Shown: piece after piece, positions 1-64,000 of the stretch
Layout: the number at the start of each line of letters is the position of its first letter
How positions within the stretch are numbered: position 1 is the first letter of the stretch
From: Planctomycetota bacterium
GTDB taxonomy: Bacteria; Planctomycetota; Brocadiia; JAADGH01
Reading direction: 5' to 3'
DNA: 64,000 nt
Assembly: GCA_013152475.1 (NCBI GenBank)
Contig: JAADGH010000109.1
Span: 8,247-72,246, forward strand
Program-made: the position numbers and the translations under genes
The notes under the pieces: generated by a model
Told to the model about the DNA's origin: nothing
What the model saw: only the letters and a program-made list of their open reading frames with translations
Databases searched by the model: none

Positions 1-417
1 GAGCTTACCCGCACGATCAAGCCGGCCTGGCGGAAGATGGCGGACGTCCGGTTCCGCAGCGATGAGTTCACCCACTCGAAGGAAGAGCAGGTCCTCGCCG
101 ACCGCGGCCTCTACACCCTCGACGGCTACCTGTCCTACTGGGCCGAGCACAACGAGACCGTCCTGCGCAAGGTTCCCCACTCGCGCCTGCTCATCGTCAA
201 GACCGAGGAGATCGACGACAGCATCGACCGCATCGCCGACTTCCTCGGCATCCCCGCGAACAGCATCGACGCCTCCGCCTCCCACTCGAACAAGGCCGAG
301 GGAAAGTCGGACATCCTCTCCCAGATCCCTCCGCGCCTTATCGAGGAGAAGGTGGCGCGGTATTGCTCGGGAGTGATGGGTGAGTTTTTTCCGGGGCATG
401 AACGGAGTGCGCCATAG
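1..417 (+). CDS. Sulfotransferase family protein, C-terminal part (cut by window edge)
   Basis: The reading frame is open from the first base, so the ATG at 37 is internal and the gene begins outside the window. The visible 138 residues resemble the C-terminal half of PAPS-dependent sulfotransferases: a 'RLLIVKTEEI' strand followed by a short helix and 'IADFLGIP', the usual layout of the end of a Sulfotransfer domain. The PAPS-binding P-loop would lie upstream and is not seen. The product would transfer sulfate from PAPS to a carbohydrate or other acceptor. The acceptor cannot be inferred. The family call rests on this pattern only and is moderately sure. Confidence 0.6.
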   Translation, partial: ELTRTIKPAWRKMADVRFRSDEFTHSKEEQVLADRGLYTLDGYLSYWAEHNETVLRKVPHSRLLIVKTEEIDDSIDRIADFLGIPANSIDASASHSNKAEGKSDILSQIPPRLIEEKVARYCSGVMGEFFPGHERSAP

Positions 418-428
418 CGGAAAAAGCA

Positions 429-457
429 TTGAGCGCCGGAGGCGCGAGTGCTACAAT
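429..457 (+). promoter_or_regulatory. Putative sigma70 promoter of hicBA
   Basis: TTGAGC at 429-434 and TACAAT at 452-457 are separated by 17 bp, 57 bp before the hicB start. The spacing is ideal and both hexamers are near consensus. Prediction only. Confidence 0.55.
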
Positions 458-514
458 AAGGAAGTCGGAACTCCGTTGTCGGAACGTGTCACTGGCCGCT
501 GAGATGGGAGGGGA

Positions 515-736
515 ATGCAGATGACAAGAGCCTTCAATGTTATCATCGAACGCGACTCGGAAGGGTACTACGTGGGTACAGTGCCGGAGCTTCGCGGATG
601 CCACACGCAGGCGAAGTCGCTGGACACCTTGATGAAACGGGTCCGTGAGGCCATCGAAGTGTGTCTCGAGGCCGAAGGGGAGGAAATCGAGCCCTTTGAA
701 TTCGTTGGCATGCAGCGTCTGTGGCTTGAGGTATGA
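515..736 (+). CDS. hicB: HicB family antitoxin
   Basis: This 73-residue protein has the partial RNase H-like HicB fold: an N-terminal strand pair 'FNVIIERDSEGYYVG', the conserved 'VPELRGCHTQAKS' segment, and a helix with 'REAIEVCLE'. HicB neutralises the HicA mRNA interferase by binding it, and in many systems it also represses the operon. The protein is the short form: it ends after the core and carries no C-terminal HTH or ribbon-helix-helix, so any autorepression would have to work differently. Its stop overlaps the hicA start by 4 bp (ATGA), so the pair should be translationally coupled. The antitoxin-first order is a common variant. A GGGAGGGGA-type ribosome site precedes the start. Confidence 0.92.
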   Translation: MQMTRAFNVIIERDSEGYYVGTVPELRGCHTQAKSLDTLMKRVREAIEVCLEAEGEEIEPFEFVGMQRLWLEV

Positions 737-957
737 GCAAGCTTCCGCGAACTACCGGCCAACGCCTCATTGCTGCCCTCCGCAAAGCAGGCTTCCGGGA
801 AATCCGGGCGAGAGGCAGTCATCATTTCATGCGCTATCCCGACGGGCGTTGCACCGTCGTTCCCGTGCACCGGGGCGAGACCATCGGCCCCGGTCTAATG
901 TCGAAGATCCTCGCCGACTGCGAGCTCACGCGCCGCGATTTGATTGATCTACTGTAG
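733..957 (+). CDS. hicA: HicA toxin, mRNA interferase
   Basis: This 74-residue protein has the double-stranded-RNA-binding-like HicA fold. It shows 'LIAALRKAGF', the catalytic-histidine block 'RGSHHFMRYPDG' (H30/H31) and the C-terminal 'GLMSKILADCELTRRDLIDLL'. HicA cleaves mRNA independently of the ribosome when HicB is lost. Length and all motifs are normal, so the toxin looks intact. It overlaps hicB by 4 bp and shares the promoter upstream of hicB. Confidence 0.93.
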   Translation: MSKLPRTTGQRLIAALRKAGFREIRARGSHHFMRYPDGRCTVVPVHRGETIGPGLMSKILADCELTRRDLIDLL

Positions 958-1008
958 ATTTGCTCAAGAGAAACGTCCGGCGAAGACTTTTGGTTACCGT
1001 GAAGCAAC

Positions 1009-1197
1009 ATGAGCGTGGAGAATTCGAAGAAGCGATCAGGAACAGGCTGGGACCGCCTTCGGAAGATGAAGGACGACGCTGTAGGCACCTCCGACATCCC
1101 TGAGTTGGGCAAGGAGCTCTTCCGGGAAGCCAAGTGGTGTTCTTCAGCAACGAGTGCCAATTGTGAGCGAAGGGGTTTGCCACCGAAAGAGGGTTGA
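1009..1197 (+). pseudogene. BrnA-like antitoxin remnant
   Basis: The first 40 or so residues of this 62-codon frame resemble the N-terminus of BrnA-type antitoxins, in particular 'GTGWDRLRKMKDDAVGTSDIPEL' style spacing ending in 'LFREAKW'. After that the frame gives a low-complexity tail and stops without the DNA-binding ribbon-helix-helix found in BrnA. No BrnT toxin gene lies upstream, where hicA sits instead. I read it as a decayed antitoxin fragment. The alternative is an unrelated short protein. Confidence 0.45.
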
Positions 1198-1201
1198 AAT
1201 C

Positions 1202-2254
1202 ATGCGCCTGTTTGGCATTGAGCCTGACGATAAATTCAGAGAATTTGTAGAAACGCCTTTCCAGGCCAACCATGAAGAATCCGTCTTGGAGGGATGGCTT
1301 GAAAGCAACCCTGATGGTATTGTGGAGGATGGAGCACTCCTTATCATCGGCCGTCAAGTCAGCACGAATCTTGGCAGCGTTATTGATCTGCTCGGCATTG
1401 ACCGTCGGGGAGATGTTGTCGTTCTGGAGCTGAAAAGGGATCGAACTCCGCGAGATACCCTTGCTCAATCCCTTGAGTATGCTTCATTTGTTGAGCAGCT
1501 GGACGCTCAACAGTTGGAAGGAATCCTGTGTTCATACCTGAATGATGAATCGGCAAGTTTGGCCGATTACCATCGACAGCACTTCCAACTCGGTCCCGAC
1601 GAAGCTATTGCCTTCAACAAGGATCAGCGGATTGTCATCGTGGGCCAGGGGATCACCAGTGAAATACGGCAAACTTCTCTATTTCTCAGGTCGAAAGGGA
1701 TTCGGATCACATGTGTTGAATTCTCCTTCTTCGAGGCAAAGGATGGGACTCGTTTGCTCTCACATGACATTGTTGTCGGGAAGCAGCCGAGCAAGCCCAC
1801 GCAGGTGGCTTCCGGGTCATTGCCCATTGTTACTGAGGAGTTTTTTGTTGAATCCCTGGATGAATACGGGAGGCAGGTGTTCAAACCCATTCTCGATCTT
1901 GCGGCCAAGAAGCCTTTCCCGATCCACTGGGGAACGAAAGGTTTTTCTCTCAACGTTGACTTGGAAGGCGCTCACGTTGTCCTCTGTTTTGGCTATCCGC
2001 CGGATTCCGTCTATAGACAATCCCTTTACACCGCCTTGATTTCTCCGGGAGGACTTCTCAATAAGACACAGGTTCCAGAAAATATCATCCAGTCGCTTCG
2101 GTCAGAAGCCGTGGGGACAGGATTGTTTCGGCCTGCAGGGCGCGAGCTGAAGTGTGTAATAGATCGCGAGTTCTCCGAAGATGAGATCGGCGCGCTGCTG
2201 TCATGGTGTGAAAAGGTTGCTTGCACCGTGAGACAGTATGGTCTAAAGCAGTAG
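1202..2254 (+). CDS. NucS/DUF91-like PD-(D/E)XK endonuclease family protein
   Basis: The first 100 residues match the nuclease core of the NucS/DUF91 family: 'HEESVLEGWLESNPD' (residues 24-38), an acidic strand 'SVIDLLGID' with D62, and 'VVLELKRDRTP' with E76-x-K78, followed by a helix containing Q89. These residues form the metal-binding site of PD-(D/E)XK nucleases. The rest of the 350-residue protein is unassigned. I chose the ATG at 1202, because the upstream GTG at 1154 adds residues without similarity and lies in the BrnA-like remnant. Base composition is more AT-rich than that of the flanking housekeeping genes, and the gene sits between two toxin-antitoxin loci. A role in defence or mismatch repair is possible but not shown. 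Confidence 0.7.
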   Translation: MRLFGIEPDDKFREFVETPFQANHEESVLEGWLESNPDGIVEDGALLIIGRQVSTNLGSVIDLLGIDRRGDVVVLELKRDRTPRDTLAQSLEYASFVEQLDAQQLEGILCSYLNDESASLADYHRQHFQLGPDEAIAFNKDQRIVIVGQGITSEIRQTSLFLRSKGIRITCVEFSFFEAKDGTRLLSHDIVVGKQPSKPTQVASGSLPIVTEEFFVESLDEYGRQVFKPILDLAAKKPFPIHWGTKGFSLNVDLEGAHVVLCFGYPPDSVYRQSLYTALISPGGLLNKTQVPENIIQSLRSEAVGTGLFRPAGRELKCVIDREFSEDEIGALLSWCEKVACTVRQYGLKQ

Positions 2255-2425
2255 GAGTTGTTGCGCAGACATAGGGAGCGGGAACCTATTCAGCCCGTCC
2301 TTATTCATATTTGTTGCTGTCAAAGCGACAAGAGGAGGTCGGCCCAAGTCAATTCCCACGTGCACCTTCCGACAAATGATCGAGAGGCGTATCAAGCCAC
2401 CAGCGCGGGAGACAGTCGATTCTAC

Positions 2426-2469
2426 TTGACAAGTTCACCCGCTGGATGTATACTCATTGTAGATACATC
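2426..2469 (+). promoter_or_regulatory. mazEF promoter with overlapping operator-like palindrome
   Basis: A near-perfect sigma70 promoter is present: TTGACA at 2426-2431, 17 bp, TATACT at 2449-2454. A perfect 7-bp inverted repeat, GATGTAT (2445-2451) and ATACATC (2463-2469), overlaps the -10 element and the expected start point. That is the position expected for autorepression by MazE or the MazEF complex. Confidence 0.75.
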
Positions 2470-2485
2470 GCAAGGAAGGAAGACA

Positions 2486-2728
2486 ATGGATACCCGAATC
2501 AAGAAATGGGGAAACAGCCTTGCTGTGCGCATCCCCAAGCCGCTTGCGGCAGAGATTGGCCTGGAGCAGGATTCCGCCGTCGAAGTGTCCCTGGAGAAAG
2601 GCAGGCTGGTCATTACGCCGGAGCGCCGTCCGGCGCCGACACTCAATGACCTGCTGGCGAAGGTGACCAAGGACAATCTGCATGGCGAAATCGATACCGG
2701 TCCTGCTGTCGGGAAAGAGGAATGGTGA
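2486..2728 (+). CDS. mazE: MazE-type antitoxin, AbrB/SpoVT DNA-binding domain
   Basis: The start is the ATG at 2486, 17 bases after the operator-like palindrome; the ORF-track start at 2258 lies upstream of the promoter and is wrong. The 80-residue product begins with the swapped-hairpin AbrB fold, 'IKKWGNSLAVRIPKPLAAEIGL', followed by 'VEVSLEKGRLVITP'. The C-terminal tail, 'LNDLLAKVTKDNLHGEIDTG', is the usual disordered toxin-binding segment. MazE neutralises MazF and represses the operon. It overlaps mazF by 7 bp (ATGGTGA), so the two are translationally coupled. Confidence 0.93.
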   Translation: MDTRIKKWGNSLAVRIPKPLAAEIGLEQDSAVEVSLEKGRLVITPERRPAPTLNDLLAKVTKDNLHGEIDTGPAVGKEEW

Positions 2729-3069
2729 CCACCGACACGTTCGTCCCCGAGCGCGGCGATGTCGTCTGGATCACCTTGAATCCGCAGGCCGGACACGAGC
2801 AGGCGGGGCGTCGTCCGGCCCTCGTGCTTTCGCCCGCCGCATACAACGGCAAGGTCGGTCTCGCCATCTTCTGCCCGATCACAAGCCGCGTGAAGGGCTA
2901 TCCCTTCGAGGTGACGATTCCCGAGGGCCTCGGAGTCACCGGGGCCGTCCTCTCCGACCAGGTGAAGAGCCTGGACTGGCGCGCGAGAAGTGTGGAGAAG
3001 ATGAGCACGTTGCCATCGGAAACGGTGAACGAGGTTCTGCTCAAGCTTGGTACTTTGCTTCCCAAATGA
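2722..3069 (+). CDS. mazF: MazF-type endoribonuclease toxin
   Basis: The 115-residue protein fits the MazF/PemK barrel: 'RGDVVWITLNPQAGHEQAGRRPALVLSP' near the N-terminus, 'GLAIFCPITS' in the middle, and 'GAVLSDQVKSLDW' with the conserved serine-aspartate-glutamine block. MazF cleaves single-stranded RNA at short sequence motifs. The length is normal and nothing looks broken. It is co-transcribed with mazE and overlaps it by 7 bp. Confidence 0.94.
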   Translation: MVTTDTFVPERGDVVWITLNPQAGHEQAGRRPALVLSPAAYNGKVGLAIFCPITSRVKGYPFEVTIPEGLGVTGAVLSDQVKSLDWRARSVEKMSTLPSETVNEVLLKLGTLLPK

Positions 3070-3114
3070 AGGTCGCGATCTGTTTCCATCCGCCATAAAT
3101 GAAAGCCATGCCCT

Positions 3115-4302
3115 ATGCCCAACTACACCTTCCGACAGATGACCGACGAGGATGTGCCGGAGATGACGCGCGTGCGCAACAGTGTGTTCTCCGCGCACCC
3201 GCTCAAGCCTGAGGACTGGAACAAAGACGAGACGTGCGTCCTGGCTTTCGAGGACAACAAGATGGTCGGGGCCATCCCCCTCGATATGCGCGAGTTCCTC
3301 ATCGCGCCGGGCGTGTCGATCCGCACGGCCTTCGAGAACTCCGTCGGCGTCGTGGACGGCATGCGCGGCAAGGGCCTCGGCACCAAGATGATCGAGTGCG
3401 CCGCCGAGTTCCTCGAGCCCGACTGCCACGCCCTCTTCGTCTATCGCGGCGGCGAGACGAGCGCGGCCTATCGGTTCTACCGGAAGACGGGCCATGTCGA
3501 TCTGCATTTCACGCGCAGCTTCGCGCTGTCCAGCCCGCCGTCGCTGTCCGACGGTCGGATCGTCCTGGAGGAGATGGACAAGTGCCTGGAACATGAGAGC
3601 CAGCTCCTCAAGCTGTTCAACGAAAGCTACCCCGGCATGGCCGGGTTTCGCAAACGCGAACCTGGGTTCTGGCAAGTTGCCCTCGACTGCCACATCTTCC
3701 GGGAGATGGCCTACGACGATCTTCTCTTCGCCACCCTTCGCAGTGGTGAAACGATCGATGCCTATGCGCTGCTCGGCTGCTATGAGGAAGCGGCGAAGAT
3801 CGTGATCCAAGAAATGGCCGTCGCTGGGGGCGATGCCGGTCTGTGGGAGAAGTTACTTTGGGAGGTCGCCAACGTCGCCAAGCGCCGGGGCTCGACGGTT
3901 TCCCTGCCGACCTCGGACACGGCGCCGTGCCTGCCCGCCGCGCTGAAGCTCGGCTTCAAGCCGGGCCCGCGCGGGCTCATCATCCTTGCGCGAATCCTCC
4001 GGCACAAAGACGTATTCGACCGCATCTGGCAGGGCGACAGGTCCCTTGCCGACCTGAAGCTGACCCTCTGGACGCCGGAGTTCCAGTTCGTCGCGCTTGA
4101 CGGCAAGCCCGGCGGGCCGGACGTGACACTGGAGATGAAGAACGAGACGATGACGCGCCTGCTCCTGGCGCGGGCGGATTTCCAGGCGGCCCTTGCCGAG
4201 GAACGCATCACCGCCTATGGCGCGGACGCCGCCCTGCTGGCGCACATTGGCCGGGGCTTCCCGTTCTGCAAGTGGATCTACCACCATCTCGACAACATTT
4301 GA
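3115..4302 (+). CDS. GNAT family N-acetyltransferase
   Basis: The N-terminal half is a GNAT domain: it opens with 'YTFRQMTDEDVPEM' and carries the acetyl-CoA pyrophosphate-binding signature 'RGKGLGTKM' (residues 84-92) after the 'AFENSVGVVDGM' strand. At 395 residues it is about twice the length of a single GNAT. The C-terminal half holds a second GNAT-like stretch, giving an Eis-like double layout. It would transfer an acetyl group from acetyl-CoA to an amine, with unknown substrate. It follows mazF by 45 bp and could be read from the mazEF promoter, but no functional link is evident. Confidence 0.8.
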   Translation: MPNYTFRQMTDEDVPEMTRVRNSVFSAHPLKPEDWNKDETCVLAFEDNKMVGAIPLDMREFLIAPGVSIRTAFENSVGVVDGMRGKGLGTKMIECAAEFLEPDCHALFVYRGGETSAAYRFYRKTGHVDLHFTRSFALSSPPSLSDGRIVLEEMDKCLEHESQLLKLFNESYPGMAGFRKREPGFWQVALDCHIFREMAYDDLLFATLRSGETIDAYALLGCYEEAAKIVIQEMAVAGGDAGLWEKLLWEVANVAKRRGSTVSLPTSDTAPCLPAALKLGFKPGPRGLIILARILRHKDVFDRIWQGDRSLADLKLTLWTPEFQFVALDGKPGGPDVTLEMKNETMTRLLLARADFQAALAEERITAYGADAALLAHIGRGFPFCKWIYHHLDNI

Positions 4303-4327
4303 GAAGGTGTGAACCATCGGGACGCAA

Positions 4328-4459
4328 TGTGTGTGATGGACCGTCCGCGGTCTGCTCCCAATGATCCCGCACCACGATCCCCTTATGACAGATCGTTGCC
4401 GTCGCCTCCGGCGTGCCGTTTTTCGAAAACGCCGCTTCGATTTTTTCGCGTTCGGTCAT
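4328..4459 (-). pseudogene. Possible remnant of a longer gene, N-terminal 44 codons
   Basis: On the minus strand, codons from 4459 give 'MTEREKIEAAFSKNGTPE' and then 'HKGIVVRDHWEQ', which read like the start of a real protein, perhaps of the uroporphyrinogen-decarboxylase-like group. The frame then runs antisense into the acetyltransferase gene, where it loses any protein-like character. A decayed or truncated gene start is the most economical reading. The family suggestion is weak. Confidence 0.3.
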
Positions 4460-4512
4460 CGCATGTGGGGTGGGCCTGCGGCCCGCCACCATCACGGAAC
4501 GTCGTTTCCTCT

Positions 4513-4540
4513 TTGACGCCGACTCAACCTATGGTATCTT
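4513..4540 (+). promoter_or_regulatory. Putative promoter of the DUF1080 gene
   Basis: TTGACG at 4513-4518 and TATCTT at 4535-4540 are separated by 16 bp. They lie 42 bp before the start of the secreted DUF1080 protein. Confidence 0.5.
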
Positions 4541-4582
4541 GGGAGCGGCGAGAGTTCAATAAGTTGCTGAAAGGAGAGCGCC

Positions 4583-5287
4583 ATGACAAGACGGGCGATG
4601 GTTGTGCTGGGCGGGTGTGTGTGCGTTGTCGCGGCCCTGACGGTGCTGGCCGAGGGCGACTGGCAGTGGCTCTTTAAGGGGACGCAGGCGGATATGGACA
4701 AGAACTGGACCTGGCACGCGCCACAGGCCCGCTCGATGAAACCGAAGGAGAAGCCCTGGACGCCGGGAAAGTGGCATGTCGTCGAGGACAAATCGCTGGA
4801 GTGCCTGCCGCGCTGTGGATACATCTGGAGCAAGGAGACCTACGGCGACTTCGTGATCGACTTCGAGGTGAAGCTGTCGGCGAAGGCGAACAGCGGGCTC
4901 TTCTTCCGGGCCGACCCCAAGAACTGCGTGCAGGGCGGGATGGAGATCCAAATCCTCGATTCCTACGGCAAGGCAAAGCCAAGCAAACACGACATGGCTG
5001 CGCTCTACGACTGCGCCGCTCCAACGAAGAACATGGCCAAGCCGGCGGGCGAGTGGCAGCATATGGTCCTCACGGCGAAGGGACCCAAGCTGACGGTGGA
5101 GCTGAACGGGGAGACGGTGCTGAACGTCGACCTGGACCAGTGGCCAGAGGCCCACAAGAACCCGGACGGCTCGAAGAATAAGTTCAAGACGGCCTACAAG
5201 AACATGCCGCGCACCGGCTATATCGGCTTCCAAGACCATGGGCACAAGATCTGGCTGCGCAACATCAAGATCAAGCGGCTGGAGTAG
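4583..5287 (+). CDS. Secreted DUF1080 (3-keto-disaccharide hydrolase-like) protein
   Basis: The protein has 234 residues. A signal peptide, 'MVVLGGCVCVVAALTVLA', is followed by a concanavalin-like jelly roll typical of DUF1080: 'GDFVIDFEVKLSAKANSGLFFRA', 'GMEIQILDSYG', 'GEWQHMVLTAKGPKLTVELNGE' and a closing 'GYIGFQDHGHKIWLRNIKIKRLE'. Members of this family bind or hydrolyse sugars, including 3-keto-glycosides. The start is supported by a GAAAGGAG ribosome site. The family is greatly expanded in Planctomycetota-like bacteria, where it often accompanies Gfo/Idh/MocA oxidoreductases such as those found further along this window. The substrate is unknown. Confidence 0.88.
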   Translation: MTRRAMVVLGGCVCVVAALTVLAEGDWQWLFKGTQADMDKNWTWHAPQARSMKPKEKPWTPGKWHVVEDKSLECLPRCGYIWSKETYGDFVIDFEVKLSAKANSGLFFRADPKNCVQGGMEIQILDSYGKAKPSKHDMAALYDCAAPTKNMAKPAGEWQHMVLTAKGPKLTVELNGETVLNVDLDQWPEAHKNPDGSKNKFKTAYKNMPRTGYIGFQDHGHKIWLRNIKIKRLE

Positions 5288-5459
5288 GGCGAGCCGTGAT
5301 ATTCCTGTAGAAGATCACCGGCGGCGCCTTCGCATTCCCGGCAGCAGGGCCGAGACTATGGCGGTGCCGGGCGTTCGGATCTTTATCGGCGCACAGGGCG
5401 ACCCCGCTGAGATGTTCCCCGATCTACGGAATGCCGACGCCCTCACGGGTGCGTGAAGG

Positions 5460-6503
5460 TTACTTCTTCTTTCCGGTTGTCTTCTTCTTGTAGAAGCTGA
5501 TCATCCGCTTGCATGTGGCGACCTTGATCTTGCCCGCGTTGCCGGCCTGACCGAAGGCGATCATGCGGCTTTTGCAGACCTCTGTCATGGCCTCGCGTGC
5601 GGGGCCGAGGTACTTGCGCGGGTCGAACACGGTCGGCTCGCAGGCGAAGACCTTGCGGATGGCGCCGGTCATGGCCAAGCGGTTGTCGGTGTCCACATTC
5701 ACCTTCCGCACACCATGCTGGATGCCGCGCTGGATTTCCTCGACGGGCACACCATAACTCGGCGGCATGAAGCCGCCGTACATTCGGATGACGTTCGTCA
5801 GGTCCTCCGGCACGCTGGAGGAGCCGTGCATGACGAGGTGCGTGTCGGGCAGGCGCCTGTGGATCTCTTCGATTACACTCATGACGAGCACGTCGCCTGT
5901 GGGTTTCTTTTTGAACTTGTAGGCGCCGTGACTCGTGCCGATGGCGACGGCCAGGGCATCGACACCGGTTTCTGCAACAAACTGCTCGGCCTGATCGGGA
6001 TCGGTCAGGTGCTTCAGGGCCTCGTCGCTGCTCATGCCGGCGCCGTGTCCGTCCTCGATGCCGCCGAGGCAGCCGAGCTCGCCCTCAACGGTGACGCCCT
6101 TGGCGTGGGCCATATCCACCACCTTCTTCGTCACCTTTACATTCTGCTTGTAGCTCGCGGGCGTCTTGCCGTCCTCGAGCAGGGAGCCGTCCATCATGAC
6201 GGAGGTAAAGTTCTGATCGATGGCGCTGCCGCAGGTGGCGGGCGAGTTGCCATGATCCTGGTGCATGGCCATGGGGATCTTGGGATACAATTCAGCCGCC
6301 GCCAGCATCAGGTGGCGCAGGTAGGCATCATTGGTGTACTTCCGTGCGCCGCGCGAGGCCTGGACGATAACGGGAGATTCCGTCTCCTCGCCCGCGGCCA
6401 TGATGGCCTGGATCTGCTCCATGTTGTTCACGTTGAACGCGGCGAGGCCGTAGTCGTTCTCCGCGGCATGGTCAAGCAATATACGCATCGGTACGAGTGC
6501 CAT
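5460..6503 (-). CDS. fba: Class II fructose-bisphosphate aldolase
   Basis: This 347-residue zinc aldolase cleaves fructose 1,6-bisphosphate to glyceraldehyde 3-phosphate and dihydroxyacetone phosphate in the cytosol. Visible signatures are '[10 protein letters not shown]', 'HQDHGNSP' (H81, D83, H84, catalytic and metal site), '[10 protein letters not shown]', '[10 protein letters not shown]' and the phosphate-binding '[10 protein letters not shown]'. The pattern and length fit the FBA_CBB type (Calvin-cycle/glycolytic class IIB). It is a single-gene unit with a strong upstream promoter at 6572-6600 and is divergent from the PA14/PKD gene. Confidence 0.96.
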
Positions 6504-6571
6504 ACGTCTACGCTCCTTTCACGGTTCGGTTTATTGTTGAGAGTGGATCATCACCGGATATTGGACGATGG

Positions 6572-6600
6572 ATTATAGGGTATCCGGCCCCCTTTGTCCA
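6572..6600 (-). promoter_or_regulatory. fba promoter
   Basis: On the minus strand, TGGACA (6595-6600) and a perfect TATAAT (6572-6577) are separated by 17 bp, about 70 bp upstream of the fba start. Confidence 0.7.
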
Positions 6601-6621
6601 GAGGCAAAACGGGGATCGCGA

Positions 6622-6650
6622 TTGACAAAGGGCGGAAGATCGGCGAGAAT
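6622..6650 (+). promoter_or_regulatory. Putative promoter abutting the PA14/PKD gene start
   Basis: TTGACA (6622-6627), 17 bp and GAGAAT (6645-6650) end only three bases before the first candidate ATG (6654). If used, it would give an almost leaderless transcript. Confidence 0.4.
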
Positions 6651-6653
6651 AGG

Positions 6654-8789
6654 ATGACCATGAAAAAATACTTCGTTGCCCTCATCTTGTTTGCGCCGCT
6701 ACATGCCTCGGCCCAGAAGGTCCGCTGGTGGAACAAGCAGTGGACGTGCCGGCGCAAGGTGGAAGTCCAGGCCCCCAAGTCGAAGTACGAAGGGGAGGAG
6801 GTGGGATATGTGGAGTTCCGCACGGGTGGGTACATGCAGGTCGACGGGAGAGATCTGCGTGTTGTCGCCGGTAGGGATGTCATGCCGCACAAGGCCATCC
6901 AGATCGGGCCGGGCGATTTCGCAAAAGTGGCCTTCCGACTCACCGAGGGCGTGAAGACCTACTACGTCTATTACGGCAACGACAAAGCGAAGCCGCCGGC
7001 GGACAATTGGGAACCCAAGCGCGGACTCCTCCTTGAGGTACGTCAGTATCGTGGCCCGGGATTTCAGACGTGGGCCCAGATGCAGCAGTCACTGGAGCGA
7101 GCGAAGTCTCTCGTCATGGGACGCATGTTTGTGCCCAATGTATTTCTGGGCTACAATCCCTTCGGCGAGACCAAGAACTGTCTATCCATCTATACCGGCT
7201 GGCTGGCCATTCCGTCCCAGGGCGACTACATCTTCGCCACAACATCGGACGACGCATCGTTTCTGTTCGTGGATGACAAGCTCGTCGCATCGTGGCCGGG
7301 CACGCACCGCGCCGTCCCCTATGCCGCGCGATTCGAGGTGGTGCGCGCCATGAAGCCCGGTCTGCACAAGTTCGCCTATTACCACGCCCAGGCCATCGAC
7401 CGAGCGGCCGCCGTGGCGGCGTGGATCCCGCCCTGGAAGATCAAAAAACCGCCGCCGCCCGATGGCCGCCGCAATCGCGCCGCGCGGATGCAGTGGATGA
7501 AGCGGAACAAATTCGAGGTGATCCCGGCAAGCGCGTTTCCGCCCGTGGCCAAGGGCGTGCTCAAAGACTACGCCATACGGGGGTCGAAGCTGGCGCCGGA
7601 CTTCGCCGCTGAGAATGTGGGCGAGGTCATGGTCGGGGGGGACTATATCCAGCGGCTCAAGTTCACCGACACATCGCCCCGCGTGCGCGGCTACGCCGTT
7701 GTCACACAGCGCTGGGACTTTGGCGACGGCAACACGATGACGGGCAGCCCCGTGGAGCACGTCTACCTGCGGGACGGCGACTACAAGGTGACGCTCACAC
7801 TCGCCACGGCGGCGCACCATTTCTCCGTGACGCAAACGGTGCACGTCACTCGAAACTGGGAGCGGCAGATTCGGCCGTCGCCGGACAAGGCGAAGGGCTA
7901 TCTGCCGATCCTCTCGAAGTATGACTTCGAGAACATGCCACCGGAGTACGTAGTGATCGCGGCGCGATACTTTGATGAGCTGGGACAGCAGGAGACGGTC
8001 GTTCGTCTGTGCCGGGCCGCTCTGTCAAAGGCCAACGCCATACCGATCGACAGGCAATACGAGATGGCGCTGCTTCTCAAGGATGTGGCCAAGGACGCCG
8101 AGACGGCGCGGATGGCCATTCAAGCCTTCCATACGATCGAGGCCAAGAGCCGTGACATGCGCCGGCAAGCGGCGGCGGCCCTCGCTGCGGGCGAGATGGG
8201 TCTGAACGTCCTCCACCGCCCCGACTTGGCGGAAAAAGAGTTCAGCCGGGTTGCCACGAAGTATGCGTCGGCGGACCGCGATACGCTGCGCCATGCCCTC
8301 GTCGGCCTGGGTGACGTCTATCGCGAGAAGGGGAATTACGAAAAAGCGAAAGAATGTTACGGCAAGGCGTCGGAGATTCGAACCGGCAGAGAGGAGTTTC
8401 GCAAGATGGCGGTCCAGATCGGCGCGTACTCCCGCGCCGTGGACAATTATCTCCGCGACGGAAAACTCGACGACGCGGAGAATTTTCTCGACGCATGGGA
8501 ATGGGAATTCCCCGCCGAACGCCTGCGCGGTTACTCCTCGCTGCTGCGAGGAAAGCTCCTGGCGGCGCAGGGGGACCCGCGAGGCGCAGCGCGCGCGCTT
8601 GAAGGGCTGGCCCTTGTGAATCCCCGGTCCCCCTATGCGGCAGAATGCCTCATGCTTGCGGCGAAGTGTTACCTGAAGACCGGGGACCGGAAAAAGGCTG
8701 CCGCGGTCCTGCGCCAGGTTGTCGCGGAGTACAAGGACAGTCCGCTGAATCCCGACGCGGTGAAAAAGCTGAAAGGGTTGAAAGAATAG
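6654..8789 (+). CDS. Exported PA14/PKD/TPR-repeat protein
   Basis: I start it at the ATG at 6654 (or 6660), where a signal peptide 'MKKYFVALILFAPLHASA' begins; the earlier ORF-track start overlaps the promoter. After cleavage comes a DUF2341-like strand region ('WWNKQWTCRRKVEV'), then a PA14-like sugar-binding module with 'YIFATTSDDASFLFVDDK', a PKD domain with the diagnostic 'WDFGDGNTMTG', and several TPR motifs in the C-terminal third, for example 'GDVYREKGNYEKAKECYGKA'. The mixture suggests an envelope or periplasmic protein that binds glycan and assembles with partners through TPRs. The exact job is unknown. It converges tightly (9 bp) with the zf-TFIIB gene. Confidence 0.8.
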   Translation: MTMKKYFVALILFAPLHASAQKVRWWNKQWTCRRKVEVQAPKSKYEGEEVGYVEFRTGGYMQVDGRDLRVVAGRDVMPHKAIQIGPGDFAKVAFRLTEGVKTYYVYYGNDKAKPPADNWEPKRGLLLEVRQYRGPGFQTWAQMQQSLERAKSLVMGRMFVPNVFLGYNPFGETKNCLSIYTGWLAIPSQGDYIFATTSDDASFLFVDDKLVASWPGTHRAVPYAARFEVVRAMKPGLHKFAYYHAQAIDRAAAVAAWIPPWKIKKPPPPDGRRNRAARMQWMKRNKFEVIPASAFPPVAKGVLKDYAIRGSKLAPDFAAENVGEVMVGGDYIQRLKFTDTSPRVRGYAVVTQRWDFGDGNTMTGSPVEHVYLRDGDYKVTLTLATAAHHFSVTQTVHVTRNWERQIRPSPDKAKGYLPILSKYDFENMPPEYVVIAARYFDELGQQETVVRLCRAALSKANAIPIDRQYEMALLLKDVAKDAETARMAIQAFHTIEAKSRDMRRQAAAALAAGEMGLNVLHRPDLAEKEFSRVATKYASADRDTLRHALVGLGDVYREKGNYEKAKECYGKASEIRTGREEFRKMAVQIGAYSRAVDNYLRDGKLDDAENFLDAWEWEFPAERLRGYSSLLRGKLLAAQGDPRGAARALEGLALVNPRSPYAAECLMLAAKCYLKTGDRKKAAAVLRQVVAEYKDSPLNPDAVKKLKGLKE

Positions 8790-8798
8790 GGGCGGACG

Positions 8799-9335
8799 CT
8801 ACTCGTCCAGACGCACAATGCCCCGGACCAAACCATTGACCAAGCGGCCCACCAGCGGAAACTTGGCGCGGTCCATCCGTTTGTACGATTCTTCTCGCTT
8901 CACCTGAACGTCGCGGTTAATCTCGGCGAGTTGGGGTGCGATCTTGGCGCGGTTTTCGTCTCGCTTCTTCTCCCACTCTTCCACCACAATCTGGATTTTT
9001 TCGAGCTCGCTCGCGTCCAGCCAGATGCCACCGTCGCTGGGACACTTATCGATGATAATGCCGGAAGTGTAGGCATAGTTGGACCGGCGGCACTTGGCCC
9101 CGCACTTCGGGCAGGGATACCCCTCACCCATGTCCTCTTTCTTCACCGGCACCGGTACGCGCGCGCCGGGGACCGCTTCGATCTCTTCCTGGGCAAAGAC
9201 CTTCTCGCGGCGCTCGACGATCTGATCGAGCTCACCCTCGTCGAGCCAGACGCCGCCACATCCCGCGCAGATGTCGATCGTAACACCCTCGTATTGATCG
9301 AGTTGCAACTCTTGGCCACAGTTTGGGCAGTTCAT
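8799..9335 (-). CDS. Two-module zf-TFIIB zinc-ribbon protein
   Basis: The real start is the ATG at 9335; the longer ORF-track frame runs antisense through the deacetylase gene. The 178-residue protein has two zf-TFIIB modules, 'CPNCGQEL...ICAGCGGVWLDEGEL' and 'CPKCGAK...KCPSDGGIWLDASEL', each with paired cysteines and the family's WLD motif. The second pair is altered to C-P-S-D, so its metal site may be incomplete. A charged helical tail follows. Such proteins are small cytosolic zinc proteins of unknown role. It is the last gene of the lipoprotein-serS-deacetylase group, 23 bp after the deacetylase stop. Confidence 0.85.
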   Translation of the reverse strand: MNCPNCGQELQLDQYEGVTIDICAGCGGVWLDEGELDQIVERREKVFAQEEIEAVPGARVPVPVKKEDMGEGYPCPKCGAKCRRSNYAYTSGIIIDKCPSDGGIWLDASELEKIQIVVEEWEKKRDENRAKIAPQLAEINRDVQVKREESYKRMDRAKFPLVGRLVNGLVRGIVRLDE

Positions 9336-9358
9336 CTCTTCCCTCCGAATTGAGTGCG

Positions 9359-10288
9359 CTAAGAACCAAGCGAAGTGATGTGCGCCGCCACGCACTTGGG
9401 CAGGTCGCCCAGCCCGTATCCCCCCTCCAGTGTGGCAACGATTTTCCCACCGCATGTCCCCTCGGCGACTTGTTTCACGATCCGTGTAAGCGCGCCGAAG
9501 TCTTCGTCTTCCAGGCTCAGCCCGGCAATCGGGTCGTTCACATGGGCGTCGAATCCGGCGGAGATGAGGACAAACTCCGGTCCAAACTCCTTCACCGGAC
9601 CGTTCAGCACATCCTCGAAAATGGAGACATACTCCGCCCGGCTTATGCCGTATGGCACGGGTTTGTTGATTGTCGCGCCTTTTCCCTCGCCCTCTCCGGT
9701 CTCCGTCGCCGCGCCGGTCCCGGGATAGAAGGGGTAGCGATGGATCGAGAAAAAGAGCACCGCCGGATCGCGATAGAAGGCATCCTGCGTGCCGTTCCCA
9801 TGGTGCACATCCCAATCGACGATCGCAATCTTCTTTAAGTTATACTTTTGTTTCAGGTAGTGCGCCGCGATGGCCACGTTGTTGAACAGGCAGAAGCCCA
9901 TCCCCTGCGCAGGCAGGGCATGATGCCCCGGTGGCCGGACAAGGCAGACCGCCGACTCAACCTTGCCGCCCATCACCGCATCGACCGCGTCCAACAATGC
10001 GCCCGCCGCGTGAACCGCCGCGTCGTACGACCGGGGCGAGACCACGGTGTCCGGGTCGAGCATCCCGCCGCCGCCCGCGGCCACCTTCCGGCAGTGGGCG
10101 ATGTAGCGCGCCTCGTGATTTGCGCCGATCTCCTGCTCGGTCGCCGCGCGGGGACCGGTGCGGACGTTCTCCCAGAGTCCCTGCTTCTTGAGGTGTTCCC
10201 GGATGCTCACCAGCCGCTCGGCGTTTTCCGGGTGGTGTCCCGTGTCGTGTTCCAGAAAAATGTCGTCATAGAAGAGAATCGGTTTCAT
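9359..10288 (-). CDS. Histone deacetylase/AcuC-like zinc amidohydrolase
   Basis: The start is the ATG at 10288 ('MKPILFYDDIFLEHDTG'), since upstream codons overlap serS out of frame. The 309-residue arginase-fold protein carries the HDAC-family active site: 'RPPGHHA' (H122, H123), the zinc ligands in 'DWDVHHGNGT' (D160, H162) and a later 'GFDAHVNDP'. Bacterial members deacetylate acetyl-lysine proteins, acetylpolyamines or small amides. The close match to the canonical catalytic motifs argues for an active enzyme. It begins 8 bp after the serS stop, so it is almost certainly co-transcribed with serS. Confidence 0.9.
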   Translation of the reverse strand: MKPILFYDDIFLEHDTGHHPENAERLVSIREHLKKQGLWENVRTGPRAATEQEIGANHEARYIAHCRKVAAGGGGMLDPDTVVSPRSYDAAVHAAGALLDAVDAVMGGKVESAVCLVRPPGHHALPAQGMGFCLFNNVAIAAHYLKQKYNLKKIAIVDWDVHHGNGTQDAFYRDPAVLFFSIHRYPFYPGTGAATETGEGEGKGATINKPVPYGISRAEYVSIFEDVLNGPVKEFGPEFVLISAGFDAHVNDPIAGLSLEDEDFGALTRIVKQVAEGTCGGKIVATLEGGYGLGDLPKCVAAHITSLGS

Positions 10289-10296
10289 GCGAGCGG

Positions 10297-11568
10297 CTAC
10301 CCGGCGATGATTTTCTTCCCACGCATATACGGCTGAAGGACCTCGGGCACGTCGATGGTCCCGTCTTCCCGCTGATACATTTCGACAAGCACGAGAACGA
10401 GCCGGGCGAGGGCGACGCCGGATCCGTTCAGCGTGTGGACGAACTGGACCTTTCCGTTTTCGTCGCGAAAGCGAATGTTCGCGCGACGCGCCTGGAAGTC
10501 GGTGAAGTTGCTGCACGAGGACACCTCCAGCCAGCGCTGGATTCCCGGGGCCCAGATCTCGATGTCATAACACTTTGCCGCGGCGAAGCTTAGCTCGCCC
10601 GTGCAAAGCTGCAGGATTCGGTATTCGATCCCCAGTCTCTGGAGCACATCTTCGGCATTTTGCAGAAGGGTCTCCAGCTCGACGTAGGATGTCTCCGGCC
10701 GGACGAACTTGACCATCTCCACCTTGTCGAACTGGTGGACGCGCATCAGCCCGCGCGTGTCGCGGCCGTACGCGCCGGCCTCGCGACGGAAGCAAGCGGT
10801 ATAAGCCGTGTAGTAGATCGGCAGGTCCTCGTGGGACAGAATTTCGTCGCGGTGAATATTTGTGACGGGTACCTCTGCGGTGGGGATCAGGAAGAAGTCA
10901 TCCACATCGCACCGGTACATGTCCTCTTCCAGCTTCGGCAGCTGGCCGGTGCCCGTGATGGCATCGCGGTTGGTGAGGAACGGCGGGAAGACTTCCGTGT
11001 ATCCGTGCTCCTCGATGTGGAGGTCGAGCATGAAGTTGTAAAGCGCTCGTTCCAGCAGCGCGCCGTCGCCTTTGTACAGGCAGAAGCCCGATCCGGCGAT
11101 CTTCGCCGCCGCCTCGAAATCAAGGATGCCCAACTGCGGACCAAGGTCCCAGTGGGCCTGCGGCGTGAAGGTGAATTCCTTTCGCTCGCCCCAGTGTTTC
11201 ACTTCCACGTTGTCGTTCTCATCCTTGCCGACGGGTGTGCCCTCGGCGGGAATATTCGGCACGAGAAGCTGCAAGTCGCGGATCATCGGTTCCAGATCAC
11301 GGAGCTTCTCCTCCAGCTCCTTGATCTGCCCTCCGACGCCGCGCATCTCCTCGATAAGCGCGCCGGCGTCCTGCTTCTTTTTCTTCAGCTCATTGATCTG
11401 TTTCGAGACCTCGTTGCGGCGGGCGCGGAGCTTCTCGACCTTCGGGATGATCCCTCGTCGCTCTTCGTCCAACTTGAGGAGGGCGTCAACATCCGCAAAG
11501 TCGGCCTTCTCCTCCATGGCCTTGCGCACCTTGTCGGTTTCGTCTCGAATGATGCTGATATCGAGCAT
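10297..11568 (-). CDS. serS: Seryl-tRNA synthetase
   Basis: This 423-residue class II synthetase charges tRNA-Ser with serine. The start '[15 protein letters not shown]' at 11568 follows a GGAAAGGAAC ribosome site; ten extra codons in the ORF track lack support. Residues 1-110 form the long coiled-coil arm that grips the variable loop of tRNA-Ser. The catalytic domain shows motif 2 ('[21 protein letters not shown]') and motif 3 ('[15 protein letters not shown]'). It is flanked upstream by a small lipoprotein gene and downstream by the deacetylase, an unusual neighbourhood for serS. Confidence 0.97.
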
Positions 11569-11640
11569 ACGTTCCTTTCCTCCCTTCGTCCCGGACATGC
11601 TCCGCCAAATGAAGGCAGGCTCGGAGCGGGGAACGAATCC

Positions 11641-11967
11641 CTACTTCTTCTTCGATGGCGCGGCCTTCGGCGCGGGCCTGGGTGTGATATCCGGCTTGTA
11701 CGGATGTCCCACACTCTCCTTGGCCTCCTGCGCCTTGATCGTCAGGCCCTTGCCCTGGAGCACGACCTGCTCGCCGTTCTCGGCAACGAACTTGATGGTG
11801 CCGAAGTCGTCGTAGGGCACCGACCCCGGCGCGGTCTTCCAGATGCCGATTTGCTGGCCATCCTGGTAGGCCTCAACCCAGTAGGCCGTCTTCGGCTTGC
11901 CGCGATATGCGCCACAGCCAGCCAGGAAAAACGCCGCCGCGCAGCACAGGATCAACACTCTCCTCAT
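11641..11967 (-). CDS. Small predicted lipoprotein
   Basis: This 108-residue protein begins with a lipoprotein signal, 'LILCCAAAFFLAGC', with a lipobox cysteine at residue 18, so it should be lipid-anchored after export. The mature part is a short beta-rich domain followed by a proline- and lysine-rich tail ending 'APKAAPSKKK'. I do not recognise a family. A GAAAGGAGCG ribosome site precedes the start. It lies 72 bp upstream of serS on the same strand and may share its transcript. Confidence 0.75.
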   Translation of the reverse strand: MRRVLILCCAAAFFLAGCGAYRGKPKTAYWVEAYQDGQQIGIWKTAPGSVPYDDFGTIKFVAENGEQVVLQGKGLTIKAQEAKESVGHPYKPDITPRPAPKAAPSKKK

Positions 11968-12143
11968 CGGTCACGCTCCTTTCGTATCACTCCCGAGTTT
12001 TCTTCGAGAAATACCGTCTCTTATTTTCCATATTCGCGATGGATTGTCAACTCTCAAGTTCCATCCGCCACCATGCTCGCGCCGACGACGAGGGCGGTGT
12101 ACTCAGGCGGGTGGAGGATCATCGCTGGGGTCATGCGACAGAC

Positions 12144-15100
12144 CTATCGCTCCAGTTTCTGGATATACTCCGCACAGCTCCGCCGCCAACGGGCGTAGTC
12201 GTTGCCATTGTACTTCTCAGAGATGGCCCGAACGAGGGCGCTCTGCTTGACTTCCAGTGGCAGGCTCAGCAACTCTTTTTTCAGGCCATCGAGGAACGCC
12301 TGGGCCTGCTGGACTGTCCCCGCATACTTCGGATTGTTTTTCCGCTGCTTGATGAGGGACTCAAGCGTGGAGAGATATCGCTCGTCGTCGATTCCCTCCC
12401 GATACCCTTCGTACAACCGCGTGGCGACAATCTCGCCCTTCACCGGAAAGGCATAGCCGAAGTCGAACCCGTCCTTGTCCGTCAGTGGGTCACCCCGGTA
12501 GGCGTTGTAGGCCCAGGGGCAGTGCGTTGTGACCGGCGTGAGCCACAGCCAGAAGCCGTTGCACAGGCGGCCCCACTCAGGCGTCACTTCTGTTCCACGC
12601 GGGTTGTAGTAGCACCAGGCCTCGTCGCCGGCCTTCTTCAGTTCTTCCGCCAGCTCGTCGAAGCTCTGGCCCGAGGCCAGACGCATGTCCATACTATGAC
12701 CATGGTAACAGCGGATGTCCACGTAGGGGTCGATGGCCTTCAGATACTCATCGACCTTCGGCGACGGCTGGTTGTGGAACGTAATATACATTCGCAGCCC
12801 CGGCACGCGCCGGACGACCTTGGTCAGTCGGATATACCGGTCGAAGCGATCCCGGCCAAAGACCTCGTCCATGTGCGTGACAACGACTTCCCCCCAGCCT
12901 TCCTTCTTGGCGAGATCGACCAGGCCCCGCAGGGCCTTCTCGCCGATTTGCTGGAACTCCTCGCTCTCCTCACTGCCGACCAGACGGGACAGGCGCTCCA
13001 GGCCGGTCCAGACGATGTAGGGCGGCTCGAAGCCGAACTCACGAAGGATGCCAATGTATTTCCGGACGTCATCGTAGTCCACTACGATCTGGTCGCCTTC
13101 CTTCCGATAGTTGATGCGCGGCCGCCACAGGGCGCGATTGGCGCCGTGGGCGCGGATGTCAGCAAGCTCCTGTCGGATGATGGCCTCGTATTCCTCATCC
13201 GACGCGCCCTGGGGGCGGACAGACCGATAGTAGAACGAGTAGTTCTTCTTCGGCTTCTGCAGAGTGATCGGCAGCACCTCGAACTCGATGGGCATATCGA
13301 CCGCCGGGGCATTGGCCGGTGCGATGTGCAGCGCCCCACGATACATCCCGGGACTCACCCCATCGGGAACCTTCACAATCACATGAACCCGCCGGAACGT
13401 ATTCGGCGCCATGTCAAAAGGCTCGGGCCGGAGCAGATACCGGCTCACGAACACGGCGTCTTCCGGGGGACGGCTGTAGTGGGTGCGGCAGAGGTAGCGC
13501 TTCACCAGACGCAGGTCGATGCTGTCGCCGCCGATGGTCGCGCCATCCGGACCACGCAGATCCGACATGCTGAGTTTCACGTTCATCAATTTCTTGGATG
13601 CGAAAACAGCCGCACCGAACGGCTCATATTCCCCACGCGCAGCAAATGCCTTGATCGGCCCACCCTCGCACGACTCCGGCGGCAGGGCCGCGGGGTCGAG
13701 ATCATCCAACGGCTGAACGGCATAGACGCGGTAGCCCCGGTCATTCGGGGGGACCGCCACGTCGAGCCGGTTGGGGTCCACCTCGCGGAGCGGGGGAAGC
13801 TTCACCCGCTCGACCGGATTTTTCAAGTTGATCTCATAGGCCGTTGGCTCATATCGAGGTGATGAAATTACAATCTGTGTCGGCCCGGCGCGCAACCCAT
13901 CGAGCTTGAACACTCCGAACGGATCGGTGCGGACCAACCCGAGTTGCGTGCTGATGGCCAGGCCCTGAACGCGGTCGCCCTGCTCGTCGAGCACGAGCCC
14001 CTGAAGCCGTACCGTGCCCTTCTCCTCCGGCGGGGTGGGCTTCTCCGCAAACTCAAGCCAGCCGAACTTGCCGGGCGAATGGAAGCTGCCCGACACGGGC
14101 GCCCAGGAGGAGACCTCCCGCAGGTGCTTCTCCTCACGGCCGATGTTGAATCGCCAACGATCCCCCTGCTTGGGTGCGGCCCCGAAAGCGTCAAAGGGGA
14201 TGGCCACCTCGACGGCCCATTCGTGTTTTTCCTGCCGCACACCAACCTGCGCCCCGGACTCCCACGTGCGGTCGCCCTTGGGATATCGTATGTCGCAGAC
14301 CGTGCCGATGGCGTTGACGGCGATATGGTAGTATGTCGATTCCTTCGGATTCGGCTTCATGAAAATCTCGATGCAGTCGTCCGACCACACCGGGCCGTCG
14401 TGCTGCGTCACCTCCGTCTTCAGTTGTTTCATGCGGGCCTCGGCGCACCGGGCGGCCACATAGAGACTCTGGTCGTCGTAGGCCACCCATGCCTTCGTTC
14501 GCTGCGTGATCTTCCCGCCGAACCTCGCGTCGTTGAGGGTCACCGTAGCCGCTCCCTTCCACACGTCATCATCCAGCTTGCCGTCGATCTTCGGGGGCGC
14601 CGCAACCTTGCCGACGCCGAGGGTCGGGACGACGATCCGCAGCGGCCCCTCGGGAACGGGAATGGCGCGAACGTCGGCCGTCGTGGAGAACTCCAGACGT
14701 TCAGCCGGATCGAACCGTTTCCGTGCAATGTTTGACACGCGCACCTCGTCAATGGCCCCCTGGAAAAATCGCCGGGCGGCCGCCACCTCACCACCGATCT
14801 CGAGTGTCCCCCGGCTCTCCGAGAGCCGTCCCGATTTCGTTTTCTCCGCTTTGCGCTCGCCGTTGATGATGAGGCACATGCTTTTTCCGTCGTACACCCC
14901 GCCGATGTGCACCCACGTGCCGGTGGGAATAGGCGCGGTAATGGATTCCCAGAGTCCATCGGCGCTCACGTAGAACACAACGTCGGTGGATTTTGCCTGG
15001 ACGTAAAGTCCGTACACCCCCGACCGATAGGCAATCCGCTGCAGGTCATTGCTGGGCTTGTCGAGCCGTACCCATGCCTCGATAGTCACCTCGGTGTCCG

Positions 15101-15380
15101 GTCCCAGTGCGGGGTGGAAGCGGACCACCGCCCCGCCGCCGTGGCAGTCGATGGCCTTGCCAAACTTGCCCTCCGCCCACTTGGTTCCTGTCAAGGAGAC
15201 ATTGAGTCCGAACTCCCCGGCATCGGCGGTCCGGTCCCCCTGCCCCTCGTCGAAGTGGAGGAGAATGGACGTGAAGGCGTCGGGCTGGTATGGCCCGGAT
15301 GGGACGCCCATCGACTGGGCCATGATGAGGGGAGTGAGAAACACGATGCAAAACAGAACCAACCACGATTGCTTGACCAT
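12144..15380 (-). CDS. Large secreted LamG / CBM9-like / DUF4091 (GH123-like) protein
   Basis: The 1078-residue protein has a signal peptide (residues 1-21), then a LamG/concanavalin domain (about 35-205, 'ILLHFDEGQGDRTADAG', 'VTIEAWVRLD'). Next come a CBM9-like module (about 255-440, starting 'KIDGKLDDDVWKGAATV' and containing 'AYDDQSLYVAARC'), a carboxypeptidase-regulatory-like strand sandwich (about 455-525), and a C-terminal DUF4091/GH123-like catalytic region with 'FYYRSVRPQG', 'VVTHMDEVFGRDRFDRY' and 'GFDFGYAFPVKGEIVATRLYEGYREGIDDERYL'. GH123 enzymes remove N-acetylgalactosamine with the substrate acetamido group as nucleophile. It starts 34 bp after the upstream Gfo/Idh/MocA stop, so one transcript is likely. 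Confidence 0.85.
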   Translation of the reverse strand: MVKQSWLVLFCIVFLTPLIMAQSMGVPSGPYQPDAFTSILLHFDEGQGDRTADAGEFGLNVSLTGTKWAEGKFGKAIDCHGGGAVVRFHPALGPDTEVTIEAWVRLDKPSNDLQRIAYRSGVYGLYVQAKSTDVVFYVSADGLWESITAPIPTGTWVHIGGVYDGKSMCLIINGERKAEKTKSGRLSESRGTLEIGGEVAAARRFFQGAIDEVRVSNIARKRFDPAERLEFSTTADVRAIPVPEGPLRIVVPTLGVGKVAAPPKIDGKLDDDVWKGAATVTLNDARFGGKITQRTKAWVAYDDQSLYVAARCAEARMKQLKTEVTQHDGPVWSDDCIEIFMKPNPKESTYYHIAVNAIGTVCDIRYPKGDRTWESGAQVGVRQEKHEWAVEVAIPFDAFGAAPKQGDRWRFNIGREEKHLREVSSWAPVSGSFHSPGKFGWLEFAEKPTPPEEKGTVRLQGLVLDEQGDRVQGLAISTQLGLVRTDPFGVFKLDGLRAGPTQIVISSPRYEPTAYEINLKNPVERVKLPPLREVDPNRLDVAVPPNDRGYRVYAVQPLDDLDPAALPPESCEGGPIKAFAARGEYEPFGAAVFASKKLMNVKLSMSDLRGPDGATIGGDSIDLRLVKRYLCRTHYSRPPEDAVFVSRYLLRPEPFDMAPNTFRRVHVIVKVPDGVSPGMYRGALHIAPANAPAVDMPIEFEVLPITLQKPKKNYSFYYRSVRPQGASDEEYEAIIRQELADIRAHGANRALWRPRINYRKEGDQIVVDYDDVRKYIGILREFGFEPPYIVWTGLERLSRLVGSEESEEFQQIGEKALRGLVDLAKKEGWGEVVVTHMDEVFGRDRFDRYIRLTKVVRRVPGLRMYITFHNQPSPKVDEYLKAIDPYVDIRCYHGHSMDMRLASGQSFDELAEELKKAGDEAWCYYNPRGTEVTPEWGRLCNGFWLWLTPVTTHCPWAYNAYRGDPLTDKDGFDFGYAFPVKGEIVATRLYEGYREGIDDERYLSTLESLIKQRKNNPKYAGTVQQAQAFLDGLKKELLSLPLEVKQSALVRAISEKYNGNDYARWRRSCAEYIQKLER

Positions 15381-15414
15381 GCCAGTCTCTCCTATGGACA
15401 GGGCGAGGGCGTCT

Positions 15415-16431
15415 CTAAAGCCTGACGGACTCTCCGGTTTCTACGGACTGCAAAATACCCAACGCAACACTCACGGACATCTTGCCATCGGCGCCCGTGA
15501 TCGGCACATCGCCGTCGGAGCGAACGGCCTCGGCGAAGAGCCGGATCTCCTCATGGAACCAGTTTTGGAAATTGTCCGCAGGGAACTCCTCCATGGAGCC
15601 ATCGGCGCGAATGAGCGTGAGTTTGCTCCGCACCCCGCCGATGATCTTGCCCATGGGGCCGATGTATTCCTCCACCCGAAGCTGCTGCTCAGGGGGGATG
15701 GCCGGCGGCATGGAGTTGCACGTGATGATTGTCCCCACATCGCCCGAGGCATACTCCACCATGCCCGATACCATGTCGGGGGCCAGCTCCTTCACGTCCT
15801 TCAACTCCTCACGAAATTCCCCAAATGTGAATCCGCGCCCCATCACGTGCACGGGGTCGCTCTCGAAGATGACACGCCACGAGTCGAAGGCATGAATGCA
15901 TCCATCCACGATCGGCCCGCCGTTGCCATGTTTGTCGTGAAAGACCGGACGGTTATTGAAGCCCGTGTTGCCCTTCAGCACCATCACCGGCCGGCCGATG
16001 GCGCCGGAGGAGATCAGCTCGCGCAGCTTGGCAGTCTGTTTGGAGAAGCGCTCCATGTGCGCGATCATGAACTTGATGCCGGTTTTCTGCGCGGCCTCAA
16101 TCATCCGGTCGCACTCGGCCAGCGTCAGGGCCATGGGCTTTTCGCAGATGACATGCTTCCCGTTCTGTGCGGCGCAGACGGTCACGTCGGGGTGCAGGCC
16201 CGCCGGCGTGCAGACCGACACGAGATCGACGTCGTCCCGCGCCAGCGCCTCTTTGTAGTCGGTGCACGCTGCCTCGAAGCCGTGCTTCTTGGCATAGACC
16301 TCCGCGACGTCGGCGTCGATGTCGCAGGCCACGGCCAGTCTGGCATAGGGCAGTTCCTTCCAGCCGGAAACATGTCGCTCGCTGATATTCCCGGTACCGA
16401 CAACGCACACACCCAACATATCTTTGGCCAT
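15415..16431 (-). CDS. Gfo/Idh/MocA family oxidoreductase
   Basis: The 338-residue protein has an N-terminal Rossmann domain with the dinucleotide loop 'VVGTGNISERHV', the family's 'CEKPMALTLAE' with the EKP lysine, and a C-terminal alpha/beta domain used for substrate binding. Enzymes of this family oxidise or reduce sugars, inositols and related polyols with NAD(P). No signal peptide is seen, so it is cytosolic. It is transcribed together with the downstream DUF4091 protein and is divergent from a second member of the same family that starts 193 bp away, which suggests two related steps on one sugar substrate. Confidence 0.92.
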   Translation of the reverse strand: MAKDMLGVCVVGTGNISERHVSGWKELPYARLAVACDIDADVAEVYAKKHGFEAACTDYKEALARDDVDLVSVCTPAGLHPDVTVCAAQNGKHVICEKPMALTLAECDRMIEAAQKTGIKFMIAHMERFSKQTAKLRELISSGAIGRPVMVLKGNTGFNNRPVFHDKHGNGGPIVDGCIHAFDSWRVIFESDPVHVMGRGFTFGEFREELKDVKELAPDMVSGMVEYASGDVGTIITCNSMPPAIPPEQQLRVEEYIGPMGKIIGGVRSKLTLIRADGSMEEFPADNFQNWFHEEIRLFAEAVRSDGDVPITGADGKMSVSVALGILQSVETGESVRL

Positions 16432-16551
16432 CTATCTCTCCTTGCTGTTTCCTGTCAAATTTCGATTCTCTTATACCACTAATTTTTCGGAATTGCCAGC
16501 CACTGCGTGTCTGCCCTATGCCACTACTTCGCCTTTCTGTCCCATGAGCTA

Positions 16552-16580
16552 TTGACTCCGTGGGGAGAAGTCTTTAGTAT
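16552..16580 (+). promoter_or_regulatory. Promoter of the second Gfo/Idh/MocA gene
   Basis: TTGACT (16552-16557), 17 bp, TAGTAT (16575-16580). It overlaps the upstream TTG used in the ORF track, so translation must begin later, at the GTG at 16625. Confidence 0.6.
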
Positions 16581-16624
16581 TGCGGTCTTACCTGGCCCAA
16601 CGAATAAGCAACGGAGGATTTGAC

Positions 16625-17692
16625 GTGAGTGAGGAGACCTTGACTCTCGGGATTATCGGCGCTGGAAACATCGCGACGCGGCATCTGGCCAATCTGGACT
16701 TCATCGGCGGCAATCGCGTAGTCGGCATTGCCGATATGAACCTGGACCTGGCGAAGGAGAAGGCCAATCCTGTCGGCGCGACGGCCTACGCCGACTGGCG
16801 GGAGATGCTTGACAAGGAGCCGCTCGACGGTGTGCTTCTCTGCACACCACCCGTCCTGCGCAAGGCCGTGTTCGAGGCGGCGGTCGAGAAGAAGGTGGCC
16901 GTATTCTGTGAAAAGCCCCCAGCCAGGAACGCCGAGGAGGCGCGGGAGATCACGAAAGTCGTCGAAGACTCCGGCATGATCTGCAGCGTCGGGTTCAACT
17001 GCCGCTATGCGCCGTCGGTCGATAAGTGCAAGGCGCTCATCGGCGACAAGAAGATCAACATCGTTCGCGCCGCCGTCATCAGTCCTGCCGCGCTGCCGGG
17101 CCCGGGCCGGCTGGAGGACTGGTTTTTCCTGAAGGAGAAGGGCGGCGGGTTGTTCGATGTCATGATCCATACGCTCGATCTTACACGGTATGTCGCGGGG
17201 GAAGTGGCGACCGTGCATGCTTTCGGGACGAATGTCATCATTCCGAAAAGCGAAACATTCACCATTGAAGAAACCATGTCGATCAACATGCTTTTCGACT
17301 CGGGCGCGACGGCGTCCGTCGTGAGCACGTGGGCCTGCGCGCAGGGCACGAGCGACCTGACGTTTTTCGGCGAAGATTTCCAGATCAGTCTCCGGCCGAT
17401 CCCGCCGAGGCTGAACGGCAAGATCGGCGCAAAAGGCGAAAAAGCCGAGAGCTGCGACGAAGACTTCCCCCAAGGTCCGGCCATGGGGCGCAGCGGGCAG
17501 GTCCATCCCAACCGCAAGCCGGAAGATCCCCCCGACCCGCCGCACCATGACGAGATGAAGGTCTTTCTCGAGGCCATCCGCACCGGCTCGATGGGGGCCA
17601 TCCGAAGCCCCTTTGCCGACGCAGCAGGGACGATGGCCCTGGTCGATGCGATCACGCGATCCATCGAATCGGGCAGTGTCGAGCAGGTCTGA
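16625..17692 (+). CDS. Gfo/Idh/MocA family oxidoreductase
   Basis: I start this 355-residue protein at GTG 16625, 7 bp after a GGAGG site; the ORF-track TTG lies in the promoter. It has the nucleotide-binding 'LGIIGAGNIATRHL', the 'FCEKPPARNAEEA' EKP motif and a C-terminal substrate domain with 'FDVMIHTLDLTRYVAGE'. The family acts on sugars and polyols with NAD(P). It is followed by an ASST-like gene 75 bp downstream, with a strong hairpin in between. It is distinct in sequence from the divergent neighbour, so this is not a simple tandem duplication. Confidence 0.92.
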   Translation: MSEETLTLGIIGAGNIATRHLANLDFIGGNRVVGIADMNLDLAKEKANPVGATAYADWREMLDKEPLDGVLLCTPPVLRKAVFEAAVEKKVAVFCEKPPARNAEEAREITKVVEDSGMICSVGFNCRYAPSVDKCKALIGDKKINIVRAAVISPAALPGPGRLEDWFFLKEKGGGLFDVMIHTLDLTRYVAGEVATVHAFGTNVIIPKSETFTIEETMSINMLFDSGATASVVSTWACAQGTSDLTFFGEDFQISLRPIPPRLNGKIGAKGEKAESCDEDFPQGPAMGRSGQVHPNRKPEDPPDPPHHDEMKVFLEAIRTGSMGAIRSPFADAAGTMALVDAITRSIESGSVEQV

Positions 17693-17710
17693 ATGAAAGC
17701 CCCAACGCAT

Positions 17711-17739
17711 CCTTCCGCAGGCTTGAAACCTGCGGAAGG
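17711..17739. repeat. Perfect 11-bp inverted repeat (hairpin)
   Basis: CCTTCCGCAGG, a 7-nt loop, and CCTGCGGAAGG form a perfect stem in the gap between the Gfo/Idh/MocA gene and the ASST-like gene. No T-run follows, so it is not a classical terminator. It may be an interspersed palindrome or an mRNA-processing hairpin. Confidence 0.8.
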
Positions 17740-17767
17740 GTCGGACACAGAAAGCGAGGCATGGATC

Positions 17768-18814
17768 ATGGCCAAATCCGGCGAGCTGAAAATCAACAAA
17801 CCCGAAAAGGTCCAGCCCGGCTACATCCTCTACTCGCCCTATGCGGGGCAGGGGTTCGTGCTGATTGACCGGGAGGCGAACATCGTCCACGAGTGGGCGA
17901 CGGGACGCTACACCAAGGTCGCGGAGCTACTGCCGGACGGCCGCATCCTCTACGCCCGCATGCGTGAGGGCGTCTTCGAGGCGGATTGGGATAACAACAT
18001 CCTCTGGTCCTATGCGTGCCGACAGCACCACGACTTCTGTCGGAAGGAGAACGGGAATACACTCATCGTCTGCAACGAGTTCGTCTTTATCGACCGCATC
18101 TGGCGCGGCGCGATGGACAAGAACGACCGGTTCATCGAGGTGGATCGCGACGGGAACATCGTTTGGGAATACCACCTCGACCAGGGCATCGACGACCTGT
18201 TCGCCCTCCTGCCCAAGTTCAAGCTCACCGAGGCGGAGGACTGGGCCCACAACAACACGATCGAGTCGCTGCCGGAGACGGAGCTTGGTCGGAAGGACGA
18301 GCGCTTCCGCGCGGGCAACGTCCTCTTCAGCGGGCGCAGCATCCACACCATCGGCGTCATCGACTACGACACCAAGCGGATCGTCTGGGCCTTCGGCGAG
18401 GGCGAGCTCGACGGCCAGCACATGCCGACGATGCTGCCGAGCGGGAACATCATGTGCTTCGACAACGGCACGTCTCGCGGATATTCGCGCGTGATCGAGA
18501 TCGAGCCGGCGAGCCGCGAGATCGTGTGGGAGTTCCGCATCCCCGACTACGCCTATGCGCGTGCGCTTTCCGGGCAGGAGCTTCTGCCGAACGGCAACAT
18601 CCTCATCTGCTGCGGCAACCCGGGTGCCACCCCGCCGAAGGACGGTCCCCCCGCCCACCCCACCGGCCTGTCGGGGATCATCATGGAGGTCACGCGCGAT
18701 GGAGAGATCGTCTGGGAACTGCACAACACGATTGATGGCCTGCGAAAGGCCTATCTGAAGGCGGTTTATCGCGCGGCGTTCTATCCGAAGGAAATGGTCG
18801 AGGCCCACCGGTAG
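17768..18814 (+). CDS. Arylsulfotransferase (ASST)-like beta-propeller protein
   Basis: I start at ATG 17768, after GAGG, because the ORF-track start lies upstream of the hairpin. The 348-residue product has the repeated strand pattern of ASST/Arylsulfotran propellers: 'ADWDNNILWSYACRQHHDFCRKENGNTLIV', 'VDRDGNIVWEYHL', 'VIDYDTKRIVWAFGEGELDGQHMPTMLPSGNIM' and 'EVTRDGEIVWELHN'. ASST enzymes move sulfate between phenols without PAPS, via a catalytic histidine. Whether this protein keeps that activity cannot be judged. No signal peptide is evident, whereas classical ASSTs are periplasmic. It sits between a sugar oxidoreductase and a PQQ-propeller protein. Confidence 0.72.
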   Translation: MAKSGELKINKPEKVQPGYILYSPYAGQGFVLIDREANIVHEWATGRYTKVAELLPDGRILYARMREGVFEADWDNNILWSYACRQHHDFCRKENGNTLIVCNEFVFIDRIWRGAMDKNDRFIEVDRDGNIVWEYHLDQGIDDLFALLPKFKLTEAEDWAHNNTIESLPETELGRKDERFRAGNVLFSGRSIHTIGVIDYDTKRIVWAFGEGELDGQHMPTMLPSGNIMCFDNGTSRGYSRVIEIEPASREIVWEFRIPDYAYARALSGQELLPNGNILICCGNPGATPPKDGPPAHPTGLSGIIMEVTRDGEIVWELHNTIDGLRKAYLKAVYRAAFYPKEMVEAHR

Positions 18815-18851
18815 GCAGCCTTCGCGAGAAAACGCCCAGAAAGGAACGCTC

Positions 18852-21800
18852 ATGTATGACAGACGGATAGCGTTGTCGGCCAGGGTGGGCATGAAGCGTA
18901 TCGGGTGGTTGGTGATCCTTCTGGGGTTGGGGAGCTCCGTGGCCGCGGGACCGGGCCGGAAGATCATCACAGCCACTGGCCGCGACCGCGGGGTGCTGGT
19001 CGTGGTGGGCAGCGGCGGCGCCGATGTCGCGATCGACCTCGTCAAGAACGGACGTTTCATCTCGCGTGTCCTGGGCTTAAAGGGGGAGGCGGTCGGAGCC
19101 GCGCGCGAGAAGATACGCAAGGCCGGGGTCTACGGCGAGCGGCTCGCCGTGATGGAGGGGAGCGCCAAACGCCTGCCGTTTGGAGACGGGGTGGTCGATC
19201 TGCTGGTGCTCACCGATGGGAGTGCAGGCCCGGGCGTGGACGAGATTGCCCGCGTATTGGGCCTCGACAGTGTCGCCTACGTGCAGAACGCCGGGAAGCT
19301 GAAGAGCAAGCTTTTGTCGGACAGGCGTTTCAAGACCAAGGTGAGCGGCGACGCACTGATCGCGTTCAAGCAAGCGCCCAAGGGCATTGACGATTGGACC
19401 CACATTCGCCACGGCGCCGACAACAATCCGAGGTCGGTGGACCAACTGGCCGGCCCGCCGTATCAAACTCAATGGCTCGCCGGACCGCTCAAGTCGCGCT
19501 CGCATTATCTGGGCCACGCCTTGGTCTGCAACGGCCGCTTCTTTTACACCGACTACATGCAGACGACCGCGAGAGGCTACCGGGACAAGACGCAGACCAT
19601 CCAGCACCAAATGATCTTCGCCTTCGATGCCGACAACGGCTTCCCGCTCTGGGAGAAACACGTCCCGGTTCCTCCCGGCTTTCGCGAAGCGCCGCGCAAC
19701 ATGGGCTGGCTGGCGGCGGAGGGTGATCGGTTGTTCAACATAGGGGCAGGTGAAGGATGCCAGGTGATCGAGGCCGCCACGGGCAAGGTCCTGCGCACCA
19801 TCGGGCGGGGCAAATGGCGCTGGGTCGCCCTTGCGGAGGGCAAGCTGCTCGGCATTGTGGATGGGAGCCTTCGGGCATTCAACCCGAAGAACGGCAGGAA
19901 ACTCTGGGCGGTCCCCGTGAAGGGACGGCTCAACTGGGGGTCGCCGGTGGCGCTTGGCGGACGCGTGCTGCTCCACTACACGGACCAGGGCGGACGCGCC
20001 CAGGCGATTGACCTGGCCTCGGGCAAAGTGCTGTGGGAAAAGAAACATCCGGAGCTTGTTTTCAACTACGGCGACGCGGCCGGGTGGAAAGATCTCTACG
20101 TCCTGTCGGGCTGGGATGTTCACAAGAAAGTCGGGAAGGCGCTGGCTCTCCGAAGCAAGGACGGGACCATTGCCTGGAAACTGGACCAGACACTCGGCTC
20201 TACCGGCTTCGTCCTCGGCGACACGATCTGCGGCGGGATCTACGAGAAGAACAGGAAGGGACGCTATCCCGATTTCGTGATGGTTGACACGGCGACAGGA
20301 AAGATCAAGGACCGCATCGGCAACCGGCCGATGATGCGCTGCGTCAGGCTGACCGGGCTGCGGGACTGGCTCTGCACCTCGGGCGGGCTGGTCATGCTCA
20401 ACTACAAGACAAAGGAGCAGTATTGGTATCCCGACTTCCGTTCCTCGTGCGTCGCCGGGGCGATCCACGGCAACGGTTATACCTATATACTGCCCAACGA
20501 ATGCTTCTGCTCGCACACGGTGGCGGGCCTCGTGGCCCTGTCGCCGATTGGGAAAAAGAGGGCGTCGTCCAGGCGAGGCAAGGTTCGCAGCTTCGTGAAA
20601 GGGCCGGGCGCGGTCGGGGGGCGAAGCGACGGCGACTGGCCGACCTATCGGCATGACGCCGGGCGCAGCGGGATGAGCGAAAAGGCGATACCGACGCCGA
20701 AGAAGATCTGTTGGAAAGCGACGGTGGGGGGCGCGCCCACCGCGCCGATCGTCGCGGATGGCTTGGTGTTCGTGGCCAACGACCAGCACGAGTTGAAAGC
20801 GTATGAGGCCAAGAGTGGCCGGCTCAAGTGGCGGTTCACCGCCGGCGGCGCGATCACAAAGGCCCCGACCTTCGCGTCAGGCGCCGTGTTCTTCGGCGCG
20901 GCCGACGGTTGGGTGTACGCCGTTCAGGCGGAGTCCGGCAAGCTCGCCTGGCGCCGCCGGATCGTGCCCGACGCCGACTACATCCTGGCGTACGGGCGGC
21001 TGCGCTCGCGTGCGCCGATCAATACGAACGTGTTCGTCGACAAAGGAATCGCCTGGGTCTGCGCGGGCGGCGTCTCGTACGACGGGATCGTGCTGGCCGG
21101 TCTCGACGTGAAGAGCGGGAAGGTGGTCGCGAAGAACGATGAGTTGGGGCTGGACGTCGAAGAGATTACCCAGACCGGCGACACGGGCAAGAAGCAGGAT
21201 CGTCCGATGGGACTGGCGCCCCGGGGGGCGATCGTCGCCACGGACCGATATCTGATCGTCCCCAATGGCTACGGGCAGCCGCTGGCGATCGAACGCGACA
21301 ACTCGCTCCGCCGGATACGGCTTGGCAGCGGCCAGGCGCAGGGCAATCGGCTGAGCCTCGCCGGTGACTACCTGTTCGTCGGCATGCCTCCGGTCGGCGA
21401 CTCGGTCTCCACCATGTGGGGTCGCGGCGGCGGGTACTCCGTTTACAGTATGAGCCGTTATGGGCGCGAGGTCTCCGGCCGCGAGGCCAAGGGCGTGAAG
21501 GTCGAGGCGCACACCTACAGCGACCCGCACCCCCAGTACTTCTATCGCGTGCCTTTTGCGCACGGCGGCCCCCTCGTCACCCGAGGCGAGGACGTGATCG
21601 GCGCGGCTTGGCGGGCCAGCGGCACGGACATCGCGCGTGTTTCAATCGGCGGCTCCGACTTGCGCAAGCTCGTCTATGACGTAAAGTGGGTGACGCGCAT
21701 ACCGATGATCGCGCGAGCGGCCGTGCGCGCGGGTGACTCGTATTACGCGGTGGGCGAAGGCCAGGACTCGGACGGGAAATGCAACGGCAAGGGCCTGTTC

Positions 21801-21944
21801 GTAGCGCTCGATGCGAACGACGGCAAGGTCGCCGGGCGTTTGCCGCTGAAGGGCCGCCCCCGTGCCGACGGATTTGCGGCGGGCGAAGGCAAGCTCTTTG
21901 TCGTGACCGAGGAGGGCCTGCTGCTCGCCCTCGACTCTTATTGA
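18852..21944 (+). CDS. Exported PQQ-like beta-propeller with N-terminal methyltransferase-like domain
   Basis: The protein has 1030 residues. An AGAAAGGAAC ribosome site favours ATG 18852, although ATG 18891 would start directly at the signal peptide 'MKRIGWLVILLGLGSSVAAG'. Residues of about 35-165 look like a class I SAM methyltransferase fold: motif I 'VLVVVGSGGADVAIDLVKN', then 'LGLKGEAVGAAREKIRKAG' and 'AKRLPFGDGVVDLLVL'. After 'KGIDDWTHIRHGADNNPRS' the protein becomes a PQQ-type propeller with repeats such as 'LFAFD'-like and 'YEAKSGRLKWRF', 'YAVQAESGKLAWRR'. The second propeller half opens at 'GDWPTYRHDAGRSGMS'. A methyltransferase-like fold outside the cytosol is odd, since SAM is not expected there, so it may be a binding domain. 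Confidence 0.8.
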   Translation: MYDRRIALSARVGMKRIGWLVILLGLGSSVAAGPGRKIITATGRDRGVLVVVGSGGADVAIDLVKNGRFISRVLGLKGEAVGAAREKIRKAGVYGERLAVMEGSAKRLPFGDGVVDLLVLTDGSAGPGVDEIARVLGLDSVAYVQNAGKLKSKLLSDRRFKTKVSGDALIAFKQAPKGIDDWTHIRHGADNNPRSVDQLAGPPYQTQWLAGPLKSRSHYLGHALVCNGRFFYTDYMQTTARGYRDKTQTIQHQMIFAFDADNGFPLWEKHVPVPPGFREAPRNMGWLAAEGDRLFNIGAGEGCQVIEAATGKVLRTIGRGKWRWVALAEGKLLGIVDGSLRAFNPKNGRKLWAVPVKGRLNWGSPVALGGRVLLHYTDQGGRAQAIDLASGKVLWEKKHPELVFNYGDAAGWKDLYVLSGWDVHKKVGKALALRSKDGTIAWKLDQTLGSTGFVLGDTICGGIYEKNRKGRYPDFVMVDTATGKIKDRIGNRPMMRCVRLTGLRDWLCTSGGLVMLNYKTKEQYWYPDFRSSCVAGAIHGNGYTYILPNECFCSHTVAGLVALSPIGKKRASSRRGKVRSFVKGPGAVGGRSDGDWPTYRHDAGRSGMSEKAIPTPKKICWKATVGGAPTAPIVADGLVFVANDQHELKAYEAKSGRLKWRFTAGGAITKAPTFASGAVFFGAADGWVYAVQAESGKLAWRRRIVPDADYILAYGRLRSRAPINTNVFVDKGIAWVCAGGVSYDGIVLAGLDVKSGKVVAKNDELGLDVEEITQTGDTGKKQDRPMGLAPRGAIVATDRYLIVPNGYGQPLAIERDNSLRRIRLGSGQAQGNRLSLAGDYLFVGMPPVGDSVSTMWGRGGGYSVYSMSRYGREVSGREAKGVKVEAHTYSDPHPQYFYRVPFAHGGPLVTRGEDVIGAAWRASGTDIARVSIGGSDLRKLVYDVKWVTRIPMIARAAVRAGDSYYAVGEGQDSDGKCNGKGLFVALDANDGKVAGRLPLKGRPRADGFAAGEGKLFVVTEEGLLLALDSY

Positions 21945-21971
21945 GCTTTGCACAAGTATAAGGAAAGTCTC

Positions 21972-23312
21972 TTACGGCTTGCACATCTCCCACGGCCACT
22001 TCACATCCATGCGCAGCTTGAAACGGCCGCTGCTGTCCCTCACCCAGACCTCCGGCTCGGCGCGGTCGGGGTGGGGGTTGGGGACCGTTCCCTTGAGGAT
22101 GGGGTCGTTGGTGCTGGTCATCCAGTGAAGGAGGTGGTTGCGCAGTTGGGCCTTGAGCTGGGCCTTGCACGGGTCGTCGGCAAGATTGTTCATCTCGTCG
22201 GGATCGGCCTGGAGGTCGTAAAGCTCCTCGCGGGGCAGCGGACTGGAATAGTACTCCTCCGTCAGACCCGCACCGTACCGCGAGATCGCGCCGCCCTCGA
22301 CGATCATGGGGATGGGACCACAGTAGTTGATGATGTACTTGTGGTCCTTTGTGCGAATGGCGCGCATGGGTCGGTATTGGGTGTGCCAGGTCATCTCGGC
22401 GAAAATTTCCCTGCGCGGCTCGTGCGGTTTGTCGAACAGAAGGTTGGCGAAGCTCCGGCCGTGGAGGCGAATCGGCTTCTTGACCTCGGCGATGTCCAGG
22501 ATCGTGGGGAAGAGGTCCACGTTGCTGAGCAAGGCATCGGTCCGAACTCCGCCCCGCAGCACACGCGGCCACCGCATCATCATGGCGATCTTGATCCCGG
22601 AATCGTAGAGCGTGGTCTTCGCCCGTGGCAGGGCCGCGCCGTGGTCGGTAGTGAAGATGACGAGCGTGTCGTCGGCCAAGCCGCTCTTGTCGAGCGCGTC
22701 GAAGATGCGGCCCATCTGCCGGTCGGCTTCCTTTATATTATTATAGAACACGGCCAGGTCGCGCCGGGCCGCTTCACAGTCGGGGAGATACGGCGGCATC
22801 TGGATCCGTTTCATCACCTCCGGGTCGTACGTCTCGCCATAGGGCCGATGCACGTCGGATGTGCCGATGGCAAGGAAGAACGGAGGGTCGTTGGCCGACG
22901 CGTTTGCGAAAAACGATTCGGCCTCCTCCGCCACATACTTCGCGTGCCTGCTTTTCGACCGGATGTCGTCGTAGCCCTCCCGCGCGGAATCGTTGCACTC
23001 GTGCTGCAGGCCGAAGAGGTGGGTCGTATATCCTCCCTGTTTAAGGAGTTGCGGCAGCGTGATAGCATCGCGGTCCATGTCGAATCCGCGGTGCGTCAGG
23101 CCGAGGACGCCGGTCGAGTGGGGCATCAGGCCGGTGACCATGCTGGCCCGGCTCGGGGAACATTGCGGCGCGGTGCAGAAGTAGTTGTCGAACACCACCC
23201 CCTGCCGGGCAAGGCCATCGAGGCATGGCGAGCTTACATCCTCACGACCATAGCACCCCAGCCAATCGCCAAGGTCGTGCCAGGTGATGAGAACGATGTT
23301 GGGTCTATGCAC
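21972..23312 (-). CDS. Sulfatase (formylglycine-dependent)
   Basis: The start is the GTG at 23312 ('MHRPNIVLITWHDLGDWLGCYG'), placed after AAGGAAG; an earlier GTG at 23333 would add seven residues containing that site. The 446-residue protein carries the sulfatase signature C-S-P-S-R (C51-R55), where the cysteine is converted to formylglycine, and the metal-binding 'FTTDHGAALPRAKTTLYDSGIK'. The closest subgroup by eye is heparan-N-sulfatase-like. It would release sulfate from a sulfated sugar. No signal peptide is visible, unlike many planctomycetal sulfatases, so it may act on imported fragments. It lies 92 bp downstream of a Tat-exported epimerase-like gene on the same strand. Confidence 0.92.
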   Translation of the reverse strand: MHRPNIVLITWHDLGDWLGCYGREDVSSPCLDGLARQGVVFDNYFCTAPQCSPSRASMVTGLMPHSTGVLGLTHRGFDMDRDAITLPQLLKQGGYTTHLFGLQHECNDSAREGYDDIRSKSRHAKYVAEEAESFFANASANDPPFFLAIGTSDVHRPYGETYDPEVMKRIQMPPYLPDCEAARRDLAVFYNNIKEADRQMGRIFDALDKSGLADDTLVIFTTDHGAALPRAKTTLYDSGIKIAMMMRWPRVLRGGVRTDALLSNVDLFPTILDIAEVKKPIRLHGRSFANLLFDKPHEPRREIFAEMTWHTQYRPMRAIRTKDHKYIINYCGPIPMIVEGGAISRYGAGLTEEYYSSPLPREELYDLQADPDEMNNLADDPCKAQLKAQLRNHLLHWMTSTNDPILKGTVPNPHPDRAEPEVWVRDSSGRFKLRMDVKWPWEMCKP

Positions 23313-23374
23313 GGATCTTCCTTGTTCCTCCACGTACGGAGGCAGTGACTGTTAAACGGACACCTCTTGTGTGC

Positions 23375-23398
23375 CACGCCCAAACTTGTTTGAGCGTG
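23375..23398. repeat. Short imperfect palindrome
   Basis: CACGC-CC-AAAC, TT, GTTT-GA-GCGTG. It resembles the two palindromes at 33168-33193 and 33225-33247, which share the CTCAA/TTGAG core. It lies in the gap between the epimerase-like and sulfatase genes. Confidence 0.55.
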
Positions 23399-23404
23399 TT
23401 CTTC

Positions 23405-24298
23405 TTACGCCTTTTCCCACTGTTTTCGGAGCAGCTTCGCCGCAGCAGGGATGGTTTCCTTGCGGTCGCCCTTCGAGCCACACTCGAGGCTGATGTAGTC
23501 CTGATAGCCGATCATCTTCAGGCCGCGGAAGCCTTCGATGTAGTTGTCGCCCTCATCCTCGCCAGGCATCTTTCGGTTCTTCCGGCTGGCCATGTGCATG
23601 TGGTGGAGGAGCTCCCCACCGGAGATGACCGCGCCCATGTCGCTGGTTTCCTCCCAGGTCATATGCCAGAAGTCCCCCATGCAACCCACGCCCGGGCTGC
23701 CCACATCGCGGCAGATGGCGGCGGCATCGGCGACGAGGCGGAGGAAGTGGGCCTCCTTGCGATTCAACGGCTCGAGCAGAACTCGCGACTTCACGCTCAC
23801 GGCATGTTCGGCGACCTCCTTCAGCAGCTCGACGATCACTTTGCGGGCCTCCCAGTAGGGTAGCACCTTTGCCTTCTTGAATGCGGGGACCATGATGACC
23901 CCTGTGCTGCCCAGTGCGCCTGCTGCCGTGAGGATTTCTTTCAGCGAATCCACGCATTTTCGCCGGACCGATTCCTGGTCGGAGATAATGCTGCCCTTCG
24001 CCCCGCCGCACACGGCGCTGATCTTGATCTTGCGCCCCTGCAGGGCCTTTTGGATCTCTTCCTCACGACCGAGGAGTTTGCCTCCGTGAAGCTCCAAGCC
24101 GACATAGCCGTGCTGCTCCAGGAAGTCCAGCTTCTCCGGCAAGGTTTTGAAAGGCGGCCGGCTCTCCTGACAGGATAGCTTCAGCACGGCCTTCTGCGGC
24201 GGGTCGGGCACTTCCATCGCACTCACCTTGCGTGCCATCAGCCCGCCGGCGCCGGCGGCGGCCGACACCTGCATAAACTCTCGACGCCCGATCTTCAT
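23405..24298 (-). CDS. Tat-exported sugar phosphate isomerase/epimerase-like TIM barrel
   Basis: The start is ATG 24298 after AGGAGGAATA. The N-terminus 'KIGRREFMQVSAAAGAGGLMA' is a twin-arginine signal, so the folded protein should be exported. The remaining part of the 297 residues fits the AP-endonuclease-2/xylose-isomerase TIM barrel: 'DFLEQHGYVGLELHG', 'LLEPLNRKEAHFL', 'GCMGDFWHMTWEE' and 'YISLECGSKGDRKET', which contain the expected acidic and histidine metal ligands. Family members isomerise or epimerise sugars, or cleave C-O bonds in 3-keto-glycosides. It is upstream of the sulfatase on the same strand, and the two could act on the same glycan. Confidence 0.88.
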   Translation of the reverse strand: MKIGRREFMQVSAAAGAGGLMARKVSAMEVPDPPQKAVLKLSCQESRPPFKTLPEKLDFLEQHGYVGLELHGGKLLGREEEIQKALQGRKIKISAVCGGAKGSIISDQESVRRKCVDSLKEILTAAGALGSTGVIMVPAFKKAKVLPYWEARKVIVELLKEVAEHAVSVKSRVLLEPLNRKEAHFLRLVADAAAICRDVGSPGVGCMGDFWHMTWEETSDMGAVISGGELLHHMHMASRKNRKMPGEDEGDNYIEGFRGLKMIGYQDYISLECGSKGDRKETIPAAAKLLRKQWEKA

Positions 24299-24400
24299 CA
24301 GTATTCCTCCTACCGAACAGGTCCTTGTCAACGAACGGGCCGGCGTCTCAAGACGATATGTTGATGTGTAGTAGATAGTTCTTAATCTGCTACACAGGAG

Positions 24401-24856
24401 CTATGTCTCCGCCATCGACTTCACAACAATCACGGTGCACTCCGCCTCGTCCAGGATGAACTGCCGCTCGTGTGGAACCAGGTCACGCTTCAACATGGAC
24501 CGCCGCCACGAGGCCATGACGAGGGCGTCCACCTTCCGGACGCGGGCCTCCTGGAGCACCACCTTGTGGATCAATCCCTTCAGGACAGTCTTCTCCAGCG
24601 CCACGCCCGCCTTGTCGGCCAGTTTTTGTGCATGGTTCAGATAGCGGCCGGCGTCGGCCTCAAGCTGCTTCTCATACGACGCCCGCTCCTCCTCCACGAA
24701 GATGCCCTGCGCCAGCAGACGGCTGAGGGTATCGGTGTCCACAACCGCCGCTCCGATCAGTTGGGACTTCCCGCCGCGCGCCATCTCGATGGCGAACTCG
24801 GCCGCATCGGGCCACCCTCTCCCCCCGTCCAGCACGAGCAGGATTTTGTCAAACAT
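24401..24856 (-). CDS. Universal stress protein (UspA-like) at the end of the V-ATPase operon
   Basis: The 151-residue protein has the Usp alpha/beta fold: '[25 protein letters not shown]' at the start, a central 'LADKAGVALEKTVLKG' and the terminal strand 'AECTVIVVKS'. The usual ATP-binding signature G-2X-G-9X-G-(S/T) is missing: the corresponding stretch reads 'ASWRRSMLKRDLVPHERQFI'. It is therefore probably a non-ATP-binding Usp acting through protein contacts. It overlaps the 3' end of atpD by 8 bp, so it belongs to the ATPase transcript and is probably translationally coupled to subunit D. Confidence 0.82.
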   Translation of the reverse strand: MFDKILLVLDGGRGWPDAAEFAIEMARGGKSQLIGAAVVDTDTLSRLLAQGIFVEEERASYEKQLEADAGRYLNHAQKLADKAGVALEKTVLKGLIHKVVLQEARVRKVDALVMASWRRSMLKRDLVPHERQFILDEAECTVIVVKSMAET

Positions 24857-25499
24857 GGTCCTTCCTTGCCTCTTCTCGTTGGGCCGTCAGCCGCGCCTTT
24901 AGCATTTTCATCACAAAAAACGCCTCGCGCTCCTTCTCTTCGAGCGTCGAGATGATGTGGTCCTGCGTCTCCTTGTAGTCGGGGATGAATATCTTTTCCA
25001 GCGCGTTCACGCGCCGCTGCGTCTTTTTCACCTCCCGCGCCAGGCGCCACACCTTCGTCTCCACCTCCGCCAGCTCGCGGATGCCGTCGAGCGCATCGAG
25101 AAAACACCGCGTCGCCTCATCGGTGCGCGGGGAGCTCGACGCCATGCTGTAGCGCACGCCCATCTCCTCGTGCTTCGCCTCGACCGCCGGCATGCTGATC
25201 CCCATCAGACGATGCAGGGAGATGTCCACCTTGTGATCGTACTGCGCGTGGACCGCCTCCCGGCCCAGCTCGAAGGCCCCCGATTCCAGCATGGCCTGCT
25301 CCAGGGCCCGATAGGCGGCCTTGAGCTTCTCCGCCACCTCCTCCTGGATGCTCCGCGCCCGGTGCACCAAACGCATCAGCTCCATGATCAGGATCTCGCG
25401 CTTCTGGTCGAGCAGGTCGAACCCCTCCTCGGCAAAGGCCAGCTCGCGCTTGAGCCGGAAGTAGCTTGTCTTGGTGAGCGGGACGTTCAGCTTGGCCAT
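24849..25499 (-). CDS. atpD: V-type ATP synthase subunit D (central rotor stalk)
   Basis: The 216-residue protein is predominantly long coiled coil with the family's '[20 protein letters not shown]', '[14 protein letters not shown]' and the C-terminal '[27 protein letters not shown]'. Subunit D forms the rotating shaft within the A3B3 hexamer. The length is standard. It overlaps atpB upstream by 13 bp and the Usp gene downstream by 8 bp, so translation of all three is probably linked. Confidence 0.96.
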
Positions 25500-26911
25500 C
25501 TACTCCCCCCCTCCCCTTCGCCCGACTTCTTGGCGTGGTAGTACGTCTCCAGCTCCTCCTCCGTCACGCGGTGCAGCTCGCTCTGCGGCAGCTCCGTCAG
25601 AACCTTCCAGCCGATCTCGAGCGTCTGCTCGATGGACCGGTCCTCGTGATCGCCCTGGCGGAGGAACTCATTCTCCAGCCGCGCGCCGAACTGCATATAC
25701 TTCCGGTCGAGAGACGACAGTTCCTCCTCCCCGATCACCGATGCCAGCGACCGCACGTCCTTCACGGTCTTGTAGGCCGCGAAGAGCTGCGATGCCAGGT
25801 GCGGGTGGTCGGGACGCGTCCGGTCCTTGCCGATGCCGTCCTTCATCAGGCGCGACAGCGACGGCAGCCCCGCGATGGGCGGGTAAATACTGCGCTGGAA
25901 CAGCTCGCGCTCCAGAACGATCTGCCCCTCCGTGATGTATCCCGTCAGGTCCGGCACGGGGTGGGAGATGTCGTCGCTCGGCATGGTCAGGATCGGTACC
26001 TGGGTGATCGACCCCTTCTTGCCCAGCACCCGCCCGGCCCGCTCGTAGATCGACGCCAGGTCGCTGTAGAGGTACCCGGGGTAGCCCTTCCGGCTGGGTA
26101 TCTCGCCCCGGGCGGTGGCGATCTCACGCAGCGACTCGCAGTAGTTCGTCATATCCGTCAGGATCACCAGCACGTGCATGTCGCACTCGAAGGCCAGGTG
26201 CTCGGCCAGCGTGAGGGCCGAGCGCGGGGTGATGAGGCGCTCGATGCTCGGGTCGTTGGCCAGGCTGAGGAAGAGGGCGACGTTCTCGAGCACACCCGTC
26301 TCCTCGAAGTTGTTGATGAAGAACCGGGCGATGTCGTATTTCACCCCCATGGCCGCGAAGACGACGGTGAACTCCACTTTCTCCGTCAGGAGCTTCGCCT
26401 GCCGGGTGATCTGCGCGGCAATGCTGTTGTGGGGCAGACCGCTGCCGGAGAAGATGGGCAGCTTCTGCCCGCGCACGAGGGTGTTCATGCCATCGATGGC
26501 CGAGATGCCCGTCTGGATGAAGTCGCGCGGGTAGTCCCGGGCGAAGGGGTTGATCGGCAGGCCGTTCACGTCGCGGCGCTCCTTGGTCAGGGGCGGCGGG
26601 CCGCCGTCGATGGGCCGGCCCAGGCCGTCGAAGGTGCGGCCGAGCATCCTTCGCGACACCGGTATCTCCAGCGGACGGCCGACGAAACGCATCCGCGCGG
26701 TCTCGGGCGAGAGCCCGCTCGTACCCTCGAAGACCTGGATCGCGGCGAAACCCCGGCCCACCTCCAGCACCCGGCCGAGGCGTTCCTCACCGTCGGCGCC
26801 TTTGATCTCCACCACCTCGTCGAAGGCGACGTCCCGGATGCCCTCGACAAAGAGCAGGGGCCCTTCGATCCGGTTGGCGCCCACATATTCCAGTTTCCTG
26901 ATGTCCGTCAC
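25487..26911 (-). CDS. atpB: V-type ATP synthase subunit B (regulatory nucleotide-binding subunit)
   Basis: This 474-residue non-catalytic subunit of the A3B3 head starts at '[25 protein letters not shown]'. In place of a catalytic P-loop it has '[15 protein letters not shown]', as expected for V-type B subunits, followed by '[14 protein letters not shown]' and '[42 protein letters not shown]'. It contributes to the nucleotide interface and to torque transmission. It overlaps atpA by 4 bp (ATGA) and atpD by 13 bp. Confidence 0.97.
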
Positions 26912-28680
26912 GGTTGTTTCGCCTCCGGGCTGACCAGCTCCCGCTGGACCTGTCGCGCGAGGTCGCTGAACTTGTCCAGCGCATCGTTGGGGATCGTGGA
27001 TTTCATCCGCATCACCTTCTGGATCACCTCCTGCCGGCGAATTTGCTCCAGCGCCACGCCACCCTCGATCAGCTCCTTCCCGGCATGATACACGTCGAGG
27101 ATGATTCCCAGCATGGCCGCCTGCTTTTTCGGCTCGCAGTACTTGTCCACTTCGTCGAAGGCGTTCTGCTGAAGGAAGGCCTGCTTCAGCAGATCGGCGG
27201 CGAAGAGCACCAGCCGTTCCGTGTCGGGTAGGGCGTCCGGCCCGACCAGCTTGACGATCTGCTGGAGCTTTTCCTCCTTCTGGAGGATATCAATGGCCTC
27301 GTCGCGGTGGCTCGCCCAGTTCGGGTCGGCATCCGCCCACCACTCGCGCAGGTCGGCGGCGTATTCGCTGTAGCTGTTGAGCCAGCTGATCGCGGGGTAG
27401 TGCCGCGCATCGGCCAGGTCGCGGTCGAGCGCCCAGAAGCACCGGATGAAGCGCTTCGTGTTCTGGGTCACCGGCTCGGAAAAGTCTCCGCCCGGCGGGG
27501 AGACGGCGCCAACGACGGTGATGGACCCCTCCTTCCCCGACAGGGCCTCGTAGCGCCCGGCGCGCTCGTAAAACTCCGCCAGCCGGGACGGCAGGTAGGC
27601 CGGGAAGCCCTCGTCGGCGGGCATCTCCTCCAGCCGGCCGGAAAGCTCGCGCAGGGCCTCGGCCCAGCGCGACGTGGAGTCGGCCATGATGGCCACGGCG
27701 TAGCCCATGTCGCGGTAGTACTCGGCCATGGTGATGCCGGTGTAGATGCACACCTCTCGCGCCGCGACGGGCATGTTCGACGTATTGGCGATGAGGATGG
27801 TCCGTTCCATGAGGGGCAGGCCGCTGCGCGGATCGACCAACTCGGGGAAGCCGAGGAGCACGTCGGTCATCTCGTTGCCGCGCTCGCCGCAGCCGATATA
27901 GATGATGATGTCGGCGTCGCAGAACTTGGCCAGGGCCTGTTGGGTCATGGTCTTGCCCGTACCGAAGCCGCCGGGGATGGCGGCCGTACCGCCCTTGCTG
28001 ATGGGGAAGAGACTGTCAATGACCCGCTGGCCCGTGAACAGGGGGGCGACAAGGTCCTTTTGCTCCCGGGCCGGCCGGGCCTTCCGTGCGGGCCAGTTGT
28101 GGCACAGCGTCAGCTCCACCGTCTGCCGCTTTTGCGAGAGACGGCAGATGACGTCATTGATCGTGTACTCGCCCTCCTCGGCGATCATGGTGACGCCGCC
28201 CCTCATGCTGGGCGGGACGAGCACGCGGTGCTCGATCATCCGGGACTCCTGCACGGTCCCGATGATCTGCCCCGACTCCACGTCATCCCCGATCTTGACG
28301 AGCGGGGTGAACCCCCACTTCTTTTCCTCATCGAGTGGGGACACCTTCTCGCCCCGGCGGATGAAGACGCCGCTCTTCTCGCGCAGTCCCCGCAGGGGAC
28401 GCTGGATGCCGTCGTAGACGTTCCCGATGAGACCGGGGCCCAGCCGGACGGACAGGGGCGCGCCCGTGCCGTGCACCGTATCACCGGGCTGAAGACCGGT
28501 GGTGTTCTCATAGACCTGGATCGTGGCGACATCCTCGTCGAGGCGAATGATCTCGCCGATCAGCCCGTGCCCCCCGACCTCCACGACATCGAGCATGGAG
28601 GCGGAGCGCATGCCCGAGGCGCGGACGATGGGGCCGTTCACGCCGATGATCGTGCCCGGGCTGCGGTCGGCGGCGCTCAT
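26908..28680 (-). CDS. atpA: V-type ATP synthase subunit A (catalytic)
   Basis: The 590-residue catalytic subunit contains the Walker A loop 'GGFGTGKT' (residues 237-244), the catalytic-glutamate segment '[13 protein letters not shown]', and the V/A-type non-homologous insert region around residues 115-190 that separates it from F-type beta. It hydrolyses or makes ATP in alternation with rotor movement. Start and stop overlap neighbours by 4 bp on each side (atpE and atpB). All expected motifs are intact. Confidence 0.98.
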
Positions 28681-29318
28681 TCGTCCTCCTCCTCGTCGAA
28701 CAGTATCCGGGAGAGCTTCAGGCGCAGGTCGTCGCGCCGGCGGGCGAGGCGGGCCTCCAGGGAGTTGTCGCAGATCAATCGCCCGGACCCGGAACGGACG
28801 ATGACGCCGCCGAGGATCGGGGGGCGCTCGCCGGAAGGTGTGAGGGTAACGGACCGGCCCTGCTGTTTCTTTACTTCTTCCGCGACCTCATTGAGCATGT
28901 CCTCGGTGATGCGGCCGCTGTCTTCTTCGTTGGCCTCGACGCTCATCTGGTTCTCGTGTATCACCAATACCGCATCGAGGATGAGCGCCTTCAGCGCCTT
29001 CACTGGGTTCTTCTTCGCCGCCGCCGCGTGGAGGGCGTGCTCCAGGACGCTGTCGAGGATTTTCTCCTCGGCGGCCAGGGTGCGGCGTTTCACTTCGAGG
29101 GGGATCGTGGCGCCGATTCGGGTCTTCTCCATCTCGGCGCGTTTGTGGGCCTTGTCGCGGATGGCGTCGGCCTCTTTTCTGCCGTCCGCTTCGGCTTCAT
29201 CGCGGATGCGCTGGGCCTCCCGCTCGGCGCGGTCGATCTTTCGCTTCGCCTGCTTGCGGGCGTTGTCAAGTATCTCTTGGGAGAGGGCCTCTTTTTTCTC
29301 GCTTGCATCCTGGGCCAT
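28677..29318 (-). CDS. atpE: V-type ATP synthase subunit E (peripheral stalk)
   Basis: The protein has 213 residues: a long, highly charged N-terminal coiled coil ('KKEALSQEILDNARKQAKRKIDRAEREAQRI') and a C-terminal globular part with 'GGVIVRSGSGRLICDNSLEARL', the end typical of subunit E where it contacts the head. With subunit H it forms the stator stalk that resists rotation. It follows atpF by 2 bp and overlaps atpA by 4 bp. Confidence 0.94.
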   Translation of the reverse strand: MAQDASEKKEALSQEILDNARKQAKRKIDRAEREAQRIRDEAEADGRKEADAIRDKAHKRAEMEKTRIGATIPLEVKRRTLAAEEKILDSVLEHALHAAAAKKNPVKALKALILDAVLVIHENQMSVEANEEDSGRITEDMLNEVAEEVKKQQGRSVTLTPSGERPPILGGVIVRSGSGRLICDNSLEARLARRRDDLRLKLSRILFDEEEDE

Positions 29319-29320
29319 GG

Positions 29321-29626
29321 CTACACTCCGATGCCCACCGCCTGGCGGATCATCTCCATCAAGGTCTTCCGGCCGGTCATGGGGCCCTGCCGGTCGGGGA
29401 TTTCGACGATGACCGGCGACGAATGCTCGAACATGGCCTGCTCAACCTGCTTTCGGATGGCCTCCACCGTTCGTTCGGTGATGATGATGACGCCAATCGT
29501 CTCATCGTCGAGGGCTTGGTCGAGGGCCTGCCCGGCGTCGCCGGGGGAGTCCACCACCCGGCCCTGAACGCCCGCGAGGCGGAAGCCCAAGACCGTGTCC
29601 TCGTCGCCGATGACGAAATACCTCAT
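29321..29626 (-). CDS. atpF: V-type ATP synthase subunit F
   Basis: The 101-residue protein has the CheY-like fold of subunit F: 'MRYFVIGDEDTVLGFRLAGVQG', 'VIIITERTVEAIRKQVEQ' and 'PVIVEIPDRQGPM'. It binds the D shaft in the rotor. It is separated from atpK by 107 bp, an unusually long gap for this operon, in which a 24-bp interspersed palindrome sits. Confidence 0.94.
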   Translation of the reverse strand: MRYFVIGDEDTVLGFRLAGVQGRVVDSPGDAGQALDQALDDETIGVIIITERTVEAIRKQVEQAMFEHSSPVIVEIPDRQGPMTGRKTLMEMIRQAVGIGV

Positions 29627-29671
29627 GTTCCCTTCCTACCAGGCACCCAATAGGGTGGGTTGTGGTCACCC

Positions 29672-29695
29672 GTCATTCCCGCGTACGCGGGAATC
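29672..29695. repeat. 24-bp interspersed palindrome, dRS3-like unit
   Basis: GTCATTCCCGCGTACGCGGGAATC. It matches ATTCCC-N8-GGGAAT, the pattern known as dRS3 in Neisseria, and differs at two positions from the arm at 45099-45122. It lies between atpK and atpF. Confidence 0.85.
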
Positions 29696-29733
29696 ACCAC
29701 ATTGGGCGTGCAACGGACCCATGAAACGATGCA

Positions 29734-30075
29734 CTACAACTGCCGCAGCATCAACACCGCGACGATGAGGCCGAAGACGGCGATCCCTTCGCCGATGGCG
29801 ACGAAGATGAGCGCCCGGCCCAGAAGTTCCGGCTTCTCCGCGCAGGCCCCCATGGCCGCCGCGCCGACCTTTGCCACGGCATAGCCGGCGGCGGCTAACC
29901 CGAAGCACATGACGGCCGCCGCCGACGCAAGTCCCACGGCCTTGTCGATGCGGGATATGGGCTCTTTCGCTCCGGCGTCGCCCTCGGCGAAGACCACGCC
30001 GACCACGCCCACGGTCAGGACTGCCAGCATCAGCAGGCAGACCACCCCGTGCATGACCTTCCATCTCGACAACAT
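29734..30075 (-). CDS. atpK: V-type ATP synthase subunit K (membrane c-ring) with signal-like N-terminus
   Basis: The start is ATG 30075 after GGGAGGAGGAG; upstream codons overlap atpI. Mature-type sequence forms one helical hairpin: TM 'AVGLASAAAVMCFGLAAAGYAVAKVG' and TM 'LIFVAIGEGIAVFGLIVAVLML', with the ion-binding glutamate at E96. Before it comes a hydrophobic segment, residues 9-30, ending 'VVFAEG', which looks like a cleavable signal or a third helix. The first helix lacks the glutamine seen in sodium-type rings and the glutamate is not followed by S/T, so proton coupling is the better guess. At 113 residues it is a single-hairpin form. Confidence 0.9.
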   Translation of the reverse strand: MLSRWKVMHGVVCLLMLAVLTVGVVGVVFAEGDAGAKEPISRIDKAVGLASAAAVMCFGLAAAGYAVAKVGAAAMGACAEKPELLGRALIFVAIGEGIAVFGLIVAVLMLRQL

Positions 30076-30094
30076 TTGCTCCTCCTCCCAAGGC

Positions 30095-32056
30095 TCACTT
30101 GGAAATGCAGAACGGTTTGAATTGCTTGCCTTCTCCACCGAAGAACTTACTGAAAAACTCGTAGTATTCCAAACGAATTGTTTGGATCATCACGATCAAT
30201 CCCTCCAGGAGGATGACCACCCCATTGCCCAGGATGATCACCGCCACCGACGAGAGGGCCGTCCCCGACGCCTCCTCCATGACCTCGGCCAGGGCGAAGA
30301 TGGCGATGCTCAGACCCACGTGGCTGAGGGCGAATGCGCTGACCCGGACGAAGGAGATGGTGTTCGCCAGGAACGACGTGAGCGTGTCCATCAGCTCCAC
30401 GGCCGATTGCATGAGGTACTCCCCAACGCTGCCGTGGAGGGCGCCCGGCTGGTGGGTGAGGATGTTGTAGATCGGCTCGCGGAAGAAGAGGATGACCAGG
30501 GGGACGACGATCAGCAGCACGACCTGCAGCACATTCACCCCCTCGCGGCCGAGGATGATGTGCTTGATCGTTATGCCGATGCAGCCGACGTAGAAGATGC
30601 CGCCAATGACGCCAAGCTTGTCGAAGACGCCATGGAGGTAGTCCCTGCGGTGGAGGCAGTTGATGATGTTGATGACGATGCCCAACAGGATCAGCGCCAT
30701 GCCGATGCAGATGCCGAGCTTGAAGAAGACCAGGACGTCCTCCATAGGGTTCTTCCAGAGCGGGGGAATGATCTTCTCCGACCCGAACACGCTCCCGTAA
30801 AGCGCGCCGAAGATGGCCGACGAGACGCCCGCACCGACGAGGACCACGCCCAGGTCGCCGCAGCGCCTGCGCAGCGCCTTGATGTTGTACATGGCCAGTC
30901 CGGTGAGGGCGATGATGGCGCCCTGGCCCACGTCGCCGAACATGAGGCCGAACATGAGGAGAAAGCTGAGGGCCACGAAGGGCGTCGGCTCGACCTCGTT
31001 GTAGCTCGGGAAGCCGTAGGTCGTGATGATCCGCTCGAAGGGTTTGAGGAACCAGGGATTGCTCAGGAGAACGGGCACAGCCGTGCGGCCCTCGATCACG
31101 TCCTTGAGCGAGGCGGGGTCGCGGGCCTCGATGACGGCCCTGCCGCCGGTCAGCTCCTGCAGCGTGCGGGTCACCTCGTCCACCTTGCCGGCGGGCACCC
31201 AGCCGGAGATGAGGGTGGTATCGGCCGTCCTGCCGAAGTGCTCCTTCGCATGGAGGATCTCCTGCTCGAAGTGGGCCCGAGCCGCGGCGGCGCGGACCGA
31301 GTCGGCGCATTCCTCCCGGAGGGCCTGTATCCGGGGCTCGATCTCCTCGATCTCCCTCTCGGCCTTCTCTCGTTTCCGCTCGGTCTCTTCAAGGATGTGC
31401 CTGGGCATGCCCTCGTATTTCTCCGAGATGTCCTCCTTCTTGAAGCCTGCGGTGTCGAGGTCGGACTCCAGGCCCCAGCGCTTCTTCTTGGTGGTGATGG
31501 CGATGACCCTTCTCTCGCCCGAGGGGGTGGTGAAGGGCATCAGGATACCTTCTTCGTTTTTGTACTGCTCCCGCAACCTCTCCAGGCCAGGGTCCGGCAT
31601 GGACCCCACGACGAAGTGGAGGAAGGAGAAATCGTTGATGTGCTGGATCTCGGTGTCGATCATCGCGAAGGACTCCACCTCGCGCTTGACCTCTTTGAGG
31701 CGCTCCAGGTCCTCCCGCGCGGCGGTCCTTTGGCCGACGAGGTCCTTCGCGATCCCCTCGGTCTTTTCGAGTTTCCGGGCGATCTCCTGTCCTGTCCGGC
31801 TCTTGGGTGTGGGGGCGGGGTGTTCGGCCTTGGGCAGGTCCAGCAGGCCGGTGATTGCGGCCGCGCGCCTTTCGATGCCCCCCCAGAGCTCGCGCTCCTG
31901 TGCGACATCCACCTTCTGGATGCCCGTGACCTCGCCGGTGGGTTTGACGTTCGTCAGATGGATGGCGCCCATCCGGCCGAGCGATTCCGTCAGCGCGTCC
32001 ACGCCGTCGCTCAGGACGAGGATGTCCACCTTCTTCATCGCGGCCGGTTTGAGCAC
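30095..32056 (-). CDS. atpI: V-type ATP synthase subunit I (membrane stator, a-subunit homologue)
   Basis: I start this 653-residue protein at GTG 32056, preceded by GGGAGG; the ORF-track extension overlaps atpC. The N-terminal half is a soluble stalk-binding region rich in coiled coil ('MKKVDILVLSDGVDALTESLGRMGAIHL', then 'EETERKREKAEREIEEIEPRIQAL'). The C-terminal half, from about residue 350, contains several membrane helices, including 'FLLMFGLMFGDVGQGAIIALTGLAMY' and 'LANTISFVRVSAFALSHVGLSIAIFAL', which carries the arginine that faces the c-ring glutamate. It forms the ion half-channels with subunit K. Confidence 0.96.
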   Translation of the reverse strand: MLKPAAMKKVDILVLSDGVDALTESLGRMGAIHLTNVKPTGEVTGIQKVDVAQERELWGGIERRAAAITGLLDLPKAEHPAPTPKSRTGQEIARKLEKTEGIAKDLVGQRTAAREDLERLKEVKREVESFAMIDTEIQHINDFSFLHFVVGSMPDPGLERLREQYKNEEGILMPFTTPSGERRVIAITTKKKRWGLESDLDTAGFKKEDISEKYEGMPRHILEETERKREKAEREIEEIEPRIQALREECADSVRAAAARAHFEQEILHAKEHFGRTADTTLISGWVPAGKVDEVTRTLQELTGGRAVIEARDPASLKDVIEGRTAVPVLLSNPWFLKPFERIITTYGFPSYNEVEPTPFVALSFLLMFGLMFGDVGQGAIIALTGLAMYNIKALRRRCGDLGVVLVGAGVSSAIFGALYGSVFGSEKIIPPLWKNPMEDVLVFFKLGICIGMALILLGIVINIINCLHRRDYLHGVFDKLGVIGGIFYVGCIGITIKHIILGREGVNVLQVVLLIVVPLVILFFREPIYNILTHQPGALHGSVGEYLMQSAVELMDTLTSFLANTISFVRVSAFALSHVGLSIAIFALAEVMEEASGTALSSVAVIILGNGVVILLEGLIVMIQTIRLEYYEFFSKFFGGEGKQFKPFCISK

Positions 32057-32078
32057 GTCATGCCTCCCGAAGGAGTGT

Positions 32079-33125
32079 TCACGTCGCCAGGGGGATAAGC
32101 TCCCGCCGGATATCGTTCGCGGGCAGCTCATAGCGAAATCCCTGGATGACACGGGCCAGGTTCATAAACTCGATTTTTCTCAAAGCAGCATAGCCGACGA
32201 CCACGCCGATGTCGAACTGGTTTCCGTAGAAGGTCCGGTTCGCCACGCGGCAAAGGTGGTCCCAGAAGAGCCGTTCGCAGTCGCCCAGGTTGCCGTCGGC
32301 GCGCTCGAAAAGTGTCCGGTACTCTGCCGGGAGCTGCTGGACCAGGCCCTCGGCATCCTCCGCACGGCACATGCGATCGAGCGTATCCATCTGCAGGAGA
32401 CGACCGTGCGCAGAGAGGAGCGGCACGGTGTCCTCGGTGGGCAGGCCGTATGTGAAGCGCAGGCGGAGGGCGGTGAAGATGCTGGCAATATCCATCTCCA
32501 AACCGACGATCCGCACGGCCACGCGCCGATCGCCCCTGCGCAGGTCCTGGACCCGCTGCCAGAGGAGGTCGTAGTAGGCCCGGTCGAGGGCGGCGAAGAC
32601 GTAGAAGAGAACGCCGTCCCGCTCGTACCGCTCAAAGACGGGGGCCATCTGCTCAGGCAGGTCCGGCAGCGCCTCCTGGAGGCGGAGCCGGGCGAAAAGC
32701 TCCGGCAGCGACCCCGCTGCCAGCAGGTCCTTTACGGCCGGCGGCGGGGCGTTCGGGTCGCGGACAAGATAATCCTCGATCTCTCCCGGCGGGGGCTCGC
32801 CCTGCTTCTGCTGGCGCCAGAACTGGATGACCACTTTGCCGTTCTCGACGGTTCGGCGCAGGAGGATGGTCTCGATCAGGGCCCGGCTGGGGCCGTTCAT
32901 GTGTTGGCGGATCTGGGCCAGGTCTTCGAAGAGCTGCTCCATGAGGGACCTTTCGATCGCCACGTCGTCCATGAAGGCCTGCCGGCGGCCGGGGCAAAGG
33001 GTCTGGAGGAGGTCGGTCAGACCCGAGCAATTCAGGAGGGCGGTGAGGCGGTCGGTCTCGCGGAGCCGGCTGCGCATACCGTGGACCTTGGCATTGATGA
33101 ATTCGTACTCGTCTGTAGGCCACAT
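32079..33125 (-). CDS. atpC: V-type ATP synthase subunit C (rotor-ring adaptor)
   Basis: The 348-residue, largely helical protein begins 'YEFINAKVHGMRSRLRETDRL', the standard opening of V/A-type subunit C (a homologue of eukaryotic subunit d), and contains 'LEMDIASIFTALRLRFTYGLP' and the terminal 'FDIGVVVGYAALRKIEFMNLARVIQGFRY', where the conserved 'K.E..NL..I..G' pattern is seen. It couples the central stalk to the c-ring. A 143-bp gap with two hairpins separates it from the upstream stalk gene; downstream, atpI follows after 22 bp. Confidence 0.93.
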   Translation of the reverse strand: MWPTDEYEFINAKVHGMRSRLRETDRLTALLNCSGLTDLLQTLCPGRRQAFMDDVAIERSLMEQLFEDLAQIRQHMNGPSRALIETILLRRTVENGKVVIQFWRQQKQGEPPPGEIEDYLVRDPNAPPPAVKDLLAAGSLPELFARLRLQEALPDLPEQMAPVFERYERDGVLFYVFAALDRAYYDLLWQRVQDLRRGDRRVAVRIVGLEMDIASIFTALRLRFTYGLPTEDTVPLLSAHGRLLQMDTLDRMCRAEDAEGLVQQLPAEYRTLFERADGNLGDCERLFWDHLCRVANRTFYGNQFDIGVVVGYAALRKIEFMNLARVIQGFRYELPANDIRRELIPLAT

Positions 33126-33167
33126 GGCAATGGAGTCACTACCTGTTGTGGGGATCGTCTGCGACCC

Positions 33168-33193
33168 GCCCGCTCAAACCAGTTTGAGCGGGC
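33168..33193. repeat. Perfect 12-bp inverted repeat in the V-ATPase operon
   Basis: GCCCGCTCAAAC, CA, GTTTGAGCGGGC. It lies between the H-subunit gene and atpC, in the operon's transcript, and could form a stable mRNA hairpin. It is one of a pair with 33225-33247. Confidence 0.85.
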
Positions 33194-33224
33194 ACCCCTA
33201 TCCAGCCAGACCTGCACGTGTGCT

Positions 33225-33247
33225 ACGCTCAAGCGGGGCTTGAGCGT
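33225..33247. repeat. Perfect 9-bp inverted repeat in the V-ATPase operon
   Basis: ACGCTCAAG, CGGGG, CTTGAGCGT. It shares the CGCTCAA core with the palindrome 32 bp away, and both resemble the one at 23375-23398. Confidence 0.8.
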
Positions 33248-33268
33248 GCTTCCCGCGTCGGGAACGAG

Positions 33269-33580
33269 TCAGTCGGCCAGGAGCGTGTCCACGACGGCTC
33301 GGATGGCCTCATCCTCCCGGGCCTTGCTGCGTTCGCGGAGTCGCTGGATGTCCACCTCGGCATCCTTCAGGGCGTCCTGTTTCTGTTTCCGGGCCTCTTC
33401 GCGGGCGGCCTCCACGATTTGGTTGGCGTCTTCCTGGGCCTTCTGGCAGATCAGTTGGAGCCTTTGCCGGGCATCTTCCTGGGCCTTCATGCGGATCTCC
33501 CGGGCGCTGGTCTGGGCGGCCTGGACGATCGAATTCGCCTTCTCCTCGACCTCCAGCATGTGCTTGATGACGTCTTGCAT
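33269..33580 (-). CDS. V-type ATP synthase subunit H/G (peripheral stalk coiled coil)
   Basis: The 103-residue protein is almost wholly charged coiled coil ('VEEKANSIVQAAQTSAREIRMKAQEDARQRLQLI'), with the right-handed, 11-residue-repeat look of archaeal-type AhaH/G subunits. These pair with subunit E to form the peripheral stalk. Its place ahead of atpC and straight after the EIIA-like gene (no intergenic base) supports this role over a generic coiled-coil protein. Confidence 0.85.
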   Translation of the reverse strand: MQDVIKHMLEVEEKANSIVQAAQTSAREIRMKAQEDARQRLQLICQKAQEDANQIVEAAREEARKQKQDALKDAEVDIQRLRERSKAREDEAIRAVVDTLLAD

Positions 33581-34051
33581 TTAGTCGTTCATCCGCGCTT
33601 TGGCCTCGGCGACGAGGATCGCGATGACGTCCTTGGCTGTCTCCGCCCCCACCAGTTTCTGGTAGAGCCCGGGCGTTTCGACGAGGGTCGCGATATTGGC
33701 CAGGGCCTCGATGTGCAGCCCGGGGTTGTTCTCGGTGGCGAGCATCAGAAAGACGACGTGCACCGGTTCATCCTGCCCCGACTCGTAGTCGATGCCGTCC
33801 TTGGAGACGCCTACGGCGATAACGAGATCGTCCACGGCGTCGGTCTTTGCGTGGGGGATGGCGACACCCTTGCCGATGTCGGTGCTGCCTTTTTCCTCTC
33901 GTTCCCAGAGTGCGTCCAATGCGACGCGGCGGTCCTTGATCTTCCCCGCACGGACGAGCACGTCGAGGAGTTCCTCAAACATTTCCTCCTTGTCCTTGGA
34001 CTCCAGGTCGATCTTGACCAGCGCTTCCTCAATCAGTTCCAGGAGTATCAT
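33581..34051 (-). CDS. PTS fructose-type EIIA-like protein heading the V-ATPase operon
   Basis: This 156-residue PTS_EIIA type 2 domain has the phosphorylatable histidine in 'GKGVAIPHAKTDAVDDLVIAVGVS' and the usual 'VHVVFLMLATENNPGLHIEALANIA' core, so the active-site histidine and its partner are both present. No EI, HPr, EIIB or EIIC gene is in the window, so it probably works as a phosphorylation sensor (PtsN-like) rather than in sugar transport. It is the first gene of the ATPase operon and abuts the H-subunit gene with no gap, suggesting coupled synthesis and perhaps control of ATPase activity. That last point is inference. Confidence 0.88.
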   Translation of the reverse strand: MILLELIEEALVKIDLESKDKEEMFEELLDVLVRAGKIKDRRVALDALWEREEKGSTDIGKGVAIPHAKTDAVDDLVIAVGVSKDGIDYESGQDEPVHVVFLMLATENNPGLHIEALANIATLVETPGLYQKLVGAETAKDVIAILVAEAKARMND

Positions 34052-34113
34052 GGTAGTGCATCCTGATCAGGCCCAGGGGTGTTTATAAAATTCCACTATT
34101 AGCCGAAACCTTA

Positions 34114-34141
34114 ATATTATCACACATCCTTCTGATTTCAA
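34114..34141 (-). promoter_or_regulatory. Putative V-ATPase operon promoter
   Basis: On the minus strand, TTGAAA (34136-34141), 16 bp and TAATAT (34114-34119) lie about 63 bp upstream of the EIIA-like start, in an AT-rich stretch. Confidence 0.55.
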
Positions 34142-34229
34142 AGAAAAATCCCCTGCTTACGGTACTCCCTCGGTGACGGGGGGGCGGTCCGTTACCCACG
34201 TGACCGTCTTTGACTCTACCGTCACCTGC

Positions 34230-34304
34230 TCCCCCCGTGAGTGAGACATCGCTGCTCACGCCGGGATTTGCCGCTTGACCGCGCGCCCGACGGAGGGATA
34301 GAAT
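34230..34304 (+). promoter_or_regulatory. Promoter of the diacylglycerol kinase-like gene, with upstream block shared with 45171-45218
   Basis: TTGACC (34275-34280), 18 bp, TAGAAT (34299-34304). The roughly 50 bp ending at the -35 element begin TCCCCCCGTGAGTGAGACAT and align closely with the block in front of the promoter at 45213. The shared block may be an activator site or the end of a duplicated segment. Confidence 0.6.
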
Positions 34305-34338
34305 CCAAGCGGATGCTTATTCCTTCTCGGATCGCGGC

Positions 34339-35235
34339 ATGAAAAACGCCCTCATCATCCTGAACCCTATTGCCGGCGCGCGCCGGGGCGCCGACCTGTC
34401 GGCGCGTCTCCGGCGGATGCTTCTGGAGGAGGGGGTGGATGCTACGATCACCGAGACGGCGCGGCGCGGCGACGCCGAGACCATTGCCCGGGAGGAACAC
34501 GCGCACTACGACATGGTCGTCGGCGCCGGAGGTGACGGGACAGTGAACGAGGTGGCCTCGGGGCTCCATGGGACGGACACGCCCCTCGGCATCCTCCCCC
34601 TCGGCACGGCGAATGTGCTCGCCCGGGAGCTCGGCATTCCCCTCGGCATGAAAGGCGCCTGCCGCGTCCTGGCCTCGGGCGTTCCCCGGGCCATCGATGT
34701 GGGTTTGGCCTTATTCCCATCCCGGAACACCGGGCACCCCTTCCTGTCCATGGCCGGAGCGGGGCTGGACGCGGCCGTGGCCCATGCCTATAAGGCCGTT
34801 CGGAGGAAGTCCAGCCGGTACCATCAGTACGTTGTTCCGATCCTCCTGAGCATCCGCGATTTTCACTTTCCGGAGATTCACGTTTCCCTCGACGGCCGGC
34901 CCCTCGCGAAGCCGGCGACCTCGGTGATCGCTGGCAACATCCGCACCTACGGCGGCCCGTTCCGGCCCACTCCCCATGCCGAGCCGGACGATGGGCTGCT
35001 GCATGTCTGCGCCGTCCACGTCCGGAACACGCGGGACCTGCTCCGGTGCCTGTGGGGGACCATGACCGGCCGGCACATCGACTATCCCGACGTGACGTAC
35101 GCCACTGCACGGGAGGTTCGCATCGAAAGCGGAGACCACGTTCGCGTGCAGCTCGACGGCGATGCGGTGGGACGTCTTCCGGTGCAGCTTTCTATTCTCC
35201 CGCGCGGCCTGTCTGTGATTGCCCCAGGGGTCTGA
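34339..35235 (+). CDS. Diacylglycerol/lipid kinase family protein (YegS/BmrU/DagK type)
   Basis: This 298-residue DAGK catalytic-fold protein shows 'LIILNPIAGARRGADLSARLRRML', the nucleotide-binding 'VVGAGGDGTVNEVASGL' and 'LGILPLGTANVLARELGIP', then the C-terminal beta-sandwich with 'TSVIAGNIRTYGGPFRPTPHAEPDDGLLHV'. Members phosphorylate diacylglycerol, sphingoid bases or related lipids with ATP at the membrane surface. The spacing and motifs are complete. It has its own promoter and is divergent from the ATPase operon. The exact lipid is not determinable. Confidence 0.92.
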   Translation: MKNALIILNPIAGARRGADLSARLRRMLLEEGVDATITETARRGDAETIAREEHAHYDMVVGAGGDGTVNEVASGLHGTDTPLGILPLGTANVLARELGIPLGMKGACRVLASGVPRAIDVGLALFPSRNTGHPFLSMAGAGLDAAVAHAYKAVRRKSSRYHQYVVPILLSIRDFHFPEIHVSLDGRPLAKPATSVIAGNIRTYGGPFRPTPHAEPDDGLLHVCAVHVRNTRDLLRCLWGTMTGRHIDYPDVTYATAREVRIESGDHVRVQLDGDAVGRLPVQLSILPRGLSVIAPGV

Positions 35236-35257
35236 ACAAATTTCTGCGAAAAACCGC

Positions 35258-35286
35258 TTGACAAGCGAGGGGTGAGCCCATACGAT
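35258..35286 (+). promoter_or_regulatory. Promoter of the HTH-PilZ gene
   Basis: TTGACA (35258-35263), 17 bp, TACGAT (35281-35286), 40 bp before the start codon. Confidence 0.65.
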
Positions 35287-35326
35287 AGGGCGTTGCACAT
35301 GTGCGGTTAACCGGAAGGAGGAGCTC

Positions 35327-35830
35327 ATGTCCATCACCCACGAGGAAATCGCCAGTCGCCTCAATCTCGCGCGAAGCACCGTCACTCGAATCCTCAACAA
35401 CGACCCAAACTACCGGGCGAGCCAAAAAACGCGCAAGAAAGTCCTGGCCCTGGCGAGGGAGCTCAGCTATGACTTCGGCAACCTGCGCCGCATCCATCGC
35501 CGCCGGTTCGAGCGCATTCCAGTGGACTTTCCGGTGTATGTGAAGATCCTCCTGCCCGACGACATGGTGTTTGACGAGGGCCACGCGAAGATGCTCGACC
35601 TGAGCCCGGTCAGCGCGCTCATCGGTGAGTTCCGGCTCCACAAGCAGGTGATGCCGGTGACGGAGTTTCTCCTCGGGATTGAGGTCCTGGAGGGAGAACT
35701 CGCTGCCGTCAGACTCCGGGCGCGCATCGCACGAATCAGCCTGACGGAGGGGGTGCAGATGGGCGTGGAGTTCGTGGAGATCGAACGGGAGGTGCTGGAC
35801 CGGATCAAGAAGTTCCTGAACTACGGTTGA
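35327..35830 (+). CDS. LacI-type HTH fused to a PilZ domain
   Basis: In this 167-residue protein, residues 1-55 match the LacI-family DNA-binding helix-turn-helix and hinge start ('ITHEEIASRLNLARSTVTRILNN', then 'SQKTRKKVLALARELSYDF'). In place of a sugar-binding domain there is a PilZ domain: R59-x3-R63 ('RRFERIPVDFPV') and a D-x-S-x-x-S variant of the second motif (D92-L-S94, with the usual glycine replaced by S97). PilZ domains bind cyclic di-GMP, so this could be a nucleotide-responsive DNA-binding regulator. Binding is uncertain because of the motif change. GGAAGGAGG precedes the start. Confidence 0.82.
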   Translation: MSITHEEIASRLNLARSTVTRILNNDPNYRASQKTRKKVLALARELSYDFGNLRRIHRRRFERIPVDFPVYVKILLPDDMVFDEGHAKMLDLSPVSALIGEFRLHKQVMPVTEFLLGIEVLEGELAAVRLRARIARISLTEGVQMGVEFVEIEREVLDRIKKFLNYG

Positions 35831-35885
35831 GCCCCACCGCAAACAAAAGCAATGGGACGGCCGGCAGGGATCGAGAGTGCGACCG

Positions 35886-36020
35886 TTAATCCTCCGCCAA
35901 TGTGCGGTAGAGCCCTCTTCGGATGTTCTCTCTCACGTCGCCCATGAACTTCCGGATGTGTTCTTTCGCCAGTTTCTCTGCAAAATCGGCGTCTTTCTTG
36001 TCAATCGCTTCGATGGCGCC
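35886..36020 (-). pseudogene. GntR/FadR regulator C-terminal (FCD) remnant
   Basis: On the minus strand the last 44 codons of an otherwise meaningless frame read 'IEAIDKKDADFAEKLAKEHI', the final helix pattern of FCD ligand-binding domains in GntR-family regulators. No DNA-binding domain or the rest of FCD precedes it; the upstream codons are antisense to the radical SAM gene. It appears to be the tail of a lost regulator gene, cut where the radical SAM gene now begins. Confidence 0.6.
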
Positions 36021-36103
36021 AGTCCCGGCCTGCCCGGGCCGTCCGAGAGGTCGGGGGCCCACCGGCTCATAGGGTTGGAGAGGCGATTGGAAAGGAGTAG
36101 CTA

Positions 36104-37441
36104 ATGATTGTGCTGATCGCCGGACCGCAGAAACCGCCGCGCTCGTTTCAAGGCCTGGGTCTGCCGTATCTGGGGGGTGTCTTGGAGGAAGCCGGTTTCG
36201 AGGTGAAGATATGCGATAAGTATCCGCCCTCTCCGGACACCGACGATGAGGCCGTGCTCGACGAGCGGCTGGCGGCGGAAATCGCAGGGATGAACCCATC
36301 CCTCGTCGGGATCACCATCCACACGCCGATGGTCGTTGAGCGGACTCGTCTTGCGAAATGTCTCCGAGAGCACCTGCCGGACACACTCCTGGTTGCGGGG
36401 GGGCATCATCCCAGTGCCGAGCCGGAGGATCTTCTTCAGAACTCCGACTTCGACGTGTGCGTGATCGGCGAAGGGGAAGAGACGCTGCTGGAGATCGCAC
36501 AGCGGGTTGAGGAGGGACAGGGACGCGAACGGACCGACTGGCTGGCAAAAGTCCGCGGTGTGGTCTATAGGCACGAAGGAGAGATCGCGAGGACCGAGCC
36601 CCGCCCGCCGGTTGCCGACCTGGATTCCATGCCCGTCCAGGCCCATCATCTCCTCGGGCTGGAAGACTATGGCCCTCATCCCCACCTCGGCATCAAGAGC
36701 GCTGGTCTCCTGACCTATCGCGGATGCCCGATGGGCTGTGTATTCTGCATGAACCCCCAGGGGCGCAAGGTGCGCAGGCGGAGCCCATCGAACGTGGTGG
36801 ATGAGATGGCGCATGTGATGAGAGAGTTCGACGTGTCCGGCTTCAACTGCTACGACAACATGTTCGGCCTGAACCGGAGGCATGCGTTGGCGGTCTGCGA
36901 CGAGATCCTCCGGCGCAAGCTGGACGTGACATGGGGGTGTTGGACCGGGGGGAACCTGGTGGACAAGGAACTGGCCGAGAAGATAAAGGCATCCGGCTGC
37001 GGTCGAGTGGGCTTCGGCGTGGAAAGCGGCGACGACGAGGTGCTGGCCACGGCCCGGCCGGGCTTCACCGCAGCGCAGCATCTCGAGGGCATCCGGGATC
37101 TGAAAATCGCAGGGATCAAAGTGACTCCTTTCTTCATGATCGGTCTGCCCGGCGAATCCGAGGAGAGCGTGCGGCGGACAGTCGAGTTCGCGAAGCGCTG
37201 CGGGGCGGATGAGGTCTGCCTGGGCATCTTTCGCCCCTATCCCGGGACCGCCGTCTGGAACGACCCGGCAGCCTTCGGCGCTCGAATCACTCATGGGCCG
37301 AACTATGAGGCCTACATCGAGACGGAGAAGCTCTCCCGCGCGGCGATGTTGGAGTGCGCGGAGTGGGCGGGCGAGGAATTGAAACGGAGCGGATCGATGA
37401 AGGTCGAGTTCCTCCGGCTCGATAAGTATGCATGGGAATAG
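36104..37441 (+). CDS. B12-binding radical SAM protein
   Basis: The 445-residue protein has an N-terminal B12-binding Rossmann-like domain (residues about 1-140, 'GLGLPYLGGVLEEAGFEV', 'LVAGGHHPSAEPED', 'DFDVCVIGEGEETL') and a radical SAM core with the 4Fe-4S cluster motif C208-x3-C212-x2-C215 ('YRGCPMGCVFC'). It then shows 'RVGFGVESGDDEVL' and 'GIKVTPFFMIGLPGESEESV', typical of the B12-dependent class (methylthiotransferase- and methylase-like). It would use cobalamin and SAM for methylation or carbon-skeleton chemistry on an unknown substrate. It ends 13 bp before a Gfo/Idh/MocA gene with a strong ribosome site, so they should work together. Confidence 0.9.
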   Translation: MIVLIAGPQKPPRSFQGLGLPYLGGVLEEAGFEVKICDKYPPSPDTDDEAVLDERLAAEIAGMNPSLVGITIHTPMVVERTRLAKCLREHLPDTLLVAGGHHPSAEPEDLLQNSDFDVCVIGEGEETLLEIAQRVEEGQGRERTDWLAKVRGVVYRHEGEIARTEPRPPVADLDSMPVQAHHLLGLEDYGPHPHLGIKSAGLLTYRGCPMGCVFCMNPQGRKVRRRSPSNVVDEMAHVMREFDVSGFNCYDNMFGLNRRHALAVCDEILRRKLDVTWGCWTGGNLVDKELAEKIKASGCGRVGFGVESGDDEVLATARPGFTAAQHLEGIRDLKIAGIKVTPFFMIGLPGESEESVRRTVEFAKRCGADEVCLGIFRPYPGTAVWNDPAAFGARITHGPNYEAYIETEKLSRAAMLECAEWAGEELKRSGSMKVEFLRLDKYAWE

Positions 37442-37454
37442 GAGGAGACAGGCC

Positions 37455-38471
37455 ATGGCGAGGAGCGATTGGGGTATTGGGATTGTCGGGCTGGGGAACA
37501 TCGCCAACGTGCACCTGGAGGCCTACCGCAAGGCCGGCCTGAACATCGTTGGCGGGGCGGAGGTCGATGCCCGAAAGAGAAAGCTCGCGCAGGAGCGGTG
37601 GAAATTGCCCACCGTGACGGAGGACTTCCGCGAGCTGGTCTCCATGCCCGACGTGAAGGTCGTCGATGTGGCCGTGCCGCAGAATATCGAGATTCGAAGG
37701 CCGATCATCGAGTTCGCGGCTGAGCAAGGACGGGCCCTCTTCGTGCAGAAGCCGATGGTCCCCTACCTGTCCCAAGCCAAGGAGCTTGTCAGGATCGCCG
37801 AGCAACACAGCGTTCCCTTCATGGTCAACCAGAATTCCCTCTTCGTCCCCGGCTTCATGGCCATGGAACCTTATCTCAGGGACCCGCGTTACATCGGCAG
37901 GCCCTACTACTTCCAGATCGAGAACAGATCATGGGCCTACCCCAGGCACAAGTGGGCGGCGACACAGGATCGTTTCATCACCTCGGCCATGGGCATTCAT
38001 CACTGCGCCCTCGTGGTGCACTGGTTCGGCGAGTGGGAATCGGTCTATGCGCTCCAGGGCCGGGACGCATCGCAGTCGGAGCTGAAGGGGGAGAACCTCA
38101 GCGTGATCTCGGTGAAGTTCGAGAGCGGAGTCCAGGGCGTGATCATCAACAACTGGTGCTATCGCGGCAGCCGGCCCCGGCCCCACCCCCGCGAGGAGAT
38201 CGTGATCCAGGGCGACGCCGGGGCCATCACGGGCGACAGCGAGGACATCTGCGTCACCACGTGCGACCCGCCGTCGGAGATCCGTCCGAAGTTCCAGGGC
38301 AAGTGGTTTCCCGACGCCTTCGGCAACTCCATGTGCCACTTCCTTGATGCCCTCGACAAGGAGAAACCGTTCCTGAGCTCAGGCCGGGAGAACCTGAAGG
38401 CCGTGGCGTTGGCCGAGGCCGCGTACCTCTCGGCGGCTGAGCGTCGCGAGGTGCGTCGCGAGGAACTATAG
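37455..38471 (+). CDS. Gfo/Idh/MocA family oxidoreductase paired with radical SAM gene
   Basis: I start this 338-residue protein at ATG 37455, after GGAGGAGACAGG. It has 'WGIGIVGLGNIANVHLEAYRKAG', a Rossmann loop with the expected glycines, and 'LFVQKPMVPYLSQAKEL', in which the family's EKP becomes QKP. The catalytic lysine is kept. The C-terminal domain contains 'TSAMGIHHCALVVHWFGEWESVYAL', a likely substrate-binding region. It is a cytosolic NAD(P)-dependent sugar or polyol dehydrogenase candidate, co-transcribed with the B12-binding radical SAM enzyme. The substrate is unknown. Confidence 0.9.
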   Translation: MARSDWGIGIVGLGNIANVHLEAYRKAGLNIVGGAEVDARKRKLAQERWKLPTVTEDFRELVSMPDVKVVDVAVPQNIEIRRPIIEFAAEQGRALFVQKPMVPYLSQAKELVRIAEQHSVPFMVNQNSLFVPGFMAMEPYLRDPRYIGRPYYFQIENRSWAYPRHKWAATQDRFITSAMGIHHCALVVHWFGEWESVYALQGRDASQSELKGENLSVISVKFESGVQGVIINNWCYRGSRPRPHPREEIVIQGDAGAITGDSEDICVTTCDPPSEIRPKFQGKWFPDAFGNSMCHFLDALDKEKPFLSSGRENLKAVALAEAAYLSAAERREVRREEL

Positions 38472-38669
38472 CGTGGTCAGGGTTGCTGTCTTGGCTTGCA
38501 TGTCAGAGGCGGTAAAGTAATGGAAATCGGGAAAATCGGTGACAGTGTATTCTATTGATTCCTCGCTCCCAGACTTTGCCTGGGATCAAATATTCCGGAA
38601 ATATTCCGGGGACATAACCAATCCTGTTCGGCGCGGTAGTTGTTTGGATTTTTGGTTTGCTCACGTGCG

Positions 38670-38893
38670 AGACAGTTCGTCCAAATCCGCGGCGTCAAAT
38701 ATCGCCGCAATATCCTCCGTCTCATCGAACCTCTCCACGACCATTGGGATTGCCCCAATCGAGATATTCACGATGACGAATATGTCGCCTACCTCATCCT
38801 CTACTTCTTCACCCCCGTCCTCGATTCCATGCGCGGACTCCAACAGGCCAGCGAGTACGCCGTCCTCCGCGAACAACTCGACCAAGGCAAACT
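38670..38893 (+). pseudogene. Transposase remnant, IS4-like N-terminal fragment
   Basis: The frame reads 'FVQIRGVKYRRNILRLIEPL' and then 'YLILYFFTPVLDSMRGLQQAS', the conserved N-terminal region of a group of IS4-family transposases common in Planctomycetota-like genomes. The DDE catalytic part is absent; the frame instead runs out at the end of the ABC ATPase gene on the other strand. It marks an old insertion at the edge of the lower-GC island. Confidence 0.6.
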
Positions 38894-39598
38894 CTACGTA
38901 GTTCCCTCTGTTTTGGATTGGCAGGAGGTAACGGTCCTGACATCTTCTATCCGCCCCTGCTTCAAGGAAACCACCCGCGTGGCGATATCAAAAGCCTCGT
39001 CCCGATCATGGGTTACGTAAAGCAGGGTGACCCCAAGTTTTTCCTGAAGTCGAAGAATCTCGTTCCGCAGTCGCACATTCAATTCCAAGTCGAGGCTGGA
39101 AAGCGGTTCATCCATCAAAAGCACGTTGGGTTCAAGAACCAGAGCCCTTGCGAGGGCCACGCGCTGTTGCTGCCCCCCGGACAATTCAGCGGGCTTTCTG
39201 TCCTTATAGCCTGCCATGCCCACAAGGTTCAGTATGTTCCGGATTCGCCCTTCCCTTTCAATTTTTTTTATGCCTTTGGCCTTCAGCCCGAACTCGATAT
39301 TTCCTTTTACACTCAGATGGGGCCAGAGGGCAAGATCCTGAAACACCATGCCCAGGTTACGCTGCTCCGGCGGCTTAATAGTGCGGCCATTTTTCGATAC
39401 CAACTCGCCGGCAATCGAAATACTGCCGGTATCCGGCGCAATGAAACCTGCAATCAGCCGAAGGATCGTCGTTTTGCCACAGCCGGATGGGCCAAGGATA
39501 ACGATGCGCTCTCCCTCATCGATTTCCAGCGAGATGTTGCTTAAGGCTTTTGCCCCGTTATAGAGTTTGGAGACGGAATCTATGCCGATGATCTTCAT
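38894..39598 (-). CDS. Ferric-type ABC transporter ATP-binding protein (C-terminus probably truncated)
   Basis: The 234-residue protein starts at ATG 39598. It has Walker A 'GPSGCGKT' (residues 36-43), Q-loop 'VFQDLALWPHLSV', signature 'LSGGQQQR', Walker B 'VLLMDEPLSSLD' and the switch histidine in 'YVTHDRDEA'. The full ABC core is therefore present and should hydrolyse ATP to drive import. FbpC/PotA-type ATPases usually run to about 350 residues with a C-terminal regulatory domain. Here the sequence diverges from family after 'QGRIE' and stops next to the transposase remnant. It overlaps the permease stop by 4 bp. Confidence 0.88.
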   Translation of the reverse strand: MKIIGIDSVSKLYNGAKALSNISLEIDEGERIVILGPSGCGKTTILRLIAGFIAPDTGSISIAGELVSKNGRTIKPPEQRNLGMVFQDLALWPHLSVKGNIEFGLKAKGIKKIEREGRIRNILNLVGMAGYKDRKPAELSGGQQQRVALARALVLEPNVLLMDEPLSSLDLELNVRLRNEILRLQEKLGVTLLYVTHDRDEAFDIATRVVSLKQGRIEDVRTVTSCQSKTEGTT

Positions 39599-41190
39599 CT
39601 CATTGCCCCTCTCGCCGTGACCTTGGGTATCATCCATAAGATTCCTGCCGGCAGCAACGTCGCTGCTATCATAACCATGCAAAGGGCGGCGATGAGCATC
39701 GGAGATCCATTGGCCATGAGGGTCAAAATGCGCACGGGCAGTGTGTCATGTCCCGCCGGATAAACCAGCATGGTGATTTCGGTATCCCGCAATAAAAATA
39801 TATAACCCACCAGCCAACCGGCCAGCAGGCCGCGTCGGGCCAGTGGTGCAACGATAAATGCCATCCGGCGAAACCATCCTGCTCCTGCAACCCGGGCGGC
39901 CTCTTCCATGGAGGGCGGGATTTGCGCAAGCTGTGTGACTGAGATTCGGCTGGTCAGGGCCGTGTATTTTGCAAGATAGCCGAGGAGGATGATCAGGGGC
40001 GTACTATAGATAAAGTTTGTCCATGACGTGTTCCACAGACTGATAAGGCCGATGCCGATCACCGTGCTTGGAAGGGCAAAAAGAAAGATCGTCAATGAAT
40101 CCACGGACCGCCAGCACCTTAACGCCTTTGTTTGTATCAGATAACCCGTAAAAAACCCCAGAAAGGTGAGGAGGGTGGCCCCGATGACAGCATACATGAG
40201 ACTTCGCAACAGGCTGCCTCCGGCCCTGTTCAGCGCCTCGGCGTAGGCGTCTACGCCGGCCGACTGAATGACAAGGACGGCCATCGGCACGATCACAATT
40301 ACAAGCCCGGTGATTGCAACGATCACAAATAACCATGTGCGGTGGGGACCGAGCTCTATCGGGGGCGTGTGCTTACCCATGGGAGATGGACGCAGTTGAT
40401 ATGTCCTTTCACGCAGGAACGCGGCCTCCGCGAGAAGAAGTATCAGCGTAACAGCGGCAAGCGGGACGGCGGCAGCCGTGGCGGCCTTGAAGTTGTAAAA
40501 GGCGGAAAACTGGGTGAAACTTTCCACGGGGAAGACATCATATCGCAGGAAATTCGGCACACTGAACTCCCCAAAGCTGAGGAGGAAGACCAGCATGGCG
40601 GAGAGCAGCACACCGGGCAGGATGAGTGGAATCGTGATTCCCTTCATTACCCCGCGCCAGTTCGAAACCAACCTTCCTGCCTCTTCCAGCCGGGGGTTGA
40701 TGGTCCTTAAAAAGATCATTGTAAGCAGCATTGGTATCGGCAGGAAGATTGAGGAGAGGGCGGCAGTACAGCCGGGGAGGCCGAAGAGAAAGCGGGCTGT
40801 CGCCCTGGTGACCGAGGCACCAAGCAGGTGCGCCAGGAGTCCTTCTCTTCCCAGGAGATCAAACCACGAGACCGCGATGATGTACGGAGGGATGAGCAGG
40901 GGAATGACAAAGAGGACTGTAAAGAACCTGCGAAAGGGCAAATCCGTTTTCCCAAGGAGTACGCCTAAGGGCATCCCAACAGCAACCGTAAGCGCCGTGA
41001 CCAGGGAAGACAGGGCCATGCTGTGCCCCATCAGGGTCCACTGGTGTGCGGATGTCAGCAGGCCCCCATAGGACGCCAGGCTGAAGTGGCCATCCACAAT
41101 CACGCTCTTCATCAGCATGGAGAGAACGGGGAGCATACCGATCATAAGAAGCAGGATGACGGTAAATGTGAGGAATGCACGTCTTGCCAT
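39595..41190 (-). CDS. Ferric-type ABC transporter permease (two fused membrane domains)
   Basis: The 531-residue protein has about 12 hydrophobic segments in two homologous halves. Each half has an EAA-like coupling loop that contacts the ATPase: 'EEAGRLVSNWRGVMKGITIPLILPG' and 'EEAARVAGAGWFRRMAFIVAPL'. This double-size layout is the FbpB/AfuB iron-transporter type. It would carry the ligand bound by the upstream lipoprotein across the inner membrane. It abuts the binding-protein gene (stop 41191, start 41190) and overlaps the ATPase start by 4 bp, forming one operon. Confidence 0.93.
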   Translation of the reverse strand: MARRAFLTFTVILLLMIGMLPVLSMLMKSVIVDGHFSLASYGGLLTSAHQWTLMGHSMALSSLVTALTVAVGMPLGVLLGKTDLPFRRFFTVLFVIPLLIPPYIIAVSWFDLLGREGLLAHLLGASVTRATARFLFGLPGCTAALSSIFLPIPMLLTMIFLRTINPRLEEAGRLVSNWRGVMKGITIPLILPGVLLSAMLVFLLSFGEFSVPNFLRYDVFPVESFTQFSAFYNFKAATAAAVPLAAVTLILLLAEAAFLRERTYQLRPSPMGKHTPPIELGPHRTWLFVIVAITGLVIVIVPMAVLVIQSAGVDAYAEALNRAGGSLLRSLMYAVIGATLLTFLGFFTGYLIQTKALRCWRSVDSLTIFLFALPSTVIGIGLISLWNTSWTNFIYSTPLIILLGYLAKYTALTSRISVTQLAQIPPSMEEAARVAGAGWFRRMAFIVAPLARRGLLAGWLVGYIFLLRDTEITMLVYPAGHDTLPVRILTLMANGSPMLIAALCMVMIAATLLPAGILWMIPKVTARGAMR

Positions 41191-42213
41191 TTAAAGCCCC
41201 ATCCATGCTTTCAAAAAAGGCTGGATTTCAACCATTTTTCTGGCAACATCGGCGTAATTCACCTGCATGACCTTGATTTCACTTATGGGCTTCAACTCGG
41301 GCGGCGTTTGAACACCGGGATGCAGGGGAATCTGGGCGCAGTCGGCAAAGGCCAGCTTTCGCTCGGTTTCCCTGGAAAGCAGATAATCAACGAGTCTTCT
41401 GGCCGCCTTCGGGTGGGGGGAGCCCTTGATGAGCACGGCCGCGTTGGGCACTATGAAACAGCCTATGCCGTTCTCCCCCTGGTCTGGATAAACCATGGTG
41501 ACGGGTTTTCCCTGCCTCATGCGATTGACGGCGTCGTCGCTGTCGACCAAGCTGAAGTCGACCCGTCCTGCGGCGACGAAGTCCGCACTTTCGCCGTTGT
41601 TTGTCGAGATGGCCACATCGTTATGCCTCACCGCCGCCATAAATTGTTTTGCCTGCTCATCACCCCAGATCGTGAACAGGGCAGCCACCTCGGCGGTTGT
41701 GGTCCCAAAGAGGGGATTGGTGATAACCGATTTCCCTTTCCAGCGGGGATCGGTATAAGCCAGGATGGTCTTGGGTTTATCCTTTACACTCTTGTTCACA
41801 ACGAGAACCCTCGCCCTGGCGGAAAAACCGGTCCAGTATCCATCGGGGTCCTTGAACACGATCGGGATATCCTTCGCATTCGGGGAAACATAGGGGGTCG
41901 ATATTTCCTTTTGTTTGAGGACTTCGGCCCGGATCGGCTCATTGGCCCAGTACACATCGGCCTGGGGATTATCCTTCTCGGCAATAAGGCGGTTCATGGC
42001 CCCGGTGCTCTTGGCCTCCTCGGTGTCGTAGACCGCCTTGACCTGTATGCCGGTTTCTTTCTCAAACCCCTTCAAGATGGGTTCTGAAAAGACCTGGTCC
42101 TCGGAGACATAGACAACGACCGTCCCGGCATTTGACGACCTATTTTTGCCGCACCCGGAAAACCAGATTGCCACTGTGGCAGAAATGGCAAGTATTGCTA
42201 TCGCCTTCTTCAT
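41191..42213 (-). CDS. ABC transporter substrate-binding lipoprotein (ferric iron type)
   Basis: The start is ATG 42213 after AAGGCGGTG. The N-terminus 'AIAILAISATVAIWFSGC' has a lipobox cysteine, so the protein is exported and lipid-anchored. The mature sequence follows class D periplasmic binding proteins of the iron family: 'VVVYVSEDQVFSEPILKGFEKETGIQV', 'ADVYWANEPIRAEVL', 'KSVITNPLFGTTTAEVAAL' and 'NGIGCFIVPNAAVLIKGSPHPKAARRLVDYLLS'. Related proteins bind ferric iron or thiamine-like and phosphonate ligands, so iron is the first guess only. Confidence 0.88.
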   Translation of the reverse strand: MKKAIAILAISATVAIWFSGCGKNRSSNAGTVVVYVSEDQVFSEPILKGFEKETGIQVKAVYDTEEAKSTGAMNRLIAEKDNPQADVYWANEPIRAEVLKQKEISTPYVSPNAKDIPIVFKDPDGYWTGFSARARVLVVNKSVKDKPKTILAYTDPRWKGKSVITNPLFGTTTAEVAALFTIWGDEQAKQFMAAVRHNDVAISTNNGESADFVAAGRVDFSLVDSDDAVNRMRQGKPVTMVYPDQGENGIGCFIVPNAAVLIKGSPHPKAARRLVDYLLSRETERKLAFADCAQIPLHPGVQTPPELKPISEIKVMQVNYADVARKMVEIQPFLKAWMGL

Positions 42214-42361
42214 GCTCACCGCCTTCTTCTGTTTGTCTGTTTATCCAACTGCAATCGCAGCACATCAGAGAAAGAATGCTCCGTCCCGCCAGGAATGGAA
42301 AGCACATACCCCGGTATCCTCTGCCCGATTGAAAAAACCTTCCCCTTCGGAATAGGCACGG

Positions 42362-42505
42362 CTACATTGGACAGAAGAAAGAGGTACATGACTCAGGGCT
42401 CGATAAAATGTACTTTGGACCAATCGCCCCACCGATGAAAACAACAACCAGAGTCAGACCCACTATGAATAGTAACAGAAATTTCTTTCCAGGCATCTTG
42501 AGCAT
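42362..42505 (-). CDS. Small 47-residue single-helix membrane protein, possibly a truncated NapC/NrfH-like cytochrome
   Basis: This ORF is below the length cutoff of the supplied track. It starts at ATG 42505, one base after the stop of the lipoprotein gene upstream (TAAAATG), and encodes 'LLLFIVGLTLVVVFIGGAIG' as a membrane anchor, followed by 'LSSPESC'. This resembles the start of NapC/NrfH-type multihaem cytochromes, where 'SPxxCxxCH' follows the anchor, but here no CxxCH is found and the frame stops soon after. It may be a relic or a true small protein. The membrane helix and tight spacing support expression. Confidence 0.5.
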   Translation of the reverse strand: MLKMPGKKFLLLFIVGLTLVVVFIGGAIGPKYILSSPESCTSFFCPM

Positions 42506-42506
42506 T

Positions 42507-43259
42507 TTACCGCTCTTTCTCCTTCGTCTTTACCAAAAAATCGTCAAAGGACGTAACGGCATCGGCCTTGGTCCACAGACCCACTCCACCGGCCTCCGTG
42601 AAAAGATTGTCCGTGCCCTCAAGAAGCCTCTTCCCATTGAGGTACCCCTCAAATTGGTTGCCGTGCTGAACGATCTTGAGCGTGTGCCATTTCCCGGCGG
42701 GCAGCGCGATCCTGGCATCCGCCAGGGTCTTGCGGGCGCCATCTCGAACATAATATATGCGGAAGTTATTCTCCAGAGGATTAAAACGGGCGATATAATA
42801 GTTTTCTTTGTCCTGCACCCGCCATATCACGCCTCCACCCTGGTCCTCTTTTCCTTTGACGGCCTTGAAGCGGACCTCGATTTCACCGTCAAGGAAGGAA
42901 ACCGTGTCCGTCCAGCAGAGGTTGAATGTTCCTCCGAAGATGCTAAATATTCCTCCGGACGTGTGGTTAGGGCTGGTCATGGCAAGGGCATGGTCCCCGG
43001 ATGGCGCGGTTTTGTCCTTGATAACCTGCCATGTTGCCAGGGGGCCTTTTCGATTCGTGGCATCCGCTTTCCAGCCGACAGGAAGTTTCCCAACAGGAAC
43101 ATCGTCGAAATTCCATGACGCATTACCTGCCTTGCTTGCTGTTGATAGTTTGTGACCCGTGGTCACCTGGGCCTGAGTCTTGCCACAACCGAGAGCGGCC
43201 AAAACAAACACCATGAGCAGGGCTACCACTGTCTTTACTTCTCTTCTTGTTTGCAACAT
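42507..43259 (-). CDS. Lipoprotein of DUF1080/3-keto-disaccharide hydrolase-like fold
   Basis: In this 250-residue protein, 'VVALLMVFVLAALGC' is a lipoprotein signal with the cysteine at residue 25. The mature part is a jelly-roll typical of DUF1080: 'WNFDDVPVGKLPVGWKADA', 'DGEIEVRFKAVKGKEDQGGGVIWRVQDKENYYIAR' and 'GKWHTLKIVQHGNQFEGYLNGKRLLEGTD'. It would sit outside the inner membrane and bind or cleave a sugar. It is the first gene on the strand that continues into the 47-codon ORF and the ABC transporter, and its codons are more AT-rich than those of the chromosome around it. Confidence 0.8.
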   Translation of the reverse strand: MLQTRREVKTVVALLMVFVLAALGCGKTQAQVTTGHKLSTASKAGNASWNFDDVPVGKLPVGWKADATNRKGPLATWQVIKDKTAPSGDHALAMTSPNHTSGGIFSIFGGTFNLCWTDTVSFLDGEIEVRFKAVKGKEDQGGGVIWRVQDKENYYIARFNPLENNFRIYYVRDGARKTLADARIALPAGKWHTLKIVQHGNQFEGYLNGKRLLEGTDNLFTEAGGVGLWTKADAVTSFDDFLVKTKEKER

Positions 43260-43350
43260 GATCTTTAGCTCCTTTCTTTGTGATGGGTTCCGTTTTCGTC
43301 AGTCCGCATCTCGAGATACTCCTTGGGCGGCAATCTGTTGGTCGAAGATC

Positions 43351-43545
43351 TCATCCCTTTGCTCCTTTAGACGGAGGTTGAGTCACCGGCAGAACAACCC
43401 CGAAGACACTTCCTGCACCTTCCCCGGTTTCCAATGCAATACGCCCGCTGTTGGCCCCCTCTTTGAGGGACGTAACCTGTAGGGTACTATCATTATACCC
43501 TTTTGGGGCGACCTTGTCATCCGCCTGGATCAATCCCTTCTTCAA
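43351..43545 (-). pseudogene. Hypothetical 64-codon ORF, possibly the end of a broken gene
   Basis: The frame reads like real protein ('LQVTSLKEGANSGRIALETG') and can be extended upstream as 'QDSFTRRGGTIRLKKG'. It then meets a TGA stop, beyond which the same frame again reads as plausible protein. No start codon with a ribosome site precedes it except a weak TTG. I read it as the 3' part of a gene broken by a nonsense change. I do not recognise the family. Confidence 0.35.
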
Positions 43546-43631
43546 CCGAATCGTTCCACCACGCCGCGTAAAACTGTCTTGTTTTCAGGGGAGCACTACG
43601 ATTTCGCGCGCCCTCGTCGAGAAGTTTGCTA

Positions 43632-43661
43632 TTGACCCGATAGGCCAATTTGGGGTAATCT
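43632..43661 (+). promoter_or_regulatory. Promoter of the 369-residue membrane protein gene
   Basis: TTGACC (43632-43637), 18 bp, TAATCT (43656-43661), followed by the ribosome site GGAGGTAGGG at 43668-43677. Confidence 0.6.
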
Positions 43662-43679
43662 ACCTATGGAGGTAGGGAT

Positions 43680-44789
43680 ATGGTAATCGGAACGACAATG
43701 AATCAAGACCTGCCGAAAGTTCACATCTGCGGAACTCTCGTCCTGGTCGCGCTCCTCAGCGCCACGCTCGCATGCGCCTGCGATCTGCCTGTGTACCGCT
43801 ACGCCCTCGAACGCTGGGCACGGGACCCGTGCTATTTCGTGTGCTATGCCAGCGGCGAGAAGAGCAAATCGGAGGCGGAGATCGAGCGTATCCTGGACCA
43901 AGGCCCGGACGACGGGTTCTTTGCGAACGTCTACTTCAAACGTGTTGACGTCAAGGAGATCGACAAACTCCACGAGCGCTCCAGCGCGCGCAAGCTGTGG
44001 GAGCAGCACAAGACGGACAAGCTCCCCCTGTACGTCGTCACCTCGCCCCTGGGCATGACATTCTACGCCGGGGCGCTCACACCCCAGGACCTCGGGCCGA
44101 TGCTCTCCTCCCCCAAGAGGAAGAAGATCGCGGAGCGGCTCTGCGACGACAAGCTTGTGTTCATCTTCCTGCGTTCGGGAAAGGCCGAGAAGGACAAGGC
44201 CGCGGCGGCCGTCCTGAAGCAACTGTCCTCGTCGGAAGTCGCCTCGGAAATCCTGGCTCCCATCGAACTGGACCGGAAGGACCCTGCCGAGACATGGCTC
44301 GTCCGGCAACTCCTGGCCGTGGAAAATGATCTGGCCGATTCCAAAGATCCGATGATCTTTCCTGTGATCGGCCGAGGCCATGTCCTCCCGCCGTACCTCG
44401 GCGAGGGCATCACGAAGCAGAACTTGGAGGAGGCCGTCATGGTCCTCGGCGGGCCGTGCACCTGCACGGTCAAGGCCTACCTCGGCGGCGTGGACCTGCT
44501 GACCAATTGGAACTGGGAGGGAGCCGTGTACGGCGGCGAATCGGGCGAGGCCAAGCCTCTGCCCCTCGGCATCACACTCGCGAAGAAAGACAAGAAGGCC
44601 CCGAAGCCCCTGCCCAAGGTCACGCCGGTGAAGAACACAGCCAAAGGCAAAGAGGTAAAGCAGGCTCAATCACAATCGGAACCCACCCTCGAGAGCCATG
44701 TCGCACGGAACGTGGCAGTCGTCGTCGGGGCGCTGGTGGTTCTCGTGGGGGCCATGGGCATTGTCATGTGGAGGAGGAGTAGCGTGTGA
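43680..44789 (+). CDS. Exported C-terminally anchored protein of unknown function
   Basis: The 369-residue protein has an N-terminal signal, 'TLVLVALLSATLACAC', just before a cysteine-rich start 'CACDLPVYRYALERWARDPCYFVCY'. A C-terminal membrane helix, 'VAVVVGALVVLVGAMGIVMW', closes it, preceded by a lysine- and proline-rich linker. The middle has thioredoxin-like strand-helix alternation ('DKLPLYVVTSPLGMTFYAGALTPQDL') without a clear CxxC, and a 'GPCTCTV' motif near residue 260. I do not recognise the family. It probably sits in the envelope, anchored by the last helix. Confidence 0.65.
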   Translation: MVIGTTMNQDLPKVHICGTLVLVALLSATLACACDLPVYRYALERWARDPCYFVCYASGEKSKSEAEIERILDQGPDDGFFANVYFKRVDVKEIDKLHERSSARKLWEQHKTDKLPLYVVTSPLGMTFYAGALTPQDLGPMLSSPKRKKIAERLCDDKLVFIFLRSGKAEKDKAAAAVLKQLSSSEVASEILAPIELDRKDPAETWLVRQLLAVENDLADSKDPMIFPVIGRGHVLPPYLGEGITKQNLEEAVMVLGGPCTCTVKAYLGGVDLLTNWNWEGAVYGGESGEAKPLPLGITLAKKDKKAPKPLPKVTPVKNTAKGKEVKQAQSQSEPTLESHVARNVAVVVGALVVLVGAMGIVMWRRSSV

Positions 44790-45098
44790 AAAAGACTATT
44801 TCACCTCCGACGACGGCTGCCTCTGCTGCGTGAACGGAAAGGGCGGGCCCTGCCCTGGAAGGTGTGCGGCGGGCCGTCGAACCGGATGCTCCTCGGCAAT
44901 GGATGGCTCATCTCCATCTGGGCAAGAGTCGTTCCTTCGTAACCTACGTAAGCAACGGATGTTACAATTGAACTGTTTACAGTCTGCCCAAATGGCGCGC
45001 ACACCTGCCGGAGACGAAGCGAGGCGCGTCGGGGCTTGGTCTTGACGTAAGCATTTAGCCAAATGTAGTGGTCGACATCTGAATCCGAAAAAGGCATT
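44790..45098. other. Intergenic stretch with no recognisable gene
   Basis: There is no conserved reading frame on either strand between the 369-residue protein and the repeat doublet that follows. Short open stretches lack ribosome sites or protein-like composition. Decayed coding sequence is possible but not supported. Confidence 0.5.
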
Positions 45099-45164
45099 GT
45101 CATTCCCGCGAAAGCGGGAATCTACGCCCAAGCCAGCCGTGGTCCCCGCTTTCGCGGGGATGAC
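45099..45164. repeat. REPIN-like doublet: two inverted 24-bp palindromic units
   Basis: GTCATTCCCGCGAAAGCGGG-type arm (45099-45122), an 18-nt spacer and the inverted arm (45141-45164). The arms match at 21 of 24 positions, and each is itself palindromic. The unit recurs singly at 29672-29695. The arrangement fits a non-autonomous REPIN or small MITE. Confidence 0.85.
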
Positions 45165-45170
45165 TTCCGT

Positions 45171-45246
45171 TCCCCCCGTGAGTGGGACATTGCTTTTCCC
45201 GGCAATTTCCCCTTGACTCTGCGACGACGGACCGACACTATATGAT
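45171..45246 (+). promoter_or_regulatory. Promoter of the 1178-residue secreted protein gene, with shared upstream block
   Basis: The block TCCCCCCGTGAGTGGGACAT leads to TTGACT (45213-45218), as at 34230-34280. The -10 is less clear, with candidates inside ACTATATGAT at 45237-45246 giving a spacer of at least 18 bp. Confidence 0.5.
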
Positions 45247-45302
45247 GTGCCCGCGGCTTTTCTTGATTCACCGACCTTGACAAGACCGTTTGGGAGGATC
45301 GA

Positions 45303-48300
45303 ATGACCCGGTCAATCACCATCCTCTTGTGCCTGACTGCCGCCATGTCGCTCGCTGCAGACGACATGGCCTGGAACTTCAACGGCGCCGACGCGGAGGG
45401 CTGGACCCTGGGCCCTCGCACCGAGAACCTGAAGGTCGCCGGCGGAAAACTCCAGTTCGACATCACCGGCAAGGACCCGTGGATCATCGGCCCGACGATG
45501 GACATCACCGCCACCGCCGGCACGCGCCTCATCATCCGTATGAGCAGTGAGGACGGCACGCATGGCCAGATCTACTGGCAGTCTATCGGCGAGGACGGCA
45601 AGCCGCTCCCCTTCAGCGAGGAGCGCGTGGTGCGCAGCTTCTCCTGCGCATCGGACGGCCGGATGCACGAGTATTATATCCTGCCCACCTGGCGGGGCAA
45701 GGTCACCCGCCTGCGCCTGGACCCGCCCGGTGAGACGGGCCATGTCGAGATCGACTCCATCCGCATCCAGACCGTCGAGATCCCCCTTGCAACGGAACTC
45801 CAAGCCGAGTTCGCCGCCTCGGACAGTGGATACTGGATTCCCCAGGGCATGCGGATCATCCGTGTGGAGCATGGCATCTTGAATGCGGAGGTGGACTACA
45901 CCGGACGCATCGGCGCGACAATGAAGGGCCTCGGCTTGATCCAGAACAACGACGAAGGCAGCGCACTCGTCCGGCCGAACCTTGCGGTGGACACGAAGGA
46001 AAACCCGATTGTCGCCGTGCGGATGAGCGTCACCGATGGCACACTCGGCTGCGTTCGGTGGTACTCCGATCTCGATCCCAACTCCCACGGGTCCTGGCAA
46101 GACTTTTTCCTCCAGCCCGACGGGCGCTTCCACACCTACAACCTGGACCTGAAGCAACACCCCACGTGGAAAGGGACCCTCCGGAGAATCGAGCTCATCA
46201 TCAACTCCTCCGCCGGCTCAGAGGTGCGGGTGGACTATGTGCGCGGCAGCAAAACCCCCCAAGGCCCGCCGCGCCTGGAGATCGGATACCTCTCGACGGA
46301 ACGCGTGCTCTACCAGGACGGCCAGGACGCCAAGGTCCGCTGCCTGCTTCGCAACGAAGGGGGGACGCAGCTTCGCGATGTGAAGGCCGTGATCCAGGTC
46401 CCCGGCCCGGAGGGGGCCTATGAGCAGATCACCACGGTGCCGGTCATCGAGCCGGGCCAGGCATGCAAGGTGTCGTGGACGCTGAAGACGGAGGGATCTC
46501 TCGCCGCGCTGCTGGGCGGGTGCGCGATCTGCGAGGACTGCCCCTACCCTCGCGACATCTGCCCCCTCATCGTGACCGGCCCGCGCGATGGGTCAATGGT
46601 GGTCGGCAACGCACGCGTGCGGCTATCCTTCAGCAAGAACTCCTACGGCTACGGCCCGGCCACTCTCGAAATCAACCGCGGACTGTGGTGGGAATCGTCC
46701 GGGATCCTGCCCTCGCTCGGAGAGGTGCTGTACCGGAGCAAGGACGGAAGGGTCTTCCAGAAAATGCTCTTCGGCAAGGGCAACGGCAGGGAATTCAAGG
46801 CGGAGTTCGACGATGTAGACGGCGTCCGATGGACCGCCGAGGTGAAGTTCACCCCCTCCCCCGAGGCCCCGTGGATCAAGGCCGAATACTCCATCCAGGC
46901 GAGTGCCGACCGGCAGCTCCTCGCCTTCCGCGGGCCCATGCTCTACGCCGGCGAGGGATCCTTTGGCGCGGAGAAAGACGCCGCCCTCTTCCCCGGCCTG
47001 GAATGGCTCGTCAAGGGCGAGCGCAGCTCGAACTGGCTCGACGCCACGCCCCCCCGGAGCAATCGCTGGGCCCCGGACCCCTACAAGGTGACCATTCCCC
47101 TCATGGCGGTCCTGGCCGACCGGAAACTTGTCGGGGTCATGTGGAACGCCCTCGACAAGTGGGACGGGGAGCACAACTGCGTCACGGCGAACTTCCTCTC
47201 GCCCAACTACCATGACGCGCAAGAGAACCACAAGATGTCTCTCTTCGTGCCGTCGATCCCGGAATGGGTGGTGGAAAACTCCCTGCTTGCAACCAAACCC
47301 TACGAATTGAAGAAGGGGACGAAGCTCACCATCGCCTGCCACATCTTTGCCCAGGAGGCGGACGATGTGCTCCAGGCGGTGAAAAACTGGTTCCAGGTCT
47401 ACGGCGTACCGGGACTTCAGGACAAACCCCGGAGCGACGACGAGGAGCTCGACCTGTGCATGGACTATTTCAACTCTCGATGGGACGAAGAGAAGCAGAC
47501 CTGGGTCAACTGGCGCGGCCAGAAGACCGGCCCCGGATGGGCCCTGGAGCAATACATCACCTATCTCGACACCGCCAAGAACACCCCCACCGCCCAGAGG
47601 GCGCGGGACATCCTCGGAAAGTGCATGGCGCAATACGACAAGAAGCCGAACCGAACCTACGCCATGATCACCACGCCCCGCTGCTGGCCGACCTCCACGC
47701 TCCCCTTCCGTCTCGGACGGCTTGCGGAGGCAATCCGGGCGGCCGCCCGCAACTACTCCGGCAAGGGACAGCCCGGCACGCGGCCGGGCATCGCCCTCCA
47801 GCGCGACGACGGATCGTGGGGCTTCACGCCGACCAGCGACACGCGAAAGCTCCTCGGCAAGGAAGGCGAGTCCGCCTCAGGCATCACCGCCCGGGCGGCC
47901 CTGCCGATCCTGACCTATGCACGCATGACCGGCGACAAGAAGTTCACCGAGTCGGGCCTGAAGGCCCTCAAATGCCTGGACCGCTTCACCGTCCCCCGCG
48001 CGGCGCAGGTGTGGGAGGTGCCGGTGCACACGCCGGACATCCTGGCCGCCGCATATACGCTGAGGTGCTACCTGGAGGGGTACAAGATCACCGGCAAGAA
48101 GGCCTACCTGAAGAAGGCCATCCGCTGGGGATACGCCGGCCTGCCGTTCATCTACATGTGGGGAGTGGACGACCGTCCGGTCATGCCCTTCGGCGGCATC
48201 GCGGTCTACGGGTGCAGCTTCTATGTGCGCAACTGCTGGATCGGCCGGCCGGTGCAGTGGTGCGCGCTCGACTACGCCGTCGCCATCCAGGAGTTGGCGA

Positions 48301-48839
48301 AGTACGACGACTCCTTCCCGTGGCGGCACTTCGCCGAGGGAATCACCCTCAGCGGCATGCGCCAGCAGAGCGCCGAGGGCGAGTTCAAGGGCCGCTACCC
48401 CGACAGTTGGATCCTCCGCACCGACGAACGCTGCTGGAAGGCCATGCTCGACCCGCACCTTATCATGCAGAACGTCCTGTTCCTCACCGGCAAGGCAAAG
48501 GCGCCGGAGACAGCCATCCGCCGATCCATGGGCCGCGACCTGCGCGTGACCGCCGTGGGCGGGATCAAGGGCCTCAAATACAGGGCCGGCGTGCTGTCCT
48601 TCGAGCTACACGACGCGCCCTACCAGACGTCCCACCTCATCGTCGCCGGGTTCGAGTCGGTGGATGCGGTGGGTCGGAACGGCGTCCCCCTGGCCCAGGC
48701 CAAGGACACGGACCAGGTCGAGGAGGGCTGGGAGTTCCTGCCGAAGACCCAGATCATCTGCCTCAAACTCAAGACCGCCGACTCCCCCATCACCATCCGC
48801 ATCAAGGGGAAGGCGAAGGGGGGCCTGCTGCCGGGATAG
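45303..48839 (+). CDS. Very large secreted protein, probable glycan-active enzyme with N-terminal carbohydrate-binding-like modules
   Basis: The protein has 1178 residues. A signal peptide, 'TILLCLTAAMSLAA', is followed by two consecutive beta-sandwich modules (about 20-165 and 170-320), each starting with a 'WNFNGADAEGWTLG'-like or 'EFAASDSGYWIPQG' strand and ending with 'VEIDSIRI' and 'VRVDYVRG'. A CARDB-like segment follows ('VLYQDGQDAKVRCLLRNEGGTQL'). From about residue 700 the sequence becomes helical with repeated 'EQYITYLDTAKNTPTAQRARDILG' and 'LPILTYARMTGDKKFTESGLKAL', which suggests an (alpha/alpha)6 barrel like those of polysaccharide lyases and some hydrolases. No catalytic residues can be named. 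It probably acts on polysaccharide outside the cell. Confidence 0.75.
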   Translation: MTRSITILLCLTAAMSLAADDMAWNFNGADAEGWTLGPRTENLKVAGGKLQFDITGKDPWIIGPTMDITATAGTRLIIRMSSEDGTHGQIYWQSIGEDGKPLPFSEERVVRSFSCASDGRMHEYYILPTWRGKVTRLRLDPPGETGHVEIDSIRIQTVEIPLATELQAEFAASDSGYWIPQGMRIIRVEHGILNAEVDYTGRIGATMKGLGLIQNNDEGSALVRPNLAVDTKENPIVAVRMSVTDGTLGCVRWYSDLDPNSHGSWQDFFLQPDGRFHTYNLDLKQHPTWKGTLRRIELIINSSAGSEVRVDYVRGSKTPQGPPRLEIGYLSTERVLYQDGQDAKVRCLLRNEGGTQLRDVKAVIQVPGPEGAYEQITTVPVIEPGQACKVSWTLKTEGSLAALLGGCAICEDCPYPRDICPLIVTGPRDGSMVVGNARVRLSFSKNSYGYGPATLEINRGLWWESSGILPSLGEVLYRSKDGRVFQKMLFGKGNGREFKAEFDDVDGVRWTAEVKFTPSPEAPWIKAEYSIQASADRQLLAFRGPMLYAGEGSFGAEKDAALFPGLEWLVKGERSSNWLDATPPRSNRWAPDPYKVTIPLMAVLADRKLVGVMWNALDKWDGEHNCVTANFLSPNYHDAQENHKMSLFVPSIPEWVVENSLLATKPYELKKGTKLTIACHIFAQEADDVLQAVKNWFQVYGVPGLQDKPRSDDEELDLCMDYFNSRWDEEKQTWVNWRGQKTGPGWALEQYITYLDTAKNTPTAQRARDILGKCMAQYDKKPNRTYAMITTPRCWPTSTLPFRLGRLAEAIRAAARNYSGKGQPGTRPGIALQRDDGSWGFTPTSDTRKLLGKEGESASGITARAALPILTYARMTGDKKFTESGLKALKCLDRFTVPRAAQVWEVPVHTPDILAAAYTLRCYLEGYKITGKKAYLKKAIRWGYAGLPFIYMWGVDDRPVMPFGGIAVYGCSFYVRNCWIGRPVQWCALDYAVAIQELAKYDDSFPWRHFAEGITLSGMRQQSAEGEFKGRYPDSWILRTDERCWKAMLDPHLIMQNVLFLTGKAKAPETAIRRSMGRDLRVTAVGGIKGLKYRAGVLSFELHDAPYQTSHLIVAGFESVDAVGRNGVPLAQAKDTDQVEEGWEFLPKTQIICLKLKTADSPITIRIKGKAKGGLLPG

Positions 48840-48902
48840 GCTCATGCCCTCCCAGGGAGGGAACGAGGTACCTGTCTGGGTCAAATTCTGGCGAAAACAT
48901 GC

Positions 48903-48931
48903 TTGCAACGGGTTGGCAAGTGCCCTATAAT
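48903..48931 (+). promoter_or_regulatory. HNH gene promoter
   Basis: TTGCAA (48903-48908), 17 bp and a perfect TATAAT (48926-48931), 33 bp before the start. Confidence 0.7.
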
Positions 48932-48964
48932 ATCGCAGGATGTCAATGTTCTCGGAAAGATGTG

Positions 48965-49597
48965 ATGAGTTACGCACCGGCTCTTGATGCGAGTGTACTG
49001 GTTGTGAACCGCCTGTTCATGGCGGTGCAGGTGGTGTCTGCCCGCAGGGCGTTCACCCTCCTGTGCAAGGAGTGCGCCCAGGTGGTGTCGGTGGACGACG
49101 ACGACAAGTACAACTTCTACGATCTTAAGAGCTGGATCCAGGTCTCGCAGTTGAAGGCCCAGTTCGAGGAATACGAGCAGGACGACTGGGTGCACACGGT
49201 ATCGGTTGCCATTCGGGTGCCGAAGGTGATTCGGCTCCTGTTCTACGATCGCTTTCCTGCCCAAACGCTGAAGTTCAACCGGCGCAATATCTTCGCGCGT
49301 GATGAGAGCCGGTGCCAGTACTGCGGAAAGAAGTTCCCCACATCCGAGCTGAGCCTGGAGCACATCATCCCCCGTTCACGCGGCGGCGAGAGCACGTGGA
49401 AGAACGTGGTCTGCGCCTGCACCGGCTGCAACAAGAAGAAGGGCGGGCGCACGCCGCAAGAGGCGCACATGAAGCTCATCCGAAAGCCGGTAAAGCCGCG
49501 CCGCAATCCATTGCTGAAGATCAAGCTCCAGTCGCAGAAGTACGAATCCTGGAAGCAATTCCTGGACAACGCCTACTGGTCGGTGGAGCTGGAATAG
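48965..49597 (+). CDS. HNH endonuclease family protein
   Basis: I start this 210-residue protein at ATG 48965; the 777-residue ORF in the track runs upstream through the wrong frame of the previous gene. The HNH site is 'RCQYCGKKF' (first cysteine pair), 'SLEHIIPRSRGGESTWKNVVCACTGCNKKKGGRTPQEA' with H, N and the second cysteine pair. The N-terminal 'VLVVNRLFMAVQVVSARRAFTLL' belongs to a widespread group of stand-alone bacterial HNH proteins. It is a metal-dependent DNase, possibly involved in DNA repair or defence. It has its own promoter and no partner genes, so no restriction system is evident. Confidence 0.9.
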   Translation: MSYAPALDASVLVVNRLFMAVQVVSARRAFTLLCKECAQVVSVDDDDKYNFYDLKSWIQVSQLKAQFEEYEQDDWVHTVSVAIRVPKVIRLLFYDRFPAQTLKFNRRNIFARDESRCQYCGKKFPTSELSLEHIIPRSRGGESTWKNVVCACTGCNKKKGGRTPQEAHMKLIRKPVKPRRNPLLKIKLQSQKYESWKQFLDNAYWSVELE

Positions 49598-49642
49598 CCG
49601 GGGGCTGTACGACCGTCACGCCCCGCTCTCATTTCGCGAGGT

Positions 49643-51089
49643 CTACTTCACAGGCAGCGCCAGGGCCGGCAGGTTGGGGAAGTGCAGCTTGAGGCCCTTC
49701 GCCAGAGGGTTCACCTGAAACATAAGATACTCGGTACGCTCTTTCTCTTTTTCCGTGAAGAGCAGTGATGCCGTCTTCGGCGTGATCTGATCGTCGGACG
49801 GGCCGAACCCGCTGCACTGGTAGAGCCCCTGCGTCTCGTCTTGGACCACGGTCTTTTCCAGGTTCAGGACATTCGCCATCTTTGTCACGCCCTTGATGGA
49901 ACGCTTCTCGAGTTTCAGGCATTGGATGTGCACCTGCACCAAGAGGAACTCGGAATCGCCATCGGGGTTCAGGATGCCGCCCTTCTTCAGGAAGATTCGG
50001 CCGACCTTCTCCACCTTCAACCGCTTGATCTCCCACTCCTCGGTGGTGATCGTATCGCCGGCGGCTGCCTCGTCTTTTAATTGGACCGGTGGCGGCTTCG
50101 CCGCTGGAGTGGCAGGCGGGGGGGCAGGTTTCGCCTGCTGCGTACCGGGCGCTCCGGGAACAGAAGGGACCGCCGGCACGGACGGCACCGCTGGCACGGC
50201 CGGAGCGGGCTTGGCGGCGGGTTTTGCCTTCGCCGCCGGGGTCTGGAGCGTCGGTATCGTCGGGATCGAGGGGATGGAGGGGATCGCCATGTTCCCCGTT
50301 GCCGCAGGTCTGCCCAGTGCGCTCGGCACACCGGTCTTGGTCAGGTCGGGAGGGCCTGAGGCTGCGGCTGTGGCCTGAGCTTGATCGGCCTTCGCCGCGA
50401 CCTTCTTGCCGGCCTTTTCGATCGCCTGGGCCTGGGTTTTCTTGGCAGCCTCCTCCTCCGCCTTGCGCTTGGCGGCCTCCGCTTTGCGCTGCTGCTCCTT
50501 GACGTGGTAGAACACGCCGGCGGCAATGCCGCCAAAGACCAGAAACACGAATATCAAAATCATCGCCCGCTTCTTCGCCTTCTTCTTTTTCTGCAGGCGT
50601 TCGGCGAGCGCCTGCATCTCCTGAGTCGAGCTGGCCGAAGGGGCGGGCTGCTCTTGCGGCATTTCGAAAGACGGCGGGACAAACTGCTGAGCCGGGGCCG
50701 GCGGGGGCATGGGAGAGGCGGCCGGGGTCGGCGCGGCCGGGGTCGGCTGCGCAGGGTGGGGCATAGGCGTTGCCACAGCTCGCAGGGGGGCTTGGGGCTG
50801 CGCGATCGGCTGCATCGGCGGCGGAGGCGCCGGGGCGCCGGGCGCCACCGGCTTCGCCGGTTGAGCGGGCATGGCCTGAACCGGCCGGGCTTTCTGGACA
50901 GGCCTCACGGGCTGCACAGGCGCTGCGGGTTTCATGGGCTGTCTGTGGCGCGGCACCCGGCGCAGGGGCGCCCGTTTTGGGGATATTCAACAGTGCGCCG
51001 CAATGTGGACAGGACGTGGCGTAGCCCGCCAGTTGGGGCGGCACCGTAACGGTGTTGCGGCACTTTGGACACTTCACGTTGATGGACAC
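49643..51089 (-). CDS. Zinc-ribbon, coiled-coil membrane protein split by a frameshift
   Basis: The start is ATG 51089, which encodes a zinc ribbon 'CPKCRNTVTVPPQLAGYATSCPHC'. Around 50935-50960 the reading continues sensibly only in another frame (stop at 49643). Together they would make about 480 residues: zinc ribbon, proline/alanine-rich linker, membrane helix 'AMILIFVFLVFGGIAAGVFYHV', a coiled coil ('EQQRKAEAAKRKAEEEAAKK'), a second Pro/Ala linker and a C-terminal beta domain. In the ribbon frame, downstream codons are arginine-rich and unprotein-like. The shift may be a sequencing error, a mutation or a recoding site. The function is unknown. Confidence 0.7.
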
Positions 51090-51208
51090 AGACTTCGCCC
51101 TCGATCCAGGCGGCTGTTAACTCAGGAACTGCTGCCCTTTTTATACTCCTGCGCACAACCCATGTCAAGAAAAATCCTCGACGCGACCGCGCAAGCGTCG
51201 CAAGCCGT

Positions 51209-54043
51209 TTATCTGGCCGCGACCGTCTCCACCGGTCCCGTTGCGTTCACCTGGAAGCGCATCCAAGGCGAGCCGTCGGATTCGCAGGACATGGCGATCT
51301 TCGCCGCACCGGCAGGCAGGCGCAGGCCCCCTGATGGCTCGACGGCCCGGAGGACGTGGAAGTTCGAATCACAAACCTGCGCAGGACCTGATCCATTGCA
51401 GATGAGGTACTGGAACGGCTCCAAGTCCGGGTGAAATTCGATCTGCCCTTCGCCCACAGTGAACCGGATCGTTCGTATCTTGGCGGGCCGCTCGCGCAGG
51501 GCCTTGATCCCGGCGACCCGACAGCTCACCCGCGTCTTCGGCGGGATGGCGTTGTAGCCGAGGGTCACCATGGTGACGTGCTGATACCGGAAGCCCTTCA
51601 GCGTCCACCACCACGACGAAAAGCCGGTCCAGTTGTTCCACTCGTAGTCGTAGAATCGCTTCAGCGAGACCTCGCCGAGGGGCAGTTCGATGTAGCGCTC
51701 ACCTGCGAAGTCCATGGGCACATAGTACTGCCGCACCATCCGCCCGTCGTAGAGCTCGACGAACAGCGTCTCGCCCTTGCCGTCGCCCTCCACCCAGAGG
51801 CCCAGCCCGCGGTTTTTCGTCAAGTCGATGGGCTTCGGCAGCGTGCAGCAGAGGCGGGTGACGAACGAGGGCTTCTTGTCCCCTTTATAGGACGTCGTCA
51901 ACCGAAGGGCCGGCTGGCCGTGGATCTCACCATCGCGCTCGACCTGAATGGTCGGCGCCTCCTTGTGCAGACCGGCCTCGCGCACAAGCTTCTCCGGTTC
52001 CGGTGTCAGGTCGATGTTCTCGGCATGGTGATAGTCATAGGCCGGGAGGCATCGCACCTCGAAACGCAGAGGCTGGGCGTCGAACGGGTTCTCGACGGAA
52101 AAGGGCTGCGCCGGACGGGGTGCTCCCTCCGAAGCAAGCGTCAGCCCATCCCCCTTCGCGCAGTACCAATAGAAGGGCCCGTAGTCGATGGGGATCAGCT
52201 CCCACTTCTCATCCTTCACGCGGCGCAGGCGGAAGTCTTTCCCCTTCTCCCGCAGGCGGGCGAGTTGCGCCTCGGTGAAGGCGCCGCCGAACCGGGCATC
52301 GTCCCAGGTCTTGACCAGGTCGAGGATGTGCCCCGCCAACCCGTGGCGCCCGACGATGCCCTCGTCGGTGGACAAGGCATGGGTGGCATTGTTGCCGGCG
52401 GCCTTGGCAAGGAGGTATTCCACATCCTCCAAGCGTGTGGCCTCCCAATCGAAACTTGTGGTTCCGATGCGCCACCAGCCCATACCGGCGGGGAGAAAGT
52501 TTGCACGGTAGAAGTCGCAGTTCTTGGCGCGATACGAGTCGATGTCCATCTTCGCGCTCTGGGTCAGCTCGCCCCAGTTCATGCGCGTGTGCCAGTGCCA
52601 GGTGTAGTGGAGCAGGTTGCTGGCGCCGGAGATGACGTGATGGTTCCAGCCGCGATGGCAGCGTTCGACGAAACGGTTCCGGGAGTATTCGCCTCCGCCC
52701 TCGTAGGAGGCCAGGCCCTCGAGGCCGTCGAAAGACATCATCTGGATGTCGCATTTGTTTACCAGATCGATCAGCCGGTCGGCCATCTCGTCCATCATTC
52801 CATTGGCGATACCGGGGAAGAAGGTCTTGTAGCTGTGGTCGGCCAGCTTGCCGATGTCGTCGCCCTTGGCATGGGCCGAGGCCGTCGTGCCGAAGGCCCC
52901 GCGCCTCACACCGGTCAGCCTCGGCGGCGAAGCCTCTGTGATGCCCTCGTAGGTTGCCAGCTCCCTGCCCATGATGACGGCGGAGAGAGTTTGACGTTTG
53001 CGAAAGGGCGTCGCGTCGGAGACGGGAATCTCCGTGGCGGCCGCGTCGATATCCCCCGCGAGCGTCGCACTCCCGATGCGTCCCAGGCGCGGGTCGGGGA
53101 CGGGCGTGACGTAGGCGTCGTTCGTGGTGATGAAGCCCGAGAGGGTGTGGAAGCCGAGACCGATCCCCTCCTTTGCCGCCTTGTCCGCACACTCGCGCAG
53201 GCTCCTGTCGCCCTCGGGGAACTGCTTTGGGTCCAGGACAAAATGCCCCCACGTCTTGAACGGGTTGGGGTGATAGATATACCGGAACCCGCCTCGCTTG
53301 GCGAGGGCGAGGACCTTGTCCATGTTTTGCACGCCGTAGCGGATGACGAGGTAGGGCCGGTGCGCCGAGGGAGAGAGTTTGTTCCACTGTCCGTCGAGGA
53401 TCGGATGGGGCAGGCCCTCGGCGAGTTCGATCTCGCCGATGCGTTTCAGCGCCTTCCTGGCCGGGCAGGCGAAGAGTGCGATGCTCGCCCCCTGGATTCC
53501 TCCCTGGTTTGCGCGCACGCCGGCGTGCAGATACCCGCCCCATTTCCCTGGCGCGGCGCCGGCGCGGATGTTGAGACTGAGGCCCTGGACGCCGACGGCG
53601 GTTTCGCTATCGCGAATCACACCGACTACCGTTCCCACCGTCCCGTTGATCTTCACGGGCAACCGGAGAATCGTGACGCTGTCCGGTTCCGCGCCGCGGA
53701 CATCGAGGAGCGTCAGGCGCAAGTGGGTGGGCTTGGATTCCACCTCGACGGTCGCGCTGATGCCCGTGTCGCCGTAGGCAAATTCGAGGCGGTGGGATGG
53801 CTTGTCGAGACGAACGGCGGTGGGAGCATAGCTCTTCTTGCCGCACACCACGATGAAGAAGAGGGGCCGCATCTCCTCCGCCAGCAGACTGCGCGCGCCG
53901 GGTGGGCCCTCAACCCGGACGATCTTGCCATCCGTTGACAGGTGTAGAGCGAAGTCGCCCCCGCGAAGCACGATCGAGTCATCCGCCGCCGATATGTTTA
54001 CCATCATCAGTATTCCCACCGCGCCAAGCCAGCCGTGTCTCAT
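51209..54043 (-). CDS. Large secreted protein, possible TIM-barrel glycoside hydrolase
   Basis: The start is ATG 54043 after GGCAGGAGCAG. The 944-residue protein has a signal peptide 'GWLGAVGILMMVNISAA', a beta-sandwich N-terminal region (about 22-210), then a likely barrel from about 230-620 with 'FRYIYHPNPFKTWGHFVLDPKQFPEG', 'GIGLGFHTLSGFITTND', 'QMMSFDGLEGLASYEGGGEYSRNRF' and 'NATHALSTDEGIVG'. A concluding set of beta-sandwiches has 'GLGLWVEGDGKGETLFVELYDG'. The strand arrangement is reminiscent of alpha-galactosidase-like hydrolases, but I cannot assign a family. It is on its own operon, convergent with nothing close by. Confidence 0.65.
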   Translation of the reverse strand: MRHGWLGAVGILMMVNISAADDSIVLRGGDFALHLSTDGKIVRVEGPPGARSLLAEEMRPLFFIVVCGKKSYAPTAVRLDKPSHRLEFAYGDTGISATVEVESKPTHLRLTLLDVRGAEPDSVTILRLPVKINGTVGTVVGVIRDSETAVGVQGLSLNIRAGAAPGKWGGYLHAGVRANQGGIQGASIALFACPARKALKRIGEIELAEGLPHPILDGQWNKLSPSAHRPYLVIRYGVQNMDKVLALAKRGGFRYIYHPNPFKTWGHFVLDPKQFPEGDRSLRECADKAAKEGIGLGFHTLSGFITTNDAYVTPVPDPRLGRIGSATLAGDIDAAATEIPVSDATPFRKRQTLSAVIMGRELATYEGITEASPPRLTGVRRGAFGTTASAHAKGDDIGKLADHSYKTFFPGIANGMMDEMADRLIDLVNKCDIQMMSFDGLEGLASYEGGGEYSRNRFVERCHRGWNHHVISGASNLLHYTWHWHTRMNWGELTQSAKMDIDSYRAKNCDFYRANFLPAGMGWWRIGTTSFDWEATRLEDVEYLLAKAAGNNATHALSTDEGIVGRHGLAGHILDLVKTWDDARFGGAFTEAQLARLREKGKDFRLRRVKDEKWELIPIDYGPFYWYCAKGDGLTLASEGAPRPAQPFSVENPFDAQPLRFEVRCLPAYDYHHAENIDLTPEPEKLVREAGLHKEAPTIQVERDGEIHGQPALRLTTSYKGDKKPSFVTRLCCTLPKPIDLTKNRGLGLWVEGDGKGETLFVELYDGRMVRQYYVPMDFAGERYIELPLGEVSLKRFYDYEWNNWTGFSSWWWTLKGFRYQHVTMVTLGYNAIPPKTRVSCRVAGIKALRERPAKIRTIRFTVGEGQIEFHPDLEPFQYLICNGSGPAQVCDSNFHVLRAVEPSGGLRLPAGAAKIAMSCESDGSPWMRFQVNATGPVETVAAR

Positions 54044-54225
54044 CGGGTCTGCTCCTGCCAGGTTTCTTTCCCATCGGGTTCGGGGAAACCATTCTACCAT
54101 CCCGAATTCAGCAACTCAATGGGAGGGGCAGGGAAGGCATTTTTTCGCTTGCGGAGCCTGGGCCACTGAGGTAATGTCGAGAATAGATTGTGCCAATTCC
54201 TGTGTCCCTCGATGGAGAACGTATC

Positions 54226-55164
54226 ATGCCCGAACCGGTCGTTTACCTCAACGGAAAATTCATCCCCGCGTCCAAGGCGTCTATCGCCATCTACGACGCG
54301 GGGATCGTCCTCGGCGCGACGGTGACGGACTTCACCCGGACGTTCCACCATAAGCCCTTCCGCCTGGAGGACCACGTCCACCGGCTGTATCGCTCCATGA
54401 AGTATTGCCGGTTCCACGTGGAGACGACGCCCGAGGAGATGATCGAGCTGACGCTCAAACTCAACCGAAAGAACACGGCCCTTCTCAAGTCCCACGAGGA
54501 GCTGGGCATCATCCACTTCGTCACGGCGGGAATCTTCCAGGTCTATGCCGGCTCGGCCGGGAGTGGTGAAGAAATGACGCCGACGGTCTGCATCCACTCC
54601 TTCCCCCTGCCGTTCTACATCTGGAAGGGCGCATACAGGAAGGGCGTGCACCTGGTCACTCCGTCGAACCGGCACGTGCCCCCGCAGTGCATCGACCCGA
54701 AGATGAAATACCGCAGCCGCCTGCATTACTGGCTGGCCGATCAGGAGACGCACCTGGTGGACCCGAAGGGCGTGTCGCTGCTGCTCGACCTGGACGGCAA
54801 TGTGACGGAGACGGGCGGGGCGAATTTTCTGATGGTGAAGGACGGGGTCATCAAGTCGCCCACCACCCGGAACATCCTGCCGGGCGTGAGCCGGCAGACG
54901 GTGATCGAGCTGGCCGGAGAGATGGGCATCCCCTTCGTCGAGCAGGACCTCCAGGTGCATGACGTCTGCAACGCCGACGAGGCGTTCCTGGCCACGTCGC
55001 CCGTGTGTCTCATGCCGGCCACGAAGATCAACGGCATGACCATCGGCAGCGGCAAGCCCGGGCCGATCTACAAGAAGCTCATGAAGGCGTGGAGCAAGTT
55101 GGTGGGGCTGGACATCGTGGCCCAGATCAAGGCATCGAAACCACCGAAGAGCAAGAGAAAATGA
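54226..55164 (+). CDS. Class IV PLP-dependent aminotransferase (branched-chain/D-amino acid type)
   Basis: I start this 312-residue protein at ATG 54226, after TGGAGAAC. It has the class IV fold: 'VVYLNGKFIPASKASIAIYDAGIVLGATVTDFTRTF', 'FRLEDHVHRLYRSM', the PLP-lysine region 'DPKMKYRSRLHYWLAD' with K161 as the best candidate, and 'GNVTETGGANFLMVKDGVI'. The enzyme would move amino groups between an amino acid and a 2-oxoacid. Whether it prefers branched-chain, D-amino-acid or aminodeoxychorismate-like substrates cannot be told. It overlaps the start of the secreted protein downstream by 4 bp (ATGA). Confidence 0.9.
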   Translation: MPEPVVYLNGKFIPASKASIAIYDAGIVLGATVTDFTRTFHHKPFRLEDHVHRLYRSMKYCRFHVETTPEEMIELTLKLNRKNTALLKSHEELGIIHFVTAGIFQVYAGSAGSGEEMTPTVCIHSFPLPFYIWKGAYRKGVHLVTPSNRHVPPQCIDPKMKYRSRLHYWLADQETHLVDPKGVSLLLDLDGNVTETGGANFLMVKDGVIKSPTTRNILPGVSRQTVIELAGEMGIPFVEQDLQVHDVCNADEAFLATSPVCLMPATKINGMTIGSGKPGPIYKKLMKAWSKLVGLDIVAQIKASKPPKSKRK

Positions 55165-56864
55165 TTCACGTGCCGCAACGAGGGTTAGTCCTATTTTCGG
55201 TGTTGATCCTGACCGCGGGTGGGCTGTGCGCGCAGCCGGCCTTCACCACGTCTTTTGAAAAGGGCACGGACAGGCCCGAGGGCTGGCGGCAGGCCGACTC
55301 GCCGGGAAAATGGGAGCACGGAGGACACACCGGTGAACGCTCTATCAGTGTCACCGGCAATGGAGAGGATCACGGGCGCTGGGTCTATGCCAAGCCGCCG
55401 CTGGACCCGAACCGCACGTATCGCTTTTCGGTATGGTATAAATCAGAGCAGAAAAGATCGGGGAGCAACTCGATTCTCATCGGCATCAACAGCTCCTTCA
55501 AGCGATACACCCACTCCGAGAAATGGAAGCAGGTCGTGCTGACCTTCCGCACCCCGGCCAACGGGAAGGACATGGCGGTGCGCTTGGGCCACTTCCACTT
55601 TAACGGGAAGGTGTGGTTCGATGACCTGAAGATCGAGCCGGTGAAGATGGTCTACTTCGAGCGCGACGGCGTGCAGCTCGGCGAAAACGAGCGTATCGAG
55701 AAGGGGCAGTATATCTTCGAGCCCGACCTCAACAGCTCGAACACCAACTGCTATCGCGTGACCACCGAGCAGACGGTCATCCACCATGAGAACCGCATGT
55801 GGTTCCGCGAGAACCGATACTTTATCCACAAATATCAGGTTGGGAGCTACTCGCAGCTCGATGCGGAGTTGTCCATGAAAATAACCCAGGAGGGGCAAAA
55901 AGAAAAACGCCAACCCCTGAAATGCAAGATCGAAATCAGCAAAGACGCAAAACAGTGGGATGTGCTGAAGCAAATCGAGTTGCCTGGAGATTTCACCATT
56001 CCGATACCGAAGAGTTACTTTCCTGCGAAACGGCTTTTCGTCCGACTCAGCGGCGACGGCAACTTCCAGGTGAAGAAATACCGCTACTCGGCCAAGCTCG
56101 ATGGCTCGCCTCCGGACATGAAAGGCCGGACCGAGGCGCTCAAACCGAACCACCTCATCATCGACAATCGTGCATTGCGGCTGGTGATCGAGGAGGGTGA
56201 AGGCCCCATCGTCTCGATCCGCCAGGGAGGGAAGGGCGTCGGCAGGCTCGAGTGCCTCATCGCCCAGTTCGAGAAGAAGGGTGTGGGCTACAAGAAGACC
56301 GGCATCGACTCCGCCCCCGCGCAGCGCGTAAAGAGCTTCACCCTCAAGAAGGACACGCCCGGCAAGCAGGTGGCGGAGGTCGTCGTCGAGCGGACGACGT
56401 CCGAGCCGGCGAAGCGGAAGTTCGAGGCCGCCTACCGTCTCACTGTGCCCGACAATGAGCCGTGGTTCGAGAGCAAGCTGGTCTCCGTCAAGAACACGGA
56501 CGACGTGGAATACAGGCTCATCGGCTACTATCACCGCCTCCAGCCCGCCGGGGGCATCGAACGCCCCAAGGCCCATGCGTGGGAAAATCTGGCCGCATGG
56601 ATCGCACAGGAGAACTTTCTCGGCGCCTTCGCGGCGCGTCCGGGCGATTTTTGTTTCGGCTTCCGCGCCGGCTTCGGCGATACCACACGCAACGTCCAAG
56701 CCCCCCTCCCCCCCGGCCAGACCTGGAACAGCAGCGAGCCCGGGGTCATTCTCTATTTCGGCGAGGGCGTCGACGACGCCTTCGACCGAGAGACCTGCCG
56801 CATCCGTCGGCGGTTCGGCCTCCCGGGGGTCAGGCGGCAGGGCGCCACCGAATTCAGACAGTAG
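55161..56864 (+). CDS. Secreted protein with carbohydrate-binding-like module
   Basis: The start is ATG 55161, overlapping the aminotransferase stop. The 567-residue product has the signal 'GLVLFSVLILTAGGLCAQ', an N-terminal CBM4/9-like beta-sandwich (about 25-165, 'TSFEKGTDRPEGWRQ', 'YRFSVWYKSEQK', 'VRLGHFHFNGKVWFDDLKIEPV'), a second discoidin-like stretch (about 195-350, 'LPGDFTIPIPKSYFPAKRLFVRLSG') and a C-terminal beta-rich region that resembles galactose-mutarotase-like domains ('YRLTVPDNEPWFESKLVSVKN'). No catalytic residues are identified. It probably binds or trims polysaccharide outside the cell. Confidence 0.7.
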   Translation: MIHVPQRGLVLFSVLILTAGGLCAQPAFTTSFEKGTDRPEGWRQADSPGKWEHGGHTGERSISVTGNGEDHGRWVYAKPPLDPNRTYRFSVWYKSEQKRSGSNSILIGINSSFKRYTHSEKWKQVVLTFRTPANGKDMAVRLGHFHFNGKVWFDDLKIEPVKMVYFERDGVQLGENERIEKGQYIFEPDLNSSNTNCYRVTTEQTVIHHENRMWFRENRYFIHKYQVGSYSQLDAELSMKITQEGQKEKRQPLKCKIEISKDAKQWDVLKQIELPGDFTIPIPKSYFPAKRLFVRLSGDGNFQVKKYRYSAKLDGSPPDMKGRTEALKPNHLIIDNRALRLVIEEGEGPIVSIRQGGKGVGRLECLIAQFEKKGVGYKKTGIDSAPAQRVKSFTLKKDTPGKQVAEVVVERTTSEPAKRKFEAAYRLTVPDNEPWFESKLVSVKNTDDVEYRLIGYYHRLQPAGGIERPKAHAWENLAAWIAQENFLGAFAARPGDFCFGFRAGFGDTTRNVQAPLPPGQTWNSSEPGVILYFGEGVDDAFDRETCRIRRRFGLPGVRRQGATEFRQ

Positions 56865-56973
56865 GCCCCCTCACCTTCCCCCTTGCCTCGGCAAACACCT
56901 CCTTCAGCGGATCACTCGACCTCACATACCCCCTGGGAAGCCTGCACCTGTCCTTGGATAAATTCCGTTGCGT

Positions 56974-57765
56974 TCACCTGCGCTCGACCGAAAGCGCATG
57001 GAGGACGGTCTGGATTTCGAAGGGCTTGAGGTCCGGGTGCTTCGAGAGGATCAGGGCGACGAGACCCGTCACGTGGGGGCACGCGAAGCTGTTGCCTGTC
57101 ACCTGCTTGCCCCCACCGCCCGGCCAGGGCACGCGGATCGACTCCCCCGGCGCGCCCATCTCGATGGGCTCGCCATGGGTGAAGGTGAAGGGGAAGGGAT
57201 AGCCGGCTTTGCGCGATGCCATGCACTTCGACCGTACCCCGAGGAGGTTGGAGAAGATCGCCGGGTAGCTCGGCCGTGCATCGTTGCTCGCCGCGGCGAC
57301 GAGGATGCTCGGCCGGAAGAAGGCGGCGTCGGCGAGCTCGTGGAAGATCTCGGCGTAGTCGCGGTTCGTCGTGCCGAGGCTCAGGTTGATCACGTCCATG
57401 CCTTCCTCGACGGCCCAGTGGATGCCCGCGAGGACCACGGGCGCGAAGCCGCTCATCCCCCGGCCGAGAACGCGGATGGAGTAGAGCGTCGCCCCCGGTG
57501 CGATGCGATGGATGATCCCCGCGCACGCCGTACCGTGCCCGGCCAGGTCCTCCGTGCCACCCTCGGCGCCGGTGACCTCGCCGTTTGCATCCATCTCCAG
57601 CTCGATGCCCCCGGCCACGGCCCCGCGCAACTCGGGGTGGGCGGCGTCGATGCCCGTGTCGAGCACGGCCACCTTCACGCCCGCGCCGTCGGACCCGCCC
57701 CAGGCCCAGGCCGGGGTGATCCGGGAGAAGGGGGGGAGTTCCTTTGTCTTACGCTTTCTTGCCAT
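56974..57765 (-). CDS. Subtilase (S8) serine protease without signal peptide
   Basis: The start is ATG 57765 (263 residues); an upstream TTG gives a longer but unsupported form. The catalytic triad is complete: D36 ('VAVLDTGID'), H77 ('GHGTACAG') and S226 ('GNSFACPHVTG', with asparagine replacing the usual Thr before Ser), plus the oxyanion N161 ('AAASNDARPS'). There is neither signal peptide nor propeptide, so it may be an intracellular protease or exported by another route. It overlaps the end of the GAF protein gene by 17 bp and is co-transcribed with it. Confidence 0.9.
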   Translation of the reverse strand: MARKRKTKELPPFSRITPAWAWGGSDGAGVKVAVLDTGIDAAHPELRGAVAGGIELEMDANGEVTGAEGGTEDLAGHGTACAGIIHRIAPGATLYSIRVLGRGMSGFAPVVLAGIHWAVEEGMDVINLSLGTTNRDYAEIFHELADAAFFRPSILVAAASNDARPSYPAIFSNLLGVRSKCMASRKAGYPFPFTFTHGEPIEMGAPGESIRVPWPGGGGKQVTGNSFACPHVTGLVALILSKHPDLKPFEIQTVLHALSVERR

Positions 57766-58831
57766 GGCGACTACCAAGCTGGGGGAACGCAATGCCCGGT
57801 GCGGCGGCGAGCCCGCGCAGACGCCGAAGCAGCTTCACGCACATCGCGGTGACGTCTCTGCCGGACTCCGCAACCCGCTGCACGGCAATGGCCGCCTGGA
57901 AGGCAAGCCGCGCATCCGCTGCCATCTTCCATCGACGGGAGGTCCTTTGGAGTTCGTCAAGTGTCCCGGGCTTCTTCCTGCCCAGCATCGAATTTACGCA
58001 TCGGCGAAAGAGATCACAGATCGCCTGCCGGAGCAGGATGCCCCCCGCCAGCACCTCGGCATCGCGGGCGACGCGGACGAACTCCTCGATGTCGTCCTGC
58101 CCGCAGGGGGCCGCGGTCTTTCGATTCACGAGTTCGATCACGCCCAGCGGCCGGTCGCGCGAGAGCAGCGGCGCGCCGAGGATGGACTCGGTCCGCATGC
58201 CTGTCTTCCTGTCGATCTCGCCGTAGTGCTGCCCGCTCTCCAGGACGTCGGCGATATAGACCGGCTGGCCGGTGCGGAGGATCGAGCCGGCGATGCTGTT
58301 CTCGATGGGCACGCGCAGACCGAGCAACGTGTCGGCCACGGGGCTGACGGAGAGATGAAAGAAGAGGTCCTGCTTCGCCTCGTCGAAGAGGAGGAGCGAG
58401 CCCTCCTGGAAGTTGAAGCGCTTGACGGCCCTTTTGATGATCCGCCGGAGCGCAGCGTCCTCATTGCCACCGGGCGCGGGGGAATCGATAAGCGCCGCAA
58501 GCGCCTTCGCGGCCGGGGCTTTGGGCAGTGTCGCCGGACTGTCGATCTTGCTCACGGTTGCGAGGGTTGTGAGGAGGTCCATGGCGAAGTCGAACTCGCG
58601 CCCGGGCCGTGGGACCCCCCGCAGCTCCGACACGACGGCCGCCGTCCGCCGGAACACGGCCGATTGCTTTACGGCGGCGAGCCATTGCTTCCCTGCTGCG
58701 CCACACCATGCCCGGAGCAGTCGCAGGGCGGTGTCCGTGCCGCCGCGACCGTCCCCCTGCATCACCACGGCCGCGGTGTTGCATAGGACCGGTACAGCCG
58801 ACAGTATGTGTGTGCGTTTTTGTTTCGCCAT
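57749..58831 (-). CDS. GAF domain protein
   Basis: The gene starts at ATG 58831; the 1220-codon frame listed upstream is antisense to the glycoside hydrolase gene. In this 360-residue protein the central part (about 130-285) is a GAF domain: 'RFNFQEGSLLLFDEAKQDLFFHLSVSPVADTLLGLRVPIENSIAGSILRTGQPVYIADV', 'SILGAPLLSRDRPLGVIELVNR'. Flanking regions are helical. No kinase, cyclase or DNA-binding domain is attached, so it is a stand-alone sensor or scaffold. The 3' end overlaps the subtilase start by 17 bp, making the protease its likely partner. Confidence 0.86.
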   Translation of the reverse strand: MAKQKRTHILSAVPVLCNTAAVVMQGDGRGGTDTALRLLRAWCGAAGKQWLAAVKQSAVFRRTAAVVSELRGVPRPGREFDFAMDLLTTLATVSKIDSPATLPKAPAAKALAALIDSPAPGGNEDAALRRIIKRAVKRFNFQEGSLLLFDEAKQDLFFHLSVSPVADTLLGLRVPIENSIAGSILRTGQPVYIADVLESGQHYGEIDRKTGMRTESILGAPLLSRDRPLGVIELVNRKTAAPCGQDDIEEFVRVARDAEVLAGGILLRQAICDLFRRCVNSMLGRKKPGTLDELQRTSRRWKMAADARLAFQAAIAVQRVAESGRDVTAMCVKLLRRLRGLAAAPGIAFPQLGSRHGKKA

Positions 58832-58868
58832 TGGCACGGCTCCCGTTTCTCCGGTGCGTTTGAGAGGA

Positions 58869-58897
58869 ATGGTATCCCGTTCGGTCTGTCCGGTCAA
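58869..58897 (-). promoter_or_regulatory. Promoter of the GAF-subtilase operon
   Basis: On the minus strand, TTGACC (58892-58897), 17 bp, TACCAT (58869-58874), 38 bp before the GAF start. Confidence 0.55.
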
Positions 58898-58912
58898 GCG
58901 TCTGTTTGGGAG

Positions 58913-58941
58913 TTGATTTCGTCGGATGTCCAGCGTATTGT
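58913..58941 (+). promoter_or_regulatory. Promoter of the GH-A clan hydrolase gene
   Basis: TTGATT (58913-58918), 17 bp, TATTGT (58936-58941), with the ribosome site AGAAAGGAGG before the start at 58988. Confidence 0.55.
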
Positions 58942-58987
58942 GTTTGAGGTCCATGGTTATCCACACAAGCAGAAAGGAGGCAAGACA

Positions 58988-61660
58988 ATGAAGAGGATCG
59001 TGTTCGCAGCCGTTGCCGTGCTCGCCGTTGCGTTGGCCGGGGCGCTGACGGCCCAGGAATCCAAGAACCTGCTCCAGAATGGCGACTTCGAGAAGGTCAT
59101 CAATGGCAAACCAGAGGGCTGGCGCACCGCCGGGACGAACGCCGTGAAGCAGACGCTCGTCTCCGACACGGGCCGGGAGGGGGGGCACAGTGCGAAGCTG
59201 GTCTGCACGGAGATCAGCGGATCGACACCGGCAACTCACGTCATGCTGGCCCAATACGACACCGTGGGTCTGAAGAAGGGGAAGTGGTATCGGCTTCGGT
59301 TCTGGGCGAAACAGGAGGGGATGGAGGGGGAGGCGGTCCAGATCGGCGTCAACCAGACGAAGCCCTGGGCCAGCGGCACGAAAAACGCTGGGAACTTCCA
59401 GCCTGCCGAGGAGTGGAAGGAATACGAGTTCCAGTTCCGTGCGACTCGCGATGTGCCCGCCGGGACGAGCCGGTTCCAGATGTGGCACCATAGCGTCGGG
59501 ACGCTGTGGGTTGATGATATGACTTTGGAGCAGATACCGCGTCTCATCCAGACCCCGCTGAATGTCGTCGAGGCGCCGCCGGGAAAGAACCTGATCCCGA
59601 ACGCGTCCTTCGAGTGCGGTCCCGGCGGATGGGGGAGCATCGGCAAGATATCCGGCTGGGGAGGCAATCTGCTGCATCTCTTCGGCGAGATAGATAAGAC
59701 CACCGCTGCGGACGGCAAGCGGAGCCTGAAGATTCAATTGGGCCCGGACAATTTTCCCGTGATCTATTTCGATTACTTCCACATGATCCGCGAGCCGATG
59801 AAGAACATCCGCACGGTGAATCTCGGCTGGCTCAAGGTGGACAAGGGAAGCAGCTACACGCTGTCGGCGATGATGAAATCCTCTGCGCCGGGCGTCAAGG
59901 TCGAAATGATCATGGAAAGCGGCGGTCATCAGGACGCCGAGCTGACGACGGAGTGGAAGCGGTACAGCATGACCCGAAAGGCCCTTCGGGAATACAGCTT
60001 CGTCGGCCTTGATCTCGACCTGCCGGGCCAGGAACTGGAGCAGGCGACGATCTGGATCGACGCGGTGCAGTTTGAAAAATCCGACAAGGCCACCGACTTC
60101 CAGCCCTACGCCCCCGTGGAGGTGCAGTTGGCGACGGAAAAGCCTATGAACGTCTTCCGTGTCGGTGAGCCGGTCGCACTGAAGGCGACAGCCTGCAACG
60201 CCGGCGACGCGGAGGCGAAGGCGGTTGTGTCGGTCAAGGTGCAGGACTTCTTCGACCAGCCTGCTGGTGAAAAGACTGTCGAGGTCGCGGCGCCTCCAAA
60301 ATCGCAGGCCACGAAGACGATTCCTTTGCCCATCGAGAAGAAGGGGTTCTACCGCGTAACCGCGACCGTCGAAGCCGCCGGCGCGAAGCGAACGCACGTC
60401 ATCCGCATCGCCGTGGTCGAGCCGTATGGCGAGAAGGATTCCATCTTCGGTGTGAACCACGCCTATCCGTGGGACGACCTGATGAAGGTGAAGGAAATGG
60501 GCGGGACGATGTGGACGCGCGACTGGTCGATCAAGTGGCGTGATGTGGAGCCGGAGAAGGGCCGCTTCGATTTCACCCAGACCGACTACCAGATCGACCG
60601 GCCGATCAAGCTCGGCGATCAGGTCCTCGGCCTGCTGCCCTTCCCGTCGAGCGACTGGTCCTCCACCGCTCCTGACGACTTCAAGGCGAGCAGCAAATAC
60701 AGGCAGGAGCGCGAGCGCGTGGCCTTCAAACCGCGCGACATGGGCGAGTTCGAGAACTACGTGGCAAAGACCGTTGAGCACTACAAGGACCGGATCCAGT
60801 ACTGGGAGATCATGAACGAGCCGCTCTACACGACCTATGCCGTGCCGGAGCGCTTCGGCCACACGCCGAAGGACTACGTCGAGATCCTGAAGCACGCCTT
60901 CCAGACGATCCGGCGCGTGGATCCCAAGGCCAAGGTCATCGGCGGCATCGCGGGGCTGGGCGCGGAGCGTTTCGCCAAGGCCATCATCGACCTGGGCGCG
61001 CTGGACTACATGGACTTCATCAACACCCATACCTACCCCGGCACGACCATGCCCGAACGGACGCACGAGCAACTGGTCCGCCTGAACGAGATGATGGATG
61101 CGAAGGGCAAACGCAGGCCCATGTGGTGCACGGAGTACGGCTACTATGCCGACGACGACATGCCGGCGAAGCCGATGATTTCGTGGTGCACGTTTGTGAA
61201 ATCCGAGAAGCTCTGCGCGGCCTACTTCACCCGCATCAGCGCCCTCATGATGGGGGACGGTCACGAGAAGCTCTTCTTCCACGCGGGCACGTGCGCCAGG
61301 GCGAACACGCTGGGCTTCGGCGGGTTCCTCTACAAGTACGACAGCGTGCGGAAGGTTTATACGACGATTTCCGCGATGTCGAATATCTTCAAGGCCGACA
61401 CGAAGACGCATGGCAAACTGAAGGCGCCGGAGGGTCTCTGGGGATATCTCTTCGAGAACCCCAGAGGCGCCTTTGCCATGGTCTGGCGCGTGGCGAAGGC
61501 GAAGGGCGCGCTGACGGTGAAGAACGACCGGCTGAAGCTGCTCGACATTCAGGGCAATCCCATCGCCGGGCGCGAAATCGAACTAACGGAATACCCCGTG
61601 TATGTCATGGGGGCGGGCATGAAGGCGGATGAAGTGCGGGATGGATTTGAGCTGAAGTAG
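58988..61660 (+). CDS. Secreted clan GH-A-like glycoside hydrolase with carbohydrate-binding modules
   Basis: I start this 890-residue protein at ATG 58988, where a signal peptide 'KRIVFAAVAVLAVALAGALTA' begins. Two CBM4/9-like sandwiches follow (about 22-200, 'LLQNGDFEKVINGKPEGWR'; about 200-380, 'NLIPNASFECGPGGWGS'), then an NPCBM/CARDB-like connector. From about residue 490 a (beta/alpha)8 barrel has the clan GH-A pattern: E611 as acid/base in 'YWEIMNEPLYTTYAVP' and E716 as nucleophile in 'MWCTEYGYYADDD'. A beta-sandwich closes the protein. It resembles GH39 or GH5, cleaving beta-glycosides with retention. The substrate is not evident. Confidence 0.85.
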   Translation: MKRIVFAAVAVLAVALAGALTAQESKNLLQNGDFEKVINGKPEGWRTAGTNAVKQTLVSDTGREGGHSAKLVCTEISGSTPATHVMLAQYDTVGLKKGKWYRLRFWAKQEGMEGEAVQIGVNQTKPWASGTKNAGNFQPAEEWKEYEFQFRATRDVPAGTSRFQMWHHSVGTLWVDDMTLEQIPRLIQTPLNVVEAPPGKNLIPNASFECGPGGWGSIGKISGWGGNLLHLFGEIDKTTAADGKRSLKIQLGPDNFPVIYFDYFHMIREPMKNIRTVNLGWLKVDKGSSYTLSAMMKSSAPGVKVEMIMESGGHQDAELTTEWKRYSMTRKALREYSFVGLDLDLPGQELEQATIWIDAVQFEKSDKATDFQPYAPVEVQLATEKPMNVFRVGEPVALKATACNAGDAEAKAVVSVKVQDFFDQPAGEKTVEVAAPPKSQATKTIPLPIEKKGFYRVTATVEAAGAKRTHVIRIAVVEPYGEKDSIFGVNHAYPWDDLMKVKEMGGTMWTRDWSIKWRDVEPEKGRFDFTQTDYQIDRPIKLGDQVLGLLPFPSSDWSSTAPDDFKASSKYRQERERVAFKPRDMGEFENYVAKTVEHYKDRIQYWEIMNEPLYTTYAVPERFGHTPKDYVEILKHAFQTIRRVDPKAKVIGGIAGLGAERFAKAIIDLGALDYMDFINTHTYPGTTMPERTHEQLVRLNEMMDAKGKRRPMWCTEYGYYADDDMPAKPMISWCTFVKSEKLCAAYFTRISALMMGDGHEKLFFHAGTCARANTLGFGGFLYKYDSVRKVYTTISAMSNIFKADTKTHGKLKAPEGLWGYLFENPRGAFAMVWRVAKAKGALTVKNDRLKLLDIQGNPIAGREIELTEYPVYVMGAGMKADEVRDGFELK

Positions 61661-61746
61661 TTCTTGTGGCGGAATGTAGGCGTTCATGCGTCCGGACCTT
61701 TCCGCAACGGGTACAAATGTAAAGTAATAAATAAGGAGATCGCATC

Positions 61747-62754
61747 ATGTCGGAGACTGTGCAGATCGTTTCCGCTCAGGATGAGCGGCTGTCGTGGAAC
61801 GGGGCGGTGTCGCTGGAAAAGACCGACGAGTGGGTGCGGCCTTGGCGGCTGCCCCACGAAGACAAAAACCTCTTCCCGCCCGAGGCGCTGATCGAACGAG
61901 CGGGCATGCCGGCCGGGGTGCGGCTCTGCTTCGCGACGGACTCGAAGGCCGTGCGGCTCAACGTGACCCCCATGGCGGCGGCGGGAAAGATCGACGTGGT
62001 CTGCAACGGCGACCCGATCGAGACGGTCCCCTTCGCCCAGGGCGACACCGCGATCGCCGCCGGGGCCCTGCCGGAGGGACGGAAGGAGATCGCACTCTGG
62101 CTGCCGATGGCCGTGCCGGTGCAGCTTGCATCGGTCGAGATCGATGCCCGCGCATCGCTGGAGAGGACCGCGGATACGCGGCCGAAGTGGATCACCTACG
62201 GCAGCTCTATCTCCCACTGCGGCGGCGCAGAGAGTCCCGCCTACACCTGGCCGGGCATCGTCGCCCGGGAGTGCGGACTAAACCTGACGTGTCTCGGCTT
62301 CGGCGGCAACTGCCACCTGGAGCCAAACCTGGCCCGCTTGATCCGAGATCTTCCGGCGGACTACATCTCCCTGAAGGTCGGCATTAACGTCATGGGCGGA
62401 GCCAGCCTGGGGCCGCGAACGTTCCTCCCGGCCGTCATCGGCTTCGTTCTGATCGTGCGCGAGGGGCACCCGGAGACGCCGCTGGTGCTATGCTCGCCGA
62501 TCATATCGAAACCGCGCGAGACGACCGACAACGCCGCCGGGCTGAATCTGGTGAAGATGCGGGGATACATCCAGGAGGCGGTGGACATCTTCCAGGCGCG
62601 CGGCGACAAGAACATCCATTATGTGGACGGCCTCTCGCTCCTCGGCCCCGACCATGCCCACCTGCAGGCGGACGACTGTCATCCGAATGCGGAGGGCTAC
62701 AAGGTGCTGGGCAACAACTTCGTCCGCGAGGCGGCATCGAAGTACTTCGTCTGA
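61747..62754 (+). CDS. SGNH/GDSL hydrolase
   Basis: The 335-residue protein has an N-terminal beta-sandwich (about 1-140) and a C-terminal SGNH hydrolase: block I 'ITYGSSISHCGGAE' with nucleophile S154 (G-S-S where GDS is usual), block II 'LGFGGNCHLEP', block III 'LKVGINVMGG' and block V 'DDCHPNAEGY' with D309 and H312. This layout belongs to the carbohydrate-esterase-like group, which deacetylates sugars. It has an AAGGAG ribosome site and no signal peptide. It lies 86 bp after the GH-A hydrolase gene and is probably co-transcribed with it. Confidence 0.86.
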   Translation: MSETVQIVSAQDERLSWNGAVSLEKTDEWVRPWRLPHEDKNLFPPEALIERAGMPAGVRLCFATDSKAVRLNVTPMAAAGKIDVVCNGDPIETVPFAQGDTAIAAGALPEGRKEIALWLPMAVPVQLASVEIDARASLERTADTRPKWITYGSSISHCGGAESPAYTWPGIVARECGLNLTCLGFGGNCHLEPNLARLIRDLPADYISLKVGINVMGGASLGPRTFLPAVIGFVLIVREGHPETPLVLCSPIISKPRETTDNAAGLNLVKMRGYIQEAVDIFQARGDKNIHYVDGLSLLGPDHAHLQADDCHPNAEGYKVLGNNFVREAASKYFV

Positions 62755-62879
62755 TGGGCCTCGCACATGTCATCTCTGAAAGCGCGCGGGGTGTCAAGTA
62801 GGTTGTATGGGATTTTGCGGCAGGGGGAGCGGGGCCGGTCGAGGGTCGGTCGTGGACCTGCCGCCGAGATCGGTGCGTC

Positions 62880-63140
62880 TCGATGTCGGAGGCGACAGGC
62901 CTCCCGCCTCGTCAATACCCAATACGTGGATTCCGCCAGATATCGCCCCACCGCGCCGATCGCCACGGCGTGACCTTTCCGCTGACGGATACGGGCGCAC
63001 AGCCGACTCACGTCGGGCGATCACCGCCGCCGAGAGGAACCCCACCCCGGGCATCGTCATCAGCAGCTTCAGCCTTTTTCATCCTCGACCAACACAAGGG
63101 TGTAGCGTTTGTGCGAGTCAAAGGCCATACTCATTTCCAT
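62880..63140 (-). pseudogene. IS110-family transposase remnant with internal deletion and frameshifts
   Basis: On the minus strand, 'AFDSHKRYTLVLVEDEKG' (63140 onward) matches the N-terminal catalytic start of IS110 transposases (the DEDD fold begins 'GIDSHK'). It is fused after a stop to 'LLMTMPGVGFLSA', a C-terminal Transposase_20 pattern, and in another frame to 'RIRQRKGHAVAIGAVGRYLA' and 'WVLTRREA'. Most of the middle has gone. An AAGGAGCGCG ribosome site survives in front of the start. Confidence 0.8.
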
Positions 63141-63208
63141 AGCGCGCTCCTTTATTTAAAGAACTTGTTGCCCGAACCATTCTACCCCAGGAGCGCGCTT
63201 TCATCCTA

Positions 63209-63296
63209 TCACTGCGAGGAGCATCATTCGCGATAGCGGAAGATGGGACGACACAATCTCATCCATCAATGGACGAGCTTGCCGCGCTCGCAATGA
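63209..63296. repeat. MITE-like inverted repeat
   Basis: The left end TCACTGCGAGGAGC and the right end CGCTCGCAATGA (reverse complement TCATTGCGAGCG) bound a segment containing ACAATCTC. This resembles a widespread bacterial non-autonomous element with TCATTGCGAG termini. The copy here is degenerate. Confidence 0.65.
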
Positions 63297-63474
63297 CAAT
63301 CACGAGGGACTTGCGCAGGGTCGCTTGGTTTTCTGTTTGTCGTCCGGTTCAAGGGTAGCGGACGGGTCACACAGTTCAATGGCATGGTTTTTTCATGGAT
63401 TCTCCGCAGCCAACAAGATAACCTATTCGCGAGCAATAGGGCCATCCCAACAACGATTCGTTTTTGCGAACACG

Positions 63475-64000
63475 ATGAACTACGATATCGGCATCATCAC
63501 CGCGGCCAACGAGATTCAGGCCCGGGGCTACCGGCGGCAAATTGACTGGCGGCGAGAACGGGACATGCTCCCCGAGGAGACGGACTTTCGCGTCATCGCC
63601 GACCCCGGCGGCAAGCGCATCGGCTCCGGCGGCAGCACGATCTATGTGCTGCATGAGCTCCTTCGGGATGCAAGCGGCGACTTCGACAAGGCGTTCCGAG
63701 GAAGGCGAATCCTTATCCTCCACTCCGGCGGCGACAGCCGGCGGCTGCCGGCGTATTCCGCCATCGGCAAGGCCTTCGCGCCCCTGCCGTCGGAGGAGTT
63801 CTTCGCCGTGTTCGATGCCCTTTTCGATCAATTGAGGCGGCTACCCGTTCTGGAAGAAGGCCAGGTGGTCGTCGCGTCGGGAGATGTGTTGCTCACCTTC
63901 GAGTCGGACTACGTCGCGTTCGCCCCCTCCGGCGTCACGGGCGTGGCCTACCCGGACCTGCCCCACGTCGCAGCGGGGCATGGCGTCTACGTCACGAACC
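63475..64000 (+). CDS. L-fucokinase/fucose-1-phosphate guanylyltransferase-like protein, N-terminal part (cut by window edge)
   Basis: This ORF is not in the supplied track because it is open at the window end. From ATG 63475 it reads 'GIITAANEIQARGYRRQIDWR', 'ADPGGKRIGSGGSTIYVLHELL' and 'LILHSGGDSRRLPAYSAIGKAFAPLP', the nucleotidyltransferase-like N-terminal block of Fkp/L-fucokinase-family proteins. The full protein phosphorylates fucose and may make GDP-fucose. The 175 visible residues belong to the pyrophosphorylase region; the kinase GHMP half would lie outside. An earlier in-frame ATG at 63379 exists but adds residues without similarity. Confidence 0.88.
   Translation, partial: MNYDIGIITAANEIQARGYRRQIDWRRERDMLPEETDFRVIADPGGKRIGSGGSTIYVLHELLRDASGDFDKAFRGRRILILHSGGDSRRLPAYSAIGKAFAPLPSEEFFAVFDALFDQLRRLPVLEEGQVVVASGDVLLTFESDYVAFAPSGVTGVAYPDLPHVAAGHGVYVTN

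Follow-up and report, generated by a model that had tools for sequence, protein, structure and literature searches.

The window (the whole stretch of DNA analysed, 64,000 nucleotides from a Planctomycetota bacterium) includes a gene whose product joins a LacI-type helix-turn-helix (HTH) to a PilZ domain. This protein is not a singleton: its family, spread across diverse Planctomycetota, has at least 37 members. It is probably a c-di-GMP-responsive, self-repressing one-component transcription factor that controls surface-protein genes in this phylum. The features of the gene and of its upstream region are given in Table 1.

Table 1. Features of the LacI-HTH/PilZ gene and its upstream region (positions in the window; amino acid numbering from the first methionine)
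Feature	Position	Strand	Basis or remark
Gene encoding the LacI-HTH/PilZ protein, 167 aa	35327..35830	+	ORF (ATG at 35327, stop codon ending at 35830) preceded by a ribosome-binding site and a promoter; 36 relatives share the architecture
LacI-type HTH, residues 3-48	35333..35470	+	Pfam LacI, AlphaFold2, superposition on CcpA, family profile
Linker, residues 49-57	35471..35497	+	In place of the LacI hinge; low model confidence
PilZ domain, residues 58-164	35498..35818	+	Six-strand barrel and C-terminal helix; Pfam, Foldseek
RxxxR c-di-GMP motif, R59 and R63	35501..35515	+	Kept in 35/37 and 37/37 members
D/NxSxxG motif, here D91-L-S93-P-V-S96	35597..35614	+	Glycine replaced by serine
Promoter TTGACA-17-TACGAT	35258..35286	+	Sole promoter-like (sigma-70-like) match of the region, 0.1 expected
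Proposed operator GCACATGTGC	35295..35304	.	About +2 to +12 of the transcript; CACATGTG also found at L060, L061 and L067; rare genome-wide
Second palindrome CGGTTAACCG	35304..35313	.	Directly adjoins the candidate operator; not common to relatives
Ribosome-binding site AGGAGGAG	35316..35323	+

The LacI-type HTH

Residues 6-48 score above the Pfam LacI cut-off (33.4 bits, cut-off 27; E 3.8e-8). The AlphaFold2 model (36-row alignment; mean pLDDT 92.6, pTM 0.65) has helices at residues 5-12, 16-23 and 33-45, which is the pattern of the LacI headpiece, and this part superposes on the CcpA headpiece in a Foldseek comparison with the PDB (1.7-2.0 Å rmsd over 47-49 columns). When the family profile was compared with the PDB, the HTH part matched CytR (4e-8), LacI (1e-6) and CcpA (3e-6). 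Positions R16, T/S18, V19, K/R21 and N24 of the recognition helix are strongly conserved in the family. The LacI-type DNA-binding domain that the initial annotation had placed at residues 1-55 is thus borne out by Pfam, predicted fold and family conservation; its likeness to LacI in structure, which had been proposed as a check, is seen in the match to the CcpA headpiece. Nothing connects the protein with sugars: it lacks the sugar-binding half of LacI repressors, and its candidate targets encode exported proteins. The C-terminal effector core of LacI (periplasmic-binding-protein-like) has no counterpart in the 167 aa, since residues 58-164 are PilZ.

The linker (about 10 residues; 5 residues shorter in the clade L062-L065) is the only uncertain part of the model, with a mean pLDDT of 59 for block 51-60. 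No hinge helix was predicted by AlphaFold2 (no helix of at least 4 residues at 46-63), although such a helix may form only once DNA is bound. The short length of the protein and its lack of a canonical hinge helix would fit an HTH-like part that does not bind DNA, the protein working through protein contacts. This is very improbable, given the strong conservation of the recognition-helix positions, a fold that matches DNA-bound headpieces of the LacI family and the palindrome found upstream of the protein's own gene (see below).

The PilZ domain and its ligand motif

Pfam PilZ matches residues 58-164 just under its cut-off (E 2.5e-4; 21.8 bits for a cut-off of 22.5). In the AlphaFold2 model, six strands extending from residue 64 to 149 form a barrel, followed by a C-terminal helix. 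The top Foldseek matches in the PDB (probability 1.00 to solved PilZ domains) are MapZ, PA0012, Alg44, YcgR, MotI and MrkH, mostly in c-di-GMP-bound form. The PilZ part of the family profile matched the c-di-GMP-binding PilZ protein PP4397, weakly (0.04). The PilZ domain announced by the initial annotation is therefore upheld by relatives, predicted fold and motifs, despite a Pfam score just below cut-off, and the structure prediction suggested there gives, with confidence, both a LacI-type DNA-binding domain and a PilZ barrel.

In PilZ domains of known structure, c-di-GMP is bound by residues of two motifs, RxxxR and D/NxSxxG (PMC7288161). The first had been correctly reported as R59-x3-R63. 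Of the second, D91 and S93 are present, with a numbering one too high in the initial annotation (D92-x-S94 for D91-x-S93); the replacement of its glycine by a serine is real and affects residue 96. The first position of this motif is D or N in 31/37 members and E in 5/37; its serine (S93) is S in 27/37 and G in 9/37. The glycine is kept in 35/37, the exceptions being the window protein and L067. A relaxed full motif is present in 32/37 members. With 4 GGDEF proteins and 9 further PilZ proteins encoded in the host genome, the c-di-GMP signal is present there. Binding of c-di-GMP to the PilZ domain would involve R59, R63 and the segment D91-x-S93.

Alternatively, the protein may bind DNA while its PilZ domain, having lost the ability to sense c-di-GMP, works in dimerisation or in binding other proteins, like degenerate PilZ proteins such as PilZ of Pseudomonas or Xanthomonas. 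S96 in place of glycine, a PilZ score that just misses the Pfam cut-off and the variation within the family (S93 replaced by G in 9/37, E at the acidic position in 5/37) are in keeping with such a loss. This reading is nevertheless unlikely: the 37 members, though diverged, keep R59 and R63 almost without exception, which a structural role alone would not need; the degenerate PilZ proteins given in PMC7288161 and PMC12564702 have lost their canonical motif residues; and the nearest folds are c-di-GMP-bound PilZ domains.

Family and distribution

The 37 full-length members, including the window protein, come from 26 genomes (98 related genomes, then 392 genomes of the phylum, were searched). 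The survey for the same architecture advised in the initial annotation thus found 36 relatives in Planctomycetota genomes. Some genomes carry 3-4 copies (G097, G264, G336). When members were scanned singly (n=36), LacI was matched in 31 and PilZ in 32 (PilZ at E up to 0.01), so that neither half is a chance match. A single-protein search of 74 other sampled members of the host's class gave no match: the gene is therefore patchily distributed. In the contig database, a single-sequence scan found nothing; an alignment scan found 11 loci, whose named records are Planctomycetota and most of which duplicate genomes already found. Among 85,462 species, a pattern consisting of one HTH peptide had its named matches in Planctomycetota only, so that the apparent rarity of the combination outside this phylum is just loosely tested.

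No gene neighbour of the window gene is common to its relatives, so the targets are not named by gene context. In the window, positions 30095-34051 (strand -) encode V-type ATPase subunits I and C/AC39, then a PTS EIIA-2 protein; this stretch lies upstream of a diacylglycerol-kinase-like gene (34339-35235). Elsewhere, five paralogues (family f84: L083, L086, L087, L088, L089) adjoin yidC, and also mnmE in 4/5 loci. The place beside yidC/mnmE is often occupied by jag/khpB in other bacteria. In another clade (L069, L072, L075, L077, L078, L079), the gene lies between genes for a CitMHS transporter and a LysM protein on one side and, in most loci, a gene for a DUF3857/transglutaminase protein on the other; in the promoter of this clade, TGTGCATTC is conserved immediately downstream of the -10 box.

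Candidate operator

The palindrome GCACATGTGC is found just after the -10 box of the window gene, over the transcription start. The 8-mer palindrome CACATGTG occurs at most 75 bp upstream of the gene in the window genome and in three distant genomes, namely upstream of L060, L061 (between -35 and -10) and L067 (twice). It is present in 4/6 compared close upstream regions, a number reached by any 8-mer palindrome in 0/5000 shuffles; the six genes were picked after the sites were seen, which weakens this result, and they form one poorly resolved group in the tree. With all 37 upstream regions, CACATGTG was present in no more than 3 of them in any of 1000 shuffles, though the best of all palindromes reached at least 4 in 34/1000; its support is therefore owed chiefly to the close group and to actual genome counts. 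The four genomes have 48, 11, 6 and 21 copies. The chance of finding one within 200 bp before the gene in all four is about 2e-13, or about 7e-10 (about 1e-9) after correction for the choice of the palindrome and of four genes in six. Extending the clade through the classes of G075 and G113 yielded only two genomes each. No CACATGTG was found upstream of the gene in more distant clades of the family.

CACATGTG is likely the operator of the LacI-PilZ protein, as judged from its position and counts. The location of the site suggests repression of the protein's own gene, since it covers the start here and lies between -35 and -10 in L061. The centre of the candidate operator is an A-T step. Classical operators of the LacI family have a central C-G, which is read by the hinge helix. 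Two other types of half-sites, TTCAC-N4-GTGAA (L062/L064) and TGTGC-N11/12-GCACA (f54 clade), were set aside, coming from few or closely related sequences. A second CACATGTG of the window (1708-1715) is located within a predicted ORF of about 367 aa.

That CACATGTG belongs to another regulator, acting on both this gene and the exported-protein genes described below, while the LacI-PilZ protein has other targets, is rather improbable. The palindrome is short with a centre unlike that of classical LacI operators, and more distant clades lack it, all of which leaves room for such a regulator. However, the site tracks the gene in four genomes of different families whose neighbourhoods are wholly different, and autoregulatory sites usually mirror the regulator's own specificity. 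Moreover, G075 has just 6 sites in 5 Mb, one of them at the LacI-PilZ gene, and the host genome encodes just one other LacI-type HTH.

Candidate regulon

The host genome encodes 24 large exported-looking proteins (L151-L174) with the LEPR-like N-terminus RIHxxLxxEELExRxAP. The exported-protein motif was not recognised above cut-off by the NCBIfam LEPR-8K model NF012209; a DNA pattern for EELExRxxP was therefore used to locate the genes (24 genes, control 1). These proteins look like exported, surface or extracellular ones because of their domains: C25 (gingipain-type) peptidase, S8 subtilase, beta-helix, CARDB/CAP, PMP repeats and beta-propeller repeats.

In the upstream regions of the LEPR-type genes, CACATGTG occurs more often than any other 8-mer palindrome. 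Exact copies are found at most 450 bp upstream of the motif in 5/24 genes (six sites), versus 0.08 expected. GCACATGTGC with at most 1 mismatch precedes 8/24 genes, versus at most 3 in 500 shuffles and fewer than 0.5 expected; without the five genes (six sites) that raised the hypothesis, it still precedes 3/19 (p about 0.002). The 9-mer CCGATTGCG is found in 5/24 of the same upstream regions.

In other genomes, CACATGTG sites outside genes precede genes for an MshEN/T2SSE ATPase (pilus- or secretion-type), a response regulator, a hybrid kinase-like protein, a DUF4388 protein and a divergent pair encoding a protein kinase and an FHA protein; the intergenic status of these sites was taken from crude ORF calls and they are not the main evidence. 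In two different genomes (2001-2053 in L142; 1500-1559 in L177), exported-protein genes are preceded by a pair of CACATGTG sites, with distances of 43 and 52 bp. This arrangement suggests cooperative binding.

Comparison with known regulators

MrkH (Klebsiella pneumoniae) is likewise a regulator that binds DNA, acts on surface structures and has a PilZ domain bearing the c-di-GMP motifs (PMC3161979). It has no HTH and contacts DNA through a PilZ-like fold (PMC3161979, PMC12564702), whereas the window protein has an N-terminal LacI-type HTH. MrkH is a c-di-GMP-dependent activator; the window protein, of 167 aa, would repress its own gene. The two are built from different parts and may be functionally alike. 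Members of the LacI/GalR family (LacI, PurR, CcpA, CytR) share the N-terminal three-helix headpiece and a palindromic site near the promoter; unlike them, the window protein lacks the sugar/purine core and the canonical hinge helix, and its ligand domain is PilZ. MapZ, PA0012, Alg44 PilZ and YcgR (single-domain PilZ) share the barrel fold and RxxxR, and have D/NxSxxG, of which the window protein has D91 and S93 with serine in place of the glycine. They act on proteins or enzymes, whereas the window protein bears its own HTH. FleQ, VpsT, BldD, BrlR and LtmA combine c-di-GMP input with HTH output, but none uses PilZ for the ligand (PMC12564702, PMC10519070).

Reviews of 2023 and 2025 include no c-di-GMP regulator made of PilZ and a canonical HTH (PMC10519070, PMC12564702). 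MrkH is the PilZ exception among transcription factors, and the part with which it binds DNA is unusual (PMC12564702, PMC3161979). By 2020, Pfam already comprised 221 PilZ architectures (PMC7288161); the combination of LacI and PilZ may already be in databases, unstudied, among the uncharacterised ones. Literature searches found no paper joining PilZ and LacI in the sense of this protein, and nothing relevant for PilZ and Planctomycetota with c-di-GMP or LacI. A c-di-GMP route to promoters seems undescribed in Planctomycetota.

Proposed mechanism and significance

The flexible linker bearing the HTH ends two residues before the start of RxxxR. In known PilZ proteins, the RxxxR stretch wraps round the ligand upon binding. 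As R59-x3-R63 sits at the end of the HTH-bearing linker, c-di-GMP would, in the simplest mechanism, fix this linker and so determine how two HTH units are spaced or paired in a putative dimer. The changed presentation of the HTH would alter affinity for GCACATGTGC, making it either stronger or weaker; DNA binding would thus be under c-di-GMP control. The LacI-PilZ protein would repress its own gene by occupying the transcription start and would control a set of genes whose products are large exported proteins or serve related surface functions. A broader scheme is put forward tentatively and could well prove wrong: a phylum-specific LacI-HTH/PilZ switch that senses c-di-GMP, represses itself and coordinates dozens of exported proteins via GCACATGTGC, with paralogues having moved to other sites or targets.

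For this compact and soluble single-chain candidate, the ligand site, a 10-bp operator and a target set are all predicted, so that one binding assay would test the whole proposal. If the proposal is true, a LacI headpiece can be driven by a core that does not bind sugars, and one protein would form the switch from a c-di-GMP lifestyle signal to surface proteins.
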